From assembly GCF_028736035.1 (NCBI RefSeq), contig NZ_CP117866.1, forward strand, positions 992,001-1,056,000: DNA of 64,000 nucleotides. The letters are read 5' to 3'. This DNA is from Streptomyces sp. T12 (GTDB taxonomy: Bacteria; Actinomycetota; Actinomycetes; Streptomycetales; Streptomycetaceae). Under the pieces are notes generated by a model that saw nothing but the letters and a program-made list of their open reading frames with translations, searched no databases and was not told where the DNA came from. Each line of letters opens with the position of its first letter. Position 1 is the stretch's first letter. Below, piece by piece: positions 1 to 64,000 of the stretch. Both the position numbers and the translations under genes were made by a program.

Positions 1-1
1 A

Positions 2-469
2 TCGGCAGCGAACACCGGCTCGGCTTCCGCTCGGCTCCAGGCCCTCGGTCTGGAGCTCCCCGACCTCGCCGGCAACGCGTACTTCGTGCACCACCGGACG
101 GTGGACTCCAGCATCCACATCTCCGGCCAACTGCCTTTCAAGAACGGCGAGCTGCTGGGTCAGGGCATTGTCGGCCGGGACGTCGAGCTGGAGAGGGCTC
201 GGGAGCTCGCGCGCCATGCCGCGCTCAACTGCCTGGCCGCCGCTGTGCAGGCGGTGGGCGACCTGGACCGGGTCCGGATCGTGCAGATGCTGGTCTTCGT
301 GGCCAGTACGCCGGACTTCGGTCTGCAGTCGCAGGTCGCCAACGCGGCCAGTGAACTGCTCATCGAGGTGCTGGGCGAGAACGGACGGCATGCGCGCACC
401 GCGATCGGTGTCGCCGGGCTACCCCTCAACACCCCTGTCGAGATCCAGATGATCTGCACCGCGGTGTAG
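2..469 (+). CDS. RidA/YjgF-family protein, 5' end outside the window
   Basis: The reading frame is open from base 2 to the TAG at 467-469, and the protein-like pattern already starts at the left edge, so the true start lies upstream; the GTG at 86 is internal. The sequence follows the longer RidA subgroup, with a short leader ending in a Tyr-Phe-Val stretch, then SGQLPF, an IVGRDV segment and the closing PVEIQM. RidA proteins hydrolyse reactive enamines and imines, such as 2-aminoacrylate, released by PLP enzymes. The next gene encodes a PLP enzyme of the dehydratase/aldolase type, which suggests that this protein clears its side products. Family assignment is firm; the substrate link is inference. 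Confidence 0.88.
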   Translation, partial: SAANTGSASARLQALGLELPDLAGNAYFVHHRTVDSSIHISGQLPFKNGELLGQGIVGRDVELERARELARHAALNCLAAAVQAVGDLDRVRIVQMLVFVASTPDFGLQSQVANAASELLIEVLGENGRHARTAIGVAGLPLNTPVEIQMICTAV

Positions 470-589
470 GGCGGACGTGACGACGGTGTACGCAAGCGCG
501 CGATGTCGCGGTCCGCGCGCGTTCGGCGGCAGAGGGGACCAGCATCCGCGCCCCCGATCATTCCCAGGCAGAACCACAAGGAGGGCAGC

Positions 590-1696
590 GTGAACCGGCT
601 GCAACGAGCACTCGACGCTCTTGTCGAGCGGATCGACACCCCCGCGCCGATCGTGCTTGTCGACGTCATGCAAGGCAACATCGACCGCATACAGGGCTTC
701 GCCGACCAGCACAACCTCAAGGTCAGGCCGCACGTCAAGACACACAAGTGTGTGGAGATCGGCCGACGCCAGATCGAGGCCGGCGCGGTCGGGATCACCG
801 CGGGCAATGTCGGTGAGGCCGAGGTCTTCGCCGCGGCCGGCTTCGACGACATCTTCCTCGCCTACCCGATCTGGCCCGCGGGAACGAAGCGAGCCCGGAT
901 CCGCCGGCTCGCCGAGTCCGCACGGCTGCGGGTCGGCGTCGACAACGGCGCGGCGATCGAGGCCCTCGCCGACACGATGGGAGACGAACCGGACCGGCTT
1001 CAGGTCGTGATCGAGGTCGACTGTGGCGCCCGTCGTTCCGGGGCGCCGCCCGAGGCTGCGGGCGATCTCGCGCTCGCCGCCCGCAAACGCGGTCTGGTGC
1101 CGGTGGGCGTCTTCACCTATCCAGGTCACGGCGGCGCCGGCCGGGACGTTCGCCGGCGCGCCGCGCAGGACCAGGAGGCCGCGCTCACCACCGCGATACG
1201 CAGCCTCGCCGGTGTCGGGGTCACCGCTGAGGTGGTCAGCGCCGGCTCCACTCCCACCCTCGAGTTCTCCACCAGCAGCGTGATCACCGAGATCCGTCCC
1301 GGCGAGTACGTCTTCGGCGATCTGAACAACGCTCGGCTGGGCTCCTGCGAGGAAGACCAGATCGCGCTGTTCGTCGCCGGCACCGTGGTCAGCGACTGGG
1401 TCCCCGGCCAGGTCATCCTCGATGTGGGCACCAAAGCCCTCAGCCGCGAAGGCAGCCCCGAGATCGGCTACGGCGGCATCGCCGGCACGAAGGCGGTTCT
1501 GGGCAAGCTCAACGAGTACCACGGGTTCCTTCCGCTGCCGGACGGCGAGTTCCGCCCCGGCGTCGGCAGCGTCGTACCGGTCGTGCCGAACCACGTGTGC
1601 CCGGTCGTCCTCGGCTTCGAGGAACTGATCGTCACCGACAGCACGGGCACGTCGCTGCAGCGCTGGCCGGTCGACGCCCGCGGATTCCTCAACTGA
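590..1696 (+). CDS. fold-type III PLP enzyme, D-threonine aldolase / D-serine dehydratase (DSD1) family
   Basis: This is a 368-residue protein with an alanine-racemase-like N-terminal barrel. Lys50 in the RPHVKTHK motif is the expected PLP lysine. The C-terminal PNHVCP segment supplies the His-x-Cys pair that binds metal in D-serine dehydratases and related D-hydroxyamino-acid enzymes. The GTG at 590 is chosen because AAGGAGG lies just upstream; the ATG at 503 has no ribosome binding site and adds non-conserved residues. The likely reaction is cleavage or dehydration of a D-3-hydroxy-amino acid in the cytoplasm. It sits 120 bases after the RidA gene and 72 bases before an SDR in the same orientation, so a three-gene unit is plausible. 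The exact substrate cannot be told from sequence. Confidence 0.85.
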   Translation: MNRLQRALDALVERIDTPAPIVLVDVMQGNIDRIQGFADQHNLKVRPHVKTHKCVEIGRRQIEAGAVGITAGNVGEAEVFAAAGFDDIFLAYPIWPAGTKRARIRRLAESARLRVGVDNGAAIEALADTMGDEPDRLQVVIEVDCGARRSGAPPEAAGDLALAARKRGLVPVGVFTYPGHGGAGRDVRRRAAQDQEAALTTAIRSLAGVGVTAEVVSAGSTPTLEFSTSSVITEIRPGEYVFGDLNNARLGSCEEDQIALFVAGTVVSDWVPGQVILDVGTKALSREGSPEIGYGGIAGTKAVLGKLNEYHGFLPLPDGEFRPGVGSVVPVVPNHVCPVVLGFEELIVTDSTGTSLQRWPVDARGFLN

Positions 1697-1768
1697 CCGG
1701 CCCCAGGGACAAGACCCCGTGGCCGAGCCCGCAACCCGACCGACCTCCCCCGTAAAGGAATGCCTGAC

Positions 1769-2503
1769 ATGAGACTCAACAACGTCACGGCCCTGGTGAC
1801 AGGCGCCGGCAGTGGCATCGGACAGGCGGTGAGTTCCCACTTCCGCCGCGAGGGCGCGCGGCTGCTGCTCACCGGCCGCAAGGAGCGACTCGACAGCGCT
1901 GAGCCCGGCGACCTGTACATTCCCGGAGACCTCAACGACGAGGCGTTCGTCGAGCACATGGCCAAGCAGGCCGCCGAGTCGCTCGGAAGCGTTGACGTCG
2001 TCGTCCTCAACCACGGCCTCCAGGCGACCAGTCCGGTCACCGATATGCCCTACGACGACGCGAAGAACGTGCTCGAGAGCAACCTGCTCAGCGCGTTCCT
2101 GGTAATGAAGCACTTCGCGCCACTGATGCCCGAGACTGGCGGCTCGTTCGTCTGCGTCAGTTCGCGGCTGGGCATGGTCGGCATGTCCGGGCAGGTCCTG
2201 TATTCCGCCGCCAAGGGGGGCCTCATCATGCTCGCCAAGGGCGCGGCGATCGAATGGGCCCCGCGCAACATCCGTGTCAATGTCGTCGCTCCGGGCCTGA
2301 CCGCCACCCCGATCATCGAAGCGGCGTTCCAGCGCAGGCCCGACCCCGAGGGCTACCGCCGCGAGCGCGAGAGCACGATCCCGCTCCAACGCCTCGCCAC
2401 CCCTGAAGAGGTCGCTGACGCGGTGCTCTTCTTCGCGTCGTCGGAGTCGTCGTACGTGACCGGATCGGTCCTGACCGTCGACGGCGGGTACACCGCCTTC
2501 TGA
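1769..2503 (+). CDS. SDR-family NAD(P)-dependent oxidoreductase
   Basis: This is a classical short-chain dehydrogenase of 244 residues. It has the TGAGSGIG nucleotide-binding turn near residue 11, an NHG in place of the usual NAG, the catalytic Tyr145-x3-Lys149 (YSAAK), and the closing TGSVLTVDGG pattern. I prefer the ATG at 1769 over the one at 1760 because AAAGGA at 1754-1759 abuts 1760 but lies nine bases before 1769. It probably oxidises or reduces a hydroxy or keto acid linked to the preceding PLP enzyme. No terminator is obvious after it. Confidence 0.82.
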   Translation: MRLNNVTALVTGAGSGIGQAVSSHFRREGARLLLTGRKERLDSAEPGDLYIPGDLNDEAFVEHMAKQAAESLGSVDVVVLNHGLQATSPVTDMPYDDAKNVLESNLLSAFLVMKHFAPLMPETGGSFVCVSSRLGMVGMSGQVLYSAAKGGLIMLAKGAAIEWAPRNIRVNVVAPGLTATPIIEAAFQRRPDPEGYRRERESTIPLQRLATPEEVADAVLFFASSESSYVTGSVLTVDGGYTAF

Positions 2504-2985
2504 AACCCTGTTGGGGCATCAGCACCAGCATTGGTCTGAACGTCCTGTTCTCCCTCTCGCGTTCTACCTCCGGCGACCGCCGTTTGCGGCATGACCGAAC
2601 GACCACGAGTCGAGCGCATGCCCCGATCGCCGCACTCGAACTGCGCCACCCACAGTGCGTCCCGCCGAGGACCGCATCCTCGCCACCCCGGCCGGCCGGA
2701 CGCCACCGCGACGCGTCGTGCTGAGGACCGCCGCCACCCTGCGGGTCACCGCCTGCGACGGCTCCAGCTTCCCCACCGCCGTTCACCTGGCCTTCTAGCC
2801 GGCATCGCCCGGACAACAAAGTCGTCGGTGATTTCGATCCACGGCGAACACGCGCCCAGAAGCGACAACCGGCAACGCAAGATGCTCTGTCCGCGTTCGC
2901 CGCCCTGCGCGATCCCACCCCCCGCACCCGCGAGGTAAAGCCCCGCACAGCTGGTCCCACGCGTCCCCAGATGAGGAGTATTGCC
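2504..2985. other. intergenic region, no gene recognised
   Basis: These 482 bases separate the SDR gene from the binding-protein gene. Short open stretches occur on both strands, but none shows a recognisable family or a convincing start. The only clear element is GAGGAG at about 2973-2978, the ribosome binding site of the next gene. Confidence 0.5.
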
Positions 2986-4086
2986 ATGAGTGATGCCCAG
3001 ATCGGTCGTAGAGCGCTCCTGCGCGGAGCAGGCGGCCTCGCCGCCCTCGCCGCTCTCCCCTCCCTCTCCGCCTGCGGTACCGGCACCAGCCGCGCCTCGG
3101 CCGGCGGTGGTAAGGGCGGGAAGACGGTGGTCGTCCGTGACAGTGGCGGTTCCTATGGTGCGGCTCTGCAGAAGGCGATCTACACGCCGTTCACGCAGGA
3201 GACCGGCATCCAGGTGAAGGTGCTGAACCTGGACGATGCCCCGCTGCTGGCGCAGATCAAGCAGGGCCGGCCGCAGTGCGACCTGATCAACAACTCGATG
3301 ATGTCGCACACCAAGTACGTCAAGCAGGACGCGCTGGAGGCGCTGGACCTCGACCGGGTCAAGAGCGTGAAGAGCGCGAAGATCCCCGAGAACCAGATCA
3401 CCGGCCATGCCATCAGCCACGCCTTCTACGGCCAGTGCATCGGGTACCGCACCGACGCTTTCGGGGGTAAGAAGCCGGAGTCGTGGGCGGACTTCTGGGA
3501 CACCAGGGCGTTCCAGGGCTCCCGTGCGATGGTCCATCCGGATGGTGACCTGCCGGAGCTGGAGTTCGCGCTGCTGGCCGATGGCGTCCCCATGGACAAG
3601 CTGTATCCGCTGGATGTGGACCGTGCTTTCAAGGTACTGACGCGGCTGCGGTCGGACATCAAGAAGTTCTGGGACAGCGGCCCGCTCCCCGGTGTGCTGC
3701 TCAGCCGCCAGGAAGTGACGATGTCCACGGTCTGGGACGGCCGGCTGGCTGATCTGCAGAAGCAGGGCGTCCCGGTGGAGCGGCAACTGAACGGTATGCG
3801 TCGGCAGTTCTCGGGTTATGCCATCGCCAAGGGTGCGGCCAACGTGGACGCCGCCTACCAGCTGATGGACTTCTCGCTGCGGCCGGAGAGCCAGGCCGCT
3901 CTGGTCAAGTTCTTCCCGTCGAACCCGTCCTCGCCGGTGGCCTACGAGAAGCTCAGTGAGGACGAGCGCAACGCGTCCGCGGGTGCGCCGGAGTACTACG
4001 ACAAGGGTTTCGACACGGACATCGACTGGTGGCTGAAGAACGAATCGGCCGTCACCAAGCGCTGGTTGGAGTGGGCTCGTGGCTGA
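2986..4086 (+). CDS. extracellular solute-binding lipoprotein of an ABC transporter, polyamine (PotD-like) type
   Basis: The 366-residue product opens with a Tat-type signal (GRRALLRGAGG) that ends in a lipobox, LSAC, with Cys30 as the lipidation site. A Ser/Gly-rich linker and a family 1 solute-binding fold follow. Segments such as VVVRDSGGSYG and FWDTRAFQGSR resemble spermidine/putrescine-binding proteins. The start at 2986 has GAGGAG seven bases upstream and gives a proper signal peptide; the ATG at 2971 overlaps that ribosome site. The gene overlaps an ABC ATPase start by eight bases, but that ATPase is destroyed and no permeases remain, so this protein is probably an orphan. Confidence 0.85.
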   Translation: MSDAQIGRRALLRGAGGLAALAALPSLSACGTGTSRASAGGGKGGKTVVVRDSGGSYGAALQKAIYTPFTQETGIQVKVLNLDDAPLLAQIKQGRPQCDLINNSMMSHTKYVKQDALEALDLDRVKSVKSAKIPENQITGHAISHAFYGQCIGYRTDAFGGKKPESWADFWDTRAFQGSRAMVHPDGDLPELEFALLADGVPMDKLYPLDVDRAFKVLTRLRSDIKKFWDSGPLPGVLLSRQEVTMSTVWDGRLADLQKQGVPVERQLNGMRRQFSGYAIAKGAANVDAAYQLMDFSLRPESQAALVKFFPSNPSSPVAYEKLSEDERNASAGAPEYYDKGFDTDIDWWLKNESAVTKRWLEWARG

Positions 4087-4441
4087 ATTCGGTATCGCCG
4101 CACCGTCGGTGAAGGTGGCCGGCGGCAAGCCGGCCACCGCGACCGGCAAAGCGCTGTCGGTAGTGGCCCTGCGTAAGACCTACGGTGATGTCGTCGCCGT
4201 TGACGAGGCGTCGATGGAGATCGCGGCGGGTGAGTTCGTCACCTTCCTCGGCTCCTCGGGGTCGGGCAAGACCACGACGTTGATGATGATCGCCGGTTTC
4301 TGCGAACCCGACTCCGGCACCATCACCGTCGGAAGCCGTGACGTGACGCGGCTGGCGCCGCAGAAGCGGGGCCTGGGCTTCGTCTTCCAGCAGTACCTGC
4401 TCTTCCCGCACATGACGGTCAGTGAGAACGTCGCGTTCCCG
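4079..4441 (+). pseudogene. ABC transporter ATP-binding protein, 5' part only
   Basis: The first 121 or so codons are a normal PotA-like ATPase: a Walker A GSSGSGKTTT near residue 60 and a Q-loop segment GFVFQQYLLFPHMTV near residue 100. At about 4440 the sequence changes in mid-gene to the tail of an aldehyde dehydrogenase in another frame. The ABC signature, Walker B and C-terminal regulatory domain are missing, so no functional ATPase can be made. The start overlaps the binding-protein stop by eight bases, as expected for a former transport operon. This looks like a deletion that also removed the two permease genes. Confidence 0.85.
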
Positions 4442-5135
4442 CTTGGGCGGCAACGCGCCGTTCCTGGTCTTCGACGACGCCGACCTGGACCTCGCGGTCC
4501 GCGAAGCGATGATCGCGAAGATGCGGCTGGGCGGCCAGTCCTGTGTCGGCGCCAACCGGTTCCTGGTCCAGGAGGGAATCGCCGACGCGTTCGCCGCTGC
4601 CATGGGCGAGCGGATGACCGCCACCAAGGTGGGGCCCCCGGACCGGGAGGACACCGAGCTCGGCCCGCTGGCCGACCACCGTGCGGTGGACAAGGTCCGC
4701 CACCTCGTCGAGGACGCCGTGACCCGTGGCGCCGTCGTCATCGGCAAGGCGGACATCCCCGACGGGCCGGGCCACTACGCCGCCCCCACCGTGCTGGACC
4801 ACGTCCCGGCCGACGCCGCGATCATGCACGAGGAGGTCTTCTGACCTGTCGCCGCGATCCACCGGTTCTCCACCGAGGCCGAGGCCCTCGCGGTGGCCAA
4901 CGACACCGAGCACGGCCTCGCGTCGTACGTGATGACGTCCCACATCGACCGCGCCCGCCGGGTCGCCGCCCGTCTGCAGGCCGGAATGGTAGGCATCAAC
5001 CGCGGCCTGGTCTCCGAGGTCGCGGCACCCTTCGGCGGGGTCAAGCAGTCCGGCCTGGGCCGCGAAGGCGGACCCGAGGGCCTCCACGAGTACCAGCAGC
5101 TCAAGTACCTGTCGATGCCCGGCTTCACCACCTGA
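4442..5135 (+). pseudogene. aldehyde dehydrogenase, C-terminal half with an in-frame stop
   Basis: Starting at LGGNAPFLVFDDAD, the frame encodes the C-terminal half of a succinate-semialdehyde-dehydrogenase-like enzyme, including the catalytic cysteine in GGQSCVGANR. At 4842-4844 a TGA replaces the invariant glycine codon in the EEVFGP motif. The same frame then continues with PVAAIHRFST to the normal C-terminus at 5135. About 255 N-terminal residues are absent. Polyamine uptake genes often lie next to such aldehyde dehydrogenases, so the two fragments may come from one ancestral putrescine-catabolic cluster joined by an internal deletion. Confidence 0.85.
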
Positions 5136-5455
5136 GCCAGTCGACACGTCGCCGGCCCGGCCGCCCGGCGGATCTTCGACAGGAACGGCGGCGTGAAGCA
5201 GTTCCCGCCGCCTGAGCCGGCCTCGGGGTGCCTGGTCACCGACAGCAAGGGGCATCGTGCAGGAGCTGGGCAGGCGTCTGGGGCCTGATGTCGCGTCGGA
5301 CTGTGCTGTGGCCCGACAGTCTCGTCCTCAACACCGGCAGCGCCCTGTTCATCGACCCCGCGCTGCGCGCAGCGTGGACGGCTCCGCGTTCGTGTTGACC
5401 CGTTCGCCAGGCCGCCACCGTCGTCCAGCAGGCGAAGGTGCGATGGGTCCAGTGG
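5136..5455. other. intergenic region, nothing recognised
   Basis: These 320 bases lie between the aldehyde dehydrogenase tail and the LysR remnant. Neither strand shows a protein pattern I can name, nor any clear hairpin or operator. Confidence 0.4.
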
Positions 5456-5937
5456 TCACACCGGTTCGGAATCGTGGTCGAGTTGGCTCGTCTTGGCCCG
5501 CAGCCATGCCGTCAACCGGCCGACGTGACCGTCCTGTTCGGGTGCTTGGCGGCTGAGGAGGTGGTAGCTGGTGCCGTCGGGGACGAAACCGAAGGGTGCG
5601 ACGAGTTACCCTCGCTCCAGGTCGTCGCGGGCGACGGCATACGGGGCGATTGCGACCCCGACGCCGGCTGCGGCGGCCTGGAGAGTCAGGTAGAAGTGCT
5701 CCAGGGTCTGCTGGGTGGCGGACTCTGCTTTCATGCCGGTGATACGTCGCCAGTCGTCCCACGCCTGCGGTCGCGTGTCGGTGTGGAGGAGGACTACCTG
5801 CGACACGCGCCGGAGCCGGTCAGGCGGGGCGCGAGATCGGGCCGGCAGACGGGTCCGATCCGCTCTGCGAACAAGCGGGTCCGGCTCGCCTCTTCGGGGA
5901 ACGGGAAGTCGTCTCGGCGGATCGCGGCGGCGGCGCA
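5456..5937 (-). pseudogene. LysR-family regulator, effector-binding domain remnant
   Basis: Read on the minus strand, this is the C-terminal effector domain of a GcvA-like LysR regulator. It starts at AIRRDDFPFPEE, changes frame near 5800, then continues with LLHTDTRPQAWDDW and ends in DHDSEPV with a stop at 5456-5458. A second lesion is a TAA at about 5606-5608, in frame after DLERG. The N-terminal DNA-binding part is not upstream in the same orientation; instead a short piece of it lies inverted at 5929-6090. The gene is clearly dead. Confidence 0.75.
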
Positions 5938-6090
5938 GGAACTGCACGTCACGCACGGCGCGGTGAGCCGACAGATCCAGAACCTTGAACGGTCCCTTGG
6001 GATATCGCTGTTCGAGCGACAGACACGCGCTCTGCGCCCGATCCCTCAGGCTCGCCAGTTGGCGGCCGTTGTCCGGGACGCGATCTCCTC
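5929..6090 (+). pseudogene. LysR-family helix-turn-helix fragment, inverted relative to its effector domain
   Basis: On the plus strand this piece encodes a typical LysR winged-helix segment (AAAQELHVTHGAVSRQIQNL, then LFERQTRALRP). The first residues of the domain and everything after about residue 75 are missing. It is flanked on both sides by minus-strand coding remnants: the LysR effector domain on the left and an aldehyde dehydrogenase head on the right. Inverting only this 160-base piece would put the domain upstream of the effector domain on the same strand, which suggests a small inversion inside one former gene. Confidence 0.65.
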
Positions 6091-6672
6091 GGGCAGGCCG
6101 GCCTCGATGAGGGTGGCGACCAGCCGCAGCGCGGACAACGGCGTCAGCGCGGACGGTTTGAGGAGGACCGCGTTCCGCCGGCGATAGCCGGGCCGAGCTT
6201 GTGGGCGACCAGGTTGAGGGGGTCATTGAACGGAGTGATGGCGGCGATGATGCCCAGCGGTTCGCGGGTGAACCAGCCCTGCCGCTTCTCGGAGCCCTCA
6301 TAGGAGTCGAAGGGGATGACCTCGCCGGCGTTGCGCCGTGCCTCGGTTCCGGACAGGGACAGGGTGTTGACCGCGCGGGCGACTTCCTTGCGGGCCTGGG
6401 TATGGTCTTGCCTGCCTCGCGACGATCAGCTGGGCGAAGGACTCGGCGCGCCGCTCGATCAGGTGGGCGGCGCGTTCCAGGACCGCACCCCTGGAGGCGC
6501 GGGACAGCGCGGCCGCGGTGCGGCGCCCGCACCTGGCCTGCTGCAGGATGCCGCCGACAGCGCCCGCGTCGACAGTGGGCACCGAGGCGATGACCTCGCC
6601 GGTGTAGGGGTTGTGCACGGGCGTCGTGTCGGTGCCGAGTTCGATGCCGGGGGGCACGGCGGTGTCAGACAC
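6091..6672 (-). pseudogene. aldehyde dehydrogenase, N-terminal half with frameshifts
   Basis: The minus strand encodes an ALDH head starting with GTG at 6672 (GGAG just upstream), then PVHNPYTGEVIASVP. After at least two frame changes it reads [40 protein letters not shown] and [14 protein letters not shown], and breaks off after IEAGLPEE. These motifs are typical of lactaldehyde or phosphonoacetaldehyde dehydrogenase-like enzymes, whereas the tail at 4442-5135 looks more like succinate-semialdehyde dehydrogenase. The two halves therefore probably come from different genes, although they are roughly complementary in length. Confidence 0.72.
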
Positions 6673-7316
6673 GGCAGGTCTCCTGGAGAACGGGACGTGC
6701 GGGGGCGGCGTCGTCGGCGTGGCGCTGGTGGATGGCGATGATGTCCGACAGCAGGGCGTAGGCGGTCTCGATGCGCCCGGTCGGCCCATGAGTTCACTCC
6801 TTCACAGTCCGCCGCCTTCACGGTGCGGCTGCTGAAGAGCCTCGCTTCTCCGCCTGTCACCTGCTCCATGCCGCAACGACCACCCGGCATGCCGATCTGC
6901 ACCGTTGTGATGACGATTCGCCCCCACCTCACCTCCGGCATTGCGTCGGCGCTTCACGAACTCAGCGAAGTCGACGGGCTGTCGGCCGCGGCGCCAGGCC
7001 GGCGCACAGCAGACTCTTGCCGCTGCTGGAGGGCCCATTGGTCCGCCTCGGCCCGGCCGGCCCGCACAGCGAGCGCGGGCAGCCGGTCCCCCGCAGGCGG
7101 CCAGTGAAAGTTGTCGCGCCGCAGCCGGCACCCGCCCCTTCTCTCACGCCCCAACGGCCTTGAGTGACACGCGTCGAGCGAGCTGGTCACCGCTGGGATC
7201 CACATCCCCGCCACCACACTCGGCCTGCCCCACATGGCCCAGTCGCCGGCCGGGCACGCCGGGCGGGCGGCGCAGGTCAGATGGCCCGACGAAGGCGCCG
7301 CCCGTCGTCGGGATCG
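6673..7316. other. intergenic debris with one short unidentified coding remnant
   Basis: On the minus strand, an open stretch between about 6800 and 6674 encodes a segment beginning GRIETAYALLSDIIAI. It ends in a stop that overlaps the GTG of the ALDH remnant, so it may be the tail of a former upstream operon gene. I cannot name the family. The rest, to 7316, shows nothing I recognise. Confidence 0.35.
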
Positions 7317-9157
7317 TCAGAGGGCGATGATCCGCCATTGCTGCCGCGTCAGTGACGCGTACGGCTGCTGCTCGATGTTGGCTCCGTTGGCGGTGCTGCC
7401 CTCGTCGACGGCGAGGCAGAGTCCGCTGTAGCGGTTGACCAGGAAGAAGTAGCCGTCACCGGTGGGCGTGACGGCCCAGTGCTGCTGGGGGGCGTTGGCG
7501 TCCCCCCAGATGGCCACGTTGCCGCCGTCGGCGCGGGAGAGTCCCGCGACCTCCAGGAGCTTGCCGCTGCCCACACCCTTGATCTCGTAGTAGCCGTCGC
7601 CGGTTTTGGCGAAGGTCCACTTCTGGTTCGCCTTGTTGAGCCAGGGCCACTGCAGGACGTTGGTGCCGTTGGCGGTGCCCCCGCTCTGCACGTCGGCGGC
7701 CTTGCCGCTGTGCCGGGCGACCAGCCTGTAGACGGTGCCGTCGCCGGGCAGCGTGGTGGACACCAGGGCCGGCTTGGCGGTCCGGCCGCCGATGTGGAGG
7801 CCGCCGATGTTGGCGTAGCCGCCGGTGGCCGCGTTGGCCTGGATCCGTACGAAGCCCACGTTCCGGGCGGGCCATTCGGCCACCTTGGTGGCCTGGTTTC
7901 CGGTCCAGGTGCCGGTGGCGACCTGGGTGAAGTTCGTGCCGTCGGTGCTGGTGGAGATGGTGTACGAGGTGATGTCGCCGTCGGTGGTGTTGCTGCGGTT
8001 CCACTGCTTGGGCAGGTACTCCAGGGTGGAGACGTTGCTCCACACCCCGCCCAGGTCGATCGTGATCGAGTGGGGCAGGGCCGAGGACAGTCCCCACGTC
8101 GACCAGCAGGTCTCGTAGCCCCTGTCGCTCAGCCCGTCGATGGCGTTGAGCGGTCCCTCGCCGGAGCGGAATGCGGTCGCGTAGGCGCTGACCGGTGTGA
8201 CGGGGTGCTCGGCGCGCGGCATCTGCGTCGGCAGTGGCGGCCTTGAGGTGTCGGGGCTCCAGGCCGCGCCGACTTCGGCGAGTCGGTTGACGATGTTGGT
8301 GTCGAGCCTGCCGTTGCGGTTGGGCGGGCAGTTGAGGATGAACGAGGTGTACTTCGGTTCCAGGTCGGCCAGGTGGGACAGGATCGCGTCCTTGCTCATC
8401 GGGTCCTGGGTCGGCGTGTGCGGATGCCAGAACCAGCCGTTGCTGATCGTCTGTCCCTGTGTGGCCGCGTAGGTGTTCCCGGCCGGCGCCGAGACGCCCA
8501 GCGGCTCCTCGAAGTAGATCGCGTCGCCGAGGAACGGCACCGACAGAGCACCGTGGTCGATCATGACGATGTCCGGCTGGAGCGACTTCACGTGCTCCCG
8601 GATTCGCTGGTAGGAGACGGCCTGCTGCCCCATCTGCCACCCGTAACCATCCGTGATGAACATGTCGATGGTGCCGTAGTTGGTGAGCAGCTCGGTGATC
8701 TGACCGAGCATGAAGGTCATGTCGCTGGGCTGGATGGCATCGGTGATCTCGCCTTCACCACGTCCTGCTTGTAGGAGCTGTTCGCGACGTTCTGGGTGCC
8801 GTAGGCGCTCGGCCACAGGGCGAAGCCATCGTGGTGCTTGGTCGTCAGGATGCCGTAACTCATCTTCGCCGCCGCGGCGGCGGCAGCCCACTGGGCACAG
8901 TCCACGGCCGTGGGCGCGAACAGAGCAGGGTTCTGGTTCGGGGCGGCCCACTCCTCATTGGTGAACGTGCCCAGGCTGAAGTGGTTGAACATGCCGAACC
9001 GCATGTTCACCAGCTTTTCCAGGTTGGTCTGGGGGTCTGCGGCGGCCGCCTCCGCCAGCAGGCGCGACAACGCGGGGATGACGGGCAGCGCGGTCGCGGC
9101 CACAGCGGCGCCCGCGGCGCCCAGCAGCGTGCGACGGGACAGTCTTCCTGACGACAT
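7317..9157 (-). pseudogene. secreted alpha-L-fucosidase (GH29) with discoidin and ricin-type domains, inactivated
   Basis: The minus-strand frame starts at 9157 with a Tat signal (SRRTLLGAAG). It runs through a GH29 barrel start (NMRFGMFNHFSLGTF, TTKHHDGFALWPSAY) to YKQDVVKA near 8757. There the reading frame shifts and, compared with the family, some 35-40 residues are missing. The other frame then carries the nucleophile-strand motif FITDGYGW, an F5/8-type discoidin domain and a C-terminal ricin-like lectin domain with QKW/QHW motifs. The deletion removes part of the barrel and breaks the frame, so no active enzyme is expected. A palindrome at 9404-9414 resembles one upstream of the intact fucose operon. 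Confidence 0.85.
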
Positions 9158-9403
9158 CGGTGTACTCCCGGTTCGGGGTGGCTCGGATGGTCGGGGTGAG
9201 GCGGCTGGGAGCGGCAGCCCGAGGGCGCGCGGTCTCCAGGCCTTCAGGCGCGGCCCTCCCTCTGGGCTCCGAAGGGCCGGATGTTACGCATGAAGTTCGA
9301 TGACGTAACTACCCCGTGTCAACAGGTAAGAGGATGAAAGTGCTTCCACAGATCGCGGAATGGGGGGTTTCATCCCTCTAAGGGCATGTTCGTTCCACCT
9401 TAG

Positions 9404-9414
9404 ACATGCCATGT
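9404..9414. promoter_or_regulatory. ACATG-C-CATGT palindrome, candidate operator
   Basis: This perfect 5-1-5 inverted repeat lies 247 bases upstream of the dead fucosidase start. Its context, agACATGCCATGTtt, recurs almost exactly at 33000-33010, 239 bases upstream of the sugar-binding-protein gene. The shared sequence and spacing suggest one common regulator. Confidence 0.5.
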
Positions 9415-9534
9415 TTCGCGGAAGCTGGTGACGGCCTCCGGAGACACCTCAGCGTTTGCAGGAGCGGCGCATGTGGCTACGACGCTGTCACCCGCGCCAT
9501 CGGCTCCGACAGCAGTACCTCGGTCACCCCGGCG

Positions 9535-10125
9535 GGCAGATCTTGCGGTCCACGGACCCTGGGGGTCACGCCCTGGCCTTCACCACCGGACGGGGCAACG
9601 ACGTGCGGGCCACCGCCACCGCGGGCATCGCCCCGCATGGTCGGCCTGTCCGTCGAGGAGGGCCGCGCCGACCTCGGGGCCTTCTCCTGCTCCCTCGTGC
9701 ACGATACCCAACTGCGCTGACTGGCACCGGAGAAGGGCGCCCTCCACATAGCCACCGACGCCGTCGTCAACGCCGCCCGGGACCTCGCCGCCAAGCGGGC
9801 CGGCAAGCCCGTATGGCGCTTCCTCGACGAGATGTCGCCCGAGGAAGCGGTCGCCCAGGTCGACTTCCGCCGACTCCGCGACACCCTCACCCCCGAGGAG
9901 GCCCTTCAGGCCCTACGCCACGCCCAGCCCGGCCGCGAGGAGCGGATCGCACGACTACTGGAGCGGGATTACCCCGCCTACACCACCACCGGCTGCCTCG
10001 GTCACTCGGACGAGGAGCTGGCCCGCCTCGCGCGCGAGGCCGTCGCCGACGGCTTCGCCCAGATCAAACCGAAAATCGGCGGGGTTGGAGGACGACGTAC
10101 GGCGGATACGCACCGCCCACCGGCC
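9535..10125 (+). pseudogene. L-fuconate dehydratase (enolase superfamily), decayed partial copy
   Basis: Pieces in three frames match the intact dehydratase at 27629-28954 almost residue for residue: [14 protein letters not shown], then VGLSVEE, LGAFS and LVHD, then [36 protein letters not shown] and LEDDVRR. A TGA at 9718-9720 replaces the conserved tryptophan of [10 protein letters not shown]. There are frame changes near 9640 and 10080. The catalytic C-terminal half (metal ligands, His general base) is missing. The remnant sits next to a dead alpha-L-fucosidase, mirroring the intact fucosidase plus dehydratase locus between 27 and 35 kb. Confidence 0.85.
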
Positions 10126-10771
10126 TACAGCTGCCGGAGGTATTGACGCATTCCGCTTCCCACACTTAGCGTCTGCCCGAGCTTACGAACATTGTTCGAT
10201 TTATCGAACAACTCACCTGATGGGCAGGGAGTTCGGCTACGGAGGCTTCCCCCGGCCGAGCACTGGGAGGCACGCCGCACGGCGCAACTGCGGTCAGGAC
10301 CTGGAGACGGAGACTCGGTCGACCGCCGCTGACTGCGCCGTACTCCGAAGGCTGCTGGGCCTGGACAGCAGAGAGACAGGAGTCGCACGAGAACAGGACG
10401 CCGAAGCGGCACAGCCGAAGAGCCGCCTCACAGGCGCCGAAAGAAGCACCAGACCGTCTCGCCGCACCGCGCCCACGCGCGCTCGAATCGACAACCGCCC
10501 GTCCGGCCCCGCCCCACTCGGGCGACAACCGTGCCAACACCTCACAAGCCGTCATCACGAAACGCACCGGCATCGTGCGCCCAATCTCGCCGTCACCACG
10601 GCGAAGTGACGGCACGCAGGAGACACATCGTTACCCGGATCCAGCCGGTCGCTTCCGCGTCGTGCGGCAGCCGGTCCGGTCCCTCCAACACCGAGACCGA
10701 GCTTTTCCCGCCATCCCGATTCGGGCGCTCTTCGCCCGGTGGTGGCCTTTGCAGAACGACAGGAGATGTAC
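10126..10771. other. intergenic region carrying a strong overlapping palindrome
   Basis: No gene is recognisable here. The region holds the inverted repeats described at 10186-10211. AGGAG at about 10761 is the probable ribosome site of the GH43 remnant that follows. Confidence 0.4.
10186..10211. promoter_or_regulatory. overlapping TTGTTCGAT / ATCGAACAA palindromes, candidate IclR-type operator
   Basis: TTGTTCGAT at 10192-10200 and ATCGAACAA at 10203-10211 form a perfect 9-2-9 inverted repeat. A second one, CGAACA-T-TGTTCG at 10186-10198, shares its right arm, giving three half-sites. GTTCGAT half-sites in this arrangement recall operators of IclR-family regulators. The gene once controlled is unclear, because the neighbours are pseudogenes. 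Confidence 0.55.
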
Positions 10772-11615
10772 ATGTCCGCGCTGCGCGCCCGGTTGTCGGT
10801 GGTATTGCTCGCCGTATGCCTCCTTTCACCTCCCAAGCACTGGCCGCACCTGAGCGGGCTACCGCCGCCGACCCCGGCTACCTGATGGTGCACTTCACCG
10901 GGGATCGGGCAACCAATCAGCAGATGTACCTCTCGCACAGCACGGACGGCCTGCACTGGAACGACCTCAACGGCGGAGCGTCGATCCTGCGCTCCACGGT
11001 CGGCACGAAGGGCGTGCGCGACCCCGCACTCGTGAGATCCCCTGACGGCAGCAGGTACTGGATCATCGCGACCGACCTGTGCTGGGGCTGCGGGTCGACC
11101 GTGGACGGCTCCATCAACAACGGCAGCCGCAACCTCGTGGTGTGGGAGTCGACGGACCTGGTCAACTGGTCGCAGCCGTGGCTGCTCAACGTCGCCGGCG
11201 CCATCCCCGACGGGCGCAACGCCTGGGCGCCCGAGGCGATCTGGGACCCGGCCAGCAACGACTACGTCATGTACTGGGCGACCAACGTGCCCCTCAACGG
11301 CAAGACGAAGCACCGCATCTTCTACGCCCGCACCAGCGACTTCCGCACCATCACCACCCCACAGATCTACATCGACCGCCCCGGCACCCAGGAACTCATC
11401 GACACCCAGATCGTCGAGGTGCCCTCCGGAGTGGGTAACTACCGCTACGTGCGGGCCTCCGGCGACGGCCAGATCACCCTCGAAGGCAGCAACTCGATCC
11501 TCGGGCCCTGGACCAACCTCGGCAACCTCTCCGGCATCGGCCTGACCGGGTCGATGGTCGAGGGCCCGATGTGGATGAAGTTCAACGGCACCAACAAGTG
11601 GGCCCTCTACCTCGA
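10772..11615 (+). pseudogene. secreted glycoside hydrolase family 43 protein, frameshifted signal and missing C-terminus
   Basis: The ATG at 10772, with AGGAG upstream, opens a signal peptide (SALRARLSVVLLAVCLL). The mature part, from TSQALAAPERATA onward, lies in another frame, so there is a one-base slip near 10820. The body shows the five-bladed GH43 pattern: an early strand with FTGDRATNQQMYL, VRDPALVRS, the catalytic-region motif NAWAPEAIWD, and ELIDTQIVEV. At about 11615, within the last blade (WALYLDQ), it changes abruptly into WD40 repeats of an unrelated protein. The family acts on arabinosides or xylosides. Both lesions make it inactive. Confidence 0.75.
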
Positions 11616-13511
11616 CCAGGCCGGCCGCTGGGCGACATGGGACGTGGCCACACACGAGAAGACCGGGACGGGCAGGTTGCCGCAGGGCGACGCGATCGCC
11701 GCAGCCCCGGACGGCCGCGTCGTCGCCGTCTCCCAGCCCGGCGGTGTACGGCTGTGGGACACGAAGACCGGCCGGTGGACGGGGGGTTCGAAGCCCATGC
11801 CGCCGTGGACGGCGGTGTAGATCGGCAACGGTGGCGCGGTGGTCCGGGACACGGACGACGACCGGGTGCGGCTGCGTTCCGTCAGCGACGGCAGCGTCCT
11901 CTTCGAGACCCGATCACCTGGTGATGTGGCGCCTGTGCTGAGCGCCGACGGGCGTTGCGTCGCGGCCTGTCCCGCCGACGGCACACCGCAGGTCTGGGAC
12001 CTCACCAGCCGCCGCAGGCTGCCCGGCGCCTGGGAGGACACCTCCGGCCTGTGCGACTGGACCGACCAGCCCACCGGCGTGATGTACGCCGCCACGACGA
12101 TGAGCCTGAGCGCGTCCGGCGACCGTCTGCTGACCGTTTCATCGGCGGACGTCCGCGTATGGAACACCCGCACCGGCCGTCAAGTGGCCGAGCTGCCCGA
12201 TTCCGGCGTGCGGCACGCGTCCATGAGTGCCGACGGCGCCTTCCTGGCTACAGCGGACGACAGCGAGGTACAGGTCTGGCAGTTGTCGGCCCCCGACGCC
12301 CCGGTGTTCCGGCGCGACCTGAACAACCAGCAGCCGTACGGCGGCCTGGGCTGGGACCCCTCCCGCCCGGTCCTGCGCTACCTGGAAGGCGGCACGGTCC
12401 ACTCGCTCGACCTGGGCCCGGCGGTCACTTCCGCCTGGCAGGACCGCCCGTTCGACGAAGTCCTGCTGAGCCCGGACGGTCACACCCTGGCCACCGCCCA
12501 ACTCTCGGGGAACCGATACACCGTTCAGCTTCGCTCCACCCGCGACGGCCACATCCTGCGCACGCTGCCGACGCCGACACGTCCGGTCTCCCGCGACCCT
12601 AACGAACCGGTCGCCCGGACGGACACCCGGCCGTTGATGGCGTTCGACGCCGACGGCACGACGTTCGCCTACGGCGTCTCGGCACCGGGCAGTCAAGCGT
12701 CACCACAACGTCTGGCTCTCTGGGACGTACGACAGAGCCGCGCACGCGCCGAGCTGGACCTGGCGACCCCCGAGGTCGGCCCCGTTGTGACCTTGGCCCT
12801 CGGCCCGTACGGCCGTACCGTCTACGCCGGCCGGGTCGGGCCCGCCGGCGACCTGGACACCGAGGTATGGGACACCGCACGTGCCCGCCGCGTCCGGGTG
12901 CTCACCGGACCGGCCGACTCGACCGGCCTGGCGCTCGCCGTGCGCCCCGGCGGACGCCTCCTGGCCATGGGCAACCGCAGGGCCACCCTGCCCTCGGGCC
13001 GGTGACCGACCGGGACCTCGTTTCCGGCGACGAGGTCGTCGCCCTCGCCTTCAGCGCCGACGGCTCGCGGCTGGCCGCAGGCGACGGCGCGGGCAAAGTC
13101 GCCCTGTGGGACGGGCGGCTGCGACAGCGCGCCGGCATCCTGCGCAATGTCTTCCCCGCCTCGCTCGGCACCGTCCCGGAATCGGTGAGCGAGGTGGCGT
13201 TCAGCCCCGACGGCCGCACCCTGGCCGTCGGCGGCACCGCGGGCAGGCTCCAGCTGTGGGACACGGAGACCCAGCAGCCTCTCGGCGACGCGTTGACCAC
13301 ACCCGGCGACGCGGTCGCCTCCCTGTCCTTCAGCCCGGACGGCACGACCGTGTACGCGGCCGGCGCACATGTCCCGCTGCAGCGCTACGTCATCGATCCG
13401 GGGCGAGCGGTCGCCGAGGTCTGCGCCCGCGCGGGACACGCTGAACTGACGCGGGCCCAGTGGCGGACGTACGTCGGCGACATGCCTTACCAGAAGGTTT
13501 GCGGCCAGTGA
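11616..13511 (+). pseudogene. WD40-repeat C-terminal region of an nSTAND/WD40-type protein, broken
   Basis: This stretch encodes at least seven beta-propeller blades with SADG, SPDG and LWD/VWD signatures. It ends in the AQWRTYVGDMPYQKVC tail common to large Streptomyces NTPase-WD40 proteins. It has no start or effector domain of its own, because its beginning is fused to the GH43 fragment. A TAG at 11818-11820 interrupts the frame after WTAV, and a frame change near 13000 splits the last three blades, which end with the TGA at 13509-13511. The N-terminal protease or NTPase part is lost. Confidence 0.75.
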
Positions 13512-13592
13512 TCCGGCGTCTCGATCTCGGATTCGGCCACGCTCCGGGGGACGTCACCGGCGTCGAGCCGTCGGACAACCCACCTGAAGTGC

Positions 13593-14786
13593 TCACCCGG
13601 TCTCGGCGGCGGAGGGCGCGAGCTTGTGCTCGGCCGATGCCTTTGTGCCGGCCACCGTCATCCGGAGCAGGGGCAGCGAGGCGATGACGGTGCCGAGCGC
13701 CAGGACGATGCCGAGCACGTCGGCCCCGGCGGCGTCGAGGACGGCTCCGACGGCCAGGGGTCCGATGCCGGTGCCCAGGGCGCCCGCGCCGCTGAGGGAG
13801 GCGACCAGGCGTCCGGTCGGGTCGATGAGCGCCGCGGCGGCGAGCATCTGCACCAGGACGGCCAGTTGGCAGGCCTGCCAGAGGACGGCCGCGACGGTGA
13901 AGAGCACGGGGTCGTGGGTGAGGACCAGGGCCGCCATCGCGAGGGCCTGTGCCGTGACGAAGACGGCCATGGACCGCATGCGCCCGAAGCGCCGCGCCGC
14001 CATCGGACCCACCGCCGCGCCGACGAGCGCCACGACGCTGGAGATGGCGAGGACGGCCGACACGGCCGAGTGGGACAGCCCGGTGTGCTGACGGCCGAGG
14101 ACCGAGGCGTAGGACCACGCGCCCTGGGTGACGGTCCACAGCAGCGCGGTTCCGAGGAGCAGAACCACCGACGGCTTGGCCGTGGTTGTCACTACCGTAC
14201 CGGCGGAGGCGGCGCCCGGTGTCGCGGGACCGTCCGGGAGCCGGCGTACCAGTGGCCAGGCGACGAGACAGCACAGCGCCATGAGCAGGAAGCCGGTCCC
14301 CTCCCCCAGGTCGTGGTTGGCTGCGGGGACGCCCATGATCAACAGCGCCGTCACGCCGACCACGCCGGAGTTGGTGACCGCGGACGCCTTGTCGGCGTCG
14401 TCGGTGGCGGCGAGCGCCGCCGTGGCCGCCGCGTAGACCGCGCCGAGCCCCGCGCCGAGGACCAGGTTGGCGAGGACCAGGGTCACCGGGTCGGTGGCCG
14501 CCGCCGCGCCCAGGAAGCCGGCACCGGAGAGGGCGAGCCCGAGGCGGGTCATCCGCACCCGCCCAGGCCGCGCTGCCCGCTTTGCCAGCAACAGCGTGAC
14601 CACCGCCGTCGTCATCAGCTGGGTCGCGGCCACAAGCCCGGCGCCGGAGTCCGACAACCCGAAGCGTGACGCGAAGTCGTCGACGAACACGGGCATCACG
14701 TTCGCCCCGCCGTTGCCGAGGGTGACTCCGGCGGTGAGCGCCACGGCGACACCGAAGGTCAGGGCGGAGGCGCTTCGCGCGCTCAC
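13593..14786 (-). CDS. MFS transporter, 12-TM
   Basis: This 397-residue integral membrane protein has evenly spaced hydrophobic helices. A short basic loop after helix two (AKRAARPGRVRMTRLG) has the position of the family loop-2/3 motif. The start is a GTG at 14786 with AGAGGAA upstream. Sequence alone does not show the substrate; it resembles drug or cyanate-type exporters. It lies on the same strand as, and 197 bases downstream of, the P450 gene, but a strong hairpin between them argues for separate transcription. Confidence 0.8.
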   Translation of the reverse strand: MSARSASALTFGVAVALTAGVTLGNGGANVMPVFVDDFASRFGLSDSGAGLVAATQLMTTAVVTLLLAKRAARPGRVRMTRLGLALSGAGFLGAAAATDPVTLVLANLVLGAGLGAVYAAATAALAATDDADKASAVTNSGVVGVTALLIMGVPAANHDLGEGTGFLLMALCCLVAWPLVRRLPDGPATPGAASAGTVVTTTAKPSVVLLLGTALLWTVTQGAWSYASVLGRQHTGLSHSAVSAVLAISSVVALVGAAVGPMAARRFGRMRSMAVFVTAQALAMAALVLTHDPVLFTVAAVLWQACQLAVLVQMLAAAALIDPTGRLVASLSGAGALGTGIGPLAVGAVLDAAGADVLGIVLALGTVIASLPLLRMTVAGTKASAEHKLAPSAAETG

Positions 14787-14900
14787 CGGCCGTTCCTCTG
14801 CGAGGAGTTGGGGACTACCACTGTCCCTCGGCGGAGCGCCGAGTGTGCAACAAGCATGAGAGCCTCACGAGTCAGGGGGCACGAGCCGTGTTTTCGGAGC

Positions 14901-14935
14901 ACGGGCCACGGACGCGTCGGACGTCCGTGGCCCGT
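14901..14935. terminator. 14-bp perfect hairpin between P450 and MFS genes
   Basis: ACGGGCCACGGACG at 14901-14914 pairs perfectly with 14922-14935 across a seven-base loop. It lies about 50 bases after the P450 stop on the minus strand and is a good intrinsic-type terminator. The U tract is poor, as is usual in Streptomyces. Confidence 0.7.
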
Positions 14936-14983
14936 CGATCGGGGATTCGACGCGGTGGACGTCTGCCACCGCACCGTGGGCGG

Positions 14984-17900
14984 TCAGCCGGCCCAGACGT
15001 CTTCCACGTAGTGGCCGGACTCGGTGAGGGCGGCCAGCCAGGCGGTGGCCTCCTCATCGCCGGCGCCTGTGTTCTTGCGGTAGATCGCCATGAACGCCTC
15101 CCGCACCGCCGGGGCCATGCGGCGGCCGTCTCCGCAGATGTAGACGCGTCCGCCGGCCTCCAGTACTGCCCAGACCTCGTCGCTCTCCTTGGCGATGCGG
15201 TCCTGGACGAAGCGGGCACCGTCCTCGGGGGCGCAGGAGAAGGTGGGGCGCATGCTGACGGCTCCGGCCGCCGCGGCCGCCTCGAACTCCGCGCGGTGGA
15301 GGTAGTCGACGTCGGGGTGGTCGCAGCCGAAGTAGCACAGCAGGGTGCCGGTCGACCGGGTGTGGTGGCGGTCGAGGACGGCGCCGCGGAAGGGAGCCAG
15401 GCCGGTGCCGGCGCTGACCAGGATCACGGGTATGGAATCGTCCTCGGGCAGACGGAAGGCCTCGCTGCAGGGCAGCACCCGGGCCTGGACGGTGTCGCCG
15501 GCGTTCACGGTCTGCAGGTAGTGCGAGCCGATGCCGCGGAAGGTGCCCTCGCCGCGACGGTGGGGCGCGGCGAGCAGCGACACCATCAGGTCGACTTCGC
15601 CGGGTGCCGCTTCGGCGGACGAGGAGACGGAGTAGTGGCGCGGGCGCAGGACGGGCAGGAGCTCCAGGAAGACCTCGAAGGGCAGCTCGCAGGCGCGATA
15701 GCGCTCCAGCAGGTCCAGGAGGCCGAGCCCGGCGGCGGTCACCTGCTCGCGGAAGGTCTCCTCATCCGCCGCTGCGAGTTCGGCCAGGGGACGCTTCTCG
15801 GGCGGGCAGGCGGTGTGCTCGGCAAGCACGGCGACCTGTTCCCGGGTGGCGGCATCCTGCAATTCGACGAAGTCGGTGAGCAGGCGGCGCAGGGTCAGTG
15901 GGCGGTCGACGGGCAGGGCGCCCCGGCTGCGGCGGCGGGCGCGGAGCCGGACGGTGCGGTCCAGGTCGAGCGAAAAGCGGTCGGCCACGCGCTGGACGAG
16001 GTCGTGCGGGTTGCTCGGGAGGACGGCCAGGTGGTCGCCGGTACGGTAGGTGACGCCCTCGGGCAGCCGGAGCCTCAGGAATCGCTTGGAACGGCCCAGC
16101 CCGTGGTTCATGTCGACCAGTTCGTACGCGTCGAGCACCTCCATCGGCTGGACGCCGTGCCGTGCCGCGAGCCCGCCGATGACCGAGTCGGTCGTGTCCT
16201 CCAGCTCGTACAGACCCGTCTCCTGTTCGTCGGCGGGCTCGGCCTCCTGCGCTTCCACGGCGGCTCCGTACCGCTGCAGCAGGGCGGTCCACAGGTCGCC
16301 GGTCCACCGGTCCACCGTGCCGGCGAAGTCGCCGGCGGCGTCCGCGGCGCCGCGCTCCAGCAGTGAGGTGGCGCCTGCGGCGGTGAGCTTCTCGTCGATG
16401 AGGGTGGGGATGCGCTGGTAGGTGGCGGCCCAGTTGCGGTCGCCGACGCCGAGTACCGCGTACTGGAGGCCGTCGAGCGCGCCGGGCTCCAGGCCCTCCA
16501 GCCAGGTGACGAACTCCGCGGCATCGTCGGTGGGCCTGCCGTTGTAGGAGGCGGCCACGATCACCACCGGTCCGTCACCCGAGGAGAGTTCGCCCACGGC
16601 GTCGTTGAGGGGCGCGACGGACGGGGCGAAACCGCGCTCGTCGCCGTCCGTCGCCAGGTCGCGGGCGATGCCGGCGCAGGTGCCCAGGTTGGAGCCGTGC
16701 AGGAGGGTCAGCGCGGTCCCGGTGGCGCGCCGGACGGCGGGGCGGCCCTCGGCGGCGGGGGCGGCGCTCGCGGAGACGGCGGGCAGGCGGCGCTCGCCGC
16801 TGGTGCGCCGGGCCAGGTTCAGGGTGAACTCGTCGGGCTTGAGGGTGAGGGACTGCTTGATCTTCAGCTGGTAGTTGGTGTGGTCGATCAGCCGGTAGCG
16901 GTGGATCACCAGCGCGAGGACCAGCGTCGCCTCGTGCAGCGCGAACTGGCGGCCGATGCAGGCGCGTTCGCCGCTGCCGAACGGCTTGAACAGGTGGACC
17001 GGCCGCTCCTCCTCCCGCTCGGGCAGGAACCGGTCGGGGTCGAACAGCTCGACGTTCTCGCCCCAGGCGGGATCGCGGTGCAGCTGCGGGATGAGGATCT
17101 GGATCGACTCGCCCTTGCGCACGGCGTACTTGCCGCCGATGACGGTGTCCTGAAGCGGCTCCACGGCGTACGCGGGGGCCGTCGGCCACAGCCGCAGGCC
17201 TTCGTTGAGCACCTGGCGGATGTACGTCAGCTTGCCGATGTCCCCGTAGTCCGGCTCGGGGGCGTCCAAGTCGCCCCACAGCGCGTCGACCTCGGCCTGG
17301 GCGCGGGCGAGGACCTCGGGGTGCTTGGTCAGGTAGTAGAGGGCGAAGGACAGGGCCCCGCTGGTGGTCTCGTGACCGGCGATGAGGAACGTGATCGCCT
17401 GGTAGCGGATGTTGACGTCGTCCAGGGGCTCGCCCGTCACCGCGTCACGGGTGTGCAGCATGCGTCCGAGCAGGTCGTCGGTGCTCTGGTCGCCGGACGC
17501 CCGGCGCTGCCGGATCACGTCGTCGACCAGGTCCTTCATCAGGGTGACGTCCTCGCCGAACTGCTCCGTCTGCTTCCACTTGAACAGCTCCGTGCCGGGG
17601 ATGGACTCCCCCTTGGCCTGGGCGAAGCCCAGAGCCCGCGACAGGGCGGTGACGAAGGGGTGCGGCTCCTCCCGGCTGAACGACTCGAAGTCGTAGCCGA
17701 AACCGCACAGGCCGATCGTGTCGAGCGTCAGCCGCGTCATGTCGTCGGCGACGTCCACGGGCTCCGAACCTGCCGCCTGGTCCCACTTCCTGACCAGCTC
17801 GCGGGCGACCTGGAGCATCGTCGCGTGGTAACCGCGCATCGCGCCGAGCGAGAACGCCGGCATCAGGACGTCGTGCGCCTTGCGCCAGTTGGGCTCGTCG

Positions 17901-18196
17901 TTGAAGGCGGTGAAGAGCCCGTCGCCGCCGATGTCCCGAAGGATGACGAGGTCGGGGTGCACGTTCTTGCGGAACCGGCTCTCGTCCGCCAGCTCGGTGA
18001 CCAGGTCGAGGCCCGAGGCGAAGTTGATCTCGTTGCCGAAGACGCGGATCTTGAACAGCGGCCCCAGCTCCTTGGCCTCCTTCATCACGTAGTGCAGGCC
18101 GTCGACACCACTGGGGATGTCGAACGCGTGGCCGACCAGGGGCAGGGCGGGACGCTGAGGGATCGGCTCGGTTCCGCGCAGGGCCTCGTGGGTCAT
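14984..18196 (-). CDS. bifunctional cytochrome P450/NADPH-P450 reductase, CYP102 family
   Basis: This is a 1070-residue self-sufficient fatty-acid hydroxylase type of fusion. The P450 half has the I-helix AGHETT at residues 273-278, the ExxR helix (NEGLR) and the heme loop FGSGERACIGRQF with Cys413. The reductase half has an FMN flavodoxin domain (LLHGSNLGTCAGIAR), an FAD domain (RHYSVSSS) and NADPH-binding GTGLAPFRG, and ends in YVEDVWAG. Domain order and length match Bacillus BM3-like enzymes. The ATG at 18196 is used, with AAAGG upstream; the longer open frame runs into the promoter. A TetR gene is divergent and three matching palindromic sites lie between them, as in fatty-acid-inducible BM3 systems. 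Confidence 0.95.
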   Translation of the reverse strand: MTHEALRGTEPIPQRPALPLVGHAFDIPSGVDGLHYVMKEAKELGPLFKIRVFGNEINFASGLDLVTELADESRFRKNVHPDLVILRDIGGDGLFTAFNDEPNWRKAHDVLMPAFSLGAMRGYHATMLQVARELVRKWDQAAGSEPVDVADDMTRLTLDTIGLCGFGYDFESFSREEPHPFVTALSRALGFAQAKGESIPGTELFKWKQTEQFGEDVTLMKDLVDDVIRQRRASGDQSTDDLLGRMLHTRDAVTGEPLDDVNIRYQAITFLIAGHETTSGALSFALYYLTKHPEVLARAQAEVDALWGDLDAPEPDYGDIGKLTYIRQVLNEGLRLWPTAPAYAVEPLQDTVIGGKYAVRKGESIQILIPQLHRDPAWGENVELFDPDRFLPEREEERPVHLFKPFGSGERACIGRQFALHEATLVLALVIHRYRLIDHTNYQLKIKQSLTLKPDEFTLNLARRTSGERRLPAVSASAAPAAEGRPAVRRATGTALTLLHGSNLGTCAGIARDLATDGDERGFAPSVAPLNDAVGELSSGDGPVVIVAASYNGRPTDDAAEFVTWLEGLEPGALDGLQYAVLGVGDRNWAATYQRIPTLIDEKLTAAGATSLLERGAADAAGDFAGTVDRWTGDLWTALLQRYGAAVEAQEAEPADEQETGLYELEDTTDSVIGGLAARHGVQPMEVLDAYELVDMNHGLGRSKRFLRLRLPEGVTYRTGDHLAVLPSNPHDLVQRVADRFSLDLDRTVRLRARRRSRGALPVDRPLTLRRLLTDFVELQDAATREQVAVLAEHTACPPEKRPLAELAAADEETFREQVTAAGLGLLDLLERYRACELPFEVFLELLPVLRPRHYSVSSSAEAAPGEVDLMVSLLAAPHRRGEGTFRGIGSHYLQTVNAGDTVQARVLPCSEAFRLPEDDSIPVILVSAGTGLAPFRGAVLDRHHTRSTGTLLCYFGCDHPDVDYLHRAEFEAAAAAGAVSMRPTFSCAPEDGARFVQDRIAKESDEVWAVLEAGGRVYICGDGRRMAPAVREAFMAIYRKNTGAGDEEATAWLAALTESGHYVEDVWAG

Positions 18197-18252
18197 GAGC
18201 TTGCCTTTCGTTCGGCGCAGGCTGTCGCTGGGCAGAAACATACAAGCGACAT

Positions 18253-18264
18253 TGTCGCTCGACA
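18253..18264. promoter_or_regulatory. TGTCG-CT-CGACA, candidate TetR operator 1
   Basis: This is the core of a perfect 22-base palindrome spanning 18248-18269, located 52 bases upstream of the P450 start. Two near copies follow at 18279 and 18387. Confidence 0.65.
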
Positions 18265-18278
18265 ATGTCAGACGATTA

Positions 18279-18290
18279 TGTTGATCGACA
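18279..18290. promoter_or_regulatory. TGTTG-AT-CGACA, candidate TetR operator 2
   Basis: This is an imperfect copy of the core at 18253, one mismatch from perfect symmetry and offset by 26 bases. The spacing would allow side-by-side dimers. Confidence 0.5.
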
Positions 18291-18386
18291 CAGTCGATTG
18301 ATGGAACGCGCCTTCTGCGGGTGCATGACATGCACCGGGATGCCCGGATCACAGGCGTTGCCGGCGAGCGGTGCTGTCGAGGTTCT

Positions 18387-18398
18387 TGTCGATCGACC
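18387..18398. promoter_or_regulatory. TGTCG-AT-CGACC, candidate TetR operator 3
   Basis: This third copy lies 34 bases before the TetR start, which suggests autoregulation by the divergent regulator. Confidence 0.45.
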
Positions 18399-18431
18399 TG
18401 TTCGTCAGACTGAGTCGCATAAGATGCTGTC

Positions 18432-19019
18432 ATGGCTCATGTATCCGCGGCGGAGCGCCGCCCTCAACTGATCAAGGCGGCCATCGACCTGATGAGCAGG
18501 GAGGGCGTCGCCGCCGGCAGCACTCGCGCCATCGCCGCCGAGCTCGGTGTGGCACAGGCGACGGTGCACTACACCTTCGGCACGAAGGAAGATCTGTACC
18601 GGGCCGTCATGGAGCAGCTCACCCAGGACCTGGTCACCCAGGTGGAGCAGGCGGCGCCCACGGACGCGAGTTTCGAGGACACGATCGTCACGCTCGCCGA
18701 GGCACTGTGGCGCACCGTGGTCGAACAGCCCGCGTCTTACCAGCTCCTCACGGAGCTTTCCATGTTCGCCCTGCGTACGCCCCATCTCCAGGAGGCTTTG
18801 CACGGCCACTACAGCAGCGTCTTGGCGGTGACGACGAAACTGATCAGCGAGGCCGCCGAACGCACCGGTCACCAGCTCGCCCAGCCCGCCGAGACGATCG
18901 CGAGGTTCTTCCTCGCGGGCTTCGACGGGCTGACCATGCAGCGACTGTCACTTCCGGACGAGGAGGCCGAAGGCGTCTGCCTGCGGGCGCTGATCTCCGC
19001 CGTCCTGGCCATGGCCTGA
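18432..19019 (+). CDS. TetR-family regulator of the divergent CYP102 gene
   Basis: The 195-residue protein has an N-terminal TetR helix-turn-helix at about residues 25-60 (STRAIAAELGVAQATVHYTF, then TKEDLYRAV) and an all-helical ligand domain. Divergent placement next to a CYP102 enzyme and three shared palindromes in the 235-base gap suggest repression of the P450 gene that is relieved by a fatty acid or other hydrophobic substrate. That model follows the BM3R1 precedent and is not shown by sequence alone. Confidence 0.88.
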   Translation: MAHVSAAERRPQLIKAAIDLMSREGVAAGSTRAIAAELGVAQATVHYTFGTKEDLYRAVMEQLTQDLVTQVEQAAPTDASFEDTIVTLAEALWRTVVEQPASYQLLTELSMFALRTPHLQEALHGHYSSVLAVTTKLISEAAERTGHQLAQPAETIARFFLAGFDGLTMQRLSLPDEEAEGVCLRALISAVLAMA

Positions 19020-19154
19020 GGTCGCCGCGCAGCAGGCAGGAAGCGCACCTGGAACGCCCCCTGCCGGCACGGGCGAGCGGCCGCGCGGTGGCACCACAGC
19101 ACACAACGCCGAGACCCCGCGGGCGAGTCGCCCGGCCAGGGGTTGGCGACGAGG

Positions 19155-20790
19155 CCGGCTTGTCCTCGGTTGACCGACCTGACCGCCACCACCGGCACCA
19201 GCCATGTGCAGGTCTCCGTCTTCCGCGCTCAGGCCCGGTACGTACGGGTGACGGACACCGGACTTCCCTCCGGCGTCTGGGCCTCGATCCGCAGCCTGGA
19301 GGTCTACGACCGGCCCTTCAGCGCAGACGCCGGCACCGTCCGGCACGGCCGGCTGAGGTTTCTGCACGCTGCCTCGGGCCGTGAACTCCTCGCCGACAAG
19401 GCCCCGTACAGCCACCATGCCGGCCCTCGCGTCCATGCGGCGGGCGGCCGGACGGAGCAGCACTTCGAGGCGTACGACGGGGAACGGCTGCACGGCCTCG
19501 GGCAGCATCTGCACGGGCGCCTGGACCAGAAGGGCTGTGTGATCGACCTCGTCCAGGGCAACACCGTGGCCGCCATCCCCTTCCTGCACTCCTCGCGCGG
19601 CTACGGACTGCTGTGGAACAACCCCGCCACCGGCCGCGTCGAACTCGGCGCCGACACCACCCGGTGGACCGCCGACGCCGGCGGGCGCGTCGACTACTGG
19701 GTCACCGCCGGCGACACCCCGGCCGAGATCCTCGATGCCTACACTCAGGTCACCGGGCGCCCGCCCCTCCTGCCCGAGTGGGCGTCCGGTTTCTGGCAGT
19801 CGAAGCTGCGCTACCGCACCCAGGACGAACTCCTCGCGGTGGCACGGCAGCACAAGGAGCGCGGACTGCCGCTGTCCGTCATCGTCTGCGACTTCTTCCA
19901 CTGGCCGAAGATGGGCGACTGGCGTTTCGCGCACAGCGAGTGGCCCGACCCCGCCGCCATGGTCAAGGAGCTGACAGACCTCGGGGTGAAGCTCGCGGTC
20001 TCGGTGTGGCCGACCGTCGAACCCGGCAGCGACACCTACGACGAGCTGCGCACCTCCGGACACCTCGTTCGGGACGCGGACGGCGGTCTGCTCACCTTCG
20101 CGTGGCCGTCCCGGGAGGCCGGGGAGGCGCTGACGCTCCCGATGGCGTACTACGACGCCACCCACCCCGGAGCCCGCGCCGCGCTGTGGCAGCGGCTGAA
20201 CGACAACTACCGTTCGCTGGGCGTGAGTTGCTTCTGGCTGGATGCCTGCGAGCCCGATCTGTCCCGGGAGGTCGCCGACCGCGCCGTCTACGCGGCCGGA
20301 CCGGCCGCCGAGGTCGCGCACCTCTACCCCCTGTCGCACACCCGCGCGGTGGCCGACGGCCTGCGCGCGGCGGGCGAGGACCGGCCGCTGTCGCTCGTCC
20401 GCTCCGCGTGGCGGGGAGCAGGCGTACGGCATCCTCCGCGACCACCTGATGCTCCGCGAGCGGCTGCGCCCGTATCTGATGCGGCTGTCCGAGGACGCCC
20501 ACCGCACCGGCGCCCCGCCGATGCGCCCGCTGTTCTTCGACTTCCCCGAGGACGAGCAGGCATGGGACGTGGACGACCAGTTCCTGCTCGGACCCGACGT
20601 GCTGGTGGCACCCGTCTACGAGGCGGGCGCGCGGACCCGCCAGGTGTATCTGCCGGACGGTTTCCGCTGGCTCGACCCGGTCACCGGACACGTGCGGGAG
20701 GGCGGTACGACACTCGAGATGGACGCCCCACTGGAGCGCGTTCCCGTCCTCGTCCGCCAGGGGGCCTACGTCGCCGCTTTGCTCGGCTGA
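19155..20790 (+). pseudogene. glycoside hydrolase family 31 with upstream discoidin tail, deleted and frameshifted
   Basis: The frame begins inside the last strands of an F5/8-type discoidin domain (ARYVRVTDTGLPSGVWASI). It continues into a GH31 protein: GYGLLWNNP, PEWASGFWQSKLRYRTQDE and the nucleophile motif FWLDACEPDL. Just after LVRSAW at about 20410 the sequence jumps to GEQAYGILRDHLMLRERLRP in another frame. The family segment with the acid/base aspartate and the IPWWTTDIGGF-type motif, about 80-90 residues, is missing. The N-terminus and signal peptide are also gone. GH31 enzymes of this type are alpha-xylosidases or alpha-glucosidases. The remnant cannot be active. Confidence 0.82.
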
Positions 20791-21082
20791 CCTCCTTTGG
20801 ACGTAGGCCTGCTGATCGCCGCGAGGAGCATTCCCCAGGCAGGGCCGAAGCGTGCGCACGAAAGGCCGCCGCCGGTCCGTATCAGCGGACTTGCGCGCGG
20901 CCAACGAAGCGGCACTCGCGCTGCACGACCGAACCGTTGACGCCGTTGCCGCAGGCGAGCAACAGCCCGGAAGCGACCACCGGTTCGTGGGCCGTTGGCC
21001 AGGTGACCGGGGCACCTGAGTTCGCCGTGCCCGGGTCAGATGGCCGACGCCGACTTCTTCCGCGACGGGTGGCGCCCGCCCG

Positions 21083-21805
21083 TCACTTCCGCGCTGTCGT
21101 CCCGTAGGGAAGGGGTTCGCCCGAGCGCAGGTGCTCCCTCAGCCACTGCTCGGTGTTGCTCACGTGCAGCAGTGCCGCGGCCTGGCTGAGGGCGGCGTCA
21201 CGGGTGGACAAAGCGTTGAAGATCGCCTCGTGCTCGGTGAGCGTGCGGCCCGCGGCCTTGTCGTCGACCAGGCCGCGCCAGATGCGGGCGCGCAGGGTAC
21301 GGCCTGAGATCCCTTCGAGAAGGGTGAGGAGGCTTTCGTTGCCCGTGGCCGACACGACGGCGCGGTGGAAGGCGGCGTCGTGGACGTTGAGCCGTTCGAC
21401 GTCGTCGCGGGCCTCGCGCATGGCGTCCAGGTGCCGCTTCACCTCGGCCAGCTGTTCATCGGAGATCCGCGTGGCGGCAAGCGCCGTGGCCATCGGTTCG
21501 AGGAGCCGCCGTACCTCCATGAGGTCCTGCAGGGCGACCGAGTCGCCCTGCAGCAGCTCCACCGCCCCGCCGAGCCCCTCCAGGAGCAGGCTCGGCTGCA
21601 GGCTGGTCACATACGTTCCGTCGCCGCGCCTGACCTCCAGAACCCGCGCTACGGCCAGTGCCTTGACCGCTTCCCGGGCGAGGTTGCGGGACAGGCCCAG
21701 CTGCGCGGCCAGGTCCGCCTCCGGCGGGAGCTTCGAGCCCGGAGGCAGCGCACCGGTCCGGATCAGCTCACGGATCCGCTCGATTGCCTTGTCCGTCAGC
21801 AACAC
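21083..21805 (-). CDS. FadR-subfamily GntR regulator of the sugar-acid operon
   Basis: This 240-residue protein has an N-terminal winged helix (GSKLPPEADLAAQLGLSRNL) and a C-terminal all-helical FCD domain with conserved metal/ligand histidines (HDAAFHRAV). GTG at 21805 overlaps the end of the aldo-keto reductase gene by ten bases, so it is the last gene of the operon. FCD regulators usually sense sugar acids or organic acids. It is the natural candidate to bind the shared ACATGCYATGT sites, possibly with a keto-deoxy sugar acid as inducer. Confidence 0.88.
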   Translation of the reverse strand: MLLTDKAIERIRELIRTGALPPGSKLPPEADLAAQLGLSRNLAREAVKALAVARVLEVRRGDGTYVTSLQPSLLLEGLGGAVELLQGDSVALQDLMEVRRLLEPMATALAATRISDEQLAEVKRHLDAMREARDDVERLNVHDAAFHRAVVSATGNESLLTLLEGISGRTLRARIWRGLVDDKAAGRTLTEHEAIFNALSTRDAALSQAAALLHVSNTEQWLREHLRSGEPLPYGTTARK

Positions 21806-22809
21806 CGCACCCCCCTCCCCCCACCGTGCCCCACGAGCACGTCCGACCTGATCAGCCCCTGAGCGCGGAGATCGTGCCAGAGACCGTCAGGGACGCGCTG
21901 ATCATGGAGTTCCACGTTCCGTACGACCTGTTCCGGGGTCCGCATGCCGAGAGTGATGTTGATGATACTGGGATGCGTGTGCGGGAAGGCGATCGCGGCG
22001 GCGGGCAGGGTGGTCCCGTGTGCGGCGCAGACCTCGGCGATCGCCCGGGCACGGGCGACCAGTTCCGGTGGGGCGTCCTGGTAGTCGTACTTCATGCCTT
22101 CGGCGGGCCGGTCTTGAGAGAGCAGTCCCGAGTTGAACACGCCCACCGCCACCACGCCCTTGCCCAGTTCCCGCGCGGCGGGCAGGACTTCGTCCAGCGC
22201 CGACTGGTCGAGGAGCGTGTAGCGCCCGGCGAGCATGACCACGTCGGCGGCGGTCTCGCGCAGGAAGCGGGCGAGCATCGCCGACTGGTTCATGCCGGCG
22301 CCGATCGCGCCGATCACGCCCTGGTCGCGCAGGTCGGCGAGTGTGGGCATGGCTTCCTCGGCGGCCTGCCTCCAGTGGTCGTCGGGGTCGTGCAGGTAGA
22401 CGATGTCGAGCCGGTCCACGCCGGTGCGGCGCAGGGAGTCCTCGATGGAACGGAGCACGCCGTCGCGGCTGAAGTCCCACTGCCGGCGCAGATCGTCCCG
22501 TACGACGAAGCCTTCACTGTCGACGCCCTGTGGGCGTTCGTTGGGGACGAGGAGCCGGCCGACCTTGGAGGAGATGACGTACGCGTCACGTGGGCGGCCT
22601 CGCAGGGCAGCGCCCAGCCGGCGCTCGGAGAGGCCGAGGCCGTAATGCGGTGCGGTGTCGAAATACCGCAGGCCGGCCTCCCATGCCGCGTCGACGGCGG
22701 CGGTCGCGTCGTCTACCGGTGTGACGCGGTAGAGGTTGCCGATCACGGACGCCCCGAAGCCGAGCTCGGTGAGAGAGACGGAGGTGTTCTGGATCTTCCG
22801 TTGCTGCAA
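21796..22809 (-). CDS. aldo/keto reductase, L-fucose / L-galactose (D-threo-aldose) 1-dehydrogenase type
   Basis: The 337-residue protein follows the AKR barrel with the catalytic set Asp-Tyr in FDTAPHYG, Lys in ISSKVGR and His in YLHDPDDH. The closest family type oxidises L-fucose, L-galactose and D-arabinose at C1 to the lactone. It would be the first step of the pathway encoded by this operon, feeding the fuconolactonase. It is separated from the kinase gene by 35 bases and overlaps the regulator gene. Confidence 0.85.
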   Translation of the reverse strand: MQQRKIQNTSVSLTELGFGASVIGNLYRVTPVDDATAAVDAAWEAGLRYFDTAPHYGLGLSERRLGAALRGRPRDAYVISSKVGRLLVPNERPQGVDSEGFVVRDDLRRQWDFSRDGVLRSIEDSLRRTGVDRLDIVYLHDPDDHWRQAAEEAMPTLADLRDQGVIGAIGAGMNQSAMLARFLRETAADVVMLAGRYTLLDQSALDEVLPAARELGKGVVAVGVFNSGLLSQDRPAEGMKYDYQDAPPELVARARAIAEVCAAHGTTLPAAAIAFPHTHPSIINITLGMRTPEQVVRNVELHDQRVPDGLWHDLRAQGLIRSDVLVGHGGGRGVRCC

Positions 22810-22844
22810 GGCGTGCTCCTGAGCTATGGACGATGGGTCGCCGG

Positions 22845-23882
22845 TCAGCGTCTGACGTGGGCCGAGTCGCCCGCGATGAGCGCCTCGACCTCGGCGAGCG
22901 AGGCCATGGAGACGTCTCCGGGCGTGGTCATGGTGAGCGCGCCGTGGGCGGTGCCATAGGCCAGGGCGCGCTCCAGACCGACGCCGTCGAGCAGCCCGTG
23001 GATCAGGCCGGCGGCGAATCCGTCGCCGGAGCCGATGCGGTCCAGCACCTGCAGGCCGGGCATGCGGGGGCCGGCGACGAAGCCGGTTTCGGCGGACCAG
23101 GCGGCCGAGGACCAGTCGTTGACCCCGGCCGAGGGAACTCCGCGCAGAGTCGTCGCCAGTACCTTCGCGTCGGGCAGGAGGACGGCGACGCAGGCGAGTG
23201 CGTCGGGCACCTCGTCGGCACTGACCCGCACGTCGCCCGGATACCTCCCGGCCAGGCCGAGGGCGCCCACCACGACGTCGGCGTGCCGGGCCAGCCGCAG
23301 ATCGACCTCGCGGGCCCGCTCGGCTCCGCCCCGGCCGGCCCAGAGGCTGGGGCGGTAGTTGGGGTCGTAGGAGACGGTGACCCCGTGACGGCGGGCCGCC
23401 GCCATGGCCTCGTCGGCGACGTCCACCGTGGTGTCGGACAGGCCCGCGAAGATACCGCCGGTGTGGAACCAGCGCACGCCTGCCGAGAAGACCGCGTCCC
23501 AGTCGACGTCCCCTTTGCGCAGCTGGGAGACGGCGGTGTGGGCGCGGTCGCTGACGCCGAGCGCGCCGCGGATGCCGTAGCCGCGTTCGACGAAGTTGAG
23601 GCCGTTGCGGGCGGTGCGGCCGATGCCGTCGTCGGGCACCCAGCGGATCAGTGCCGTGTCGACGCCTCCCTGGAGGATCAGGTCCTCGACGAGTCGGCCC
23701 ACCGCGTTGTCGGCGAGCGCGGTCACGACGGCTGTGCGCAGGCCGAAGCAGCGGCGCAGGCCTCGGACGACGTTGTACTCGCCGCCGCCCTCCCAGACCT
23801 GGAAGGTCCGGGTGGTGCGGATGCGTCCCTCGCCCGGGTCGAAGCGCAGCATCACCTCACCCAGGGCCACCACGTCGATCAC
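22845..23882 (-). CDS. PfkB-family sugar kinase, 2-keto-3-deoxy-gluconate kinase-like
   Basis: This 345-residue ribokinase-fold protein has an N-terminal GEVMLRF strand, an EGGGEYNV sugar-binding turn and the catalytic GSGDGFAAG motif near residue 285. The GTG at 23882 overlaps the aldolase stop in a GTGA tetranucleotide, indicating translational coupling. Next to a KDPG-type aldolase it should phosphorylate 2-keto-3-deoxy-D-gluconate at C6. A 6-deoxy acid from L-fucose has no C6 hydroxyl, which argues that the pathway also serves a fully hydroxylated sugar. Confidence 0.85.
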   Translation of the reverse strand: MIDVVALGEVMLRFDPGEGRIRTTRTFQVWEGGGEYNVVRGLRRCFGLRTAVVTALADNAVGRLVEDLILQGGVDTALIRWVPDDGIGRTARNGLNFVERGYGIRGALGVSDRAHTAVSQLRKGDVDWDAVFSAGVRWFHTGGIFAGLSDTTVDVADEAMAAARRHGVTVSYDPNYRPSLWAGRGGAERAREVDLRLARHADVVVGALGLAGRYPGDVRVSADEVPDALACVAVLLPDAKVLATTLRGVPSAGVNDWSSAAWSAETGFVAGPRMPGLQVLDRIGSGDGFAAGLIHGLLDGVGLERALAYGTAHGALTMTTPGDVSMASLAEVEALIAGDSAHVRR

Positions 23883-24511
23883 GTCCTGCTCCTCTCCACC
23901 GCGTCGGCGGTCAGCCGACGGATCTCGTCGTAGTCGCCCCGCCGAAGTTGGTCGGTGGTGGCCATCCAGCTGCCGCCGACGGCGAGGACCGCCGGGTGGG
24001 CGAGGTAGGCGGCCAGGCGGGAGGCGGCGATCCCGCCGGTCGGTACGAAGCGCACCCCGGGGAAGGGTGCCGCGAGCGCTCGCAGCGTCCGCAGGCCACC
24101 GAGCGGCTCGGCGGGGAAGAGCTTCACGGTGTCGAGACCCGCCTTCAGGGCCCGCATCAACTCGGTCGCGGTGGCGACGCCGGGCACCACCGGCACCCCC
24201 AGCTCGCGGCACTTGGCGACGACGTCCTCGTCGAAGCCGGGCGAGACCACGAAGCGGGCCCCGGCCGCCACGGCCCGCTCCGCCTGCTCGGGCGTGAGGA
24301 CCGTGCCGGCGCCGACGGCCAGGCCACCGTGAGCGGCCATCTCCTTGAGCACCTGCTCGGCGTCGGGAGTGCGGAAGGTGACCTCGGCGCACCGGGCACC
24401 ACCCTCCGCGAGCGCGTCGGCCAGCGGGCCGGCGGTCGAGACGCGCCGCACCGTGAGTACCGGCATCACGCGGGCGCCGTCGAGCACGGAGGCCGGGTCG
24501 GTTCCGCTCAT
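23879..24511 (-). CDS. bifunctional KDPG/KHG-type class I aldolase
   Basis: The product is 210 residues long, the normal length for the family. It shows EVTFRTPDA with the catalytic glutamate, the GAGTVLT phosphate-side loop, and the Schiff-base lysine in DTVKLFPAEPLGG. It would split 2-keto-3-deoxy-6-phosphogluconate, or an unphosphorylated analogue, to pyruvate and an aldehyde. ATG at 24511 overlaps the upstream SDR stop by four bases, and its own stop overlaps the kinase start, so the three are made together. Confidence 0.9.
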   Translation of the reverse strand: MSGTDPASVLDGARVMPVLTVRRVSTAGPLADALAEGGARCAEVTFRTPDAEQVLKEMAAHGGLAVGAGTVLTPEQAERAVAAGARFVVSPGFDEDVVAKCRELGVPVVPGVATATELMRALKAGLDTVKLFPAEPLGGLRTLRALAAPFPGVRFVPTGGIAASRLAAYLAHPAVLAVGGSWMATTDQLRRGDYDEIRRLTADAVERSRT

Positions 24512-25269
24512 CGGCCGAGCCATCCGCCGTCGACGGGCAGGACGACGCCGTGGACGTAGGCGGCGGCGTCCGAGGCCAGGAACACCGTGGCGCCCGCCAG
24601 GTCCTCCGCGCCGCCCCAGCGTGCGGCCGGGATGCGGTCCAGGATCGCCTTGCTGCGCACCGGGTCGTCCTGCAGCGCCTGGGTGTTGTCGGTGGCGATG
24701 TAGCCGGGTGCAATGGCGTTGACGTTGACGCCGTGCGGGGCCCATTCGTTGGCGAGTGCCTTGGTCAGCCCGGCGATGCCGTGCTTGGCGGCCGTGTAGC
24801 CGGGGACGGTGATGCCGCCCTGGAAGCTGAGCAGCGACGCCGTGAAGATGACCTTGCCCTGGCCGCGGGCCACCATCGCCGCGCCGACCGCCCGGGTCAG
24901 CGCGAACTGTGCGTTGAGGTTGACCTGGAGCACCAACTCCCAGTCTGCGTCGCTGTGTTCGGCGGCCGGGGCGCGGCGGATCGTGCCCGCGTTGTTGACC
25001 AGGATGTCCACCGGCCGCTCCCGCCCGGCCAGGTCCGCGCCCAGGGCCCGTACCGCGTCCGGGTCGGCGAAGTCGGTGCGGATCGCCTCGAACGCACGGC
25101 CCGCGGCGAGGACGTCCTTCTCCACCGCACTGCCGGACTCCTCCAGCGAGGCGCTCACCCCGATGACGTCCGCGCCGGCCCCGGCGAGCGCGCGGGCCAT
25201 AGCCCGGCCGATGCCGCGCCGCGCTCCGGTGACGACGGCAAGCCTGCCGGTGAGGTCGAAGGCGGTCAT
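24508..25269 (-). CDS. SDR, 2-keto-3-deoxy sugar acid dehydrogenase (KduD-like)
   Basis: This 253-residue short-chain dehydrogenase has a TGARRGIG turn, NNAG, Tyr-x3-Lys in YTAAKHG, and the VNVNAIAPGYIATD and VDGGWLGR patterns typical of KduD-like 5-keto reductases. Known relatives interconvert 2,5-diketo-3-deoxy-gluconate and 2-keto-3-deoxy-gluconate, or oxidise 2-keto-3-deoxy-L-fuconate. Start and stop overlap neighbouring genes by four bases each. Its pairing with a zinc alcohol dehydrogenase fits an oxidation-reduction pair that inverts C5. Confidence 0.85.
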   Translation of the reverse strand: MTAFDLTGRLAVVTGARRGIGRAMARALAGAGADVIGVSASLEESGSAVEKDVLAAGRAFEAIRTDFADPDAVRALGADLAGRERPVDILVNNAGTIRRAPAAEHSDADWELVLQVNLNAQFALTRAVGAAMVARGQGKVIFTASLLSFQGGITVPGYTAAKHGIAGLTKALANEWAPHGVNVNAIAPGYIATDNTQALQDDPVRSKAILDRIPAARWGGAEDLAGATVFLASDAAAYVHGVVLPVDGGWLGR

Positions 25270-26309
25270 ACGGTGGCTCCCTGGGTGTCGTCGGTGCAGT
25301 CCACGAGGATCTTCATCACGTCGCCGCCGCCCTCCAGGGCCTCGAAGGCGGCGGGCGCCTGCGTGAGCGGCACGACCTTGCTGATCAGCCGGTCGGCCGG
25401 GATGGTGCCGTCGGCGACCAGGGCGACCGCCTTCTCGAAGTCGGAGCGGTCGTACAACCGGGCGCCGACCAGGGTGAGTTCGCGCCAGAAGAAACGGTGC
25501 AGGTTCACCTCGCGGGGCCGCGGGTGAATGGCGACCAGGCACAGACGGCCGCGCACACCCAGCACATCGACCGCCGTGTCCACGCCGCCCGCCGCGCCCG
25601 ACACCTCGAACGCGACGTCCGCACCCGCGTCCCCGGTCCACGCGCTGACCAGCGCCGGCACGTCGACATCGGCCGGATTCCAGGCGGTCAGCCCCAACTC
25701 CTCGGCGAGCAGCCGACGGTGGGCGCTCAGCTCCACCACCCGGACCTCGGCGCCCGCGGCCCGCGCCACCAGCGCGATGAGGATGCCGACAGGGCCGCCG
25801 CCGACCACGACCACCTTCTCCCCTTCGGCGACCTCGGCCCGGCCCACGTCGTGCACCGCGACCGCCGTCGGCTCGACCAGCGCGGCCCGGTCCAGGGGAA
25901 GGGCGTCGGGCAGCCGGACGAGCGTCGAGGCGGGCACGATCCAGCGCTGCTGCATCGCACCCGGCGAGTCGATCCCGATGAAGTCCAGGTGCTGACAGAC
26001 GTGCTGGTGGCCGGCGCGGCAGGCCGGGCAGGTGTCGTCCCAGCGCAGCGGCATCACGGTCACCGCGTCACCGGGCGCCCAGCCCTCGACGCCCTCTCCG
26101 ACGCGCACCACGCGGCCGGACATCTCGTGTCCCAGGACGGCGGGCGCGGCGACCCGGGCGTCCATGTCGCCGTGGAAGATGTGCAGATCGGTGCCGCAGA
26201 TACCGACGTAAGCGGGGGCCAGCTCCACCTCACCGGGACCGGGAGTGGAGGGCGTGGCGGGAGCCGTGTCCAGGGTGCGGGCGGACGTGTAACGGACGGC
26301 GAGTGTCAT
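25266..26309 (-). CDS. zinc-type (MDR) alcohol dehydrogenase, sugar-acid dehydrogenase candidate
   Basis: The 347-residue protein has the catalytic zinc ligands in GICGTDLH and GHEMSG and the Rossmann turn VVGGGPVGI. The structural-zinc lobe reads DDTCPACRAGHQHVC, with Asp in the place of the first of the four usual cysteines. The family oxidises secondary alcohols of sugars such as L-idonate, galactitol or keto-deoxy acids. Within this operon it may oxidise 2-keto-3-deoxy-L-galactonate at C5 before the KduD-like SDR reduces the product. Four-base overlaps on both sides show coupling. Confidence 0.83.
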   Translation of the reverse strand: MTLAVRYTSARTLDTAPATPSTPGPGEVELAPAYVGICGTDLHIFHGDMDARVAAPAVLGHEMSGRVVRVGEGVEGWAPGDAVTVMPLRWDDTCPACRAGHQHVCQHLDFIGIDSPGAMQQRWIVPASTLVRLPDALPLDRAALVEPTAVAVHDVGRAEVAEGEKVVVVGGGPVGILIALVARAAGAEVRVVELSAHRRLLAEELGLTAWNPADVDVPALVSAWTGDAGADVAFEVSGAAGGVDTAVDVLGVRGRLCLVAIHPRPREVNLHRFFWRELTLVGARLYDRSDFEKAVALVADGTIPADRLISKVVPLTQAPAAFEALEGGGDVMKILVDCTDDTQGATV

Positions 26310-26743
26310 CGTGTCGTCAGGGTCCCTTCAGCGCGGACGCCGATGGTCAGCAGCAGGTTGGCGTAGGTACGGGTGTCGGCGGTGACGATGGCGAGGGCCA
26401 GGTCGGGCGAGCGTGCGGCGTCGTAGAACTCGAAGCGGCCGAGCGTGTCGACCGGGACGGGGACCAGCATCGAGCGGTACTCGGCGATGGCGGGCGGTTC
26501 CGGTTCGCCCTCGGGCGGCACCATCACGTGGGCCGACTCGACGGGCAGGGCGCGTATCAGGACGTCGAGGACGGTGGTGACGTCGAGCAGGCCGGGTGCC
26601 AGGTTGAGGTGGACGGTTCTGGCGCGCTCGCCGGTGGCGGTGCTCGCGGGGTAGTGGCCGTCGGCGAGCAGCACACGGGCGCCGTGGCCGGCTCCGGCCA
26701 GCGATTCGAGGATGCCGGGGTGCAGCAGTTCCGTCAGGAGCAC
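26306..26743 (-). CDS. RbsD/FucU-family sugar mutarotase
   Basis: This is a small 145-residue protein with the family pattern GHGARVLLADGHYPA near residue 18 and a late YANLLLTIGV segment containing the conserved tyrosine. GTG at 26743 has an excellent AAGGAGGGG site inside the preceding gene and overlaps it by ten bases. FucU interconverts alpha and beta L-fucose anomers, supplying the anomer used by the sugar dehydrogenase. Its presence supports L-fucose or a stereochemical analogue as a pathway substrate. Confidence 0.88.
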   Translation of the reverse strand: MLLTELLHPGILESLAGAGHGARVLLADGHYPASTATGERARTVHLNLAPGLLDVTTVLDVLIRALPVESAHVMVPPEGEPEPPAIAEYRSMLVPVPVDTLGRFEFYDAARSPDLALAIVTADTRTYANLLLTIGVRAEGTLTTR

Positions 26744-27636
26744 GGTGTCCCCTCCTTCGTGGGGGCGGGGGTCAGGCGGTAGAAGGCGGTCGCGGTGCCG
26801 GCGAGCACCGCGTGGAGCTCGGTGGCGGAGCAGCCGTCCAGGAGTTCCTCGACGGTGGCGGCCCAGCGGTTCCATCCGCCGGCGAGGATGCAGACCGGCC
26901 AGTCGGAGCCGAACATCAGCCGGTCGGGGCCGAAGGCGGAGAGCAGGACGTCCCATACCGGGCGGATGTCATCGACCGTCCACTTCTCGTGGTCGGCCTC
27001 CGTGACGAGACCCGACACCTTGCAGCGGACCTGGGGATACCGGGCCAGTGCCCGCAACTGCTGTGCCCAGTCGGTCAGTTCCCGCCGCGCGATGGGCGGC
27101 TTGCCGGCATGGTCCAGGACGAGCGGCAGCTCGGGGAGCCGTTCCGCGAGGCGGATCGCCTGCGGGAGCTGGTGGCTGCGGATCAGCACGTCGTATCCGA
27201 GCCCGCGCTCCCCGACCGCTCTCAACCCTCGCTCGACGTCCGGTCGTTGGAGCCAGTGCGGGTCCGACTCGCCCTGCACGACGTGCCGTACAGCCCGCAG
27301 GTACCGGCCCGCGCGCCCGGCCCGCAGGTCGTCGAGTACATCGCCGATCGCGGGGGACGTCAGGTCCGCCCAGCCGACGACGGCGTCGATCAGCGGGTCG
27401 CTGTCGGCCAGGGCGAGGAGATCGCGTGTCTCGGGCACGGACGCGACGCACTGGACGACCACCGTGCTCGTCAGTCGCCGTCCGGCGATCGGCCGGGTCG
27501 CGGCCGATCGCAGGGCGTGTGAGCTGAAGCTGCGGCGGATCGGCTCGTGGCCCGGTTCGTCCAGCCAGGGCTGCGGCCGGATGTCCAGGTCCCACACATG
27601 GTGGTGGGCGTCGACGAGGGCCTGGACGTCAGACAC
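26734..27636 (-). CDS. amidohydrolase-family L-fuconolactonase
   Basis: The 300-residue protein shows an amidohydrolase-2 barrel with the metal motif DAHHHVWD at residue 9, LDHAGKPP, and MFGSDWPV near the C-terminus. This combination is typical of sugar-acid lactonases such as L-fucono-1,5-lactonase and L-rhamnono-lactonase. It would hydrolyse the lactone made by the aldo/keto reductase. It overlaps the dehydratase stop by eight bases. Confidence 0.87.
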
Positions 27637-28954
27637 GAGCGGTCCAGACGGGGCCGTCGGGGTAGATGTACTCCTTGAGGGATTCGGGGTGCATCTGTGC
27701 GCTCAGTCCCGGCAGCGTCGGTGGGAGATAGTGGCCGTCGACGATGCGCACCGGGTCGACGAAGTGCTCGTGCAGGTGGTCGACATACTCGATGACGCGG
27801 TCCTCGGTCGTGCCGGAGACGGCGACGTAGTCGAACATCGACAGGTGCTGGACCATCTCGCACAGGCCGACCCCGCCGGCGTGCGGGCAGACCGGCACGC
27901 CGAACTTCGCGGCGAGCAGCAGGATCGCGATGTTCTCGTTGACGCCGCCGACCCGGGCGGAGTCGATCTGCACGATGTCGACCGCGCCGGCCTGGAGGAG
28001 CTGCTTGAAGACGACCCGGTTGGCGATGTGCTCGCCAGTGGCGACCTTGATGGGGCTGACGGCCTTGCGGACGGCGGCGTGGCCGAGGATGTCGTCGGGT
28101 GAGGTGGGCTCCTCGATCCAGTACGGCCGGTAGGGTGCCAGGGCGCTCATCCAGTCGATCGCGGGCTGGACGTCCCATCTCTGGTTGGCGTCCACCGCGA
28201 TGCGGATGGAGTCGCCGACGGTCTCGCGGGCCGTGCGCATGCGCCGTACGTCGTCCTCCAGGTCCGCGCCCACCTTCAGCTTGATCTGGGTGAAGCCGTC
28301 GGCGACGGCCTCGCGCGCCAGACGGGCCAGCTTCTCGTCGGAGTAGCCGAGCCAGCCGGGGGTGGTGGTGTAGGCGGGGTAGCCCTGGTCGAGCAGGCAG
28401 CCGATGCGCTGTTCACGGCCGGGCTCGGCGCGGCGCAGGATCTGAAGGGCCTCCTCGGGAGTGAGGGCGTCGCTGAGCCAGCGGAAGTCCACCTGCGCGA
28501 CCAGGTCCTCGGGCGACATCTCGCCGAGGAAGCGCCACACGGGCTTGCCGGCGCGCTTGGCGGCGAGGTCCCAGGCGGCGTTGACGACGGCGCCGGTGGC
28601 CATGTGGATGGCGCCCTTCTCCGGGCCCAGCCAGCGCAATTGGGGATCGTGCACGAGGGAGCGGGAGAACGCGCCCAGGTCGACGCAGACCTCCTCGACG
28701 GACAGGCCGACCACGTGCGGGGCCAGGGCCGCGATGGCGGCCGCCTGCACGTCGTTGCCGCGGCCGGTGGTGAAGGCGAGAGCGTGGCCCTCCAGTCCGT
28801 CGCCGGCGTCGGTGCGCAGGACGACGTACGCGGCGGAGTAGTCGGGTTCGGGGTTCATGGCGTCCGAGCCGTCGAGGTGTTCGGAGGTGGGGAACCGCAC
28901 GTCCAGGACGTCCAGAGCGGTGATGCGGGCGGATGAGGGCACGGTGGAGGACAT
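27629..28954 (-). CDS. L-fuconate dehydratase, enolase superfamily
   Basis: At 441 residues this matches the full length of L-fuconate dehydratases. Visible signatures in order are the catalytic KLK (QIKLKVG), metal ligands in [17 protein letters not shown] and TGEHIANR, and the general-base histidine in [16 protein letters not shown]. It removes water from L-fuconate, and relatives also accept L-galactonate and D-arabinonate, to give the 2-keto-3-deoxy acid. ATG at 28954 is used; the longer open frame is antisense-like. A decayed second copy lies at 9535-10125. It follows the transporter genes by 95 bases. Confidence 0.92.
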
Positions 28955-29049
28955 GGCGGCAACTCCTCTGAGGGGCAAGGGGGAATCGCTCCCCTTGCGA
29001 CGAGACGTGAACGCGGCGGAGGTCGGGCGGCCGGCGACGGCCGCCCGGG

Positions 29050-30093
29050 TCACTCCTGGACCTTGCCGCCGGTGATACGGGAGATGGCGAGGGCGACCAG
29101 GATGATCAGGCCGTTGAGGGCGCCGATCCACTGGGCGGGGACGCCGCCGAGCGTGAGCACGTTCTGGATCATGAACAGCAGCAGGATGCCGCAGAACGCG
29201 CCGAACATGGTGCCCTTGCCGCCGTTGAGGCTGATCCCGCCGATGACGGCGGCGGCGAAGACGGTGAAGATGTACCCGTTGCCCTGGGCCGAGGCCACCG
29301 AGGCCAGGCGTCCGGACAGCATCAGTCCGGCGAGGGCGGCGAGCACGCTGCCGGTGACGATGACGATCCACAGCACCCGGTCGGTGCGGATGCCGCCCGC
29401 TTTCGCGGCGTCGACGTTGCCGCCGATGGCGTACAGCGAACGGCCGAAGCTGGTCCAGCCGAGCACCACGATCGCGACGGCGAACAGGACCAGGCAGATC
29501 CAGATCGAGGCGGGCATCCCGAACCACTGTGCGGTGCCGAGGTAGAGCATCGACTCGGGCAGCTGGAAGAAGGTCTGGCCGCCGGAGATACCGGTGAGGA
29601 CACCGCGCAGCACGATCAGCATGCCGAGGGTGACGATGAAGCCGTTGAGGCCGAAGCGGATGATCAGCAGGGAGTTGATCACGCCGACGAGCGCGCCCAC
29701 GGCGAGGGTGACGGGGATGGCCCACGCGCCGGAGAGCAGTCCGAGTCCGTGGCCCGCGCCGACCGGGACCACCAGCCAGGCCGCGACGCCGGGCGCGAGG
29801 CCCATGGTGGACTCCAGCGACAGGTCCATCTTCTTGACGATCAGGACCATCGTCTGGGCGAGGACCAGCAGGGCCATCTCGGACATGGTCTGCAGGACGT
29901 TGATGAGGTTGTCGGCCTGCAGGAAGACCGGGTTGACGATCTGTCCGACGATCGCGATGACCACGATGGCCGGGACAAGCGCGAGGTCGCGCAGGCGGGC
30001 CAGGGGTATCCGGCCGCCGAGCAGAGCGATTCGCTTGGGGCCGGCCGCTTCCGTCTCGAGGGTGGGCGTGTCCGCGAGGGCGGTTTCAGGCAT
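29050..30093 (-). CDS. sugar ABC transporter permease, RbsC type
   Basis: This 347-residue membrane protein has about eight to ten hydrophobic helices and the BPD_transp_2 landmarks [20 protein letters not shown] and [16 protein letters not shown]. It forms the membrane channel of the monosaccharide importer with the dual-cassette ATPase. The start overlaps the ATPase stop by eight bases. Confidence 0.9.
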
Positions 30094-31651
30094 CGAGGTC
30101 CACTCCTTCCATCGCGGCCACGAGGTCGTGGTCGTGCCAGCCGCGGGCGATCTCTGAGGTCACACGGCCCTGGAACATCACCAGGACCCGGTCGCACATG
30201 CGCAGGTCGTCGAGTTCGTCGGAGGCGATGAGCACGCCGGTGCCGGTCTGCGCGGTCTCCTCGACCTTGCCGAGGAGGAACTCCTTGGAGCGCACGTCCA
30301 CGCCCGCGGTCGGGTTGATCAGGACCAGCAGCCGGGGGTCGTCGGCCAGGGCCCGCGCCATGACGACCTTCTGCTGGTTGCCTCCGGACAAGGCGGAGAC
30401 GGGCAGTTCGGGACCGGGAGTCTTGATCGCCAGGTGCTCGATCATGCCCTCGGCAAGCCGGTCCCGGCGGCCACGGCTCAGGAACCCGCCCTGGCCCAGC
30501 CGCTTGGGCACCGACAGGGTGGCGTTGTCCGCGATCGACATGTCGGGAACGAAGCCCTGGTGGTGCCGGTCCTGGGGGACGAACCCGGCGCCGGCGGCAA
30601 GCGCCGCGGGCACACTGCCGGGCCGGGGCCGCCTGCCGGCGATCTCCACCTCGCCCGCCGTTGCCGCCCGCAGCCCCACGACGGTCTCGGCGACCTCGGT
30701 CCGCCCGCTGCCGGCGGCCCCCGCGAGGCCGACGATCTCCCCGGCGCCCACCTGGAAGCTGACATCGCCGTAGGTGGCGCCACTGTCCAGCGCGCGCACG
30801 GACAGCGCGGGCGTGACGGTGGTGTCGTGGGAACTCGACCGCTCCTGCAGCCGGTCGATCGCCGCCTCGCCGGTCATCGCCGCGACCAGCTCGGTGCGGG
30901 GCAGTTCCGCGACCGGGGCAGTCACGATGTGCCGGGCATCCCGGAACACCGTCACCATGTCGCAGATCTCGTAGACCTCCTGCAGATGGTGGCTGATGAA
31001 CAGGAAGGTCACGCCCTGGCGCTGCAGGTCGCGGATCCGGTCGAAGAGGCGGTTGATGGCAGCCCCGTCGAGCTGGGCGGTCGGCTCGTCGAGGATGATG
31101 AACCGGGCACCGAAGGACAGCGCCCGCGCGATCTCCACGAACTGCCGCTGCTCCACGCTCAGATCACCGGCCGGGGTCTGCGGATCGACGTCCACCGACC
31201 ACGTCGACAGCAACTCCTGCGCCCGCCGACGCACACCCTGCCAGCTGATCAGGCGGCTGCGGCCATGGTCGTGCCGGTTCAGGAAGAGGTTCTCGGCCAC
31301 GGTCAGCGTGGGAATGATCGTCGACTTCTGGTAGACGCAGGCCACGCGCTGTCGCCAGGCGTCGCGGTCCGCGAGTCGTGGTGCAGGGCTGCCGCCGAAG
31401 GTGACCGTTCCCTGGTCGGGGGCCTGAAGGCCGGTGAGGACCGACACGAGCGTCGACTTGCCGGCTCCGTTGCGGCCCACGAGCGCGTGGGTCTCACCGG
31501 GCCTGATGGTGATCCGGGCGCCATCGAGGGCCACCGTCGGACCGAATCGTTTGACTATGCCCGCCGCCTCGACGACGGGCGGGTCCGAGGGTGCCCGTCC
31601 GTCGTCCGCCGGGGCGGGCGCGGGGGTGGCTGCTCGCTCCCCGTCACTCAT
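30086..31651 (-). CDS. sugar ABC transporter ATPase with two cassettes, RbsA type
   Basis: The 521-residue protein carries two nucleotide-binding domains. The first has Walker A GRNGAGKST and signature DLSVEQRQ. The second has a degenerate Walker A GAAGSGRTE and signature ALSGGNQQKV, as is usual for monosaccharide importers where the C-terminal site is less active. It follows the binding-protein gene by 48 bases on the minus strand and overlaps the permease. Confidence 0.92.
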   Translation of the reverse strand: MSDGERAATPAPAPADDGRAPSDPPVVEAAGIVKRFGPTVALDGARITIRPGETHALVGRNGAGKSTLVSVLTGLQAPDQGTVTFGGSPAPRLADRDAWRQRVACVYQKSTIIPTLTVAENLFLNRHDHGRSRLISWQGVRRRAQELLSTWSVDVDPQTPAGDLSVEQRQFVEIARALSFGARFIILDEPTAQLDGAAINRLFDRIRDLQRQGVTFLFISHHLQEVYEICDMVTVFRDARHIVTAPVAELPRTELVAAMTGEAAIDRLQERSSSHDTTVTPALSVRALDSGATYGDVSFQVGAGEIVGLAGAAGSGRTEVAETVVGLRAATAGEVEIAGRRPRPGSVPAALAAGAGFVPQDRHHQGFVPDMSIADNATLSVPKRLGQGGFLSRGRRDRLAEGMIEHLAIKTPGPELPVSALSGGNQQKVVMARALADDPRLLVLINPTAGVDVRSKEFLLGKVEETAQTGTGVLIASDELDDLRMCDRVLVMFQGRVTSEIARGWHDHDLVAAMEGVDLDA

Positions 31652-31699
31652 CTCAACCGCCTTGTGCTGGATATCTGTTGGGTTCCTGGTAAAGGGATG

Positions 31700-32761
31700 T
31701 CAGCCGAGGTTGTTGCCCCACAGCGACTTGTCGTCACTCTTGACGCTGGGCACGCCGCCGTAGGTGCCGCCGTCGGCGGTGACGAGCGGGGCGGAGAGCT
31801 GGTCCTCGAGCAGGCCGTCGCGGACCTGGATGATCGTGCTGTCATGGTCCGTCTTGCCGGGCTTGAAGGTCTTCCCGTCGATCGCTGCCTTCAGGTAGTA
31901 CAGGGCGTACTTGGCGTAGAGGTCGGCCGGCTGGGAGACCGTGGCGTCGATCTTCCCGGCGGCTATGTCCTTCAGCTCCTCGGGGATGCCGTCGTTGGAC
32001 ACGACGAACACGTGCTTCTTGTCCTTCGGGTCCACCAACAGACCCTTCTGCTTCAGGACTTGCAGCGTGCCGGACAGGGCGAAGCTGGACTGCATGTAGA
32101 CGCCCTTGATGTCCGGGTGCTGAGTCAGTCGCGTCTGGAGCTTCTGCGCGGCGACGGCGCCGTCCCAGTTGGTGGCCTCGCCGAACACCTTGATGTCCGG
32201 GTAGTTCTTCTTCATGCAGTCGTTGAACGCCTCGGTGCGGTCACGGCCGTTGATGGAGTCCAGGCCGCCCTGCAGCATCACCACCTTGCCCTTGCCGCCG
32301 AGCTTGGTCCCGAGGTACTGGCAGGCCTTTTCGCCGTAGGCACGGTTGTCGGCGCGCACGACCATGAACACCTTGCCCGTGTCAGGGCGGGTGTCGACGG
32401 TGACGACCGGGATCTTCTTCGCCTCCAGCTGCGCCAGGGTCGGGGCGATGGCGGCGGTGTCCTGCGGCGCCATCGCCAGACCCTTGACGCCCTGGCTGAT
32501 GAACGTCTGCGCGTTGGCAGTGAGCTTGGCGACGTCGTTCTGCGAGTTGGTGGTCTTCAGGTCCAGCCCCAGCTCCTTGGCGTACTGGGGGGTGTACTTG
32601 ATGTAGGAGTTCCAGAAGTCGGTGTCGGAGCGGGGGTAGTCGACGCCGACCAGCGGCTTGTCGCTCGACGACGTCGAGGTGGAGCCACTGCCGCACGCAC
32701 TGAGCAGTGCCAGTGCGGGCAGGGCAGATACTGCGGAACAGAGGGCTGTCCTGAGTCTCAT
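31700..32761 (-). CDS. periplasmic-type sugar-binding lipoprotein, RbsB/XylF-like
   Basis: This 353-residue protein has a lipoprotein signal ending LLSAC (Cys23) and a Ser/Thr-rich linker. The type I periplasmic-binding fold shows GVDYPRSDTDFWNSY, GLAMAPQD and VVTVDTRPD. ATG at 32761 is preferred, with GAGGAAG upstream and a proper signal; the upstream extension to 32869 would destroy it. It is the first gene of the twelve-gene fucose-type operon and the likely specificity component. A promoter-like pair and an operator-like palindrome lie upstream. Confidence 0.9.
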   Translation of the reverse strand: MRLRTALCSAVSALPALALLSACGSGSTSTSSSDKPLVGVDYPRSDTDFWNSYIKYTPQYAKELGLDLKTTNSQNDVAKLTANAQTFISQGVKGLAMAPQDTAAIAPTLAQLEAKKIPVVTVDTRPDTGKVFMVVRADNRAYGEKACQYLGTKLGGKGKVVMLQGGLDSINGRDRTEAFNDCMKKNYPDIKVFGEATNWDGAVAAQKLQTRLTQHPDIKGVYMQSSFALSGTLQVLKQKGLLVDPKDKKHVFVVSNDGIPEELKDIAAGKIDATVSQPADLYAKYALYYLKAAIDGKTFKPGKTDHDSTIIQVRDGLLEDQLSAPLVTADGGTYGGVPSVKSDDKSLWGNNLG

Positions 32762-32845
32762 CGGTGCTTCCTCGCGCCGGTCCCGTAGCGGGAGATGTTT
32801 CGCCTCGACGACATCTGCGTATCGCCGTTCAGCAGAGATGGGATG

Positions 32846-32875
32846 TTTATAGGCCTGACCCTGTCGCACTGTCCA
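32846..32875 (-). promoter_or_regulatory. promoter-like TGGACA-N18-TATAAA for the sugar operon
   Basis: Read on the minus strand, a -35-like TGGACA (32875-32870) and a -10-like TATAAA (32851-32846) are 18 bases apart. They lie about 85 bases upstream of the binding-protein start. The AT-rich -10 is striking in this GC-rich DNA. Confidence 0.5.
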
Positions 32876-32999
32876 GACCTCTGCGGCGCATCATGAAGAA
32901 ATGCCAGTTCACTTCGCCCAGCAAGGGCAAGTGCAGGTGAGACCCATCCCATCAATCATCATCGCTGGACAAGCGGAATCGGCCATGAGGACCTGACAG

Positions 33000-33010
33000 A
33001 CATGCTATGT
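33000..33010. promoter_or_regulatory. ACATG-C-TATGT, second copy of the candidate operator
   Basis: agACATGCTATGTtt differs by one base from the site at 9404-9414. It sits between the divergent sugar operon and the intact fucosidase gene, so one regulator could control both. Confidence 0.5.
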
Positions 33011-33014
33011 TTAG

Positions 33015-33029
33015 GCGATTGAGAATCGC
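33015..33029. promoter_or_regulatory. GCGATT-GAG-AATCGC palindrome
   Basis: This perfect 6-3-6 inverted repeat lies four bases beyond the ACATGCTATGT site in the same divergent promoter region. It could bind a second regulator. Confidence 0.4.
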
Positions 33030-33217
33030 AACGAATCCATAGAAAAGGGTCAAAACGCCTGAAGCATCAGCGTTTTTCATCCCTGCACGCTGGTTGACAT
33101 CCCAGGGAGACATGGCGGACCTTCGTCCGTAACAAGCGACGCTCCACGCACAGGAGCCACGCCCACTTGTGTCCTTCTCCGCACTCCCCTGCCCTCCTCT
33201 GTATCAGGGATGTCTCC

Positions 33218-35449
33218 ATGCCGAGTTCGTTCAACAGACGCCACTTCCTGGCCGGCGCCACCTCTGTGGCCGCAGCGGCCGTCGCCGGAGGAATGTTCAG
33301 TTCCGGCATCGCCCAGGCGGCGCCCAGCACCTACACGCCCGACTGGAACTCGGTCGACCAGCACCCTGCATCTCCGGAGTGGTTCCAGGACGCGAAGTTC
33401 GGGATCTACTTCCACTGGGGAGTCTTCAGCGTCCCGGCCTACGACAACGAGTGGTACCCGCGCAACATGTACCAGGCGGGCGGCAACGCCAACCAGCACC
33501 ACATCGCGACCTACGGCCAGCCCGCGGCATGGCCGTACCACAACTTCATCAACGGCGCCCAGGACCTGGCGGGCAACTTCGTGAAGTTCGCGCCGAAGCT
33601 GAAGTCGGCCGGCGGCAACTTCGACCCCGACGAGTGGGTGCAGCTCTTCGTCGACGCCGGCGCCAAGTTCGCCGGCCCGGTCGCCGAGCACCACGACGGC
33701 TTCTCCATGTGGGACAGCCAGGTCAACGAGTGGAACTCGGTGGACAAGGGCCCCGGCCTCGACCTCCTGCAACTCTTCACCACAGCCATCCGCGCCAAGA
33801 ACCTCAAGCTGCTGGTGGCCATGCACCACGCGTACAACTTCACCGGCTTCTACGAGCATGCCCCCGCCCAGACGGACCCCAGCCTCAAGAAGCTCTACGG
33901 GCAGCTGGGCTCGGCCGCGGAGAACCAACTCTGGTACGACAAGCTCAAGGAGGTCATCGACCGCTCCCAACCCGACATCCTGTGGCAGGACTTCAACCTG
34001 CCCGCCGTCGACGAACAGCAGCGCCTGAAGTTCCTGGCCTACTACTACAACCAGGCCAACAGCTGGGGCCGTGAGGTCGTCGCCACCTACAAGGACGGCA
34101 TGAACGGCAAGGGCGAGGTGTTCGACTACGAGCGCGGCGGCCCAGGCGACATCACCACTCCTTACTGGCTGACCGACGACAGCATCTCCAGCAGCAGCTG
34201 GTGCTACACCCAGGGCATCGGCTACTACACCATCCAGCAGATGCTGCACTCGTTCATCGACCGGGTCAGCAAGAACGGCAACGTGCTGCTCAACATCGCC
34301 CCCATGGCCGACGGCACCATCCCCCAGGCTCAGAAGGACATCCTGCTCGGCATCGGCGACCATCTCAGGCGCTTCGGCGAGTCGGTGTACGCGACCCGCG
34401 CCTGGACCGAGTACGGCGAGGGCCCGACGAAGATGGGCGGCGGCTCGTTCACCACCCCGCACGCCGGCACCGCGCAGGACATCCGCTTCACCCGCAACAA
34501 GGCCGGCAACGTCCTGTACGCCACCGTCCTGGGCTGGCCCGGCAACTCACTGACGATCAAGACCCTCAGCTCGGACCGCATCAATCTCTCCTCGCTGACC
34601 TCGGTGAAGCTCCTCGGCACCACCGCCGGCACCTACATCGACCTCCCCGCACCGGCCCAGAGCTCCTCCGGCCTCACGGTCACCCTGCCGTCCTCGGCGC
34701 CCTACAGTGCGAACGCGTACGTCCTCAAGCTCACCTTCTCCGGCACGATCCCGGCGCTGCGGCCGCTCGGTGGAGCCGTCGCCTTCACGAACGTCAACTA
34801 CACCGGCAACTCGGCGGTGCTCCCCCTCGGTGACCACACCACGGCCGACCTCACCGCGGCCGGGCTGGGCGCGGGCAGCATCTCCTCCCTCCGGCCGGCC
34901 CCCGGCTACCAGGTGATCGGCTACTCCGGGGACAACTTCAGCGGCACCTCCTGGACCTTCACCGCCGACAACCCCGACCTGCGGGTCACCGGCAACAACG
35001 ACCAGATCGCCTCACTGCGGGTCCAGTTCAACCCGGCGACGTACTTCCGGATCACCAACGCCACCAACGGACTCGCCCTGGACAGCGGCGGCAACGTGGA
35101 CTCCGGGGCCAACCTCAAGCAGTGGACCTGGAACGGCAGCGCCAACCTGCAGTGGCAGGCGGAGGCGGTCGGAGGCGGCTACTACCGGCTGGTCAACCGG
35201 ACCAACGGCATGGTCGCGGACGGCTGGGGCGCCGCTACCAACGGCTCTCCGGCCCGACAGGCCCCCTGGAGCGGCAGCAGCAACCAGCAGTGGAAGATCA
35301 CCCACCGCGGCGGCAACCGCTACTCGATCGCCAACCGCACCACCGGCCTGGTCCTCGACGGCGGCGGCAACGTCGCATCGGGCTCCGTCACCAAGCAGTG
35401 GACGTACGGCAACAGCAGCAACCTGCTGTGGAGCTTCACGGCTGTCTGA
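33218..35449 (+). CDS. secreted alpha-L-fucosidase (GH29) with crystallin-like and ricin-type lectin domains
   Basis: The 743-residue protein begins with a Tat signal (NRRHFLAGATS). The GH29 catalytic barrel covers about residues 40-400: WFQDAKFGIYFHWG, AEHHDGFSMWDS, and the likely nucleophile Asp258 in ILWQDFNLP. A beta/gamma-crystallin-like module follows at about 520-600 (VAFTNVNYTGNSAVL) and a ricin-type trefoil at about 605-743 with repeated QW-type motifs. It removes terminal alpha-L-fucose, and some relatives remove alpha-L-galactose, from plant glycans outside the cell. ATG at 33218 gives the signal peptide; the upstream GTG at 33167 does not. It is divergent from the operon that imports and degrades the released sugar. 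Confidence 0.93.
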   Translation: MPSSFNRRHFLAGATSVAAAAVAGGMFSSGIAQAAPSTYTPDWNSVDQHPASPEWFQDAKFGIYFHWGVFSVPAYDNEWYPRNMYQAGGNANQHHIATYGQPAAWPYHNFINGAQDLAGNFVKFAPKLKSAGGNFDPDEWVQLFVDAGAKFAGPVAEHHDGFSMWDSQVNEWNSVDKGPGLDLLQLFTTAIRAKNLKLLVAMHHAYNFTGFYEHAPAQTDPSLKKLYGQLGSAAENQLWYDKLKEVIDRSQPDILWQDFNLPAVDEQQRLKFLAYYYNQANSWGREVVATYKDGMNGKGEVFDYERGGPGDITTPYWLTDDSISSSSWCYTQGIGYYTIQQMLHSFIDRVSKNGNVLLNIAPMADGTIPQAQKDILLGIGDHLRRFGESVYATRAWTEYGEGPTKMGGGSFTTPHAGTAQDIRFTRNKAGNVLYATVLGWPGNSLTIKTLSSDRINLSSLTSVKLLGTTAGTYIDLPAPAQSSSGLTVTLPSSAPYSANAYVLKLTFSGTIPALRPLGGAVAFTNVNYTGNSAVLPLGDHTTADLTAAGLGAGSISSLRPAPGYQVIGYSGDNFSGTSWTFTADNPDLRVTGNNDQIASLRVQFNPATYFRITNATNGLALDSGGNVDSGANLKQWTWNGSANLQWQAEAVGGGYYRLVNRTNGMVADGWGAATNGSPARQAPWSGSSNQQWKITHRGGNRYSIANRTTGLVLDGGGNVASGSVTKQWTYGNSSNLLWSFTAV

Positions 35450-35677
35450 TCCTCGGAACATGCGAGCGGCTGCGCCGGCGTACTACTCCTATCGCTGGTT
35501 GGGGTCCTGGCGGCTTCCGGCCCCGACCAGCGCCCGCTCGGCGCGCCGCAGGTGGTGCTGCTTCAGGACCGGAGCGGCGCGCAGACGACAACCGGCTGAG
35601 AAATCGAAGGCAACCTTTTCGTCTCGTGCGGTCACTGAGCAGTGCACCATCGGCTCGATCTTCCGAACGGACGGGAA

Positions 35678-36631
35678 ATGACGACAGCGAGGCAGGCCGC
35701 GCGGCAGCGCAGACGCAGACGCAGGCTCATGCTGGCCAGCACGGTGGCGGTGACCGCCGCGGGCGTTCTCGCCTACCTGGTCATGGGCTTGCTCCCCGAC
35801 CGGAAGGAAGAGGCAGGGCCCACCGCCGCATCGACGGTCGCCACCACCCAGGTAAGGGCCACAACCCCGTCCGACACGAGGACCCCAACCGCATCGGAGA
35901 CGCCGACCGCGAGCAGCAGTTCGAGTCCGACGGCCACCGCGAGCACCCAGTCGCCACGACCGTCGGCCACGAGCACCCCGCAGTCCCCGCGAACCGCGTC
36001 CACCACGGTGTCCTCGGCGGGGCGGATCCGGCCCGGCAGCACCTACACCGGCGTCGCCACCGCCTACGAGGCCGAGGACGGAGACGGCGCCTGCCTGTTC
36101 GGCCCAAGTCCCGACCTCATGATCGCGGCCATGAACACCACGGACTACGAGACGTCCAAGGCATGCGGCGCGTACGTGCTCGTCCGCGCGGCCAACGGCA
36201 AGTCGATCACCGTACGGATCACCAACGAATGCCCCCTGCCCTGCGCTCCCGGGCAACTCGACCTCAGCCAGGAGGCCTTCGCCAAGCTCGCCGACCTCAA
36301 GGTCGGCCGGATCCCGATCACCTGGCAGCTGGTGAGCCCCAACACCTCCGAGACCATGTCCATCAGGTACAAGACCGGGTCCAACCCCTATTGGTGCGGC
36401 ATCCAGTCGATCGGCCACCGGAATCCGGTCGCGCGTCTGGAGGTCAAGACCGACGGTGGCTGGCGGCAGTTGCCGCGCACCGAATACAACTACTTCATTT
36501 CCGCCGACGGCAGCGGGTGCGGCAAGGCGATCAGGATCACGGACATCTATGGAGAACGACTGACCATCACCGGGATCGCGCTGCGGCCGAACGTGGTGCA
36601 ACCGACCGGGGTTCAGTTCGCCCGGCACTGA
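35678..36631 (+). CDS. bacterial expansin-like protein, membrane-anchored or secreted
   Basis: The 317-residue product has an Arg-rich N-terminus followed by one hydrophobic helix (residues 16-40). A long Thr/Ser/Pro linker to about residue 115 follows, then a double-psi beta-barrel (YTGVATAYEAEDGDGACLFG, then TNECP and QLDLSQEAF) and a C-terminal CBM63-like domain. This is the expansin layout: non-hydrolytic loosening of cellulose-xyloglucan contacts. The aromatic PYWCGIQ and the DLSQEAF aspartate of the expansin groove are visible. It sits between a fucosidase and a GH6 cellulase, which fits plant cell wall attack. Confidence 0.85.
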   Translation: MTTARQAARQRRRRRRLMLASTVAVTAAGVLAYLVMGLLPDRKEEAGPTAASTVATTQVRATTPSDTRTPTASETPTASSSSSPTATASTQSPRPSATSTPQSPRTASTTVSSAGRIRPGSTYTGVATAYEAEDGDGACLFGPSPDLMIAAMNTTDYETSKACGAYVLVRAANGKSITVRITNECPLPCAPGQLDLSQEAFAKLADLKVGRIPITWQLVSPNTSETMSIRYKTGSNPYWCGIQSIGHRNPVARLEVKTDGGWRQLPRTEYNYFISADGSGCGKAIRITDIYGERLTITGIALRPNVVQPTGVQFARH

Positions 36632-37265
36632 CCCCGCCCTCCGCCCGCGCACCTCTCCCGCGGGACCGACGGGACGTCCGGACGGACGCCGAGCTGCGCA
36701 CAGCCACGGCGTCCGTGCCGGATACGGCGAGAACGGAGAGCAGGACGAGTGCGCACGCCGGGCCGAGTACGGTCCAGGGCGCCAGTTCTACGTACGGCTG
36801 GTTCTCGGACAGCAGGCGGCCCCACTCCGCGGTGGGCGGCTGCTCGCCCAGACCGAGAAAGCCGAGGGAGGCCAGTACGAGGACCGTGGTGGGCAGGCGC
36901 AGCAGGGCGTTGCGCAGGACACCCGGCAGTACGGCGGGCAGCAGGTGGTAGCGGAGCAGGTATCCGGGGCCGGCGCCGAAGGAGATGGAGGCGAGCATGT
37001 GGCCGCTCGCTCGCTCCTGTTCGAGCAGGGCGGCGGCCTGGGCGGCGTAAGGGGTCCAGCCGACCATGCAGACCGCGAGGGCGGCACCCGAGGCGGACGG
37101 GCCGGTCACCGCGGTGGTCAGCAGTCCGGCGAGGACCGCCGGCATCGTCGACACCACTTCCGTGAGCCCCGCGCCGACCTGCGCCGCCATGCCGAGCAAC
37201 AGCCCGGTGAGCGTGCACACCGCGGTCACCGCGAGGGCCACGCCCACCGTGCGCAGCGCGCCAGG
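36632..37265 (-). pseudogene. DppC/OppC-type ABC permease, internal fragment
   Basis: The minus strand encodes a BPD_transp_1 segment, with EVVSTMPAVLAGLL, the EAA-like loop ERASGHMLASISFGAGPGYL and LASLGFLGLGEQPPTAEWG. The frame starts in mid-domain at 37265, has no start codon context, and at the 3' end reads into the antisense of the expansin gene. Partner permease, ATPases and binding protein are absent. It is the debris of a peptide or nickel transporter operon. Confidence 0.75.
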
Positions 37266-37347
37266 GCATGAACCCCAACGCGGGCGGCGACTACAACCTC
37301 CTCCCGTGGCGGCTCGGCCTCCTGACCCAGACCAACTCGACCTGCTG
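37266..37347 (+). pseudogene. C-terminal remnant of an unidentified protein
   Basis: A short plus-strand frame ends with NPNAGGDYNLLPWRLGLLTQ and a TGA at about 37347. It looks like a genuine protein C-terminus placed directly upstream of the GH6 promoter. I do not recognise the family. The left boundary coincides with the ABC permease fragment, marking a deletion junction. Confidence 0.35.
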
Positions 37348-37360
37348 ACCGACCATGCCG

Positions 37361-37375
37361 TGGGGAGCGCTTCCC
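37361..37375. promoter_or_regulatory. CebR-type box 1, GGGAGCGCTTCCC
   Basis: The 13 bases at 37363-37375 match the Streptomyces cellobiose-regulator box TGGGAGCGCTCCCA with one interior change. They lie 85-97 bases before the GH6 start. CebR is a LacI-family repressor released by cello-oligosaccharides. Confidence 0.6.
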
Positions 37376-37376
37376 G

Positions 37377-37390
37377 TGGGAGCGCTCCCC
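37377..37390. promoter_or_regulatory. CebR-type box 2, TGGGAGCGCTCCCC
   Basis: Thirteen of fourteen bases match the consensus. The box begins 14 bases after the first, so two repressor dimers could bind side by side in front of the GH6 gene. Confidence 0.72.
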
Positions 37391-37459
37391 TCCGTACTCG
37401 CCACCGACCTTCGGACGCACGCACCCCCTGCCAGATGTCAGAAAGCCGAGGTAACCGTC

Positions 37460-38425
37460 ATGCGCCGCAGACTCCTCGCCCTGGTGGCAGCACTCTCCTC
37501 ACTGCCGCTGGCGCTCGCCGCCGCCCCGCCCGCCCACGCGGCCGACCCGACGACCATGACCAACGGGTTCTACGCGGACCCCGACTCCAGCGCGAAGCGA
37601 TGGGTCGCCACCAACCCCGGTGACGGCCGCACACCCGCGATCAACGCCTCGATCGCCAACACACCGACGGCCCGCTGGTTCGGCTCCTGGAGCGGCACCA
37701 TCGGCACCGCCGCCGGCGCGTACGTGGGCGCCGCGGACGCCCGGGACAAGCTGCCCGTCCTGGTCGCCTACAACATCTACAACCGCGACTACTGCGGCGG
37801 GCACTCTGCGGGCGGAGCCTCCTCGCCTGCCGCCTACGCGAACTGGATCGCCCAGTTCGCGGGCGGAATCGCCACCCGCCCTGCCGTCGTCGTCCTCGAA
37901 CCCGACTCCCTCGGGGACTACGGCTGCATGACCCAGGCGCAGATCGACGAACGCGAGAGCATGCTGACCGGAGCGCTCACCGAGTTCAACCGTCAGGCCC
38001 CCAACACCTGGGTCTACCTGGACGCCGGCAACCCGGCCTGGGCGAGCGCGGCGACCATGGCCGGGCGCCTCCACGAAGCGGGCCTGCGGCAGGCCCACGG
38101 CTTCTCGCTCAACGTCTCCAACTACCTGACCACGGCCGAGAACACCGCCTACGGCAACGCCGTCAACAGGGAACTCGGCGCCCGGTACGGCTACACCAAG
38201 CCGTTCGTGGTGGACACCAGTCGCAACGGCAACGGCTCCAACGGCCAGTGGTGCAACCCTTCGGGCCGCCGTATCGGCACCCCCTCCCAGCTGGGCGGAG
38301 GCGCCGAGATGCTCTTGTGGATCAAGGTTCCGGGCGAGTCCGACGGCAACTGTGGCGTGGGAACCGGCTCCTCGGCCGGGCAGTTCCTCCCGGAGGTCGC
38401 CTACAAGATGGTCTACGGCTACTGA
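37460..38425 (+). CDS. secreted endoglucanase, glycoside hydrolase family 6
   Basis: This 321-residue protein has a Sec signal peptide (RRRLLALVAALSSLPLALAA, then PPAHA) and a single GH6 domain without a binding module. Key motifs are NIYNRDYCGGHSAGG and the acid Asp149 in VLEPDSLGDYGC, followed by DTSRNGNGSNGQWCNP and LWIKVPGESDGNCG. It inverts beta-1,4-glucan bonds in cellulose outside the cell. ATG at 37460 is chosen for the signal. Two CebR-type boxes lie upstream. A truncated second copy of the same family is at 49140-49315, next to a copy of the same downstream neighbour. Confidence 0.93.
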   Translation: MRRRLLALVAALSSLPLALAAAPPAHAADPTTMTNGFYADPDSSAKRWVATNPGDGRTPAINASIANTPTARWFGSWSGTIGTAAGAYVGAADARDKLPVLVAYNIYNRDYCGGHSAGGASSPAAYANWIAQFAGGIATRPAVVVLEPDSLGDYGCMTQAQIDERESMLTGALTEFNRQAPNTWVYLDAGNPAWASAATMAGRLHEAGLRQAHGFSLNVSNYLTTAENTAYGNAVNRELGARYGYTKPFVVDTSRNGNGSNGQWCNPSGRRIGTPSQLGGGAEMLLWIKVPGESDGNCGVGTGSSAGQFLPEVAYKMVYGY

Positions 38426-38448
38426 TCCGGGTCCGCTCGGGCGCGGGT

Positions 38449-38580
38449 CCCGCGGCAGGTCAGGGCGAGAGCGTTCCTCCGGCTGCTCGAAGAGGAACTC
38501 GCGCTGAGGAGGGAGACGACGTACTCGTGGCCGGACTGGAACAGGCGCCACCCGTCGTGCAGCGGGGCAAGCCTGACGTA
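38449..38580 (-). pseudogene. fragment of the small unknown protein also found at 49317-49592
   Basis: On the minus strand the frame encodes LHDGWRLFQSGHEYVVSLL, matching LLDGWRLFQASQL and SGHEYDVSFL in the intact gene at 49 kb, with a 9-residue gap and a degraded end. It lies just behind the GH6 gene in the opposite orientation, as the intact copy lies behind the GH6 fragment. It has no start and no phytanoyl-CoA dioxygenase partner here. Confidence 0.65.
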
Positions 38581-38894
38581 CACCAACGCCCTCGGACCCA
38601 ACGGCGTGACGGCGGGTTCGGCGTGGAAGTACACGCCGGCCCGCGGGGCCGGGGGGAACATCTCCCCGTCCAAGGGACGCTACGAGTTCCCCGGTCCGGC
38701 CGTCGACCCGCGCAGGGAAGGCCGAGAGGAGGACAGTCCGGACGCCCGCGTCGGACGTCTCACCGAGGGCCCGCTTGCTGTTCGCCCTGCGCGGCCCCTT
38801 CCGTCGGCGGCTGACGCGCTGTGTCGGTGAGTTCGCCGGGGGAACGGTCCGCCTGGGTGACGGGGTCTGCATCCCGGCGGTCCGTAGCCGAGCC

Positions 38895-38930
38895 GAGCAG
38901 GCCGCCCGCGACACCGCGAGCGGCCTGCTC
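38895..38930. terminator. 11-bp hairpin after the SGNH lipase gene
   Basis: GAGCAGGCCGC at 38895-38905 pairs perfectly with 38920-38930 across a 14-base loop. It lies 27 bases beyond the stop of the minus-strand lipase gene and would terminate it. Confidence 0.7.
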
Positions 38931-38956
38931 TTCGGACTCGATCTACTGACTGCCCG

Positions 38957-40093
38957 TCAGCTCTCCTCGCCCGCACGCCGCCTGCGCGCGAAGTAGACCG
39001 CGGCGGTGCCGACCGCCACGACCGCGAGACCGGCACCCGCGAGGACCGGAGTGCTGCTCGACGCGCCGGTCTCGGCGAGGTCTCCGTTCGCGGTCGGGCT
39101 GTTCGCCCCCGTGTCCGTGCCGGACCCGGGCGCGGCCGACTCGCTGGGGGTCGGGGACTCGCCCGCACCGGGCGTGGCCGGCTCGGTGGGGGTCGGTGAC
39201 GCACCCGCACCGGGCGCGTCGTTCGTAGCGAGCTGCGCCGCGAAGACGCCTGCGATCACCTTGTGGCCGTCGGCGTTGGGGTGCGGGTCCTGCTTCGTGC
39301 ACGCCCAGGTCAGCTGGCAGATCTTGGCCACGTTCGCCGGCACCTCGCCCGCGCCGGGCACGTTCACCTGGGTGGTGAAGTCGTCCGAGGAGAAGGCCCC
39401 GGCCACGTCCGCCACCTTGAAGCCGGTGGACTTGTACACCTGGGCGATCCCGGCGTTGGCGGCCCCGACCAGGGGTGCCGACTCCTTGGCCGCCTGCTGC
39501 CCCGGGGCGCCCTGCAACCAGGCCGCCAGGAACGGGTTCTGGTACGTCGAGCCCACGAACTGGGTGTTCTCCGTACCCGCCTTACGGAGCGCGCCCGCGA
39601 TCTGCGCGAGGTTCTTCGCCATGGTCTGGCTCCGGCTGTTCAGGCACGCCCCGTCGAGGGTGCCGGCCGGGCTGACACAGTTCAGCAGGATGTCGTTCGC
39701 GCCCACGCTGAGCGTCACGTAGGCGACCTTGCCCGGGTGCTGGGCCATGGCCTTCAGCGCGGCGTCAAGCTGGGACTTGGCGTTCGGGTAGTCGCACTTC
39801 CCGCCGTTGATCAGCGACTCGGTGGTCTCCGCGGTGCAGCCCAGGCGTATGTGCTTCAGTCCGGGGGTGCGCTGCTTGAGCTGCGTGTAGAGCTGGTCGG
39901 TGTAGGCGACGTCGGTGTCCTTGTCGACGTCCGGCTGGTAGCCAGAGGCCTGGGAGTCGCCGAGCGAGATGTAGTACGTGGCGTCCTTGCCGCCGGTCGC
40001 ATCGTCGGCGGCGGCCAGCCCGGGCGTGCTCAGCACGACCGTCATGGCAGAGATGGCCAGCGGGGGGCCGAAACGCTGAAGGGATCTCATCAC
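38957..40093 (-). CDS. SGNH/GDSL lipase with an LAxTG cell-wall anchor
   Basis: The 378-residue protein has a signal peptide and an SGNH hydrolase domain with GDSQASGY (nucleophile Ser), SVGANDILL and the DPHPNADGH catalytic pair. A Pro/Thr/Glu-rich spacer follows, then LAETG, a hydrophobic helix and RRRR. The tail is a class E sortase signal, so the enzyme is displayed on the cell wall. The start is GTG 40093 or the adjacent ATG 40090; GGAAAG lies about 13 bases upstream. Substrates are probably esters or lipids. A hairpin terminates it. Confidence 0.9.
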   Translation of the reverse strand: MMRSLQRFGPPLAISAMTVVLSTPGLAAADDATGGKDATYYISLGDSQASGYQPDVDKDTDVAYTDQLYTQLKQRTPGLKHIRLGCTAETTESLINGGKCDYPNAKSQLDAALKAMAQHPGKVAYVTLSVGANDILLNCVSPAGTLDGACLNSRSQTMAKNLAQIAGALRKAGTENTQFVGSTYQNPFLAAWLQGAPGQQAAKESAPLVGAANAGIAQVYKSTGFKVADVAGAFSSDDFTTQVNVPGAGEVPANVAKICQLTWACTKQDPHPNADGHKVIAGVFAAQLATNDAPGAGASPTPTEPATPGAGESPTPSESAAPGSGTDTGANSPTANGDLAETGASSSTPVLAGAGLAVVAVGTAAVYFARRRRAGEES

Positions 40094-40954
40094 TTGCGTG
40101 CGCTTTCCAGTTGTTGGGGGGTTTGGCTGCCGAAAAGCATTGGCGTGAGACGCGGTTGGAAGCAGCGAAACTCATCCGCACGGTTTTCGGGCATCCAAAG
40201 AAAGCCTTGTTGAAGGCATGGGGGAGGATTCTCCCTCCGCGAACTGCGGGATCTGCCCGACTTCGCCTCGGAGGTACGGGCGTCAATCTAGCAAGGCCGA
40301 TACGTACTTGGATATGGGAGGCCGACAACGTGATGGGCACGACGACACGTGTAACCACCAGAAAGGATCAAGCGGCCGGGAATTGGTCACCAGACTCGCC
40401 GGTAGCCATTCATTGAGTGATCAACCAAGCGGTGAATCTCCTCACGGGAAGCCCGCCCAACTGCCCGAACGGAGTCACTCCGGGACGAGCAAAGGCCCTA
40501 CGGGGCGGCTCCCGGCTACCGGTTGGGGCTGATGGTGAGCGCAGTAGTCGACCTCACGTTCGGCGGACCGAACGCCGCCGATCCGCGGAATGCAGATTCT
40601 GGAGGTCAAGCTGCCCGACCCACTCGACGGAACTGACAGCACACGGCAGATCTGCAGATCTGCTCGACCCCGCCTTATTGAACTCGTCGATGAACGCTGC
40701 GAGCGATTTGACGGCCGGTCAAACTCGATCAGGAAGGAAGCCGACGCCGCCTTCGAGAGCGGACGGCCGCCGCCCGACGGGACGCGGGTGATGCTGGATC
40801 GGCGCCACAGGACCGTTGTTGCCTGCGCCTAACCATTATTCCCGCTGCTTTCGTCATTCTTCCCGTCCGGCCGCGTTCTGGCAGTCGGATGTCTGCCCCC
40901 ACAGGTCACGTAGCCCGCCGCGTTCGCCGTCCAGGAGCGAGGCGAAGACACGGG
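40094..40954. other. lower-GC intergenic region with a doubtful small frame
   Basis: These 861 bases are less GC-rich than the neighbours and contain no recognised family. A plus-strand frame, 40590-40832, could encode 80 residues starting MQILEVKLPDPLDG, but its third-position GC is only about 70 percent and its ribosome site is weak, so I do not call it a gene. A perfect 18-base palindrome lies at 40646-40663. Confidence 0.4.
40646..40663. repeat. 18-base perfect palindrome GCAGATCTGCAGATCTGC
   Basis: The sequence equals its own reverse complement and consists of two interleaved AGATCT units. It falls inside a doubtful small frame. Function is unknown. Confidence 0.5.
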
Positions 40955-41262
40955 GCGAGTCGAAACGAGGCGCGCCGTGGATGACGTAGTGGCGGGCGTC
41001 GGGGCGGGGTGCGGCCTCGTCGGCTGCGACGAAGGTGTCGACGACAGTGTCGATGGCCCGGTCGCCGGTGACGTGCACCCCGAGCTGGAATCCGCCTCGT
41101 GCGCGATGCGGATCATCTCGCGCAGCTCCTCAGCCCGGAGGGCGGGCGACTCTCCCTGCACGCAGAGGGCTCCGTGGCCGCCGTCCGGGTACGGATCGTT
41201 CATCCAGGCCGTACGGTTGGGGGCACTCCGTCGGCGACGATCTTGACGCCGATGACGTTCAG
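40955..41262 (-). pseudogene. YtcJ-like amidohydrolase fragment with two frame changes
   Basis: Three minus-strand frames join to give GVKIVADGVPP, then TAWMNDPYPDGGHGALC and LRAEELREMIRIAHEA, then HVTGDRAIDTVVDTFVAADE and DARHYVIHGAPR. The order and motifs (GVHVTGDRAID, HYVIHG) are those of metal-dependent amidohydrolases of the YtcJ type. The first frame change is near 41210 and the second near 41085. The N- and C-terminal thirds are missing. Confidence 0.7.
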
Positions 41263-41335
41263 CAGTCGCGGGCCGGCCGGCTCCGGGCGGCGCAGCTCGG
41301 CCGGCTCCGGGCGCACGTCGGCGGATCCGCCCATT

Positions 41336-41502
41336 GGCGCCGGGAGCAGCAGCGCCTCCACGTCGCGGGCTTCATTGATCCACCTGCCGGGGACGAGCTT
41401 TTGCTGATCGCCGCCGGAGAAGGCGCCCGCAGGAAGTCCTGGGCGGGCGGGGCGCAGCCCGACGCTCGCAGCCAGGGAGCCGGAGACGCGGCGCTCGGCG
41501 CC
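41336..41502 (-). pseudogene. sugar ABC transporter ATPase fragment
   Basis: A minus-strand segment encodes LRPARPGLPAGAFSGGDQQK, then LVPGRWINEARDVEALLL, which matches the second ABC signature and the start of the Walker B region of RbsA-type ATPases. Only about 55 residues survive. It is fused upstream of the amidohydrolase fragment. Confidence 0.55.
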
Positions 41503-41736
41503 AAGCGCCTGCACCGGGCGCGGGAGAGCGGCCGGATCGGGGGCAAGGGAATCACGGGAGCGAGTGGCGTGCGCTACTTCCACGGCCGCCGCGCCGAGTT
41601 CAACTCCCCGCTTTGTTGCTGCACGGCCTGAGCCGCGCCGCCCTGGATCTCGCCGTTCGCGGACGGCGCGCTGCGGGCCGAGGTCGGTCCGCGCGCCCGA
41701 GCACAGGCACGGAACGACCTCGGCCCTGATGTCGGC

Positions 41737-42453
41737 TCAGCCTCCGTTGATGGTCAGGTTGTTGGTGTTGAAATTGAGTCCGCCGGACGACGAGGTGATC
41801 TCGTAGCCGAACTGGACGTCGCCGATGGTCTCGTTGCCGGGCATCCAGCCCTTGGCGTAGGCGATCCACTGGAGGATCGGCTTGATGTCCACGGTGCCGG
41901 AGTTGGAGTCGGACGTCCGCAGGAACGAGAACACCTGGTTCGACCCGTTGGTGCCCCGGTAGACGTTCCAGTTGTGACCGCCGAGGTTGACGTTGCCCTC
42001 ATAGCCGCCGATCGGGCCGACGGCTCCGTTGTAGTTGACCCAGAGCATGATCTCGTACTGGTGGTCCGTGTCCCAGATGTCGTACGACGAGTTGTACGCG
42101 CCGGACGACGGGACGCTCACGTTGTAGTTGCTGGTGAGCCAGCCGAGGGAGTCGATCGTCTTGTTGATCGTCTTTGTGGAGTTGGGGTAGGACTTGATGC
42201 CGCCGGTGTTGGGGTGGTTGGCCCACACACCCCAGTTGGTCCCGGAGTTGGCCCAGGTGCACTGGCTGCCCGCGCCGGAGCCCCAGATGTTGTTGTAGAG
42301 CTTGTAGCCGTCGAGGCTGGTGCTGCTCCACCGGTCGCAGGAGTTCCAGACTGCTGCCGAAGCGGGGGCGGAGGCGAGAGCGACGGTGGCACCGAGAGCC
42401 ATCGCCGGAGCAAGCACCGCCATGGTGATCTTGCGTATCTTGCTGTTAACCAT
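41737..42453 (-). CDS. secreted endoglucanase/xyloglucanase, glycoside hydrolase family 12
   Basis: The 238-residue protein starts with a Sec signal cleaved near APASA and continues as a single GH12 jelly roll. It shows VWNSCDRWSSTSLDGYKLYN, the nucleophile strand YEIMLWVNYNG, and the acid/base strand FGYEITSSSGG near the C-terminus. ATG at 42453 has GAAGGGA upstream; the open frame extends much further but is not coding there. GH12 enzymes cleave beta-1,4-glucan, and many prefer xyloglucan. It has no binding module. It is the only apparently intact backbone enzyme between 40 and 45 kb. Confidence 0.92.
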   Translation of the reverse strand: MVNSKIRKITMAVLAPAMALGATVALASAPASAAVWNSCDRWSSTSLDGYKLYNNIWGSGAGSQCTWANSGTNWGVWANHPNTGGIKSYPNSTKTINKTIDSLGWLTSNYNVSVPSSGAYNSSYDIWDTDHQYEIMLWVNYNGAVGPIGGYEGNVNLGGHNWNVYRGTNGSNQVFSFLRTSDSNSGTVDIKPILQWIAYAKGWMPGNETIGDVQFGYEITSSSGGLNFNTNNLTINGG

Positions 42454-42491
42454 GGTGTCCCTTCCACGGGTGGGGGGACATGTGGGGGTTG

Positions 42492-42953
42492 CTACCACGA
42501 CCCCATACTGAGGACGTGGTCCTCTCCGGCGACGAGGTCGATCGGCTCCGCGTCGCCGGAAGAAGTCCTGAATCCGATACAGACGGTGCGAGTCGGCCTC
42601 AGTACCGCCCTCGCCCCGTCGGCCGCCCAGGTCAGATCGGCCTCGGCCGCCTGCTCCATCTCCTCGGCCCAGCGGCCAGGTGTCCTGGCCGAACCACAGC
42701 GGCATGAAGTTGCCGGTGGTGAAGCGCCAGAAGTCCAGGAGCTGGGCGGGATTGCGCATGTGGTGCCGTGCTGGACGTCGATGCCGTTCGCGTGCATCAG
42801 GTCCGTCAGCGTGCCCGGCCGACCGAATTCCCACGCCCAGGGCTCCGGTTCGAGCGTCGACCACGAGAAGACGCCGAGCGTGACCGAGTTGACGCCGGCC
42901 TGCTTCGTCAGCAAGAGGAGGCGGCCCCGCGTCGCATCGCTCAGGTGGGGCAT
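42492..42953 (-). pseudogene. GH42 beta-galactosidase fragments
   Basis: From 42953 downward, the minus strand encodes LLTKQAGVNSVTLGVFSWST and GRPGTLTDLMHANGIDVQHG, the first beta-alpha units of a GH42 barrel. In another frame, NPAQLLDFWRFTTGNFM follows. The N-terminal GGDYNPEQW-type motif and most of the barrel are missing. It ends about 40 bases before the GH12 start region. It is certainly inactive. Confidence 0.65.
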
Positions 42954-44310
42954 CAGGCGGGTTCTCCGTACTGCACGCCGCGTCCGTTGGTGGAGACGTA
43001 GACCCGGCCGTAGACCCTTGGGTCACCGGTGATGGCGGCTCCGGTCCAGCCCCACTGGTGCTGGTCGTCGTTGATCCGCGTCCAGGTCTTCGCCTCGTCG
43101 TCGGAGCGGTGGATGGCGTTGAAGCTGTCGACGGCGCCGACCATGTAGATCGCCGGGTAGGAAGCGCCCCTGGCGGCCTTGCCGAAGCCAAGGGTGTGTG
43201 CGGCGTGGCAGCTGCTGACCTTGGCGAAGGTCGCGCCTGCGTCGGTCGAGCGGTAGAGCCCGTTCATCTTGAGGCTGAGCCACAGGTCGCCGGTGCGGCC
43301 CGGGGCAGCCGTCAGCTGGGACTCGCTGTCGGGCGAGCTCAAGCCGGTGGCCCGGACGGTGAAGGTCCGGCCGCTGTCGGTGCTGGTGAACAGCGTGCCG
43401 TTGGTGGTGTCGAAGGCGTAGAAGCGGGTCGGGTCGACGGGGTCCGCGACCGGGGCGGCGCCCTTCGGGAAGGTGGCGACCTCGGACCAGGTGGCGCCGT
43501 TGTCGGCCGAGCGGTATCCGGGGTTCGCCGTGCCGAAGGACCACAGCAGCACGCTGCCGTCGGCGTTGGTGGCGATCGGCCCCGGTGCGTCCTTAGCGAC
43601 GGCGGGCTGCGCCTCGAAGGGGGCCCAGGTCTTGCCGCCGTCGTTCGAGTAGGCGCCGTTGCCGTGGTCGCTCCAGCCCGCCCGGACCACGTACGACGGC
43701 TTGGCCGCGGCCAGCGACAGGCCGGTGGAGGTGCCGAACACCGGGTTCGACGCCATGCCGCGCGACGGCGACGCCGTGAGCCGCTCGTGGTACATCACGC
43801 CGATGTCCCCGGAGCCGCTGAGCAGGTGGGCCTCACCGGTCGGCGGCGAGAGCAGCTGGCGGATGGACGCCTCCTCCAGGCCGCGGATCTGCGGGGCCCA
43901 GTGCTTGAGGTCGCGGGTGCCGTAGAGGGTCGCGCCGGTGCCGTAGACGACGTGCTCCGAGTCGTACGGGTCGAGGGCGAGGGCCTGGATCCACCAGCCG
44001 AACTTGGGCTTGTCCTGGCCCCACTTGAGGTAGGGGGTCTCGGAGACGTCGAGGACGGCCCCGTCCTTCAAGGACGTCCAGGTGCGGCCGCCGTTCGTGG
44101 AGCGAAAGACGGTGTCGATCTCGGCCCAGCGGTTGTTCGTGGAGACGACGACCGTGCCGGGGCGGCGGGCGTCGACGGCGACACCGCCGTAGCCGAAGGC
44201 GTCGGCCGACCCGTCCGTCGCCGTCCCACCCGGCTTCACCGGGGTGACATCCGTCCACTTGCCGTTGACGGTATGCAGTTGGCCCACATCGGCGAACGCA
44301 CTGCGGCTGC
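42953..44310 (-). pseudogene. GH74 xyloglucanase, C-terminal part without start or secretion signal
   Basis: The minus-strand frame from about 44310 encodes roughly 450 residues of a GH74 double beta-propeller. It has FRSTNGGRTWTSL, YSNDGGKTWAPF, YRSADNGATWSEV, FTSTDSGRTFTVR and YRSTDAGATFAKV, and a final RVYVSTNGRGVQYGE. The first 250-300 residues, with the signal peptide and the first catalytic aspartate, are absent; further upstream the frame is non-coding. The TGA stop overlaps the start of the GH42 fragment. GH74 cleaves the xyloglucan backbone. Confidence 0.8.
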
Positions 44311-44350
44311 TGTCGAGCGGGGACGCGCAGGCCCCGGCCTCGGCCGCTCC

Positions 44351-44378
44351 GGCACCCGGCACCCGGCACCCGGCACCC
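44351..44378. repeat. four perfect tandem copies of GGCACCC
   Basis: The 7-base unit occurs four times without change, between the truncated end of the GH74 remnant and the SpoIIE-type gene. It may mark slippage or a rearrangement junction. Confidence 0.7.
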
Positions 44379-44484
44379 CGAACGCACCAGCCGGAGCGCC
44401 GTGGAGCGGGGGCCGAACTAGGCTGGAAGCAGCCGCTGGAAACCAGCCCTGACGGGCACGGCTGTCCGGACGGAGGCGTGGTGC

Positions 44485-46944
44485 GTGGAGATGGCCGACA
44501 AGCAGGATGCCCCCACTGCCGCTGTCGTGGTGGACCCGGACGGCATGGTGAGCGGCTGGAGCGAGGGGGGCCGACTGCTGCTGGGCTGGACGGCGGAGGA
44601 CACCGTCGGGCGCCCTGTGACCGACCTGCTGGTCGATCCCCCGCCACCCGGCTTCCCTGAGGGCTACGGCGCCGGCCCCGACCCCTCGGGGTTCATCCCC
44701 CTGCGCCACCGGGACGGTTCCACGGTGGACGCCGTGGTGACGGCTCACCCGCTGCTCGGCCCCGACGGGCGGGCGCTGGGCCACGTGGTGACCATCCAGC
44801 GTTGGGGACGCCGTCCGGTGATCGCCGACCGGGCCTTCGAGCAGTCTCCCTTCGCTCTGGGCGTTTACGACCCCGAGCTGCGGTTCCTGTGGATCAACGC
44901 CTCCTCGTGCCGGGTGATCGCGCACTCCGAGGAGCAGGTGCTCGGCAAGAAGTACCGCGAGGTGCTTCCCGAATTCGACCGCACGTTGTTTCCCGAACGG
45001 GACGACAAGCCCTACACCGACGCGCTCGCCCAAGTGGCGAGGACGGGCGAGCCCACGCGTCTGATCACCGTCTTCCGCCCGCGCGGCAGCGACTACGCCA
45101 ACGCCTGGGCCACCAGCATCTGGCCCGTCCGGGATGCCGAGGGCAGGGTACGCGGGATCGCCAACTGGGGATTCGACATGAGCGCCGAGTACTGGGCTCG
45201 GCAACGCCTGCTCATCCTCAACCAGGCCAGCGGCGGCATCGGCCGGACACTCGACGTGATCGGCACCGCCCAGGAACTGGCCATGACCCCGGTGCCGAGA
45301 TTCGTCGACCTCGTCAGCGTGGATCTCTTCGACGAGGTACTGCACGGAGAGGAACCGCCCTCCGTGTCCGCGTTCTCGCCCGGCGAGACGATCAGGCTCA
45401 GCCGTGCCGCCCAGCACAGCGCGAAGGACGGCGCCGACCGGGCTCCCGGGCCCACGAAGCCCGTCACGCACCGACCCGGTTCCGTCGCCGCCCGCTGCAT
45501 GGCCACCGGCAGGTCCACAGTCGAGCTCGCCGCTGACCCCGGCCAGGGCGGCGAGTGGGCCTTCGGGCCTGGGCTCGCCGCCGACCCGGCCCATTGGCCA
45601 CCGGGCAACCCGGTGATCGACGAGTCCATCGCCGCGGACGGGCTGACGGGCCGGATCACCGTGCCGCTCCGGGCGCGCGGCGCGCTGCTCGGCATCGTCA
45701 CCTTCTCCCGCCTCGACCGGCCCGAGGCCTTCACCGCCGACGACCTGATCCTCGCCGAGGAGCTGACCGCCAAGGCAGCCGTCGCCATCGACAACGCCCG
45801 CCGGTACTCGCGCGAGCGCTCGACCGCGCTGACCCTGCAACGCAGCCTGCTGCCGCAGGGACTGCCGATCCAGGAGGCGGTCGAAGTGGCCTCCCGCTAC
45901 CTGCCCGGCGGGACCGAGGCGGAAGTGGGCGGTGACTGGTTCGACGTCATTCCGCTGTCCGGCGCCCGGGTCGCCCTGGTCGTCGGCGATGTCGTCGGTC
46001 ACGGACTGCACGCCTCGGCCAGCATGGGCCGGCTGCGTACGGCGGTCCGCACCCTCGCCGATGTCGACCTGCCGCCGGACGAGCTGCTGACCCACCTGGA
46101 CGACCTGGTTCTCCACCTCGCCAGCGACCTCCAGCCCGACAGCCACTTCCAGCCCAGCGGCGAGTCCGGCGCCACCTGCCTGTACACCGTCTACGACCCT
46201 GTCTCCCGGCGCTTCACGCTGGCGAGCGCCGGCCATCCGCTGCCGCTGATCGTCTCTCCGGACGGCACCAGGACACCCGTAGCCGCACAGCCGGGACCGC
46301 CGCTCGGCATCGGTGGGCTGCCTTTCGAGGCCACCGAGCTCGAGCTGCCCGAAGGTAGCCTGCTCGCCCTCTACACCGACGGGCTGGTGGGAAGCCGCGA
46401 GCACGACGTCGACCAGCGGATCACCGAACTGCAGCGGGTCCTGGAACACTCGGCCACCTCACTGGAGGCCCTGTGCGACACGGTGATGGACGTCATGCTC
46501 CCCGAACGCCGCACCGACGACGCCGCCCTGCTGCTCGCTCGCACTCACGCGCTGGATCCCCACCACGTCGCCGACTGGGACATCGAGCCCGACCCCGCGC
46601 AGGTACCGCGCGCCAGGAAGTTCGCCGTCGACAAGGTCGACGCCTGGGGCCTGGAGGAGGCGGCCTTCGTCACCGAACTGGTCGTCAGTGAGCTGGTCAC
46701 CAACGCCATCAGATACGGCGAGCCGCCGCTCAGGCTGCGGCTGATTCGCGATACGTCCCTGATCTGCGAGGTCTCCGACGCCAGCAACACCGCTCCGCAC
46801 CTGCGCCGGGCCCGCGCCTTCGACGAGGGCGGCCGCGGCCTGTTGCTCGTCGCCCAGCTCACCCAAGGGTGGGGCACCCGGCACACCACCAACGGCAAGA
46901 CGATCTGGTGCGCGCAGACCCTCCCCCAGCCTGAGCCGCACTGA
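44485..46944 (+). CDS. PAS-PAS-GAF-SpoIIE phosphatase-HATPase signalling protein
   Basis: The 819-residue cytoplasmic protein has two PAS-like domains (about 12-105 and 115-225) and a GAF region (about 235-440). The PP2C/SpoIIE phosphatase (about 455-690) shows GGDWFDVI, VGDVVGHG, YTDGLV and RTDDAALL. A C-terminal RsbW-like histidine-kinase-type ATPase shows ELVVSELVTNAIRYG and GGRGLLLVAQL. The pairing lets one protein both phosphorylate and dephosphorylate anti-anti-sigma factors, as in many Streptomyces sigma-B-like networks. GTG at 44485 or ATG at 44491 is the start. No partner antagonist is adjacent. Confidence 0.9.
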   Translation: MEMADKQDAPTAAVVVDPDGMVSGWSEGGRLLLGWTAEDTVGRPVTDLLVDPPPPGFPEGYGAGPDPSGFIPLRHRDGSTVDAVVTAHPLLGPDGRALGHVVTIQRWGRRPVIADRAFEQSPFALGVYDPELRFLWINASSCRVIAHSEEQVLGKKYREVLPEFDRTLFPERDDKPYTDALAQVARTGEPTRLITVFRPRGSDYANAWATSIWPVRDAEGRVRGIANWGFDMSAEYWARQRLLILNQASGGIGRTLDVIGTAQELAMTPVPRFVDLVSVDLFDEVLHGEEPPSVSAFSPGETIRLSRAAQHSAKDGADRAPGPTKPVTHRPGSVAARCMATGRSTVELAADPGQGGEWAFGPGLAADPAHWPPGNPVIDESIAADGLTGRITVPLRARGALLGIVTFSRLDRPEAFTADDLILAEELTAKAAVAIDNARRYSRERSTALTLQRSLLPQGLPIQEAVEVASRYLPGGTEAEVGGDWFDVIPLSGARVALVVGDVVGHGLHASASMGRLRTAVRTLADVDLPPDELLTHLDDLVLHLASDLQPDSHFQPSGESGATCLYTVYDPVSRRFTLASAGHPLPLIVSPDGTRTPVAAQPGPPLGIGGLPFEATELELPEGSLLALYTDGLVGSREHDVDQRITELQRVLEHSATSLEALCDTVMDVMLPERRTDDAALLLARTHALDPHHVADWDIEPDPAQVPRARKFAVDKVDAWGLEEAAFVTELVVSELVTNAIRYGEPPLRLRLIRDTSLICEVSDASNTAPHLRRARAFDEGGRGLLLVAQLTQGWGTRHTTNGKTIWCAQTLPQPEPH

Positions 46945-46996
46945 GATCCAAGCCCACGGACCGTCGCCGGCCGCGCGGCAGGGCACGGCAACGGCA

Positions 46997-47013
46997 CCGC
47001 ACCTAGGGTGCGG
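46997..47013. terminator. short hairpin after the SpoIIE gene
   Basis: CCGCACC and GGTGCGG pair across a three-base loop 53 bases after the stop. The stem is only seven pairs, so it is a weak candidate. Confidence 0.3.
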
Positions 47014-47151
47014 GAGCCCGCCGCCTCGCGAGGGCCGGCACCACATCCGGGCGACGAGGCCTGGTCGCTGCATGGGTGGTACGGCGCCCCGGACCGTTCA
47101 GGAGACGGATGTCCCTGGTCGGACCCGTGCTGCTCTTGGTCGGTCGTGCCG

Positions 47152-48438
47152 TCACCAGCCTGTCGGCAGACCGGCGATGAACGAGGTGAGCCGGTCGGCG
47201 ATGAGTCGGTCGTCCTGGGCCGAGTAGTGCCAGTCGCAGCCGAGGAAGTCCAGGCCCGAGTCGTCGAGGAACCAGTAGCGGACCCGGCTGTCGCCGGCGT
47301 CGTTGCGCGTCTTGACCACCTGCTGGACATGGCCGGCGTACTGGCCGGCGCCGACCGCCACGATGGTCGTGTCGTCCCCGTAGCGCGACCGCAGCTTCTG
47401 GATGAAGTCGTCGTAGGCGGTGCGGTAGCCGGCCGCGAGGCTGTCGGACGTCCACGGCTCACCGGGGTTGATGGCGGTCGAGAAGTCGTTGGTGCCGAGG
47501 TTGACCACCACGACCTGGGGGCGCCAGGTGCCCGGGTTCTGCCAGACGTCGCCGGGCACGTTCAGCAGGGCACGGTCGTAGAAGGTCCGGTAGGTGACGT
47601 CCCGGGAGCCTCCGTTGTAGTTACGGACCATGCCAAGTCCCGAGTAGCCGTTGATCTGGTAGTCGGCGTTCAGTTGCCGGGCGGTGAGGGCGCCGTAGCT
47701 CACGTCGGCGTTGGTGGTCCGCTTGACCTGGTCCCAGGTGCAGGTGCGGGAGGTCGAGAGGTTGCCGTAACCCACCGTGAGGGAGTCGCCGATGAACTCG
47801 ATCTGGCGGTTGCGGGCGGCCGGTTTGCTCAGCACGGCACCTCCGGGCGCGGCGACGAAGCCTCCGAACACGCTGGTGTCCCCTGGAGTGTCGTTGCGCT
47901 TGACGAGCCGGACGGTGTGCGTGCTGTTGGACAGGCCGTTGATCCAGTGCGTGGTGTTGCCGGGCGTGACGAGCGTGGCAACGGTGGATCCATCGATCTG
48001 GACGTCGTAGTCGGCAGCGGAGTCGTTGAGCACGATGCCCACGCCGGTCCCGCTGACGCGGCCCTCGAAGTACACGCCGGGCCAGCTGTACTGCACCGTG
48101 TTCCCGGCGTCCTTGACCCTTCCCGCGGTGTGCGCCTGTGCCGTCACTCCCGTCGCGCGGACCAGTTGGCACTGCTGGTTGGCGCCGCCCCAGTCGGCGA
48201 ACTGCACGACCTTGGCGCCGTCCGCGGTGGAGGCGTTCTGCACCTCGACCGCCTTGCCGCTGTTGCGGTTGACCAGCACACATGACGCGCTCGTGTCCAC
48301 GGTGGCCGCCTGTGCCGTCCCGGCGGCACCCAACCCGGTCAGGAGCGTTGCCATCAGGGCGGTCACCGCGGCGAGCACGGCCGCTCGCCTCCCGCGTCGC
48401 CGCCACGGAACGCTGAGTGTCATATACGTGCCCTGCAT
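47152..48438 (-). CDS. secreted SGNH esterase, CE2 acetyl-xylan-esterase type, with partial ricin-like module
   Basis: The 428-residue protein has a signal peptide, then only about 45 residues of a ricin-type lectin (CVLVNRNSGKAVEVQNASTA). A CE2 jelly-roll domain follows (YSWPGVYFEGRVSGTGVGI), then an SGNH domain with GDSLTVGYG, NLGTNDF and the DWHYSAQDD catalytic pair. ATG at 48438 has AAGGAG seven bases before. CE2 enzymes remove acetyl groups from hemicellulose; xyloglucan galactose is often acetylated. The lectin module is too short for a full trefoil, perhaps an in-frame deletion. Confidence 0.88.
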   Translation of the reverse strand: MQGTYMTLSVPWRRRGRRAAVLAAVTALMATLLTGLGAAGTAQAATVDTSASCVLVNRNSGKAVEVQNASTADGAKVVQFADWGGANQQCQLVRATGVTAQAHTAGRVKDAGNTVQYSWPGVYFEGRVSGTGVGIVLNDSAADYDVQIDGSTVATLVTPGNTTHWINGLSNSTHTVRLVKRNDTPGDTSVFGGFVAAPGGAVLSKPAARNRQIEFIGDSLTVGYGNLSTSRTCTWDQVKRTTNADVSYGALTARQLNADYQINGYSGLGMVRNYNGGSRDVTYRTFYDRALLNVPGDVWQNPGTWRPQVVVVNLGTNDFSTAINPGEPWTSDSLAAGYRTAYDDFIQKLRSRYGDDTTIVAVGAGQYAGHVQQVVKTRNDAGDSRVRYWFLDDSGLDFLGCDWHYSAQDDRLIADRLTSFIAGLPTGW

Positions 48439-48833
48439 CCTTGTCTCCTTCACCGAGTGGGTCAGCCGGTCCACCGAAGGCAGGCCCCAGCCGCGTCGAG
48501 ACCGAACCATTGGCCGGACCTGCCGTTACGGATCACCTGCGAGCGGCGGGCCTCATCGGCGGTCACCGCCGATCACGCGTGAATGGCGAGGCCTTCGAAT
48601 GGCCACCATGAGTCGCCGTCCCGGACGCCCGGAGCACGAGCGGGGTGAAGCGCGCTCGGCTCAGTACCGCGGAGCAGCCCCGAGTTGGCGCCGTCGCGGA
48701 TCTCGATCGCGCTGCCACCATGCGTATCGGCGGTGCCCGCACGTGCCCTCCCCGGTGACGCGCCGTCGGCTCGGAGAAGGCGTCTGGTCACTCCAGGCGC
48801 TCCGGACGCGATTCTCCGGCGCACACCATATTG

Positions 48834-48847
48834 TCGAAGCGCTTCGA
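48834..48847. promoter_or_regulatory. TCGAAGCGCTTCGA, LacI-family operator candidate
   Basis: This is a perfect 14-base palindrome with the central GCGC core of LacI/GalR operators. It differs from the CebR boxes at 37.3 kb, so another sugar regulator is implied. Confidence 0.55.
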
Positions 48848-48920
48848 ATGTAACCGGCTGCGACGCTTGCATCTCAGGTCCGTAGGTATGGAGCTACGGC
48901 GGACGATCGGCGGGGCTATG

Positions 48921-48934
48921 TCGAAGCGCTTGAT
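48921..48934. promoter_or_regulatory. TCGAAGCGCTTGAT, imperfect second LacI-type site
   Basis: The first eleven bases match the site at 48834, and the right arm has three mismatches. The centres are 87 bases apart, compatible with looping or with two promoters. Confidence 0.4.
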
Positions 48935-49139
48935 CATTTGATCCGGGCCCTCAAACGATGCGGCACGCCTGTCGCGTTGTGCCACCCACGTATCGGCATC
49001 GCGGCGGGCGAACAACCGCGGTGTCCGGACACGCGCAGATCGCGGCCACGTGAGTCCGGCCGCGCGCGACCAGGTGGTCGGTCGTCTCGCATGCTCCGCC
49101 GAGCTCCAGCGGGCGCTCCCCGGGCGGAGCCGCCACGCC

Positions 49140-49315
49140 GTCCGCCCAGGCGACCTCGATCGCGCAGTTCGCCCGCGGGTCACCAACCGCCCGGCCGTCC
49201 TCCTCCTCGCACCGGACTCCCTCCCGGACCACGCCTGCATGCCCCAGGCCCACATAGACGAGCGCGAGGACGTCATCGCCGGCGCCCTCGCCCGGTTCAG
49301 CAGTTCCAGCGCCGG
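49140..49315 (+). pseudogene. GH6 endoglucanase fragment
   Basis: The frame encodes TSIAQFARG and, after a one-base slip, RPAVLLLAPDSLPDHACMPQ and HIDEREDVIAGALARF. These match IAQFAGG, RPAVVVLEPDSLGDYGCMTQ and IDERESMLTGALTEF in the intact GH6 at 37.5-38.4 kb. In the acid motif LEPDSLGD the Glu and Gly have changed (LAPDSLPD). The piece ends abruptly at the 3' end of the small unknown gene. Confidence 0.75.
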
Positions 49316-49316
49316 G

Positions 49317-49592
49317 TCAAGGACGAGAGCTGTCCTCCACCTTCTCGAAGAAGAACTCGTGCTTGAGGAAGGAGACGTCGTACTCGTGACCGGACTGAGG
49401 CGGCAGCAGTTGGGAGGCCTGGAACAGGCGCCACCCGTCGAGCAGTGCGGCAAGCCCTGTGGGATAGGGCGGCTCGTCGCTGTCACCGGTCGTCGGGTGG
49501 GTCCGGCCGGTCCCGTCGTATCGGGACCAGCCCACGACGTGGGAGTCCAGCGTCGACGTCGCGAGATAGAGGACCAGAACCTGCTGCCTCAT
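49317..49592 (-). CDS. small protein of unknown function, translationally coupled to the dioxygenase gene
   Basis: The 91-residue protein starts MRQQVLVLYLATSTLDSHVV and has a conserved-looking core, LLDGWRLFQASQL then SGHEYDVSFLKHEFFFEKV. It has no signal peptide or membrane helix. Its ATG overlaps the stop of the upstream phytanoyl-CoA-dioxygenase-like gene in an ATGA, so the two are co-translated. A decayed paralog lies at 38449-38580. The family is not one I can name, but conservation across two copies shows it is real. Confidence 0.7.
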   Translation of the reverse strand: MRQQVLVLYLATSTLDSHVVGWSRYDGTGRTHPTTGDSDEPPYPTGLAALLDGWRLFQASQLLPPQSGHEYDVSFLKHEFFFEKVEDSSRP

Positions 49593-50407
49593 GCGTGACT
49601 CCTCAAGGTGGGCCGGTTGCTGACGCGCGTGACCCAGTACTCGACGTCGAACGAGTCGTCACCGGTCAGGGCCCGCCAAAGGAGGACCCGGTTGTAGATC
49701 TCCAGTCGGGCCGTGGCCTGCTCGTACCAGGGGAAGTACGTGTTGAGTTCCGCGGTCACCGCGGGGTCGTGCAGGTCGGAGACGTCCCACAGACGCACCT
49801 GCGGCACGGTCGGGTTGAGGCGGAGTTTGTACATGTAGCGACGGCGCGCGGTGTCGTTGCGGCGGCCACTGTGCCAGATGCCGTGGTGCAGGAGAACGAC
49901 CGTGCCTGCCGGGCAGGTCAGACGGGTCTGCCCCCTGAGGTTCTGGACGCGGCCGACATCCGTCTCGTTGATCCTGCGCAGATGGCTTCCGGGCACACTG
50001 AGGGTGCCGCCCATCTCGGCGGTCACCTCGTGCGGGTAGTACATGAGCTGGATGTCGAACGCGTCCGGCCGCACGTCGATGATCGCGTCTCCGTGGAGCG
50101 GCTGCGCCTGTCCCTCGTGCGGCTCGCGCACATGAACCGCATGGTGGTCGACGGTCGGCCCGGGGCCGACCAGGCTCTCGACGGCGCCTGCGGCGACCGG
50201 AAGGTCGAGCAGCTCGTGGACGAACGTGTCCCGCGCGAACGCCCCGTCCAGCGGAGTGCCGTAGGCCACTTCCGGCAGGCCCTGCGGCAAGGCCGCGATG
50301 GCCCGTTCGTTGATCTCTTGCGGCACCACCCCGTCCAGGCGCAGATATCCCTGCGCGACGAAGCGCGCCACCTGAACCGATGTCAGGAGTTGCTGGCTGG
50401 TTGACAT
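49589..50407 (-). CDS. phytanoyl-CoA dioxygenase (PhyH)-family Fe(II)/2-oxoglutarate enzyme
   Basis: This 272-residue protein carries the Fe(II) facial triad as His105-x-Asp107 (PLHGDAIID) and a distal His in HGIWHSGRR, with the following RR as the likely 2-oxoglutarate anchor. The start ATG at 50407 lies 73 bases from the divergent AraC gene; the longer frame would cross that promoter. The substrate is unknown; members hydroxylate lipids, amino acids or natural products. It is coupled to a small unknown protein, which may be its substrate-side partner. Confidence 0.82.
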   Translation of the reverse strand: MSTSQQLLTSVQVARFVAQGYLRLDGVVPQEINERAIAALPQGLPEVAYGTPLDGAFARDTFVHELLDLPVAAGAVESLVGPGPTVDHHAVHVREPHEGQAQPLHGDAIIDVRPDAFDIQLMYYPHEVTAEMGGTLSVPGSHLRRINETDVGRVQNLRGQTRLTCPAGTVVLLHHGIWHSGRRNDTARRRYMYKLRLNPTVPQVRLWDVSDLHDPAVTAELNTYFPWYEQATARLEIYNRVLLWRALTGDDSFDVEYWVTRVSNRPTLRSHA

Positions 50408-50480
50408 GCGACGAACGTACGGGCCCTGTCCGGATCGGTCGTGGGCTGAAATCGTCCAGTGCTGGTAATTTTCCATCCTC

Positions 50481-51275
50481 GTGAAGCACGCGACACTACG
50501 CATCGACGAGGCGCCCACCGTGGCCAATGCCGGCATCGGGGTGCACGGCGTCTCCACCGCCCACGACGTCTTCCGGCTGCCCGACCTGTGGCAGCTGCAC
50601 CTCTACCACTACGACGGTGCACTGTCCCTCGGGCAGTCGGTCCACCCCATACGCCCCGGCCACGTCAGCCTCGTGCCACCGAACACCGAGGTGCACTTCC
50701 ACTACAGGGGCAGGTCGGAGCACTTCTACGTCCACCTGCGGCTGCACGACGGCGGAACCGCGCGCATGGTCCCGGTGATGCAGGACGCCGCGACGGAGAG
50801 CACGCGCCTGGCCGATCTCCTCCGAAACGCCGTGACAGCCATGCCGACCTCTCCCCCGCGAGCCACGGCCGAGGTCTGGACCGCTCTGTGGCGCATCGCC
50901 GAGTTGCCGAGGGGCGATGAAACCAGGCGCCGCCACCCCTTCGTGACCGCCGCACAGGCCTACGTCGAGGAACACCTGGCCGGCCCGCTGTCCGTACCGG
51001 ACGTCGCTCGCGCCGTCGGAATCTCCCACACCCACCTGACGCGTGTGTTCCGCGCCGAAACCGGCCTCACAGTCGTGTCGTACATACGGCACCGACGCCT
51101 TCAACGCGCCCGCCACCTCCTGTTGTCCTCCACCCTGGCCATCACCGCCATCGCCGCGGCCGTGGGCATCGCCGATCTCCAGGCCTTCAACAAGGCCTGC
51201 CGCCGTGAACTCGGCGCGAGCCCGCGTGACATACGCGCGGCTGCCCCTGCGGGGCCGAACGGCCCAGGCCCGTGA
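50481..51275 (+). CDS. AraC-family regulator divergent from the dioxygenase operon
   Basis: The 264-residue protein has an N-terminal cupin-like sensing domain (LYHYDGALSLGQSVHPIRPG, then HVSLVPPNTEVHFHY). A C-terminal double helix-turn-helix follows, with SVPDVARAVGISHTHLTRVF and ITAIAAAVGIADLQAFNKAC, then RRELGASPRDIRA. The start is GTG at 50481. The 73-base gap with the dioxygenase gene would hold both promoters, so it most likely activates that operon in response to a small ligand. Confidence 0.88.
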   Translation: MKHATLRIDEAPTVANAGIGVHGVSTAHDVFRLPDLWQLHLYHYDGALSLGQSVHPIRPGHVSLVPPNTEVHFHYRGRSEHFYVHLRLHDGGTARMVPVMQDAATESTRLADLLRNAVTAMPTSPPRATAEVWTALWRIAELPRGDETRRRHPFVTAAQAYVEEHLAGPLSVPDVARAVGISHTHLTRVFRAETGLTVVSYIRHRRLQRARHLLLSSTLAITAIAAAVGIADLQAFNKACRRELGASPRDIRAAAPAGPNGPGP

Positions 51276-51436
51276 GCGGGCACCGGACGACAGCCGCCGC
51301 GGACAGGGCGGACAGGGCCGCGCCGCGCAACCTGATCATCCCTGAGCCGGCGAGGCACCTCACCGTGCGGAAGCGCGGCCCTGCTCGGCGAAGGCGCCGA
51401 CCACGCCCCTGGCCCGGCCTCACCGAGGTCGCACGA

Positions 51437-51565
51437 TCACTGGCCGGTGACGACGCCTGACAGCTCGTTCGTGCTCTCAGGCAGGGTCACGGACGTGACC
51501 TTCTTGCCAGATTCGATGTCGATGGCGTACAGCATGCGCTTGCCCGACTCGGAGACGTACGCGGT
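51437..51565 (-). pseudogene. C-terminal tail of a YncE-like beta-propeller protein
   Basis: The minus strand encodes EHTAYVSESGKRMLYAIDI, then ESGKKVTSVTLPESTNELSG, ending at a TGA at 51437-51439. This is the last blade of a six- or seven-bladed propeller of the kind with a YVSE and IDxxSGKK pattern. The rest of the gene is replaced by IS110 sequence. Confidence 0.5.
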
Positions 51566-51576
51566 GTGCTCACGGC

Positions 51577-51910
51577 GCCAAGCTACGGATCAGCGATGAC
51601 AGCGCAGGTTTCCACACCCTGATGGAACTGCTTGCCCGACACGGCGACAGTGCCGAGGACCCAATCCCGGTCGCCATCGAGACCCCCGTGGGCTGCTCGT
51701 CGCCGGCTTGCGCGCCACCGGCCGCAGGATCGACGCGATCAACCCACTGGCCGCCGCCCGCTACCGCGATCGCGCCAGTGTCTCCCGAGTCAAGTCCGAC
51801 GCAGCTGACGCCCGGGTCCTGGCCGACATTCTGCGGACCGACCGGCACGCCCACCGCCCCCTTCCTGACGACAGCGAAGCCGGGCAGGCCGTCACCGTCC
51901 TGGCCCGCGT
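51577..51910 (+). mobile_element. IS110-family transposase fragment
   Basis: Two frames join near 51695 to give LRISDDSAGFHTLMELLARH, PIPVAIETPVG, then LRATGRRIDAINPLAAARYR, RVKSDAADARVLADILRTDR and HAHRPLPDDSEAGQAV. This is the DEDD-type catalytic region of IS110 transposases (the AIET and KSDAxDA motifs). Both the N-terminal tip and the C-terminal serine-containing part are missing. No inverted repeats are expected in this family. Confidence 0.75.
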
Positions 51911-52335
51911 GATTCTCACGCCGCACCCACGCCTGCGTCAGCGGCCCTTGATGGAGCCGGTGCCGGTCCGCGAGCGTGGTGAGGATGCGCTGATAGTCCA
52001 CCGACAGCACCGACCAGGCCAGTCCCTCACGCCATACCGGCACCTGCGACTTCGGTCTCGCCGCCTGCCCGGGCGCCGGGCGCGGGTCCGTGTCCTGCGG
52101 GCCGGGGGCGGCCTCTTGATCAGAGATGTTGCCGTTGTCCGGAGCCAGGACGGTGCACACCCGCCTGCGGGCGATCGCCCACTCCGCCCAGTCCGACATG
52201 AGATGTCTTCGACTGCTCGGCCACCGCCTGGTCACGCGTGGGCACCAAGGTGCCGTCCACAATGAGCACAGTGCCCTCACGGAACCGTCGGCGCGCGGCC
52301 GCAGCGCGAGCGGTACCTACTGGGACGACCACGCA
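51911..52335 (-). mobile_element. remnants of a second transposon: DDE transposase piece and associated frame
   Basis: The minus strand at about 52206-52284 encodes FREGTVLIVDGTLVPTRD, followed by AVAEQSKTSH, the first-aspartate region of an IS5-type DDE transposase. In another frame at about 51935-52055 it encodes PKSQVPVWREGLAWSVLSVD, then YQRILTTLADRHRLHQGPLT, a pattern I associate with transposon-linked Streptomyces proteins. Each piece is short and out of frame with the other. The element cannot move. Confidence 0.55.
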
Positions 52336-52771
52336 CCGAACCCAGTCCCGGCACCGCGCTCACCCGCCCAGAGACCGAGTCGCATCGACCGGCTCGGCCT
52401 TCGTTCGGGCCACTTGCCGCAGCGAAGCTCAGGGCCCGATCCGCCCCTGATGCCCGAGTTCTACGGAGCGTAGTCAGCACCAAGTCAGCACGGGAGAGGC
52501 GAACACGGGTGATGACGTGGGAATTTAGTCGGCACCAAACCAGCACGGGAGTCAGCAGGCCACCGTCAAATCACCCTCAACTGCGCTTCCCGGACAGCAC
52601 CAATTTCGCCCTCTCCTGACCTCTCAGCCGCCGCGCCGCGAGCAGGCATGGTGGCCCCACGCATAACCTCAGCCCGAACTATGTTGCCCCACCACATGTG
52701 CGCCTGACCTGCACGTTTCTACGGTGTGCGAACACGTACCCGCCCCCACCGCACACGAGGAAGTGGCGCAC
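52336..52771. other. intergenic region, nothing recognised
   Basis: Between the transposon remnants and the transporter fragment there is no protein pattern or strong palindrome. Both flanks are debris, so the stretch is probably relic sequence. Confidence 0.4.
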
Positions 52772-52942
52772 ATGGCCTCCGGAACCACCGCTCCCCCACC
52801 ACCCGCGAACCTCCGTCGCATCGTCGCCGCCAGCCTCATCGGCACCACCATCGAGTGGTACGACTTCTTCCTCTACGGCTCAGTCGCGCCTGCAGGCACC
52901 GACAGTGCCCATGCCAGCCCGTCCGGCGTCGGCTCCACGTGA
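52772..52942 (+). pseudogene. MHS-family MFS transporter, first 50 residues only
   Basis: The frame MASGTTAPPPPANLRRIVAA, then SLIGTTIEWYDFFLYGSVA, is the hallmark start of metabolite:H+ symporters. After the first helix, the sequence changes to unrelated residues and stops at 52942. The remaining eleven helices are absent. Confidence 0.75.
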
Positions 52943-53230
52943 TGGGTCATCGGAATCGTCTCAGCGTCAACGAGGGCGAGAGAACCTGCAGCTCAGGAGC
53001 ATCTCTTCGGCTCGCTGAACGTACCTTCAGGGGCCCGGAGCGTCACATGAGCGTCACGGCCACCGCCTGCGGTGGCTTACCCACTGCCGATCCCGGCGAG
53101 TGCCTTGCGCAGCCGCTCGGCGTGATCGGCCGGCACCGCCCTCCGCAGAGCGACGCCGCGGCGGTGGCATGACTGGGGAAGCTCATGCCACCACCGAGGG
53201 GATCGGGGCGGAAGCGGGTACTTCTTCCTC

Positions 53231-54682
53231 CTAAGACGCCGTGACGCGGTCCGGCGTGTGTGTCCCGTTCCGTGCGGCCCGGCGCTGGCGGACCACGGCG
53301 AAGACCACCACACCCAAGGCCACCAGGGTGGAGAGGACGACCTGGTCGCGGCCGCCGCCGTCGGCCGTGTCGGTGAGCATGTAGCCCAGGACGAAGGTGA
53401 TGAGGGCGATGGTGGCCCAGGTCAGGTAGGGGTAGAGCCACATCCGTACGACCAGCTTCTCCGGGGACTCCCGCTCGATGATCTTGCGCATCCGCAGCTG
53501 GGAGAAGCAGATCACCAGCCAGACGAACAGGGCGATCGCGCCGGAGGAGTTGAGCAGGAACTGGAAGACAGTGTCCGGCCACAGGTAGTTGAAGGCGACC
53601 GCGACGAAGCCGAAGACCACCGAGGCCAGGATGGCCGAGCGCGGGACGCCACGGTCCGTCGTCCGACCGAAGGCAGCCGGGGCGTCGCTGCGGCGGCCGA
53701 GGGAGAAGGCCATGCGGGAGGCCGTGTACAGGCCGGAGTTGAGACAGGACAGCACCGAGGTCAGCACGATGGCGTTCATGATCTGGCCGGCGTGCGGGAT
53801 GCCGACGGAGCTGAGGGCGGCGACGTACGAGCCGTCCTTGAGGATGGCCGGGTCGTCCCAGCGCAACAGCGAGACCACGATCAGGATCGAGCCCAGGTAG
53901 AACACGGCGATCCGCCAGATGACGCTGTTGGTGGCCTTGGTGACGGCGGCCTGCGGGTTCGCGGTCTCACCCGCCGCCAGCGTGACGATCTCGCTGCCCA
54001 TGAAGGAGAAGACGACCATCAGGACGCCGGTGAGTATCGCCCCTGGTCCGTTCGGTAGAAAGCCGCCGTGCGCCGTGAGGTTGGAGAAGCCGCTCGCCGG
54101 GTGGTCCGAGCCGGGCAGCAGACCGAAGATGGCGAGGCCGCCGACCACGATGAACGCGGCGATCGCGACGACCTTGATGCCGGCGAACCAGAACTCGAAC
54201 TCACCGTAGGAGCTCACCGAGGCCAGATTGGTGGCGGTGAGGACGACCATGACGATCAGGGCCCAGCCCCACTGCGGGACCGCCGGTATCCAGCCGGCCA
54301 GGATCTTGGCCCCGGCGGTCGCCTCGACGGCGAGCACCACGACCCAGAAGAACCAGTACAGCCAGCCGATGGTGAAGCCGGCCCACCGGCCCAGCGCGCG
54401 GTCGGCGTAGGCGGAGAACGAGCCGGAGGTGGGGTTGGCCGCGGCCATCTCACCGAGCATGCGCATCACGAGGACGACCAGGACGCCGACGAGGGCGTAC
54501 GAGATCAGGATGCCGGGGCCGGCGGCGGCGATGCCGGAGCCGGAGCCGACGAACAGGCCGGCGCCGATGACACCGCCGATCGCGATCATCGACAGATGGC
54601 GGTTCTTCAGTCCGGCCTGCAGGCCGGACTCGGGCTCTGTGGGAGGGCTTTTGGGGACGGTTGTGGTCATCTCGACATCCAT
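53231..54682 (-). CDS. APC-superfamily amino acid permease (GabP/AroP type)
   Basis: This 483-residue protein has twelve hydrophobic helices and the amino-acid-transporter signatures LKNRHLSMIAIGGVIGAGLF near residue 25, GEMAAANPTSGSFSAYA and SEIVTLAAGETANPQ. It imports an amino acid or gamma-aminobutyrate by proton symport. ATG at 54682 or 54670 is the start; neither has a strong ribosome site. It is divergent from a GntR gene with a palindrome in the gap. Confidence 0.9.
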   Translation of the reverse strand: MDVEMTTTVPKSPPTEPESGLQAGLKNRHLSMIAIGGVIGAGLFVGSGSGIAAAGPGILISYALVGVLVVLVMRMLGEMAAANPTSGSFSAYADRALGRWAGFTIGWLYWFFWVVVLAVEATAGAKILAGWIPAVPQWGWALIVMVVLTATNLASVSSYGEFEFWFAGIKVVAIAAFIVVGGLAIFGLLPGSDHPASGFSNLTAHGGFLPNGPGAILTGVLMVVFSFMGSEIVTLAAGETANPQAAVTKATNSVIWRIAVFYLGSILIVVSLLRWDDPAILKDGSYVAALSSVGIPHAGQIMNAIVLTSVLSCLNSGLYTASRMAFSLGRRSDAPAAFGRTTDRGVPRSAILASVVFGFVAVAFNYLWPDTVFQFLLNSSGAIALFVWLVICFSQLRMRKIIERESPEKLVVRMWLYPYLTWATIALITFVLGYMLTDTADGGGRDQVVLSTLVALGVVVFAVVRQRRAARNGTHTPDRVTAS

Positions 54683-54990
54683 GGAGGGAGTGCGGACCAG
54701 GGCCCCTGGAAATTAGTTCAGTACGATCTAAAAGAACAAGACTTGTTTAACTGTTCACCTTGCTCTATTTTTCGTGCAGCGTGTACGGCGACTGCCGTCC
54801 TCCGTGACTGCCACCGCGCCGTTCCCGTCTCGTCCCCGTCTCGGCCCCTTGTCGTCCCCTTGTCGTCCCCGTGTTCCGGTCCCCTGGGGAGCCCCCATGC
54901 ACCACACCGCGGCATGGTCGCGAGAACCCTCCGTGCGGATGCCGTCGCCGTGGGCCCTGCCCGCGCTCGACAGGCCGTTAGGGTGGCGTC
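54683..54990. promoter_or_regulatory. divergent promoter region between permease and GntR gene
   Basis: The left 90 bases are AT-rich and contain the AACAAG-A-CTTGTT palindrome at 54735-54747. The middle, 54821-54875, is a pyrimidine-rich track of degenerate repeats of CCCCGTCTCG and CCCCTTGTCGT. Both genes could be controlled here. Confidence 0.5.
54735..54747. promoter_or_regulatory. AACAAG-A-CTTGTT palindrome, candidate GntR operator
   Basis: This perfect 6-1-6 inverted repeat lies 53 bases before the permease start and 244 bases before the divergent GntR start. AT-rich short palindromes of this kind are typical GntR-family sites. Confidence 0.55.
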
Positions 54991-55725
54991 GTGGTGAATG
55001 CAGCGGGCAAGTTCGGTCCCTACAACCAGCCGGTGCCCGCGCGGTCCGCGCCGGTCGGCGGGGCATGGGACACCCGCGTCCTGGCCGGCCGGGGCCCCAC
55101 GGGAGCGGAGCTCGTCCGGTCCAGGATCGCCCTGCGGGTCCGCCTGAGGTCCGTGGCGCCGGGAGACCGGTTGCCGGACGCGGGCGTCCTCGCCGAGGAA
55201 CTGGGAATCAGTGAGATCACCGTGCGCCGCGCGCTGGAGGCCATGTGCCAGGACGGCCTGCTCGACCGCCGGCGGGGCCGGGCGGGCGGGACCTTCGTCG
55301 CCGCCGACTGGGACGCGGTCGTCGCCGTACTGCACGACGCCGACGAGGCGGCCGCGTTGGAATCCTTCCATCTGCTGCTCGAATGCGGTCTCGTGGCGCA
55401 CAACACGGGCGAGGTCCCGGACGGGCGACTCGACGGGCTGCGGGCACTGGTCGAGGAGATGGACCTGGTCGAGGATCCGGCCCGGCTGCTGGAGCTGGAG
55501 ACCCGCTTCCACCTCGGCCTCGCGGAGGCCCTCGGCGGCGCCGGGATCCGTGAGTTCGCGGCCGACCTGCTCGGCCGGCAGTGCCTGCTGGGGCCCGCGC
55601 CGGACCCCGCGGTCGTACGAGCCCGCAACCGCTGCCACGCCGACCTGCTCGACGAGCTCACCCGCGGCGCGATGGACCCGGCGGTACACGCGGTGAAGGC
55701 ACACCGGCACGCCGGCCTGCACTGA
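54991..55725 (+). CDS. GntR/FCD-family regulator
   Basis: The 244-residue protein has a GntR winged helix at about residues 40-95 (SVAPGDRLPDAGVLAEELGI, then SEITVRRALEAM) and a shorter C-terminal helical ligand domain. The position between two APC permeases, divergent from one and 55 bases upstream of the other, suggests control of amino-acid uptake. Confidence 0.85.
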   Translation: MVNAAGKFGPYNQPVPARSAPVGGAWDTRVLAGRGPTGAELVRSRIALRVRLRSVAPGDRLPDAGVLAEELGISEITVRRALEAMCQDGLLDRRRGRAGGTFVAADWDAVVAVLHDADEAAALESFHLLLECGLVAHNTGEVPDGRLDGLRALVEEMDLVEDPARLLELETRFHLGLAEALGGAGIREFAADLLGRQCLLGPAPDPAVVRARNRCHADLLDELTRGAMDPAVHAVKAHRHAGLH

Positions 55726-55780
55726 TCTCTTCTCTTCCTTCCCTTCCCCGTGTCGTCATCCCCCAGAAGGAGCTGTCGCC

Positions 55781-57253
55781 ATGCCGGACCCCGGAGCTGT
55801 CGGCCCGTCGTCGACGTCGGGCCCCGTCGGCGGCGCGCCCCAGCGGCTGCGCGGCGGCGTCCTCGGCATGGCGGACATCGCCGCCGCCACGATGGCCAAC
55901 GTCGGCCCAGCGATGAGCTTCTTCTTCGGCTTCGCCTTCCTGGCCACCACCGCGGGGGTCGCATCGCCGCTGACCATCGTGGCGGCGGGGGTGGCGGTCG
56001 CACTGCTCGGCAACACGTTGGCCGAGTTCTCCCGGGCCCACCCCTCGGCGGGCAGCTTCACCACCTTTGTCGGCCGGACGTTCGGGCCGGTCAGCGCGGT
56101 GACCACGGCCCTGCTGGCCGGACTCGGCTACATCATCGCGATGGCCTCGGTGATCGCGATCTCGGGCGGCTTCGTGCAGATCACCCTGCACCACTACACG
56201 GGTGTGGACCTGCCGTGGATCATCTGGACGCTGCTGCTGACCGGGCTGTCGGTGGTACTGATGCTGCGCGGGATCGTGGTCTCCACCAAGTGGGCCGGCT
56301 ACTTCTTCGGCGTGGAGATGCTGGTGCTCGTCGTAGTGTCGGTCGCGACGCTCATCGAGCACCGTGGCAACCTCTCCACCACCCCGTTCCAGCCTGACCA
56401 CCTCACCCACGGCCTCAAAGGGCTGGCGGCCGGCTTCCCGCTCGCGGTGTACCTGTTCATCGGCTGGGAGAACTCGGCCGCACTCGCCGAGGAGACGGAG
56501 AACCCACGGCGCAACGTCGGCCGCGCCGTGTTCTCCTCCGTCGCGATCATGACCGTGAGCTACATCCTCTTCTCCTACGCCACGGTGACCGGCTTCGGCT
56601 ACGACGTGGAGCGGCTCGGCGCCTCCCCGATCCCCTTCATCGACGTCGCCCACCACACGCTCGGCGCGCTGGCGCTCCTCGCCTATGTCGGCGGCCTGAC
56701 CTCCACCCTGGGCGTACTGATCGCGGGCATCAACTCCCAGGCCCGCCTGGTGTTCAACGCGGGACGCGAGGGACTGCTGCCGTCCTTCTTCGGCTACGTC
56801 CACCCCATCCGTCGTACGCCGAACAACGCGATCGTCACCTTCGCCGTCACCGCACTGCTGATCATCGGAGGCTGGGGCCTGGGCCATCTGCTCGGGTCCG
56901 ACGGCGGTTCGATGAACCCGGTGGTCTTCTTCACGGAGTCGTCGAGCCTGGGCGCCATTCTGATCCTGCTGGTCTATCTCGCGTCCAACATCGCGCTACC
57001 GCTGTACTACCGCAGATACCGCCCCCAGGAGTTCCGGACCGTCCGCCACCTCGTGCTGCCCGCGATCGGCGCCCTCGCCATCCTGGTCCCGCTCTACTAC
57101 CTCGCCAAGCCCGGCCAGCCCGCCCCGTACAGCTGGTTCCCCTACGCGGCCCTGGCCACCCTGCTCGCAGCCGTCGGCTACGCGACCCTCCTGGTCCGCC
57201 GTGACCCCGGCCTGGCCGAGCGGGTGGGCTCGGTCGTCGCCGACGCGGAGTGA
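55781..57253 (+). CDS. APC-superfamily amino acid permease
   Basis: The 490-residue, twelve-helix protein opens with GGVLGMADIAAATMANVGPA and contains FIGWENSAALAEETENPRRN, a hallmark of the APA/APC branch. The ATG at 55781 is preceded by AGAAGGAGC. It follows the GntR gene by 55 bases and is probably cotranscribed. The substrate is unknown. Confidence 0.88.
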   Translation: MPDPGAVGPSSTSGPVGGAPQRLRGGVLGMADIAAATMANVGPAMSFFFGFAFLATTAGVASPLTIVAAGVAVALLGNTLAEFSRAHPSAGSFTTFVGRTFGPVSAVTTALLAGLGYIIAMASVIAISGGFVQITLHHYTGVDLPWIIWTLLLTGLSVVLMLRGIVVSTKWAGYFFGVEMLVLVVVSVATLIEHRGNLSTTPFQPDHLTHGLKGLAAGFPLAVYLFIGWENSAALAEETENPRRNVGRAVFSSVAIMTVSYILFSYATVTGFGYDVERLGASPIPFIDVAHHTLGALALLAYVGGLTSTLGVLIAGINSQARLVFNAGREGLLPSFFGYVHPIRRTPNNAIVTFAVTALLIIGGWGLGHLLGSDGGSMNPVVFFTESSSLGAILILLVYLASNIALPLYYRRYRPQEFRTVRHLVLPAIGALAILVPLYYLAKPGQPAPYSWFPYAALATLLAAVGYATLLVRRDPGLAERVGSVVADAE

Positions 57254-57289
57254 GCCGAAGGATCCGCCCTCGTCGACCACGCCCTCCTC

Positions 57290-57740
57290 GCCACGGCCGT
57301 CGCGATTCCCGCGCCGTTCAGCGGGACGGCGACGAGCAGGCCGAGGCCGATGCCGATCGCCGTGCCGAGGACCCGGCGGAAGCCGCGGACGAGCGTATCG
57401 CCGCGTGAGGTGGTGTTGACGAAGATCCACCAGGTGGCGCCGACGGCCCAGTACCAGTGCTGCCCGGACACCAACTGCCCCATGACCAGGGCGAAGCCCG
57501 CGCCGGCGGTGGCCTGGATCGCCTGGCGCGTGGTCACCCGGGCCAGGTAGCCGCCGGCCGGCGGTGCGGGCACGGGTGCCGGGGCAGGCGGCGCTCGTGG
57601 CACCACAGCCCGAAGCGCACGACGGACGCCGTGAGCAGGGAGCCACGAAGAAGTGCGAGCCTGATGCCGAGCGCGGCCCGCACGGCGAAGCGCAGCCGCG
57701 TCCGGCCCGGGTCCGGCGCCAGGAACGCCCTGTTCAGCAC
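57290..57740 (-). pseudogene. FUSC-family aromatic-acid exporter-like fragment
   Basis: Minus-strand frames give RAFLAPDPGRTRLRFAVRAA, then, in another frame, TTRQAIQATAGAGFALVMGQ and YWAVGATWWIFVNTTSRGDT, then LVRGFRRVLGTAIGIGLGLL. This is part of the membrane domain of an FUSC protein. The first and second segments are out of frame, and the C-terminal half is missing. Confidence 0.65.
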
Positions 57741-57839
57741 AATTGACGTCGAATATGCTGGGCCATTGGCACAGACATTTCGGTCCTGGAGCGTCCACCA
57801 GCGAGGCAACGGACCACGGACGAGGAGAGGCCGGACGTC

Positions 57840-58322
57840 ATGGCCGTGGACGAGCTCGACACCCGCATCCTGCGGCTGCTGCTGGAACAGCCCCGCACCA
57901 GCGTGCGCGAGTACGCCCGTGTCCTCGGCGTCGCGCGGGGCACGCTGCAGGCCCGGCTCGACCGGCTGGAGCGGGACGGCGTGATCACCGGCACGGGGCC
58001 GATGCTGTCACCCGCCGCCCTCGGCCACCCGGTGCTGGCCTTCGTGCACATCGAGGTCACCCAGGGCCATCTCGACGACGTGGGCGACGCCCTCGCCGCC
58101 GTGCCGGAGATCGTCGAGGCCTTCTCGATCACGGGCGGCGGGGATCTGCTGACCCGCGTGGTGGCCCGCGACAACGCACACCTGGAGGACGTGATCCAGA
58201 AGCTGATCAGCCTGCCCGGCGTGGTCCGCACCCGCTCCGAGGTGGCCCTGCGTGAGCGCGTCCCGTACCGGCTGCTGCCGCTGGTGGAGTCGATCGGGCG
58301 GGCGGCGGCGGCCCGGAAATGA
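57840..58322 (+). CDS. Lrp/AsnC-family regulator
   Basis: The 160-residue protein has an N-terminal AsnC helix-turn-helix (LLEQPRTSVREYARVLGVAR, then GTLQARLDRLERDG) and a C-terminal RAM ligand domain with the GGDLL pattern. A CAGCA...TGCTG pair lies at 57735-57760 upstream. It probably responds to an amino acid, in line with the preceding permease. The gene it controls is not evident, because the divergent neighbour is a pseudogene. Confidence 0.87.
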   Translation: MAVDELDTRILRLLLEQPRTSVREYARVLGVARGTLQARLDRLERDGVITGTGPMLSPAALGHPVLAFVHIEVTQGHLDDVGDALAAVPEIVEAFSITGGGDLLTRVVARDNAHLEDVIQKLISLPGVVRTRSEVALRERVPYRLLPLVESIGRAAAARK

Positions 58323-58341
58323 CCTTTGACATCCTGGGTCC

Positions 58342-59037
58342 ATGAGCGGTCTCAGCGGCATCTCGGTCATCTTCGATCTCGACGGGACGCTCGTGGACAG
58401 CGAGCCCAACTACTACGAGGCGGGCCGGCAGCTCCTCGCCGAGCACGGGGTTCCCGACTTCACATGGGCGGATCACGAACGGTACGTCGGCATCAGCACG
58501 TTCGAGACGGTCACGCTCTGGAAGCGGGAGTACGGCCTGCGGGCCTCCGTCGACGAGTTGCTCGCCGCCAAGAACCGCCGCTATCTGGAACTCGCCCGCA
58601 CCGCCACGCGCGCGTACCCCGAGATGCGCGCGTTCGTGGAGCTGCTGGCGACCGAGGGGGTCCCCATGGCCGTGGCGTCCGGTTCGTCGCACCGGGCCAT
58701 CACGGCGATCCTCGCCGGCACGGGCCTGGACGCCCATCTGCGCACCGTCGTCTCGGCCGACGAGGTCGAGCGCGGCAAGCCCGCCCCCGACGTCTTCCTG
58801 GAGGCAGCCCGCCGGCTCGGCGCGGCACCGGGCGACTGCGTGGTCCTGGAGGACGCGGCCCCCGGCGCCGCCGCCGCGCACGCGGCCGGGATGCGCTGCA
58901 TCGCGATCCCGTACGTGGCCGCGCAGGCGGACGCCCCGGAGTTCGTGACCGCCGGCCTGCTACTGCGGGGCGGCCAGAGGGAGTTCACGGCGCGGGGAGC
59001 GTATGACTGGCTCCTACGCTCCAACTGGACCAACTAG
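58342..59037 (+). CDS. HAD-superfamily phosphatase, beta-phosphoglucomutase-like
   Basis: This 231-residue HAD hydrolase has motif I FDLDGTLVDSE with the nucleophile Asp, a cap domain insertion, motif II ASGSSH, motif III lysine in ERGKPAPDVF, and motif IV LEDAAPG. It is the single-cap C1 type acting on sugar or small phosphates. It starts 19 bases after the Lrp gene stop. The last codons and the stop lie inside a nine-base tandem repeat, so the C-terminus may be variable between strains. Confidence 0.88.
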   Translation: MSGLSGISVIFDLDGTLVDSEPNYYEAGRQLLAEHGVPDFTWADHERYVGISTFETVTLWKREYGLRASVDELLAAKNRRYLELARTATRAYPEMRAFVELLATEGVPMAVASGSSHRAITAILAGTGLDAHLRTVVSADEVERGKPAPDVFLEAARRLGAAPGDCVVLEDAAPGAAAAHAAGMRCIAIPYVAAQADAPEFVTAGLLLRGGQREFTARGAYDWLLRSNWTN

Positions 59038-59074
59038 ACCAACTGGACCGACTCGACCAACCGGACCAACTGAG
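59021..59074. repeat. six degenerate copies of a 9-base repeat, CCAACTGGA
   Basis: Units start at 59021, 59030, 59039, 59048, 59057 and 59066 (CCAACTGGA, CCAACTAGA, CCAACTGGA, CCGACTCGA, CCAACCGGA, CCAACTGAG). The TAG stop of the HAD gene, at 59035-59037, is formed by the single base change in the second unit. If it were absent, translation would continue in frame through TNWTDSTNRTN to a second stop. Confidence 0.85.
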
Positions 59075-59270
59075 CTTCCGATTAGCACCTTTTGCGACGC
59101 CAGGCATCCAATGGGAGGATTGAGACTGGTACGCGCTCCCGCACGAGCCGTTCCACAGGCACTCGCGAACACCGCGAGGTCCGTCACCTCCTTGCCGACA
59201 CCCATGCTCGGCGCGCGTGGCCGGCTGCCGTGACGCATGCGTCCCGAGCTCCACCATCCCGGAGGGACCG

Positions 59271-60731
59271 ATGGCTGCTGCGAAGACGCCCAGTTACGAG
59301 CAGAACGTTCCGGACACCGTGTACGGCTATGTGGCCGCGCGGTCGCAGGGCGGGGTACCGATGACCCAGGCGAGGCGCTTCGAGTCGGCCGCGCCGTTCC
59401 GGGCCGAGGAGCGCGTCCGGGAACGGGCGAAGGAGTACGCCCGCCAGGCCGGCCTGACGGTGACCGCCGAGAGCCGCCTGGGATTCGCCGTGGCCGGCTC
59501 GCCGGCGGCGTACGAACAGCTGACCACCGGCAGGATCGCCAGTTACGAAGTGCGCCAGCGGGTCGAGATGAGCCGAGAGCGCTCCGTGACGCACCTGGAC
59601 ATCATCGGCGACCGTCAGCCCCGAGCCCTCGGCATCGGCGCCGCGCCCGGTGAGGACACCATCGAGGCGGTCGCGCTGGAGGAGCCGCGCGTGCCCATGC
59701 GGCTGCACCCGGCGACCGCCGATCCGCCACTGGTCGCGGACTTCCATCTCACCCTTCCCGACGACGTGGCCCGCCTGCTCAACGCCACGCCCGCACACCA
59801 GCAGGGGCGCGTGGGGCGGGGCGTGAAGGTCGCCATGGTGGATACGGGACAGGCTCCGCACGCGTACTTCACCGAGCACGACTACGACGTGGCCCGGACC
59901 TTGGCGGTCGTACCGGGGACCGATGCGGCGGAGGATCCCGTCGGGCACGGCACGGGTGAGTCGGCGAACATCTTCGCCGTGGCGCCCGGCGTACGCCTGC
60001 GTCCGTACCGGGCGAGCAACCAGGAAGGCGTTCTCATTGCCGCCATGGGAGGTTTCCTGCGCGCGAAGGCGCGACAGCCGCAGGTCCTGACGAACTCCTG
60101 GGGCACGCCGACCCGCTTCCCCGAGGACGGGCCACTGCCTGAGCTCGACCGGCTGTGGGCGCTGGAGATCCGGGACGCGTTGGAGGAGGGCATCGTCGTC
60201 GTCTTCGCCGCGGGCAACGGCCACTTCTCGATCGAGCCGCAGGTTCCCGGAGTGCTGTCGGTCGGCGGGGTGTTCTCCGGTCCGCAGGGCGAGCTGCGGG
60301 CGTCGGACTACACGAGCGGTTACGCCAGCCCCTGGTTCGACGGCGTCGTCGTCCCCACGGTTTCCGGACTGGTCGGCCTGGCGCCCCTGGCCCAGTACCT
60401 CATGCTCCCGATTCCGCCCGGCTGCACGATCGACGTCGAGGAGAGCGATGCGGACGACGGGACGTCACCCCACGACGGCTGGGCGCTGTTCTCGGGCTCG
60501 TCGGCGGCGGCACCGCAGATCGCGGGGGCGGCGGCACTGCTCCTGGAGGCCCGCCCCGGGCTCACGCCCGACGAGGTCACCGACGCCCTCGCCAGAACCG
60601 CCACCGACGTCACCACCGGCAAGAACGCCTTCGACATCCCGGCCCGCCGCGGCCCTGACGAGGCCACCGGGGCGGGGCTGGTGAACGTGAGCGCGGCGCT
60701 GGACTTCGTCCTCACGCACCACAACCCGTAA
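59271..60731 (+). CDS. intracellular subtilisin-like (S8) peptidase next to an HSP90-like ATPase
   Basis: The 486-residue protein has no signal peptide. Residues 1-175 form a pro-region-like domain, followed by the S8 domain with the triad Asp191 (AMVDTGQ), His226 (GHGTGES) and Ser411 (SGSSAAAP), and the AAGN oxyanion asparagine. The region of about 70 residues between the AAGN motif and the Ser motif includes an acidic loop (DVEESDADDG). GGAGGG lies before ATG 59271. The next gene, an HSP90-type GHKL ATPase, starts 70 bases downstream, so the two are probably an operon and the protease is the likely effector or processor of that ATPase. Confidence 0.85.
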   Translation: MAAAKTPSYEQNVPDTVYGYVAARSQGGVPMTQARRFESAAPFRAEERVRERAKEYARQAGLTVTAESRLGFAVAGSPAAYEQLTTGRIASYEVRQRVEMSRERSVTHLDIIGDRQPRALGIGAAPGEDTIEAVALEEPRVPMRLHPATADPPLVADFHLTLPDDVARLLNATPAHQQGRVGRGVKVAMVDTGQAPHAYFTEHDYDVARTLAVVPGTDAAEDPVGHGTGESANIFAVAPGVRLRPYRASNQEGVLIAAMGGFLRAKARQPQVLTNSWGTPTRFPEDGPLPELDRLWALEIRDALEEGIVVVFAAGNGHFSIEPQVPGVLSVGGVFSGPQGELRASDYTSGYASPWFDGVVVPTVSGLVGLAPLAQYLMLPIPPGCTIDVEESDADDGTSPHDGWALFSGSSAAAPQIAGAAALLLEARPGLTPDEVTDALARTATDVTTGKNAFDIPARRGPDEATGAGLVNVSAALDFVLTHHNP

Positions 60732-60800
60732 CGCCGAAACCGGCCACGCCCGGGCGTCGCTCCTCTAGATTCTGGGGAAGTGCCTGAAGGGAGCGGCAGG

Positions 60801-63800
60801 TTGACGGAGGGCGGCACCCGTAACGTCGTGGGCGGCAACACCGTGGCGAAAGCCGTCGTCCAGGCCCAGTCGATCGGTGAAGTTCACTTTCATACGGCTG
60901 CTGCGTCGTCGGAGGCCGAACCCGTCGCGTCGGACCCCTGGGTGCGCAAGGCCCTCGAGTCCTGCGTCTGGCAGCACGTGCCGGCCGGCCGCGACACCGG
61001 CCACCACCGCCGGTATGTCGCGGCCGTGGCGTTCCGACTGGCCGGCATGCGGGACGAGTGGGAGGGGTCGCTGGAGCAGGATCCCTGGTGCGACTCACGG
61101 ATCGCGACCGCGTTCCTGGACAACGTCGACTGGCTGCTCGGCGAGCCACCCCAAGGCCAGGCACAGGGCCAGGCACAGGGCCAGATCCAGGGCCAGATCC
61201 AGGGCCGACCCCGATCGGACAGCCTGGACCTCTATCCGGCCGAGGCGGCCCTCCTCGTCCTGTTCCCCCTCCTCCACCGGGTCCATTACCTGCGGCGGGC
61301 GGTACGGCTCGCGGAGGTCCGCCCCTGGTCCCTGCAGCCCGACCCGGGCGCCGGGCCCCGCAGGGAGGCGTACGAGCTCTTCGCGGAGGAGAGTGACGCG
61401 CTCGTCCAGCGTGCCCTGCGGGACCCGGAGGCCGAACCGCTCGTCGGCTGGTGGCTCTACCACCGCAGGCTGGCCCAGCACGAGGAGTTCTCGGAGGCCG
61501 ACTCGGTCCCCGCCCTGCTGGCCGAACTGGGCGAGCCCGCAGCCGAGTTGGGCGGCGCGCTGGCCGCCGACCGGGTGACGGTCCTGCTGCACGCGCTGCG
61601 CCGGGGACCCGATGTGTGCCATCCGGAGTTCCTGAATCTGCTGCCCGCCGACGACCGCGTCCGCTGCGGCCCCGGTCATCAGCAGATCCGCTTCCAGCGT
61701 GCCGCCCTCCTGCTGGCCCTGGCGTACGGCATGTCCGTCGAGATGACGGCGTTGCCCGACATCGTCGCCGAGCACCTCGCCATCCCCTACCCGGTGGACC
61801 TCGCCGAGCTGCGCCGCACCCTCACGGCGGCGGAGTGGGGAGGCTCGCGCGAACTTCCCGTACTGCGCGCGCAGTGCCGTCACGAAGCGGTCGTCGAGGG
61901 CTTGCGGGAGTACACGGCGCGGGCCGACGCCCTGCTGCACGCGGTACGGCGCACCACCCGCGAACGCGTCAACGAGCCCATGCCGGACCTCCCCACCCGG
62001 CTGTCCGCCGACGGCGTGCTGCCGAGCCGCGGCGCCTTCGACGGGTATGCGAGGTTCCGCAGCGACGGGCGCCGGGTCCTCGATCTGGCGATGGGGATCG
62101 AGCTGTACAAGGACCGTGACCTGGCCGTCCGGGAGCTGTACCAGAACGCGCTCGACGCCTGCCGCTACCGGCGCGCGCGGCAGGAGTACCTCGACCGCAC
62201 GACGGGCTCCTCCGGCGCGGCGTACACCGGCAGCATCTCGTTCGTCCAGGACACCGACGAAAAGGGCCGGCCGTATCTGGACTGCCAGGACGACGGCATC
62301 GGCATGGGCGAGGCCGAACTTCGCGGTGTCTTCTCCCACGCGGGGGCACGCTTCGCGGAACAGCTGGAGTTCAAGCTGGAGCGGGCCCGGTGGGAGGCGC
62401 TGGATCCGCCGGTCGAGCTGTACCCGAACAGCCGGTTCGGGATCGGTGTGCTCAGCTACTTCATGCTCGCCGAGGAGATCCGGGTCACGACGTGCCGTAT
62501 GGACGCCGACGGTGTCCCCGGGCCCGTGTACGAGGTGTCCATCTGCGGTCCGGGGCACCTCTTCCGCATCGTGCAGACCAGAGCGCGGGGGCGCGAACCG
62601 GGTACCCGCGTCCGGCTGTATCTGCGTTCCGACGTCGCACCGGAGAGCTGGTCCGTGATCGACGTCCTGGAACGGGTGCTCGCCATCGCGGAGTTCCCGA
62701 CGACCGCGCGGAAAGGTGCTCTGAGCAGCGACTGGGAGCCCGGGCGGCTCAAGGAGCGGGAGCGGCCCGACCGGGCCGACACCGGACTGCACGCGTACGG
62801 GGAGCAGTTGGCCTGGGCCGAGGATCCCCGGGGCGCGCAGGTCGTCTGGTGCGAGCACGGCGGTGCGCTGCTGGTCGACGGCGTGGTCGTCGAGCCGACG
62901 GTGCGCAAGGGGGTCTTCTCGGCGACGGGTCTCGGGCTGACCGGGGCGGTGGTGAACCTGCGTGGTCCGTCCGCCCCTGCCATGCTGTCGGTGGACCGCA
63001 GGCATGTGCTGGACGATGTGACCGCCGCGGTGCGGGAGCTGCTGGAGAAGGCGACCGATGTTCTGGCGGAGGGCGACGAGGGGCTGCCGGACTTCTGGTG
63101 GCTGAATCGAGTGGCCGTGGACAGCGCGGCGCTCGCGGACGTCGTGGACCGGGCACTCTTCTCGCGCGGCCGGGAACTCACCTTCAAGGGGGTGGAGTTC
63201 GGCGGTCCGCAGACCGGCTACTTCCCGGGGGACTTCACTCTCGTCCCGAGGGAGCCCAGCGAAGAGAGCGCGTACGGTGGTGGCCCGTGGGCTCACGTGG
63301 ACGGGGACGCACCGGACCACGTGTACGTGTGGCGGCTCCTCGCCCGCCGTCCCGCACGCGCCCTTCGGAAGCTGTCGGAAGTGTGTCCGGAGATCGACGA
63401 CCACCGCCCAGTGCTCCGGCCGACTCCCTCCGACCAGTGGCTGCTCCTGCACGACCAGCAGAGCACCGACTCACCGAGGTGGCGCCGGGGGGCCCGCGAC
63501 CTGAGCGGCATCGCGCAATCCGCCGACACAGTCCAGTGCACGCCGCGCGACGTGGCCGCCCGGTTGGCCGCGCTGGGCTTTTCGGACACCGATCCCCGCA
63601 AATGGTCGCCCGGAGCGCAGCTCACCACGGCGAACAGCCACGCCTTCAGGACGCAGTACGGCGAGAGCCTCGTCCGGGAGAAGCCGCTCGACTCCGCCGA
63701 CCTCATGCAAGCGGTGGCCCGCATCAACGACACGGTCGCCGCGACGGCCGAACTTCTGCGGGACTTCGGGGCCGACGTACCGGAGAAAGTGGTGGCCCTG

Positions 63801-64000
63801 TGTCAGGCCGCGGAGAAGGACGAACTGCTCTGGCAAAAGCCGGGGAAGCCTGCCCGCGGCTGCCTGGATCCTGACGTCGTGGTGCCACCGGGGCACATCG
63901 CGGACGCGAGCATCCGGCTCGCCATACCCGTACCCGAGGTCTGCCGGCGGCTCGCGGCCCACGGGCTGCGCAGCGACCCCGGTCGGCTGCCGGACCACCC
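60801..64000 (+). CDS. HSP90-like (GHKL) ATPase of a putative conflict system, 3' end outside the window
   Basis: The frame is open from 60801 to the window edge (1066 residues visible). TTG at 60801 has GAAGGGAG seven bases upstream. The N-terminus reads TRNVVGGNTVAKAVVQAQSI, then GEVHFH, a Gly/Val/His pattern typical of actinobacterial conflict-system adaptors. A GQAQ/GQIQ repeat (residues 119-134) forms a hinge. The GHKL fold shows the N box with Glu445, Asn449 and Asp452, the G1 box DDGIGM (497-502), and the G2 box FGIGVLS near 546, as in HSP90 and MORC. Near 914 and 1043 are two winged-helix-like stretches (DVAARLAALGF, VPEVCRRLAAHGL). Together with the protease it may form an NTP-driven defence module. 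Confidence 0.78.
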   Translation, partial: MTEGGTRNVVGGNTVAKAVVQAQSIGEVHFHTAAASSEAEPVASDPWVRKALESCVWQHVPAGRDTGHHRRYVAAVAFRLAGMRDEWEGSLEQDPWCDSRIATAFLDNVDWLLGEPPQGQAQGQAQGQIQGQIQGRPRSDSLDLYPAEAALLVLFPLLHRVHYLRRAVRLAEVRPWSLQPDPGAGPRREAYELFAEESDALVQRALRDPEAEPLVGWWLYHRRLAQHEEFSEADSVPALLAELGEPAAELGGALAADRVTVLLHALRRGPDVCHPEFLNLLPADDRVRCGPGHQQIRFQRAALLLALAYGMSVEMTALPDIVAEHLAIPYPVDLAELRRTLTAAEWGGSRELPVLRAQCRHEAVVEGLREYTARADALLHAVRRTTRERVNEPMPDLPTRLSADGVLPSRGAFDGYARFRSDGRRVLDLAMGIELYKDRDLAVRELYQNALDACRYRRARQEYLDRTTGSSGAAYTGSISFVQDTDEKGRPYLDCQDDGIGMGEAELRGVFSHAGARFAEQLEFKLERARWEALDPPVELYPNSRFGIGVLSYFMLAEEIRVTTCRMDADGVPGPVYEVSICGPGHLFRIVQTRARGREPGTRVRLYLRSDVAPESWSVIDVLERVLAIAEFPTTARKGALSSDWEPGRLKERERPDRADTGLHAYGEQLAWAEDPRGAQVVWCEHGGALLVDGVVVEPTVRKGVFSATGLGLTGAVVNLRGPSAPAMLSVDRRHVLDDVTAAVRELLEKATDVLAEGDEGLPDFWWLNRVAVDSAALADVVDRALFSRGRELTFKGVEFGGPQTGYFPGDFTLVPREPSEESAYGGGPWAHVDGDAPDHVYVWRLLARRPARALRKLSEVCPEIDDHRPVLRPTPSDQWLLLHDQQSTDSPRWRRGARDLSGIAQSADTVQCTPRDVAARLAALGFSDTDPRKWSPGAQLTTANSHAFRTQYGESLVREKPLDSADLMQAVARINDTVAATAELLRDFGADVPEKVVALCQAAEKDELLWQKPGKPARGCLDPDVVVPPGHIADASIRLAIPVPEVCRRLAAHGLRSDPGRLPDH
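61155..61202. repeat. 12-base tandem repeat encoding GQAQ/GQIQ
   Basis: Two copies of GGCCAGGCACAG are followed by two of GGCCAGATCCAG, in frame with the HSP90-like gene. The encoded Gly/Gln linker separates the N-terminal helical part from the rest. The copy number is likely to vary. Confidence 0.85.

Follow-up and report, generated by a model that had tools for sequence, protein, structure and literature searches.

HSP90-based conflict modules with iHD-CE or HD-CE domains are said to have been described in 2023 by Nicastro, Burroughs, Iyer and Aravind in NAR, and to have been proposed there as analogues of the STAND proteins. A second group of systems consists of the bacterial amyloid signalosomes, in which, according to PMC7889193, a small helical Bell protein carries at its C-terminus a motif that recurs in the N-terminus of an NLR from the neighboring gene. 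Pairs of a Bell effector and an NLR with a common BASS motif are attributed to Dyrka et al. (2020, JMB) in the accessible portions of PMC7889193, PMC8086366, PMC12261475 and PMC7885112. The VMAP/MoxR-type NTP-dependent conflict systems share with the locus discussed here the theme of conflict in multicellular prokaryotes, and one of them includes S8 among its peptidases, whereas the words "GHKL", "RHIM", "amyloid" and "HD domain" are absent from the text of that account as available in part (Kaur et al. 2020, PMC7159879). HSP90-based conflict modules and amyloid signalosomes are both known, and what appears to be new is their combination; literature listings gave no paper evidently joining HSP90 with bacterial amyloid signaling, which, for a search at the level of titles, is weak evidence.

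The window, a 64,000-nt stretch of the Streptomyces sp. T12 genome (contig NZ_CP117866.1, positions 992,001 to 1,056,000), carries a subtilase gene followed after 48 nt by the gene for a large HSP90-type ATPase; both genes are real and both lie on the + strand. The features concerned are the following.

58342..59037, + strand, HAD-type hydrolase gene, left edge of a variable insertion site (HAD_2, 106.8 bits)
59150..59230, + strand, remnant of a small gene, its last 27 codons, 67% identical to a gene of genome G063 (tblastn E 4e-6)
59271-60731, + strand, subtilase (S8) gene, triad D191/H226/S411 intact, a separable neighbor
60780..64000, + strand, HSP90-type ATPase gene, continuing beyond the window end to a true stop at window-equivalent position 64790 (1336 aa)
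60822..60893, + strand, N-terminal amyloid-signaling-type motif of the ATPase, residues 15-38 (profile E 1.2e-9)
60939..62024, + strand, iHD-CE domain of the ATPase, residues 54-415 (PF24401)
62052..62639, + strand, HSP90-type GHKL ATPase domain, residues 425-620 (NCBIfam match)
62640..63179, + strand, HSP90 middle-domain-like region of the ATPase, up to residue 800 (structure model)
63864..63965, + strand, wHTH-HSP90_Na-associated repeat of the ATPase, residues 1029-1062 (PF24410)

The first-pass annotation, made from the DNA letters alone, had read this stretch as an S8 peptidase with a complete triad and a very large GHKL protein with a full N/G1/G2 ATP site, winged-helix-like repeats and an adaptor tag, and as regards the single proteins it was right. 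The N/G1/G2/GT boxes of the nucleotide-binding site are all intact. PF24401 matches the ATPase with 307.4 bits in the part inside the window and 310.2 bits in the whole protein (cut-off 27), and 15 residues separate the N-terminal motif from this domain. PF24410 scores 103.2 bits on the whole protein against a cut-off of 23, in three stretches, the best of which (residues 1074-1127) lies beyond the window end. The ATPase shares with HtpG and other HSP90 chaperones the fold of the N-terminal ATPase and middle domains, and differs from them in having the iHD-CE domain in front and the wHTH repeats behind. It does not score as a housekeeping HSP90/HtpG: the 1073 residues inside the window fall far under the curated NCBIfam cut-offs (54.6 bits where 455 are required, and 41.6 where 371 are), and among the ATPase matches listed there was no MORC or other GHKL family except topoisomerase subunits. 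Pfam finds no catalytic effector domain in the whole protein, and in PADLOC-DB 2.0.0 the full ATPase had no match at E 0.1 and its window part none at E 1. A side feature is an in-frame GQ-rich repeat, QGQAQGQAQGQIQGQIQG, at about 61150-61208 of the window, which the 76% relative lacks and for which the confidence of the structure model is low.

The first-pass annotation had further proposed that the peptidase and the ATPase act as one functional unit, and this proposal is contradicted by the relatives. In a survey at E at most 1e-30 of 150 genomes from the genus, with the window's own among them, the ATPase query matched 27 genomes and the subtilase query 6. The closest ATPase outside the own genome (76%) is that of G123, a genome without a subtilase match, and the closest subtilase (82%) is that of G063, a genome without an ATPase match. 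These two loci and the window occupy one common site, which extends from the HAD-type hydrolase gene to a gene for a GH127-type glycosidase with a Tat-like start, and their block alignment assigns window positions 59148-60722 to the subtilase block and lets the ATPase block begin at 60733. The two flanking genes are neighbors on one contig in 14 of the 150 genomes; in 8 of the 14 they are 122-204 bp apart, and these sites are empty as judged by gap length (three of them, in G001, G007 and G067, were compared by sequence). The gap measures 5.9 kb in the window's genome (G000), 2.1 kb in G063, 4.2 kb in G123, 0.6 kb in G022 and 4.5 kb in both G121 and G139, where other genes occupy the site. G097, the closest genome by its HAD gene (94.7% DNA identity), has a decaying ATPase right after that gene with no subtilase between them, the two flanks of its site falling on different contigs.

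A small gene of 101 aa lies directly 5' of the subtilase in G063, of which the window retains no more than a stretch corresponding to the final 27 codons. The gene of G063 is similar to another small gene that adjoins a different subtilase (L040), and with its own subtilase (region L039:9688-11482) it possibly forms a separate two-gene module of protease/inhibitor-like type. In G049, subtilase copies of equal score lie close to either end of the chromosome and in opposite orientations (G049:C1:73290-74744 and 10602394-10603848), an arrangement as expected of terminal inverted repeats.

Of 277 ATPase relatives the best 80 were listed. Of 108 loci that entered a wider comparison, four had no anchor ORF (L057, L093, L095, L105) and ten were dropped as second copies, leaving 94 distinct loci, to which the own genome contributes three. 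An adjacent S8 peptidase gene on the same strand was found, with a local S8 profile and at least 3 kb present on both sides in 74 of the 94, at a single locus, the window's own. In no other genome examined are the homologs next to each other; the pair is not a conserved unit. In Rhodococcus rhodnii (L147), a distant relative, an S8 gene (L147:12117-14468), confirmed as such by Pfam with 85.4 bits, lies on the other strand at 0.3 kb past the 3' end of the ATPase gene, and in L112 and L113 a match to the local S8 profile lies about 6 kb from the ATPase, also on the opposite strand; none of the three is counted as operonic. A PF00082 census of 15 genomes, in which only the strongest matches were listed, was kept out of the adjacency counts.

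One NTP-gated protease module made of subtilase and ATPase would fit the close spacing of the two genes on one strand, the caspase or trypsin fused to relatives of the ATPase, and the S8 gene of L147. Against it stand the solitary adjacency in the window, the lack of any blastp match at E 1 between the L147 peptidase and the window subtilase, the alleles in which one gene occurs without the other (G123, G063 and the decaying ATPase of G097), and the truncation in the window of the small gene that precedes the G063 subtilase, so that we regard such a module as very improbable. The subtilase as effector of the ATPase was ruled out by the neighborhood and the site alleles; in PADLOC-DB 2.0.0 it had a weak generic subtilase match only (E 3.6e-6), which is not counted as a match to a defense system. 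The subtilase is probably a chance neighbor of the ATPase in a shared insertion site, and the case shows that adjacent genes brought together by an insertion hotspot may be taken for an operon.

What is new concerns the N-termini of the ATPases. Those of close relatives follow the pattern N-x-[VIF]-x-G-G...[VI]-Q-A-G-x-[IV], in which only N and Q are invariant among 21 aligned stretches. Over the 94 loci, the N-terminus classes placed on the tree comprise the motif at 12 bits or more (32), helical N-termini (28), weaker or other motif-like stretches assigned by eye (17), caspase (16) and trypsin (1). Pfam domains over these loci are caspase (16), HTH_31 (7) and trypsin (1). The tree was built with FastTree only, and its 16 caspase members were set manually so as to match this Pfam figure. 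The clade of the window's ATPase has 39 members (FastTree support 100). At least 12 bits are reached by the motif in 27 of them, as compared with none of 1950 shuffles, and each of these 27 motifs lies 12-21 residues N-terminal of the iHD-CE domain; the other 12 members remain below 12 bits.

In cousin ATPases, caspase or trypsin precedes the same body of iHD-CE, HSP90 and wHTH parts. With such peptidases fused to relatives, proteolysis does belong to this family, and to this extent the ATPase-protease conflict theme of the first-pass annotation stands, while its pairing with the subtilase does not. The window ATPase resembles the HSP90/iHD-CE conflict modules in its iHD-CE domain, HSP90-type ATPase and wHTH repeats, as well as in these cousins; unlike them, it has no peptidase or effector in cis and bears an amyloid-signaling-type motif instead. 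Thus restrained a label was chosen because one published BASS3 peptide, in a source available in part, is not clearly the same motif; identity with BASS3 was therefore not adopted.

Other amyloid-like stretches stand at the motif position of the ATPases in L133:7902, L124:7977, L073/L074 and L132/L146, as if motif families were exchanged among ATPases at this point. That of L133, INIQVGN, resembles the I-Q-V-G core of the RHIM type.

Neighbor genes, called with a simple ORF picker, offered no constant partner: among the 25 largest clusters listed for the 94 loci, none covers most of the motif clade and the widest spans 10 loci; the window ATPase has neither an attached effector domain by Pfam nor a conserved neighbor within these clusters. 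A mostly solo gene with strongly conserved iHD-CE and wHTH parts could encode a conflict protein that senses DNA or nucleotides by itself through these parts, the motif merely aiding oligomerization. The iHD-CE domain, however, is one that we take, going by its Pfam name, to be an inactive version of the effector HD-CE, the whole protein contains no catalytic effector by Pfam, and cousins have peptidases at the N-terminal position; this explanation is improbable, if less so than the protease module.

Candidate partners in trans are other proteins of the genome that bear the motif. With a profile (A3) made from the 21 ATPase N-terminal stretches only, and with 150 of 334 first-look candidates of the own genome scored, the ATPase itself came out on top (E 1.2e-9), followed by the C-termini of two small Bell-like proteins, at L189:4999-5391 (E 6.8e-6) and L188:3138-3617 (E 1.9e-5). 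The Bell-like gene of L188 is directly followed by an NB-ARC-TPR gene of 845 aa, the first possible start of which lies 4 nt inside it, and the N-terminus of the NB-ARC-TPR protein bears the motif too, weakly when taken alone (E 3.2). This pair with a common motif (L188:3138-6151; G000:C1:503138-506151) has, as judged from its sequence, the layout of a bacterial amyloid signalosome. At L190:5458-7980, a Bell-like start, the motif (E 0.24), NB-ARC and TPR are united in one chain of 840 aa. The label "Bell" is based on size, a hydrophobic N-terminus, the C-terminal motif and an NLR neighbor, as no Pfam model matches these proteins.

The Gly/Val/His N-terminal signature of the first-pass annotation is indeed of adaptor type, and by its likeness to these proteins suggests a link with Bell/NLR amyloid signalosomes rather than with the subtilase. 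The ATPase is like the known signalosomes in carrying at its N-terminus a motif common to Bell C-termini, and a Bell/NLR pair occurs in its own genome as well as beside a relative of it (L077). Unlike them, the receptor NTPase of the window is of HSP90 type and not NB-ARC/NACHT, and the candidate Bell effector is unlinked, being neither adjacent nor overlapping. No Bell gene adjoins the window ATPase; the closest one found among the 150 of 334 candidates scored is about 549 kb away, and the own Bell motifs (QARDI, QGRDF) are of a somewhat different flavor than that of the ATPase (QAQSI).

Similar proteins accompany the motif ATPases elsewhere. Another non-HSP90 motif protein (E at most 0.01) was found in 10 of 14 genomes with a motif ATPase, which had been picked as positives, and in 2 of 15 ATPase-negative genomes, which were the start of a list and not a designed sample (Fisher p 0.0025, with kinship uncontrolled). 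In G123, G152 and G159 the ATPase is the only motif match, and in G151 the only extra match is a second iHD-CE ATPase. The motif matches were classified for 15 loci besides the known ATPases, with 11 further rows left out: 8 encode Bell-like proteins in which the motif lies toward the C-terminus (including a two-frame copy in L089), 3 encode NB-ARC/AAA proteins, and there is 1 each of Bell-motif-TPR, motif-TPR (with a weak TPR match), a second ATPase and a protein without Pfam match (L224). A Bell protein query had matches in 43 of the 150 genus genomes.

Linkage of the two kinds of genes occurs in two cases. In S. olivochromogenes DSM 40451 (L077), two pairs of Bell and NB-ARC-TPR genes lie upstream of a motif ATPase within 11 kb (L077:1144-11894), with ORFs that look transposase-like in between and downstream. 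Streptomyces sp. NRRL S-244 (L089) has a Bell-like stretch ending in the motif immediately 5' of the ATPase gene; spread over two frames, this copy is probably broken. Within flanks that reach at most about 8 kb, a Bell-type gene accompanies the ATPase at 2 of the 39 clade loci, as compared with 0.025 to 0.14 expected by chance, a rough estimate made with between 0.36 and 2 Bell genes in each genome of 9 Mb; G153 and G157, two of the ten genomes with another motif protein, contribute the same Bell genes to this count. In 8 genomes, the motifs of ATPase and Bell proteins of one genome are more similar than those of permuted pairs (p 0.014 for the best pair, 0.040 for the mean), and without G153 and G157, where a Bell gene flanks the ATPase, the result is weaker (0.024 and 0.071). 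In Streptomyces sp. NRRL F-6492, a further NB-ARC-TPR gene (L076:13188-15284), the motif of which is weak (E 0.24), is located 3' of the motif ATPase gene.

The motif might also be a beta-rich adaptor that pairs in an ordinary, non-amyloid way, or that recruits an ATPase, an NLR or a peptidase instead of Bell. Its presence on NB-ARC/AAA proteins would suit this, as would G014 and G150, where it occurs on two or more ATPases of one genome; the layout with Bell C-terminus and NLR N-terminus, on the other hand, is that reported for the amyloid signalosome (PMC7889193, from the part available). We consider such an adaptor unlikely, though the most plausible of the alternatives.

The explanation that we rather favor is that the ATPase is a non-NLR immune receptor of HSP90 type, which takes the place of the NLR in an amyloid signalosome and signals in trans to Bell proteins. 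The first 40 residues, with the motif, would be its output, and the body of iHD-CE, HSP90 clamp and wHTH repeats would be the receptor proper, probably a sensor or a platform for a ligand. Clamp closure in HSP90 proteins in general is driven by ATP. After sensing of an invader, ATP-driven closure or oligomerization of the ATPase would gather several copies of the motif, which may then form an amyloid-like seed; the seed would template the C-terminal counterpart of the motif in Bell-like proteins whose genes lie at other places of the genome, and these proteins, if they follow the published Bell model, would attack the membrane, so that the infected cell dies. Fiber formation, ATP gating, cell death and the role in defense are all predictions of this scheme. 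The N-terminal output of the family would accordingly be of two sorts, a peptidase in cis in some members and amyloid-type recruitment of effectors in trans in others. For the scheme in its full form, in which clamp closure of an innate HSP90 receptor nucleates amyloid and activates Bell effectors in trans, and evolution swaps peptidase and motif at the N-terminus, the chances appear to us evenly balanced. The weak points of the receptor reading are the unlinked Bell genes of the own genome and its derivation from sequence.

In the sources consulted, bacterial amyloid immune signaling is described with NLR-type receptors. Were an HSP90 clamp to do this work, the signalosome would be modular in its receptors beyond the STAND NTPases, and the fold of a chaperone, a kind of protein that normally counteracts aggregation, would start a functional aggregate. 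The motif is defined, two candidate effectors are encoded in one genome with it, and S. olivochromogenes DSM 40451 offers a compact cluster, which makes a direct test possible.

Several smaller observations concern the neighborhood and the carriage of the family. In six Actinomadura loci (L108, L110, L111, L120, L127, L131), the ATPases of which are of the helical/HTH type, a gene that looks like an HD-hydrolase gene lies directly downstream on the same strand. A conserved small gene is found immediately upstream of caspase-type ATPases (L056, L058, L059, L061, L148), and a gene that looks HtpG-like immediately upstream of the motif ATPase of S. anulatus JCM 4721 (L047:7478-9394). Two plasmid records match the ATPase partially (E at most 1e-20), over 26% of the query in one and 34% in the other, and three phage records match 12-15% of the query, extents that are not informative on carriage. 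One plasmid, pSCO1 (L239, NC_022001.1), has a gene with an HSP90-type domain that is 50.6% identical over 26% of the ATPase, and genes for fxsT and trypco2 lie a few kb away from it.
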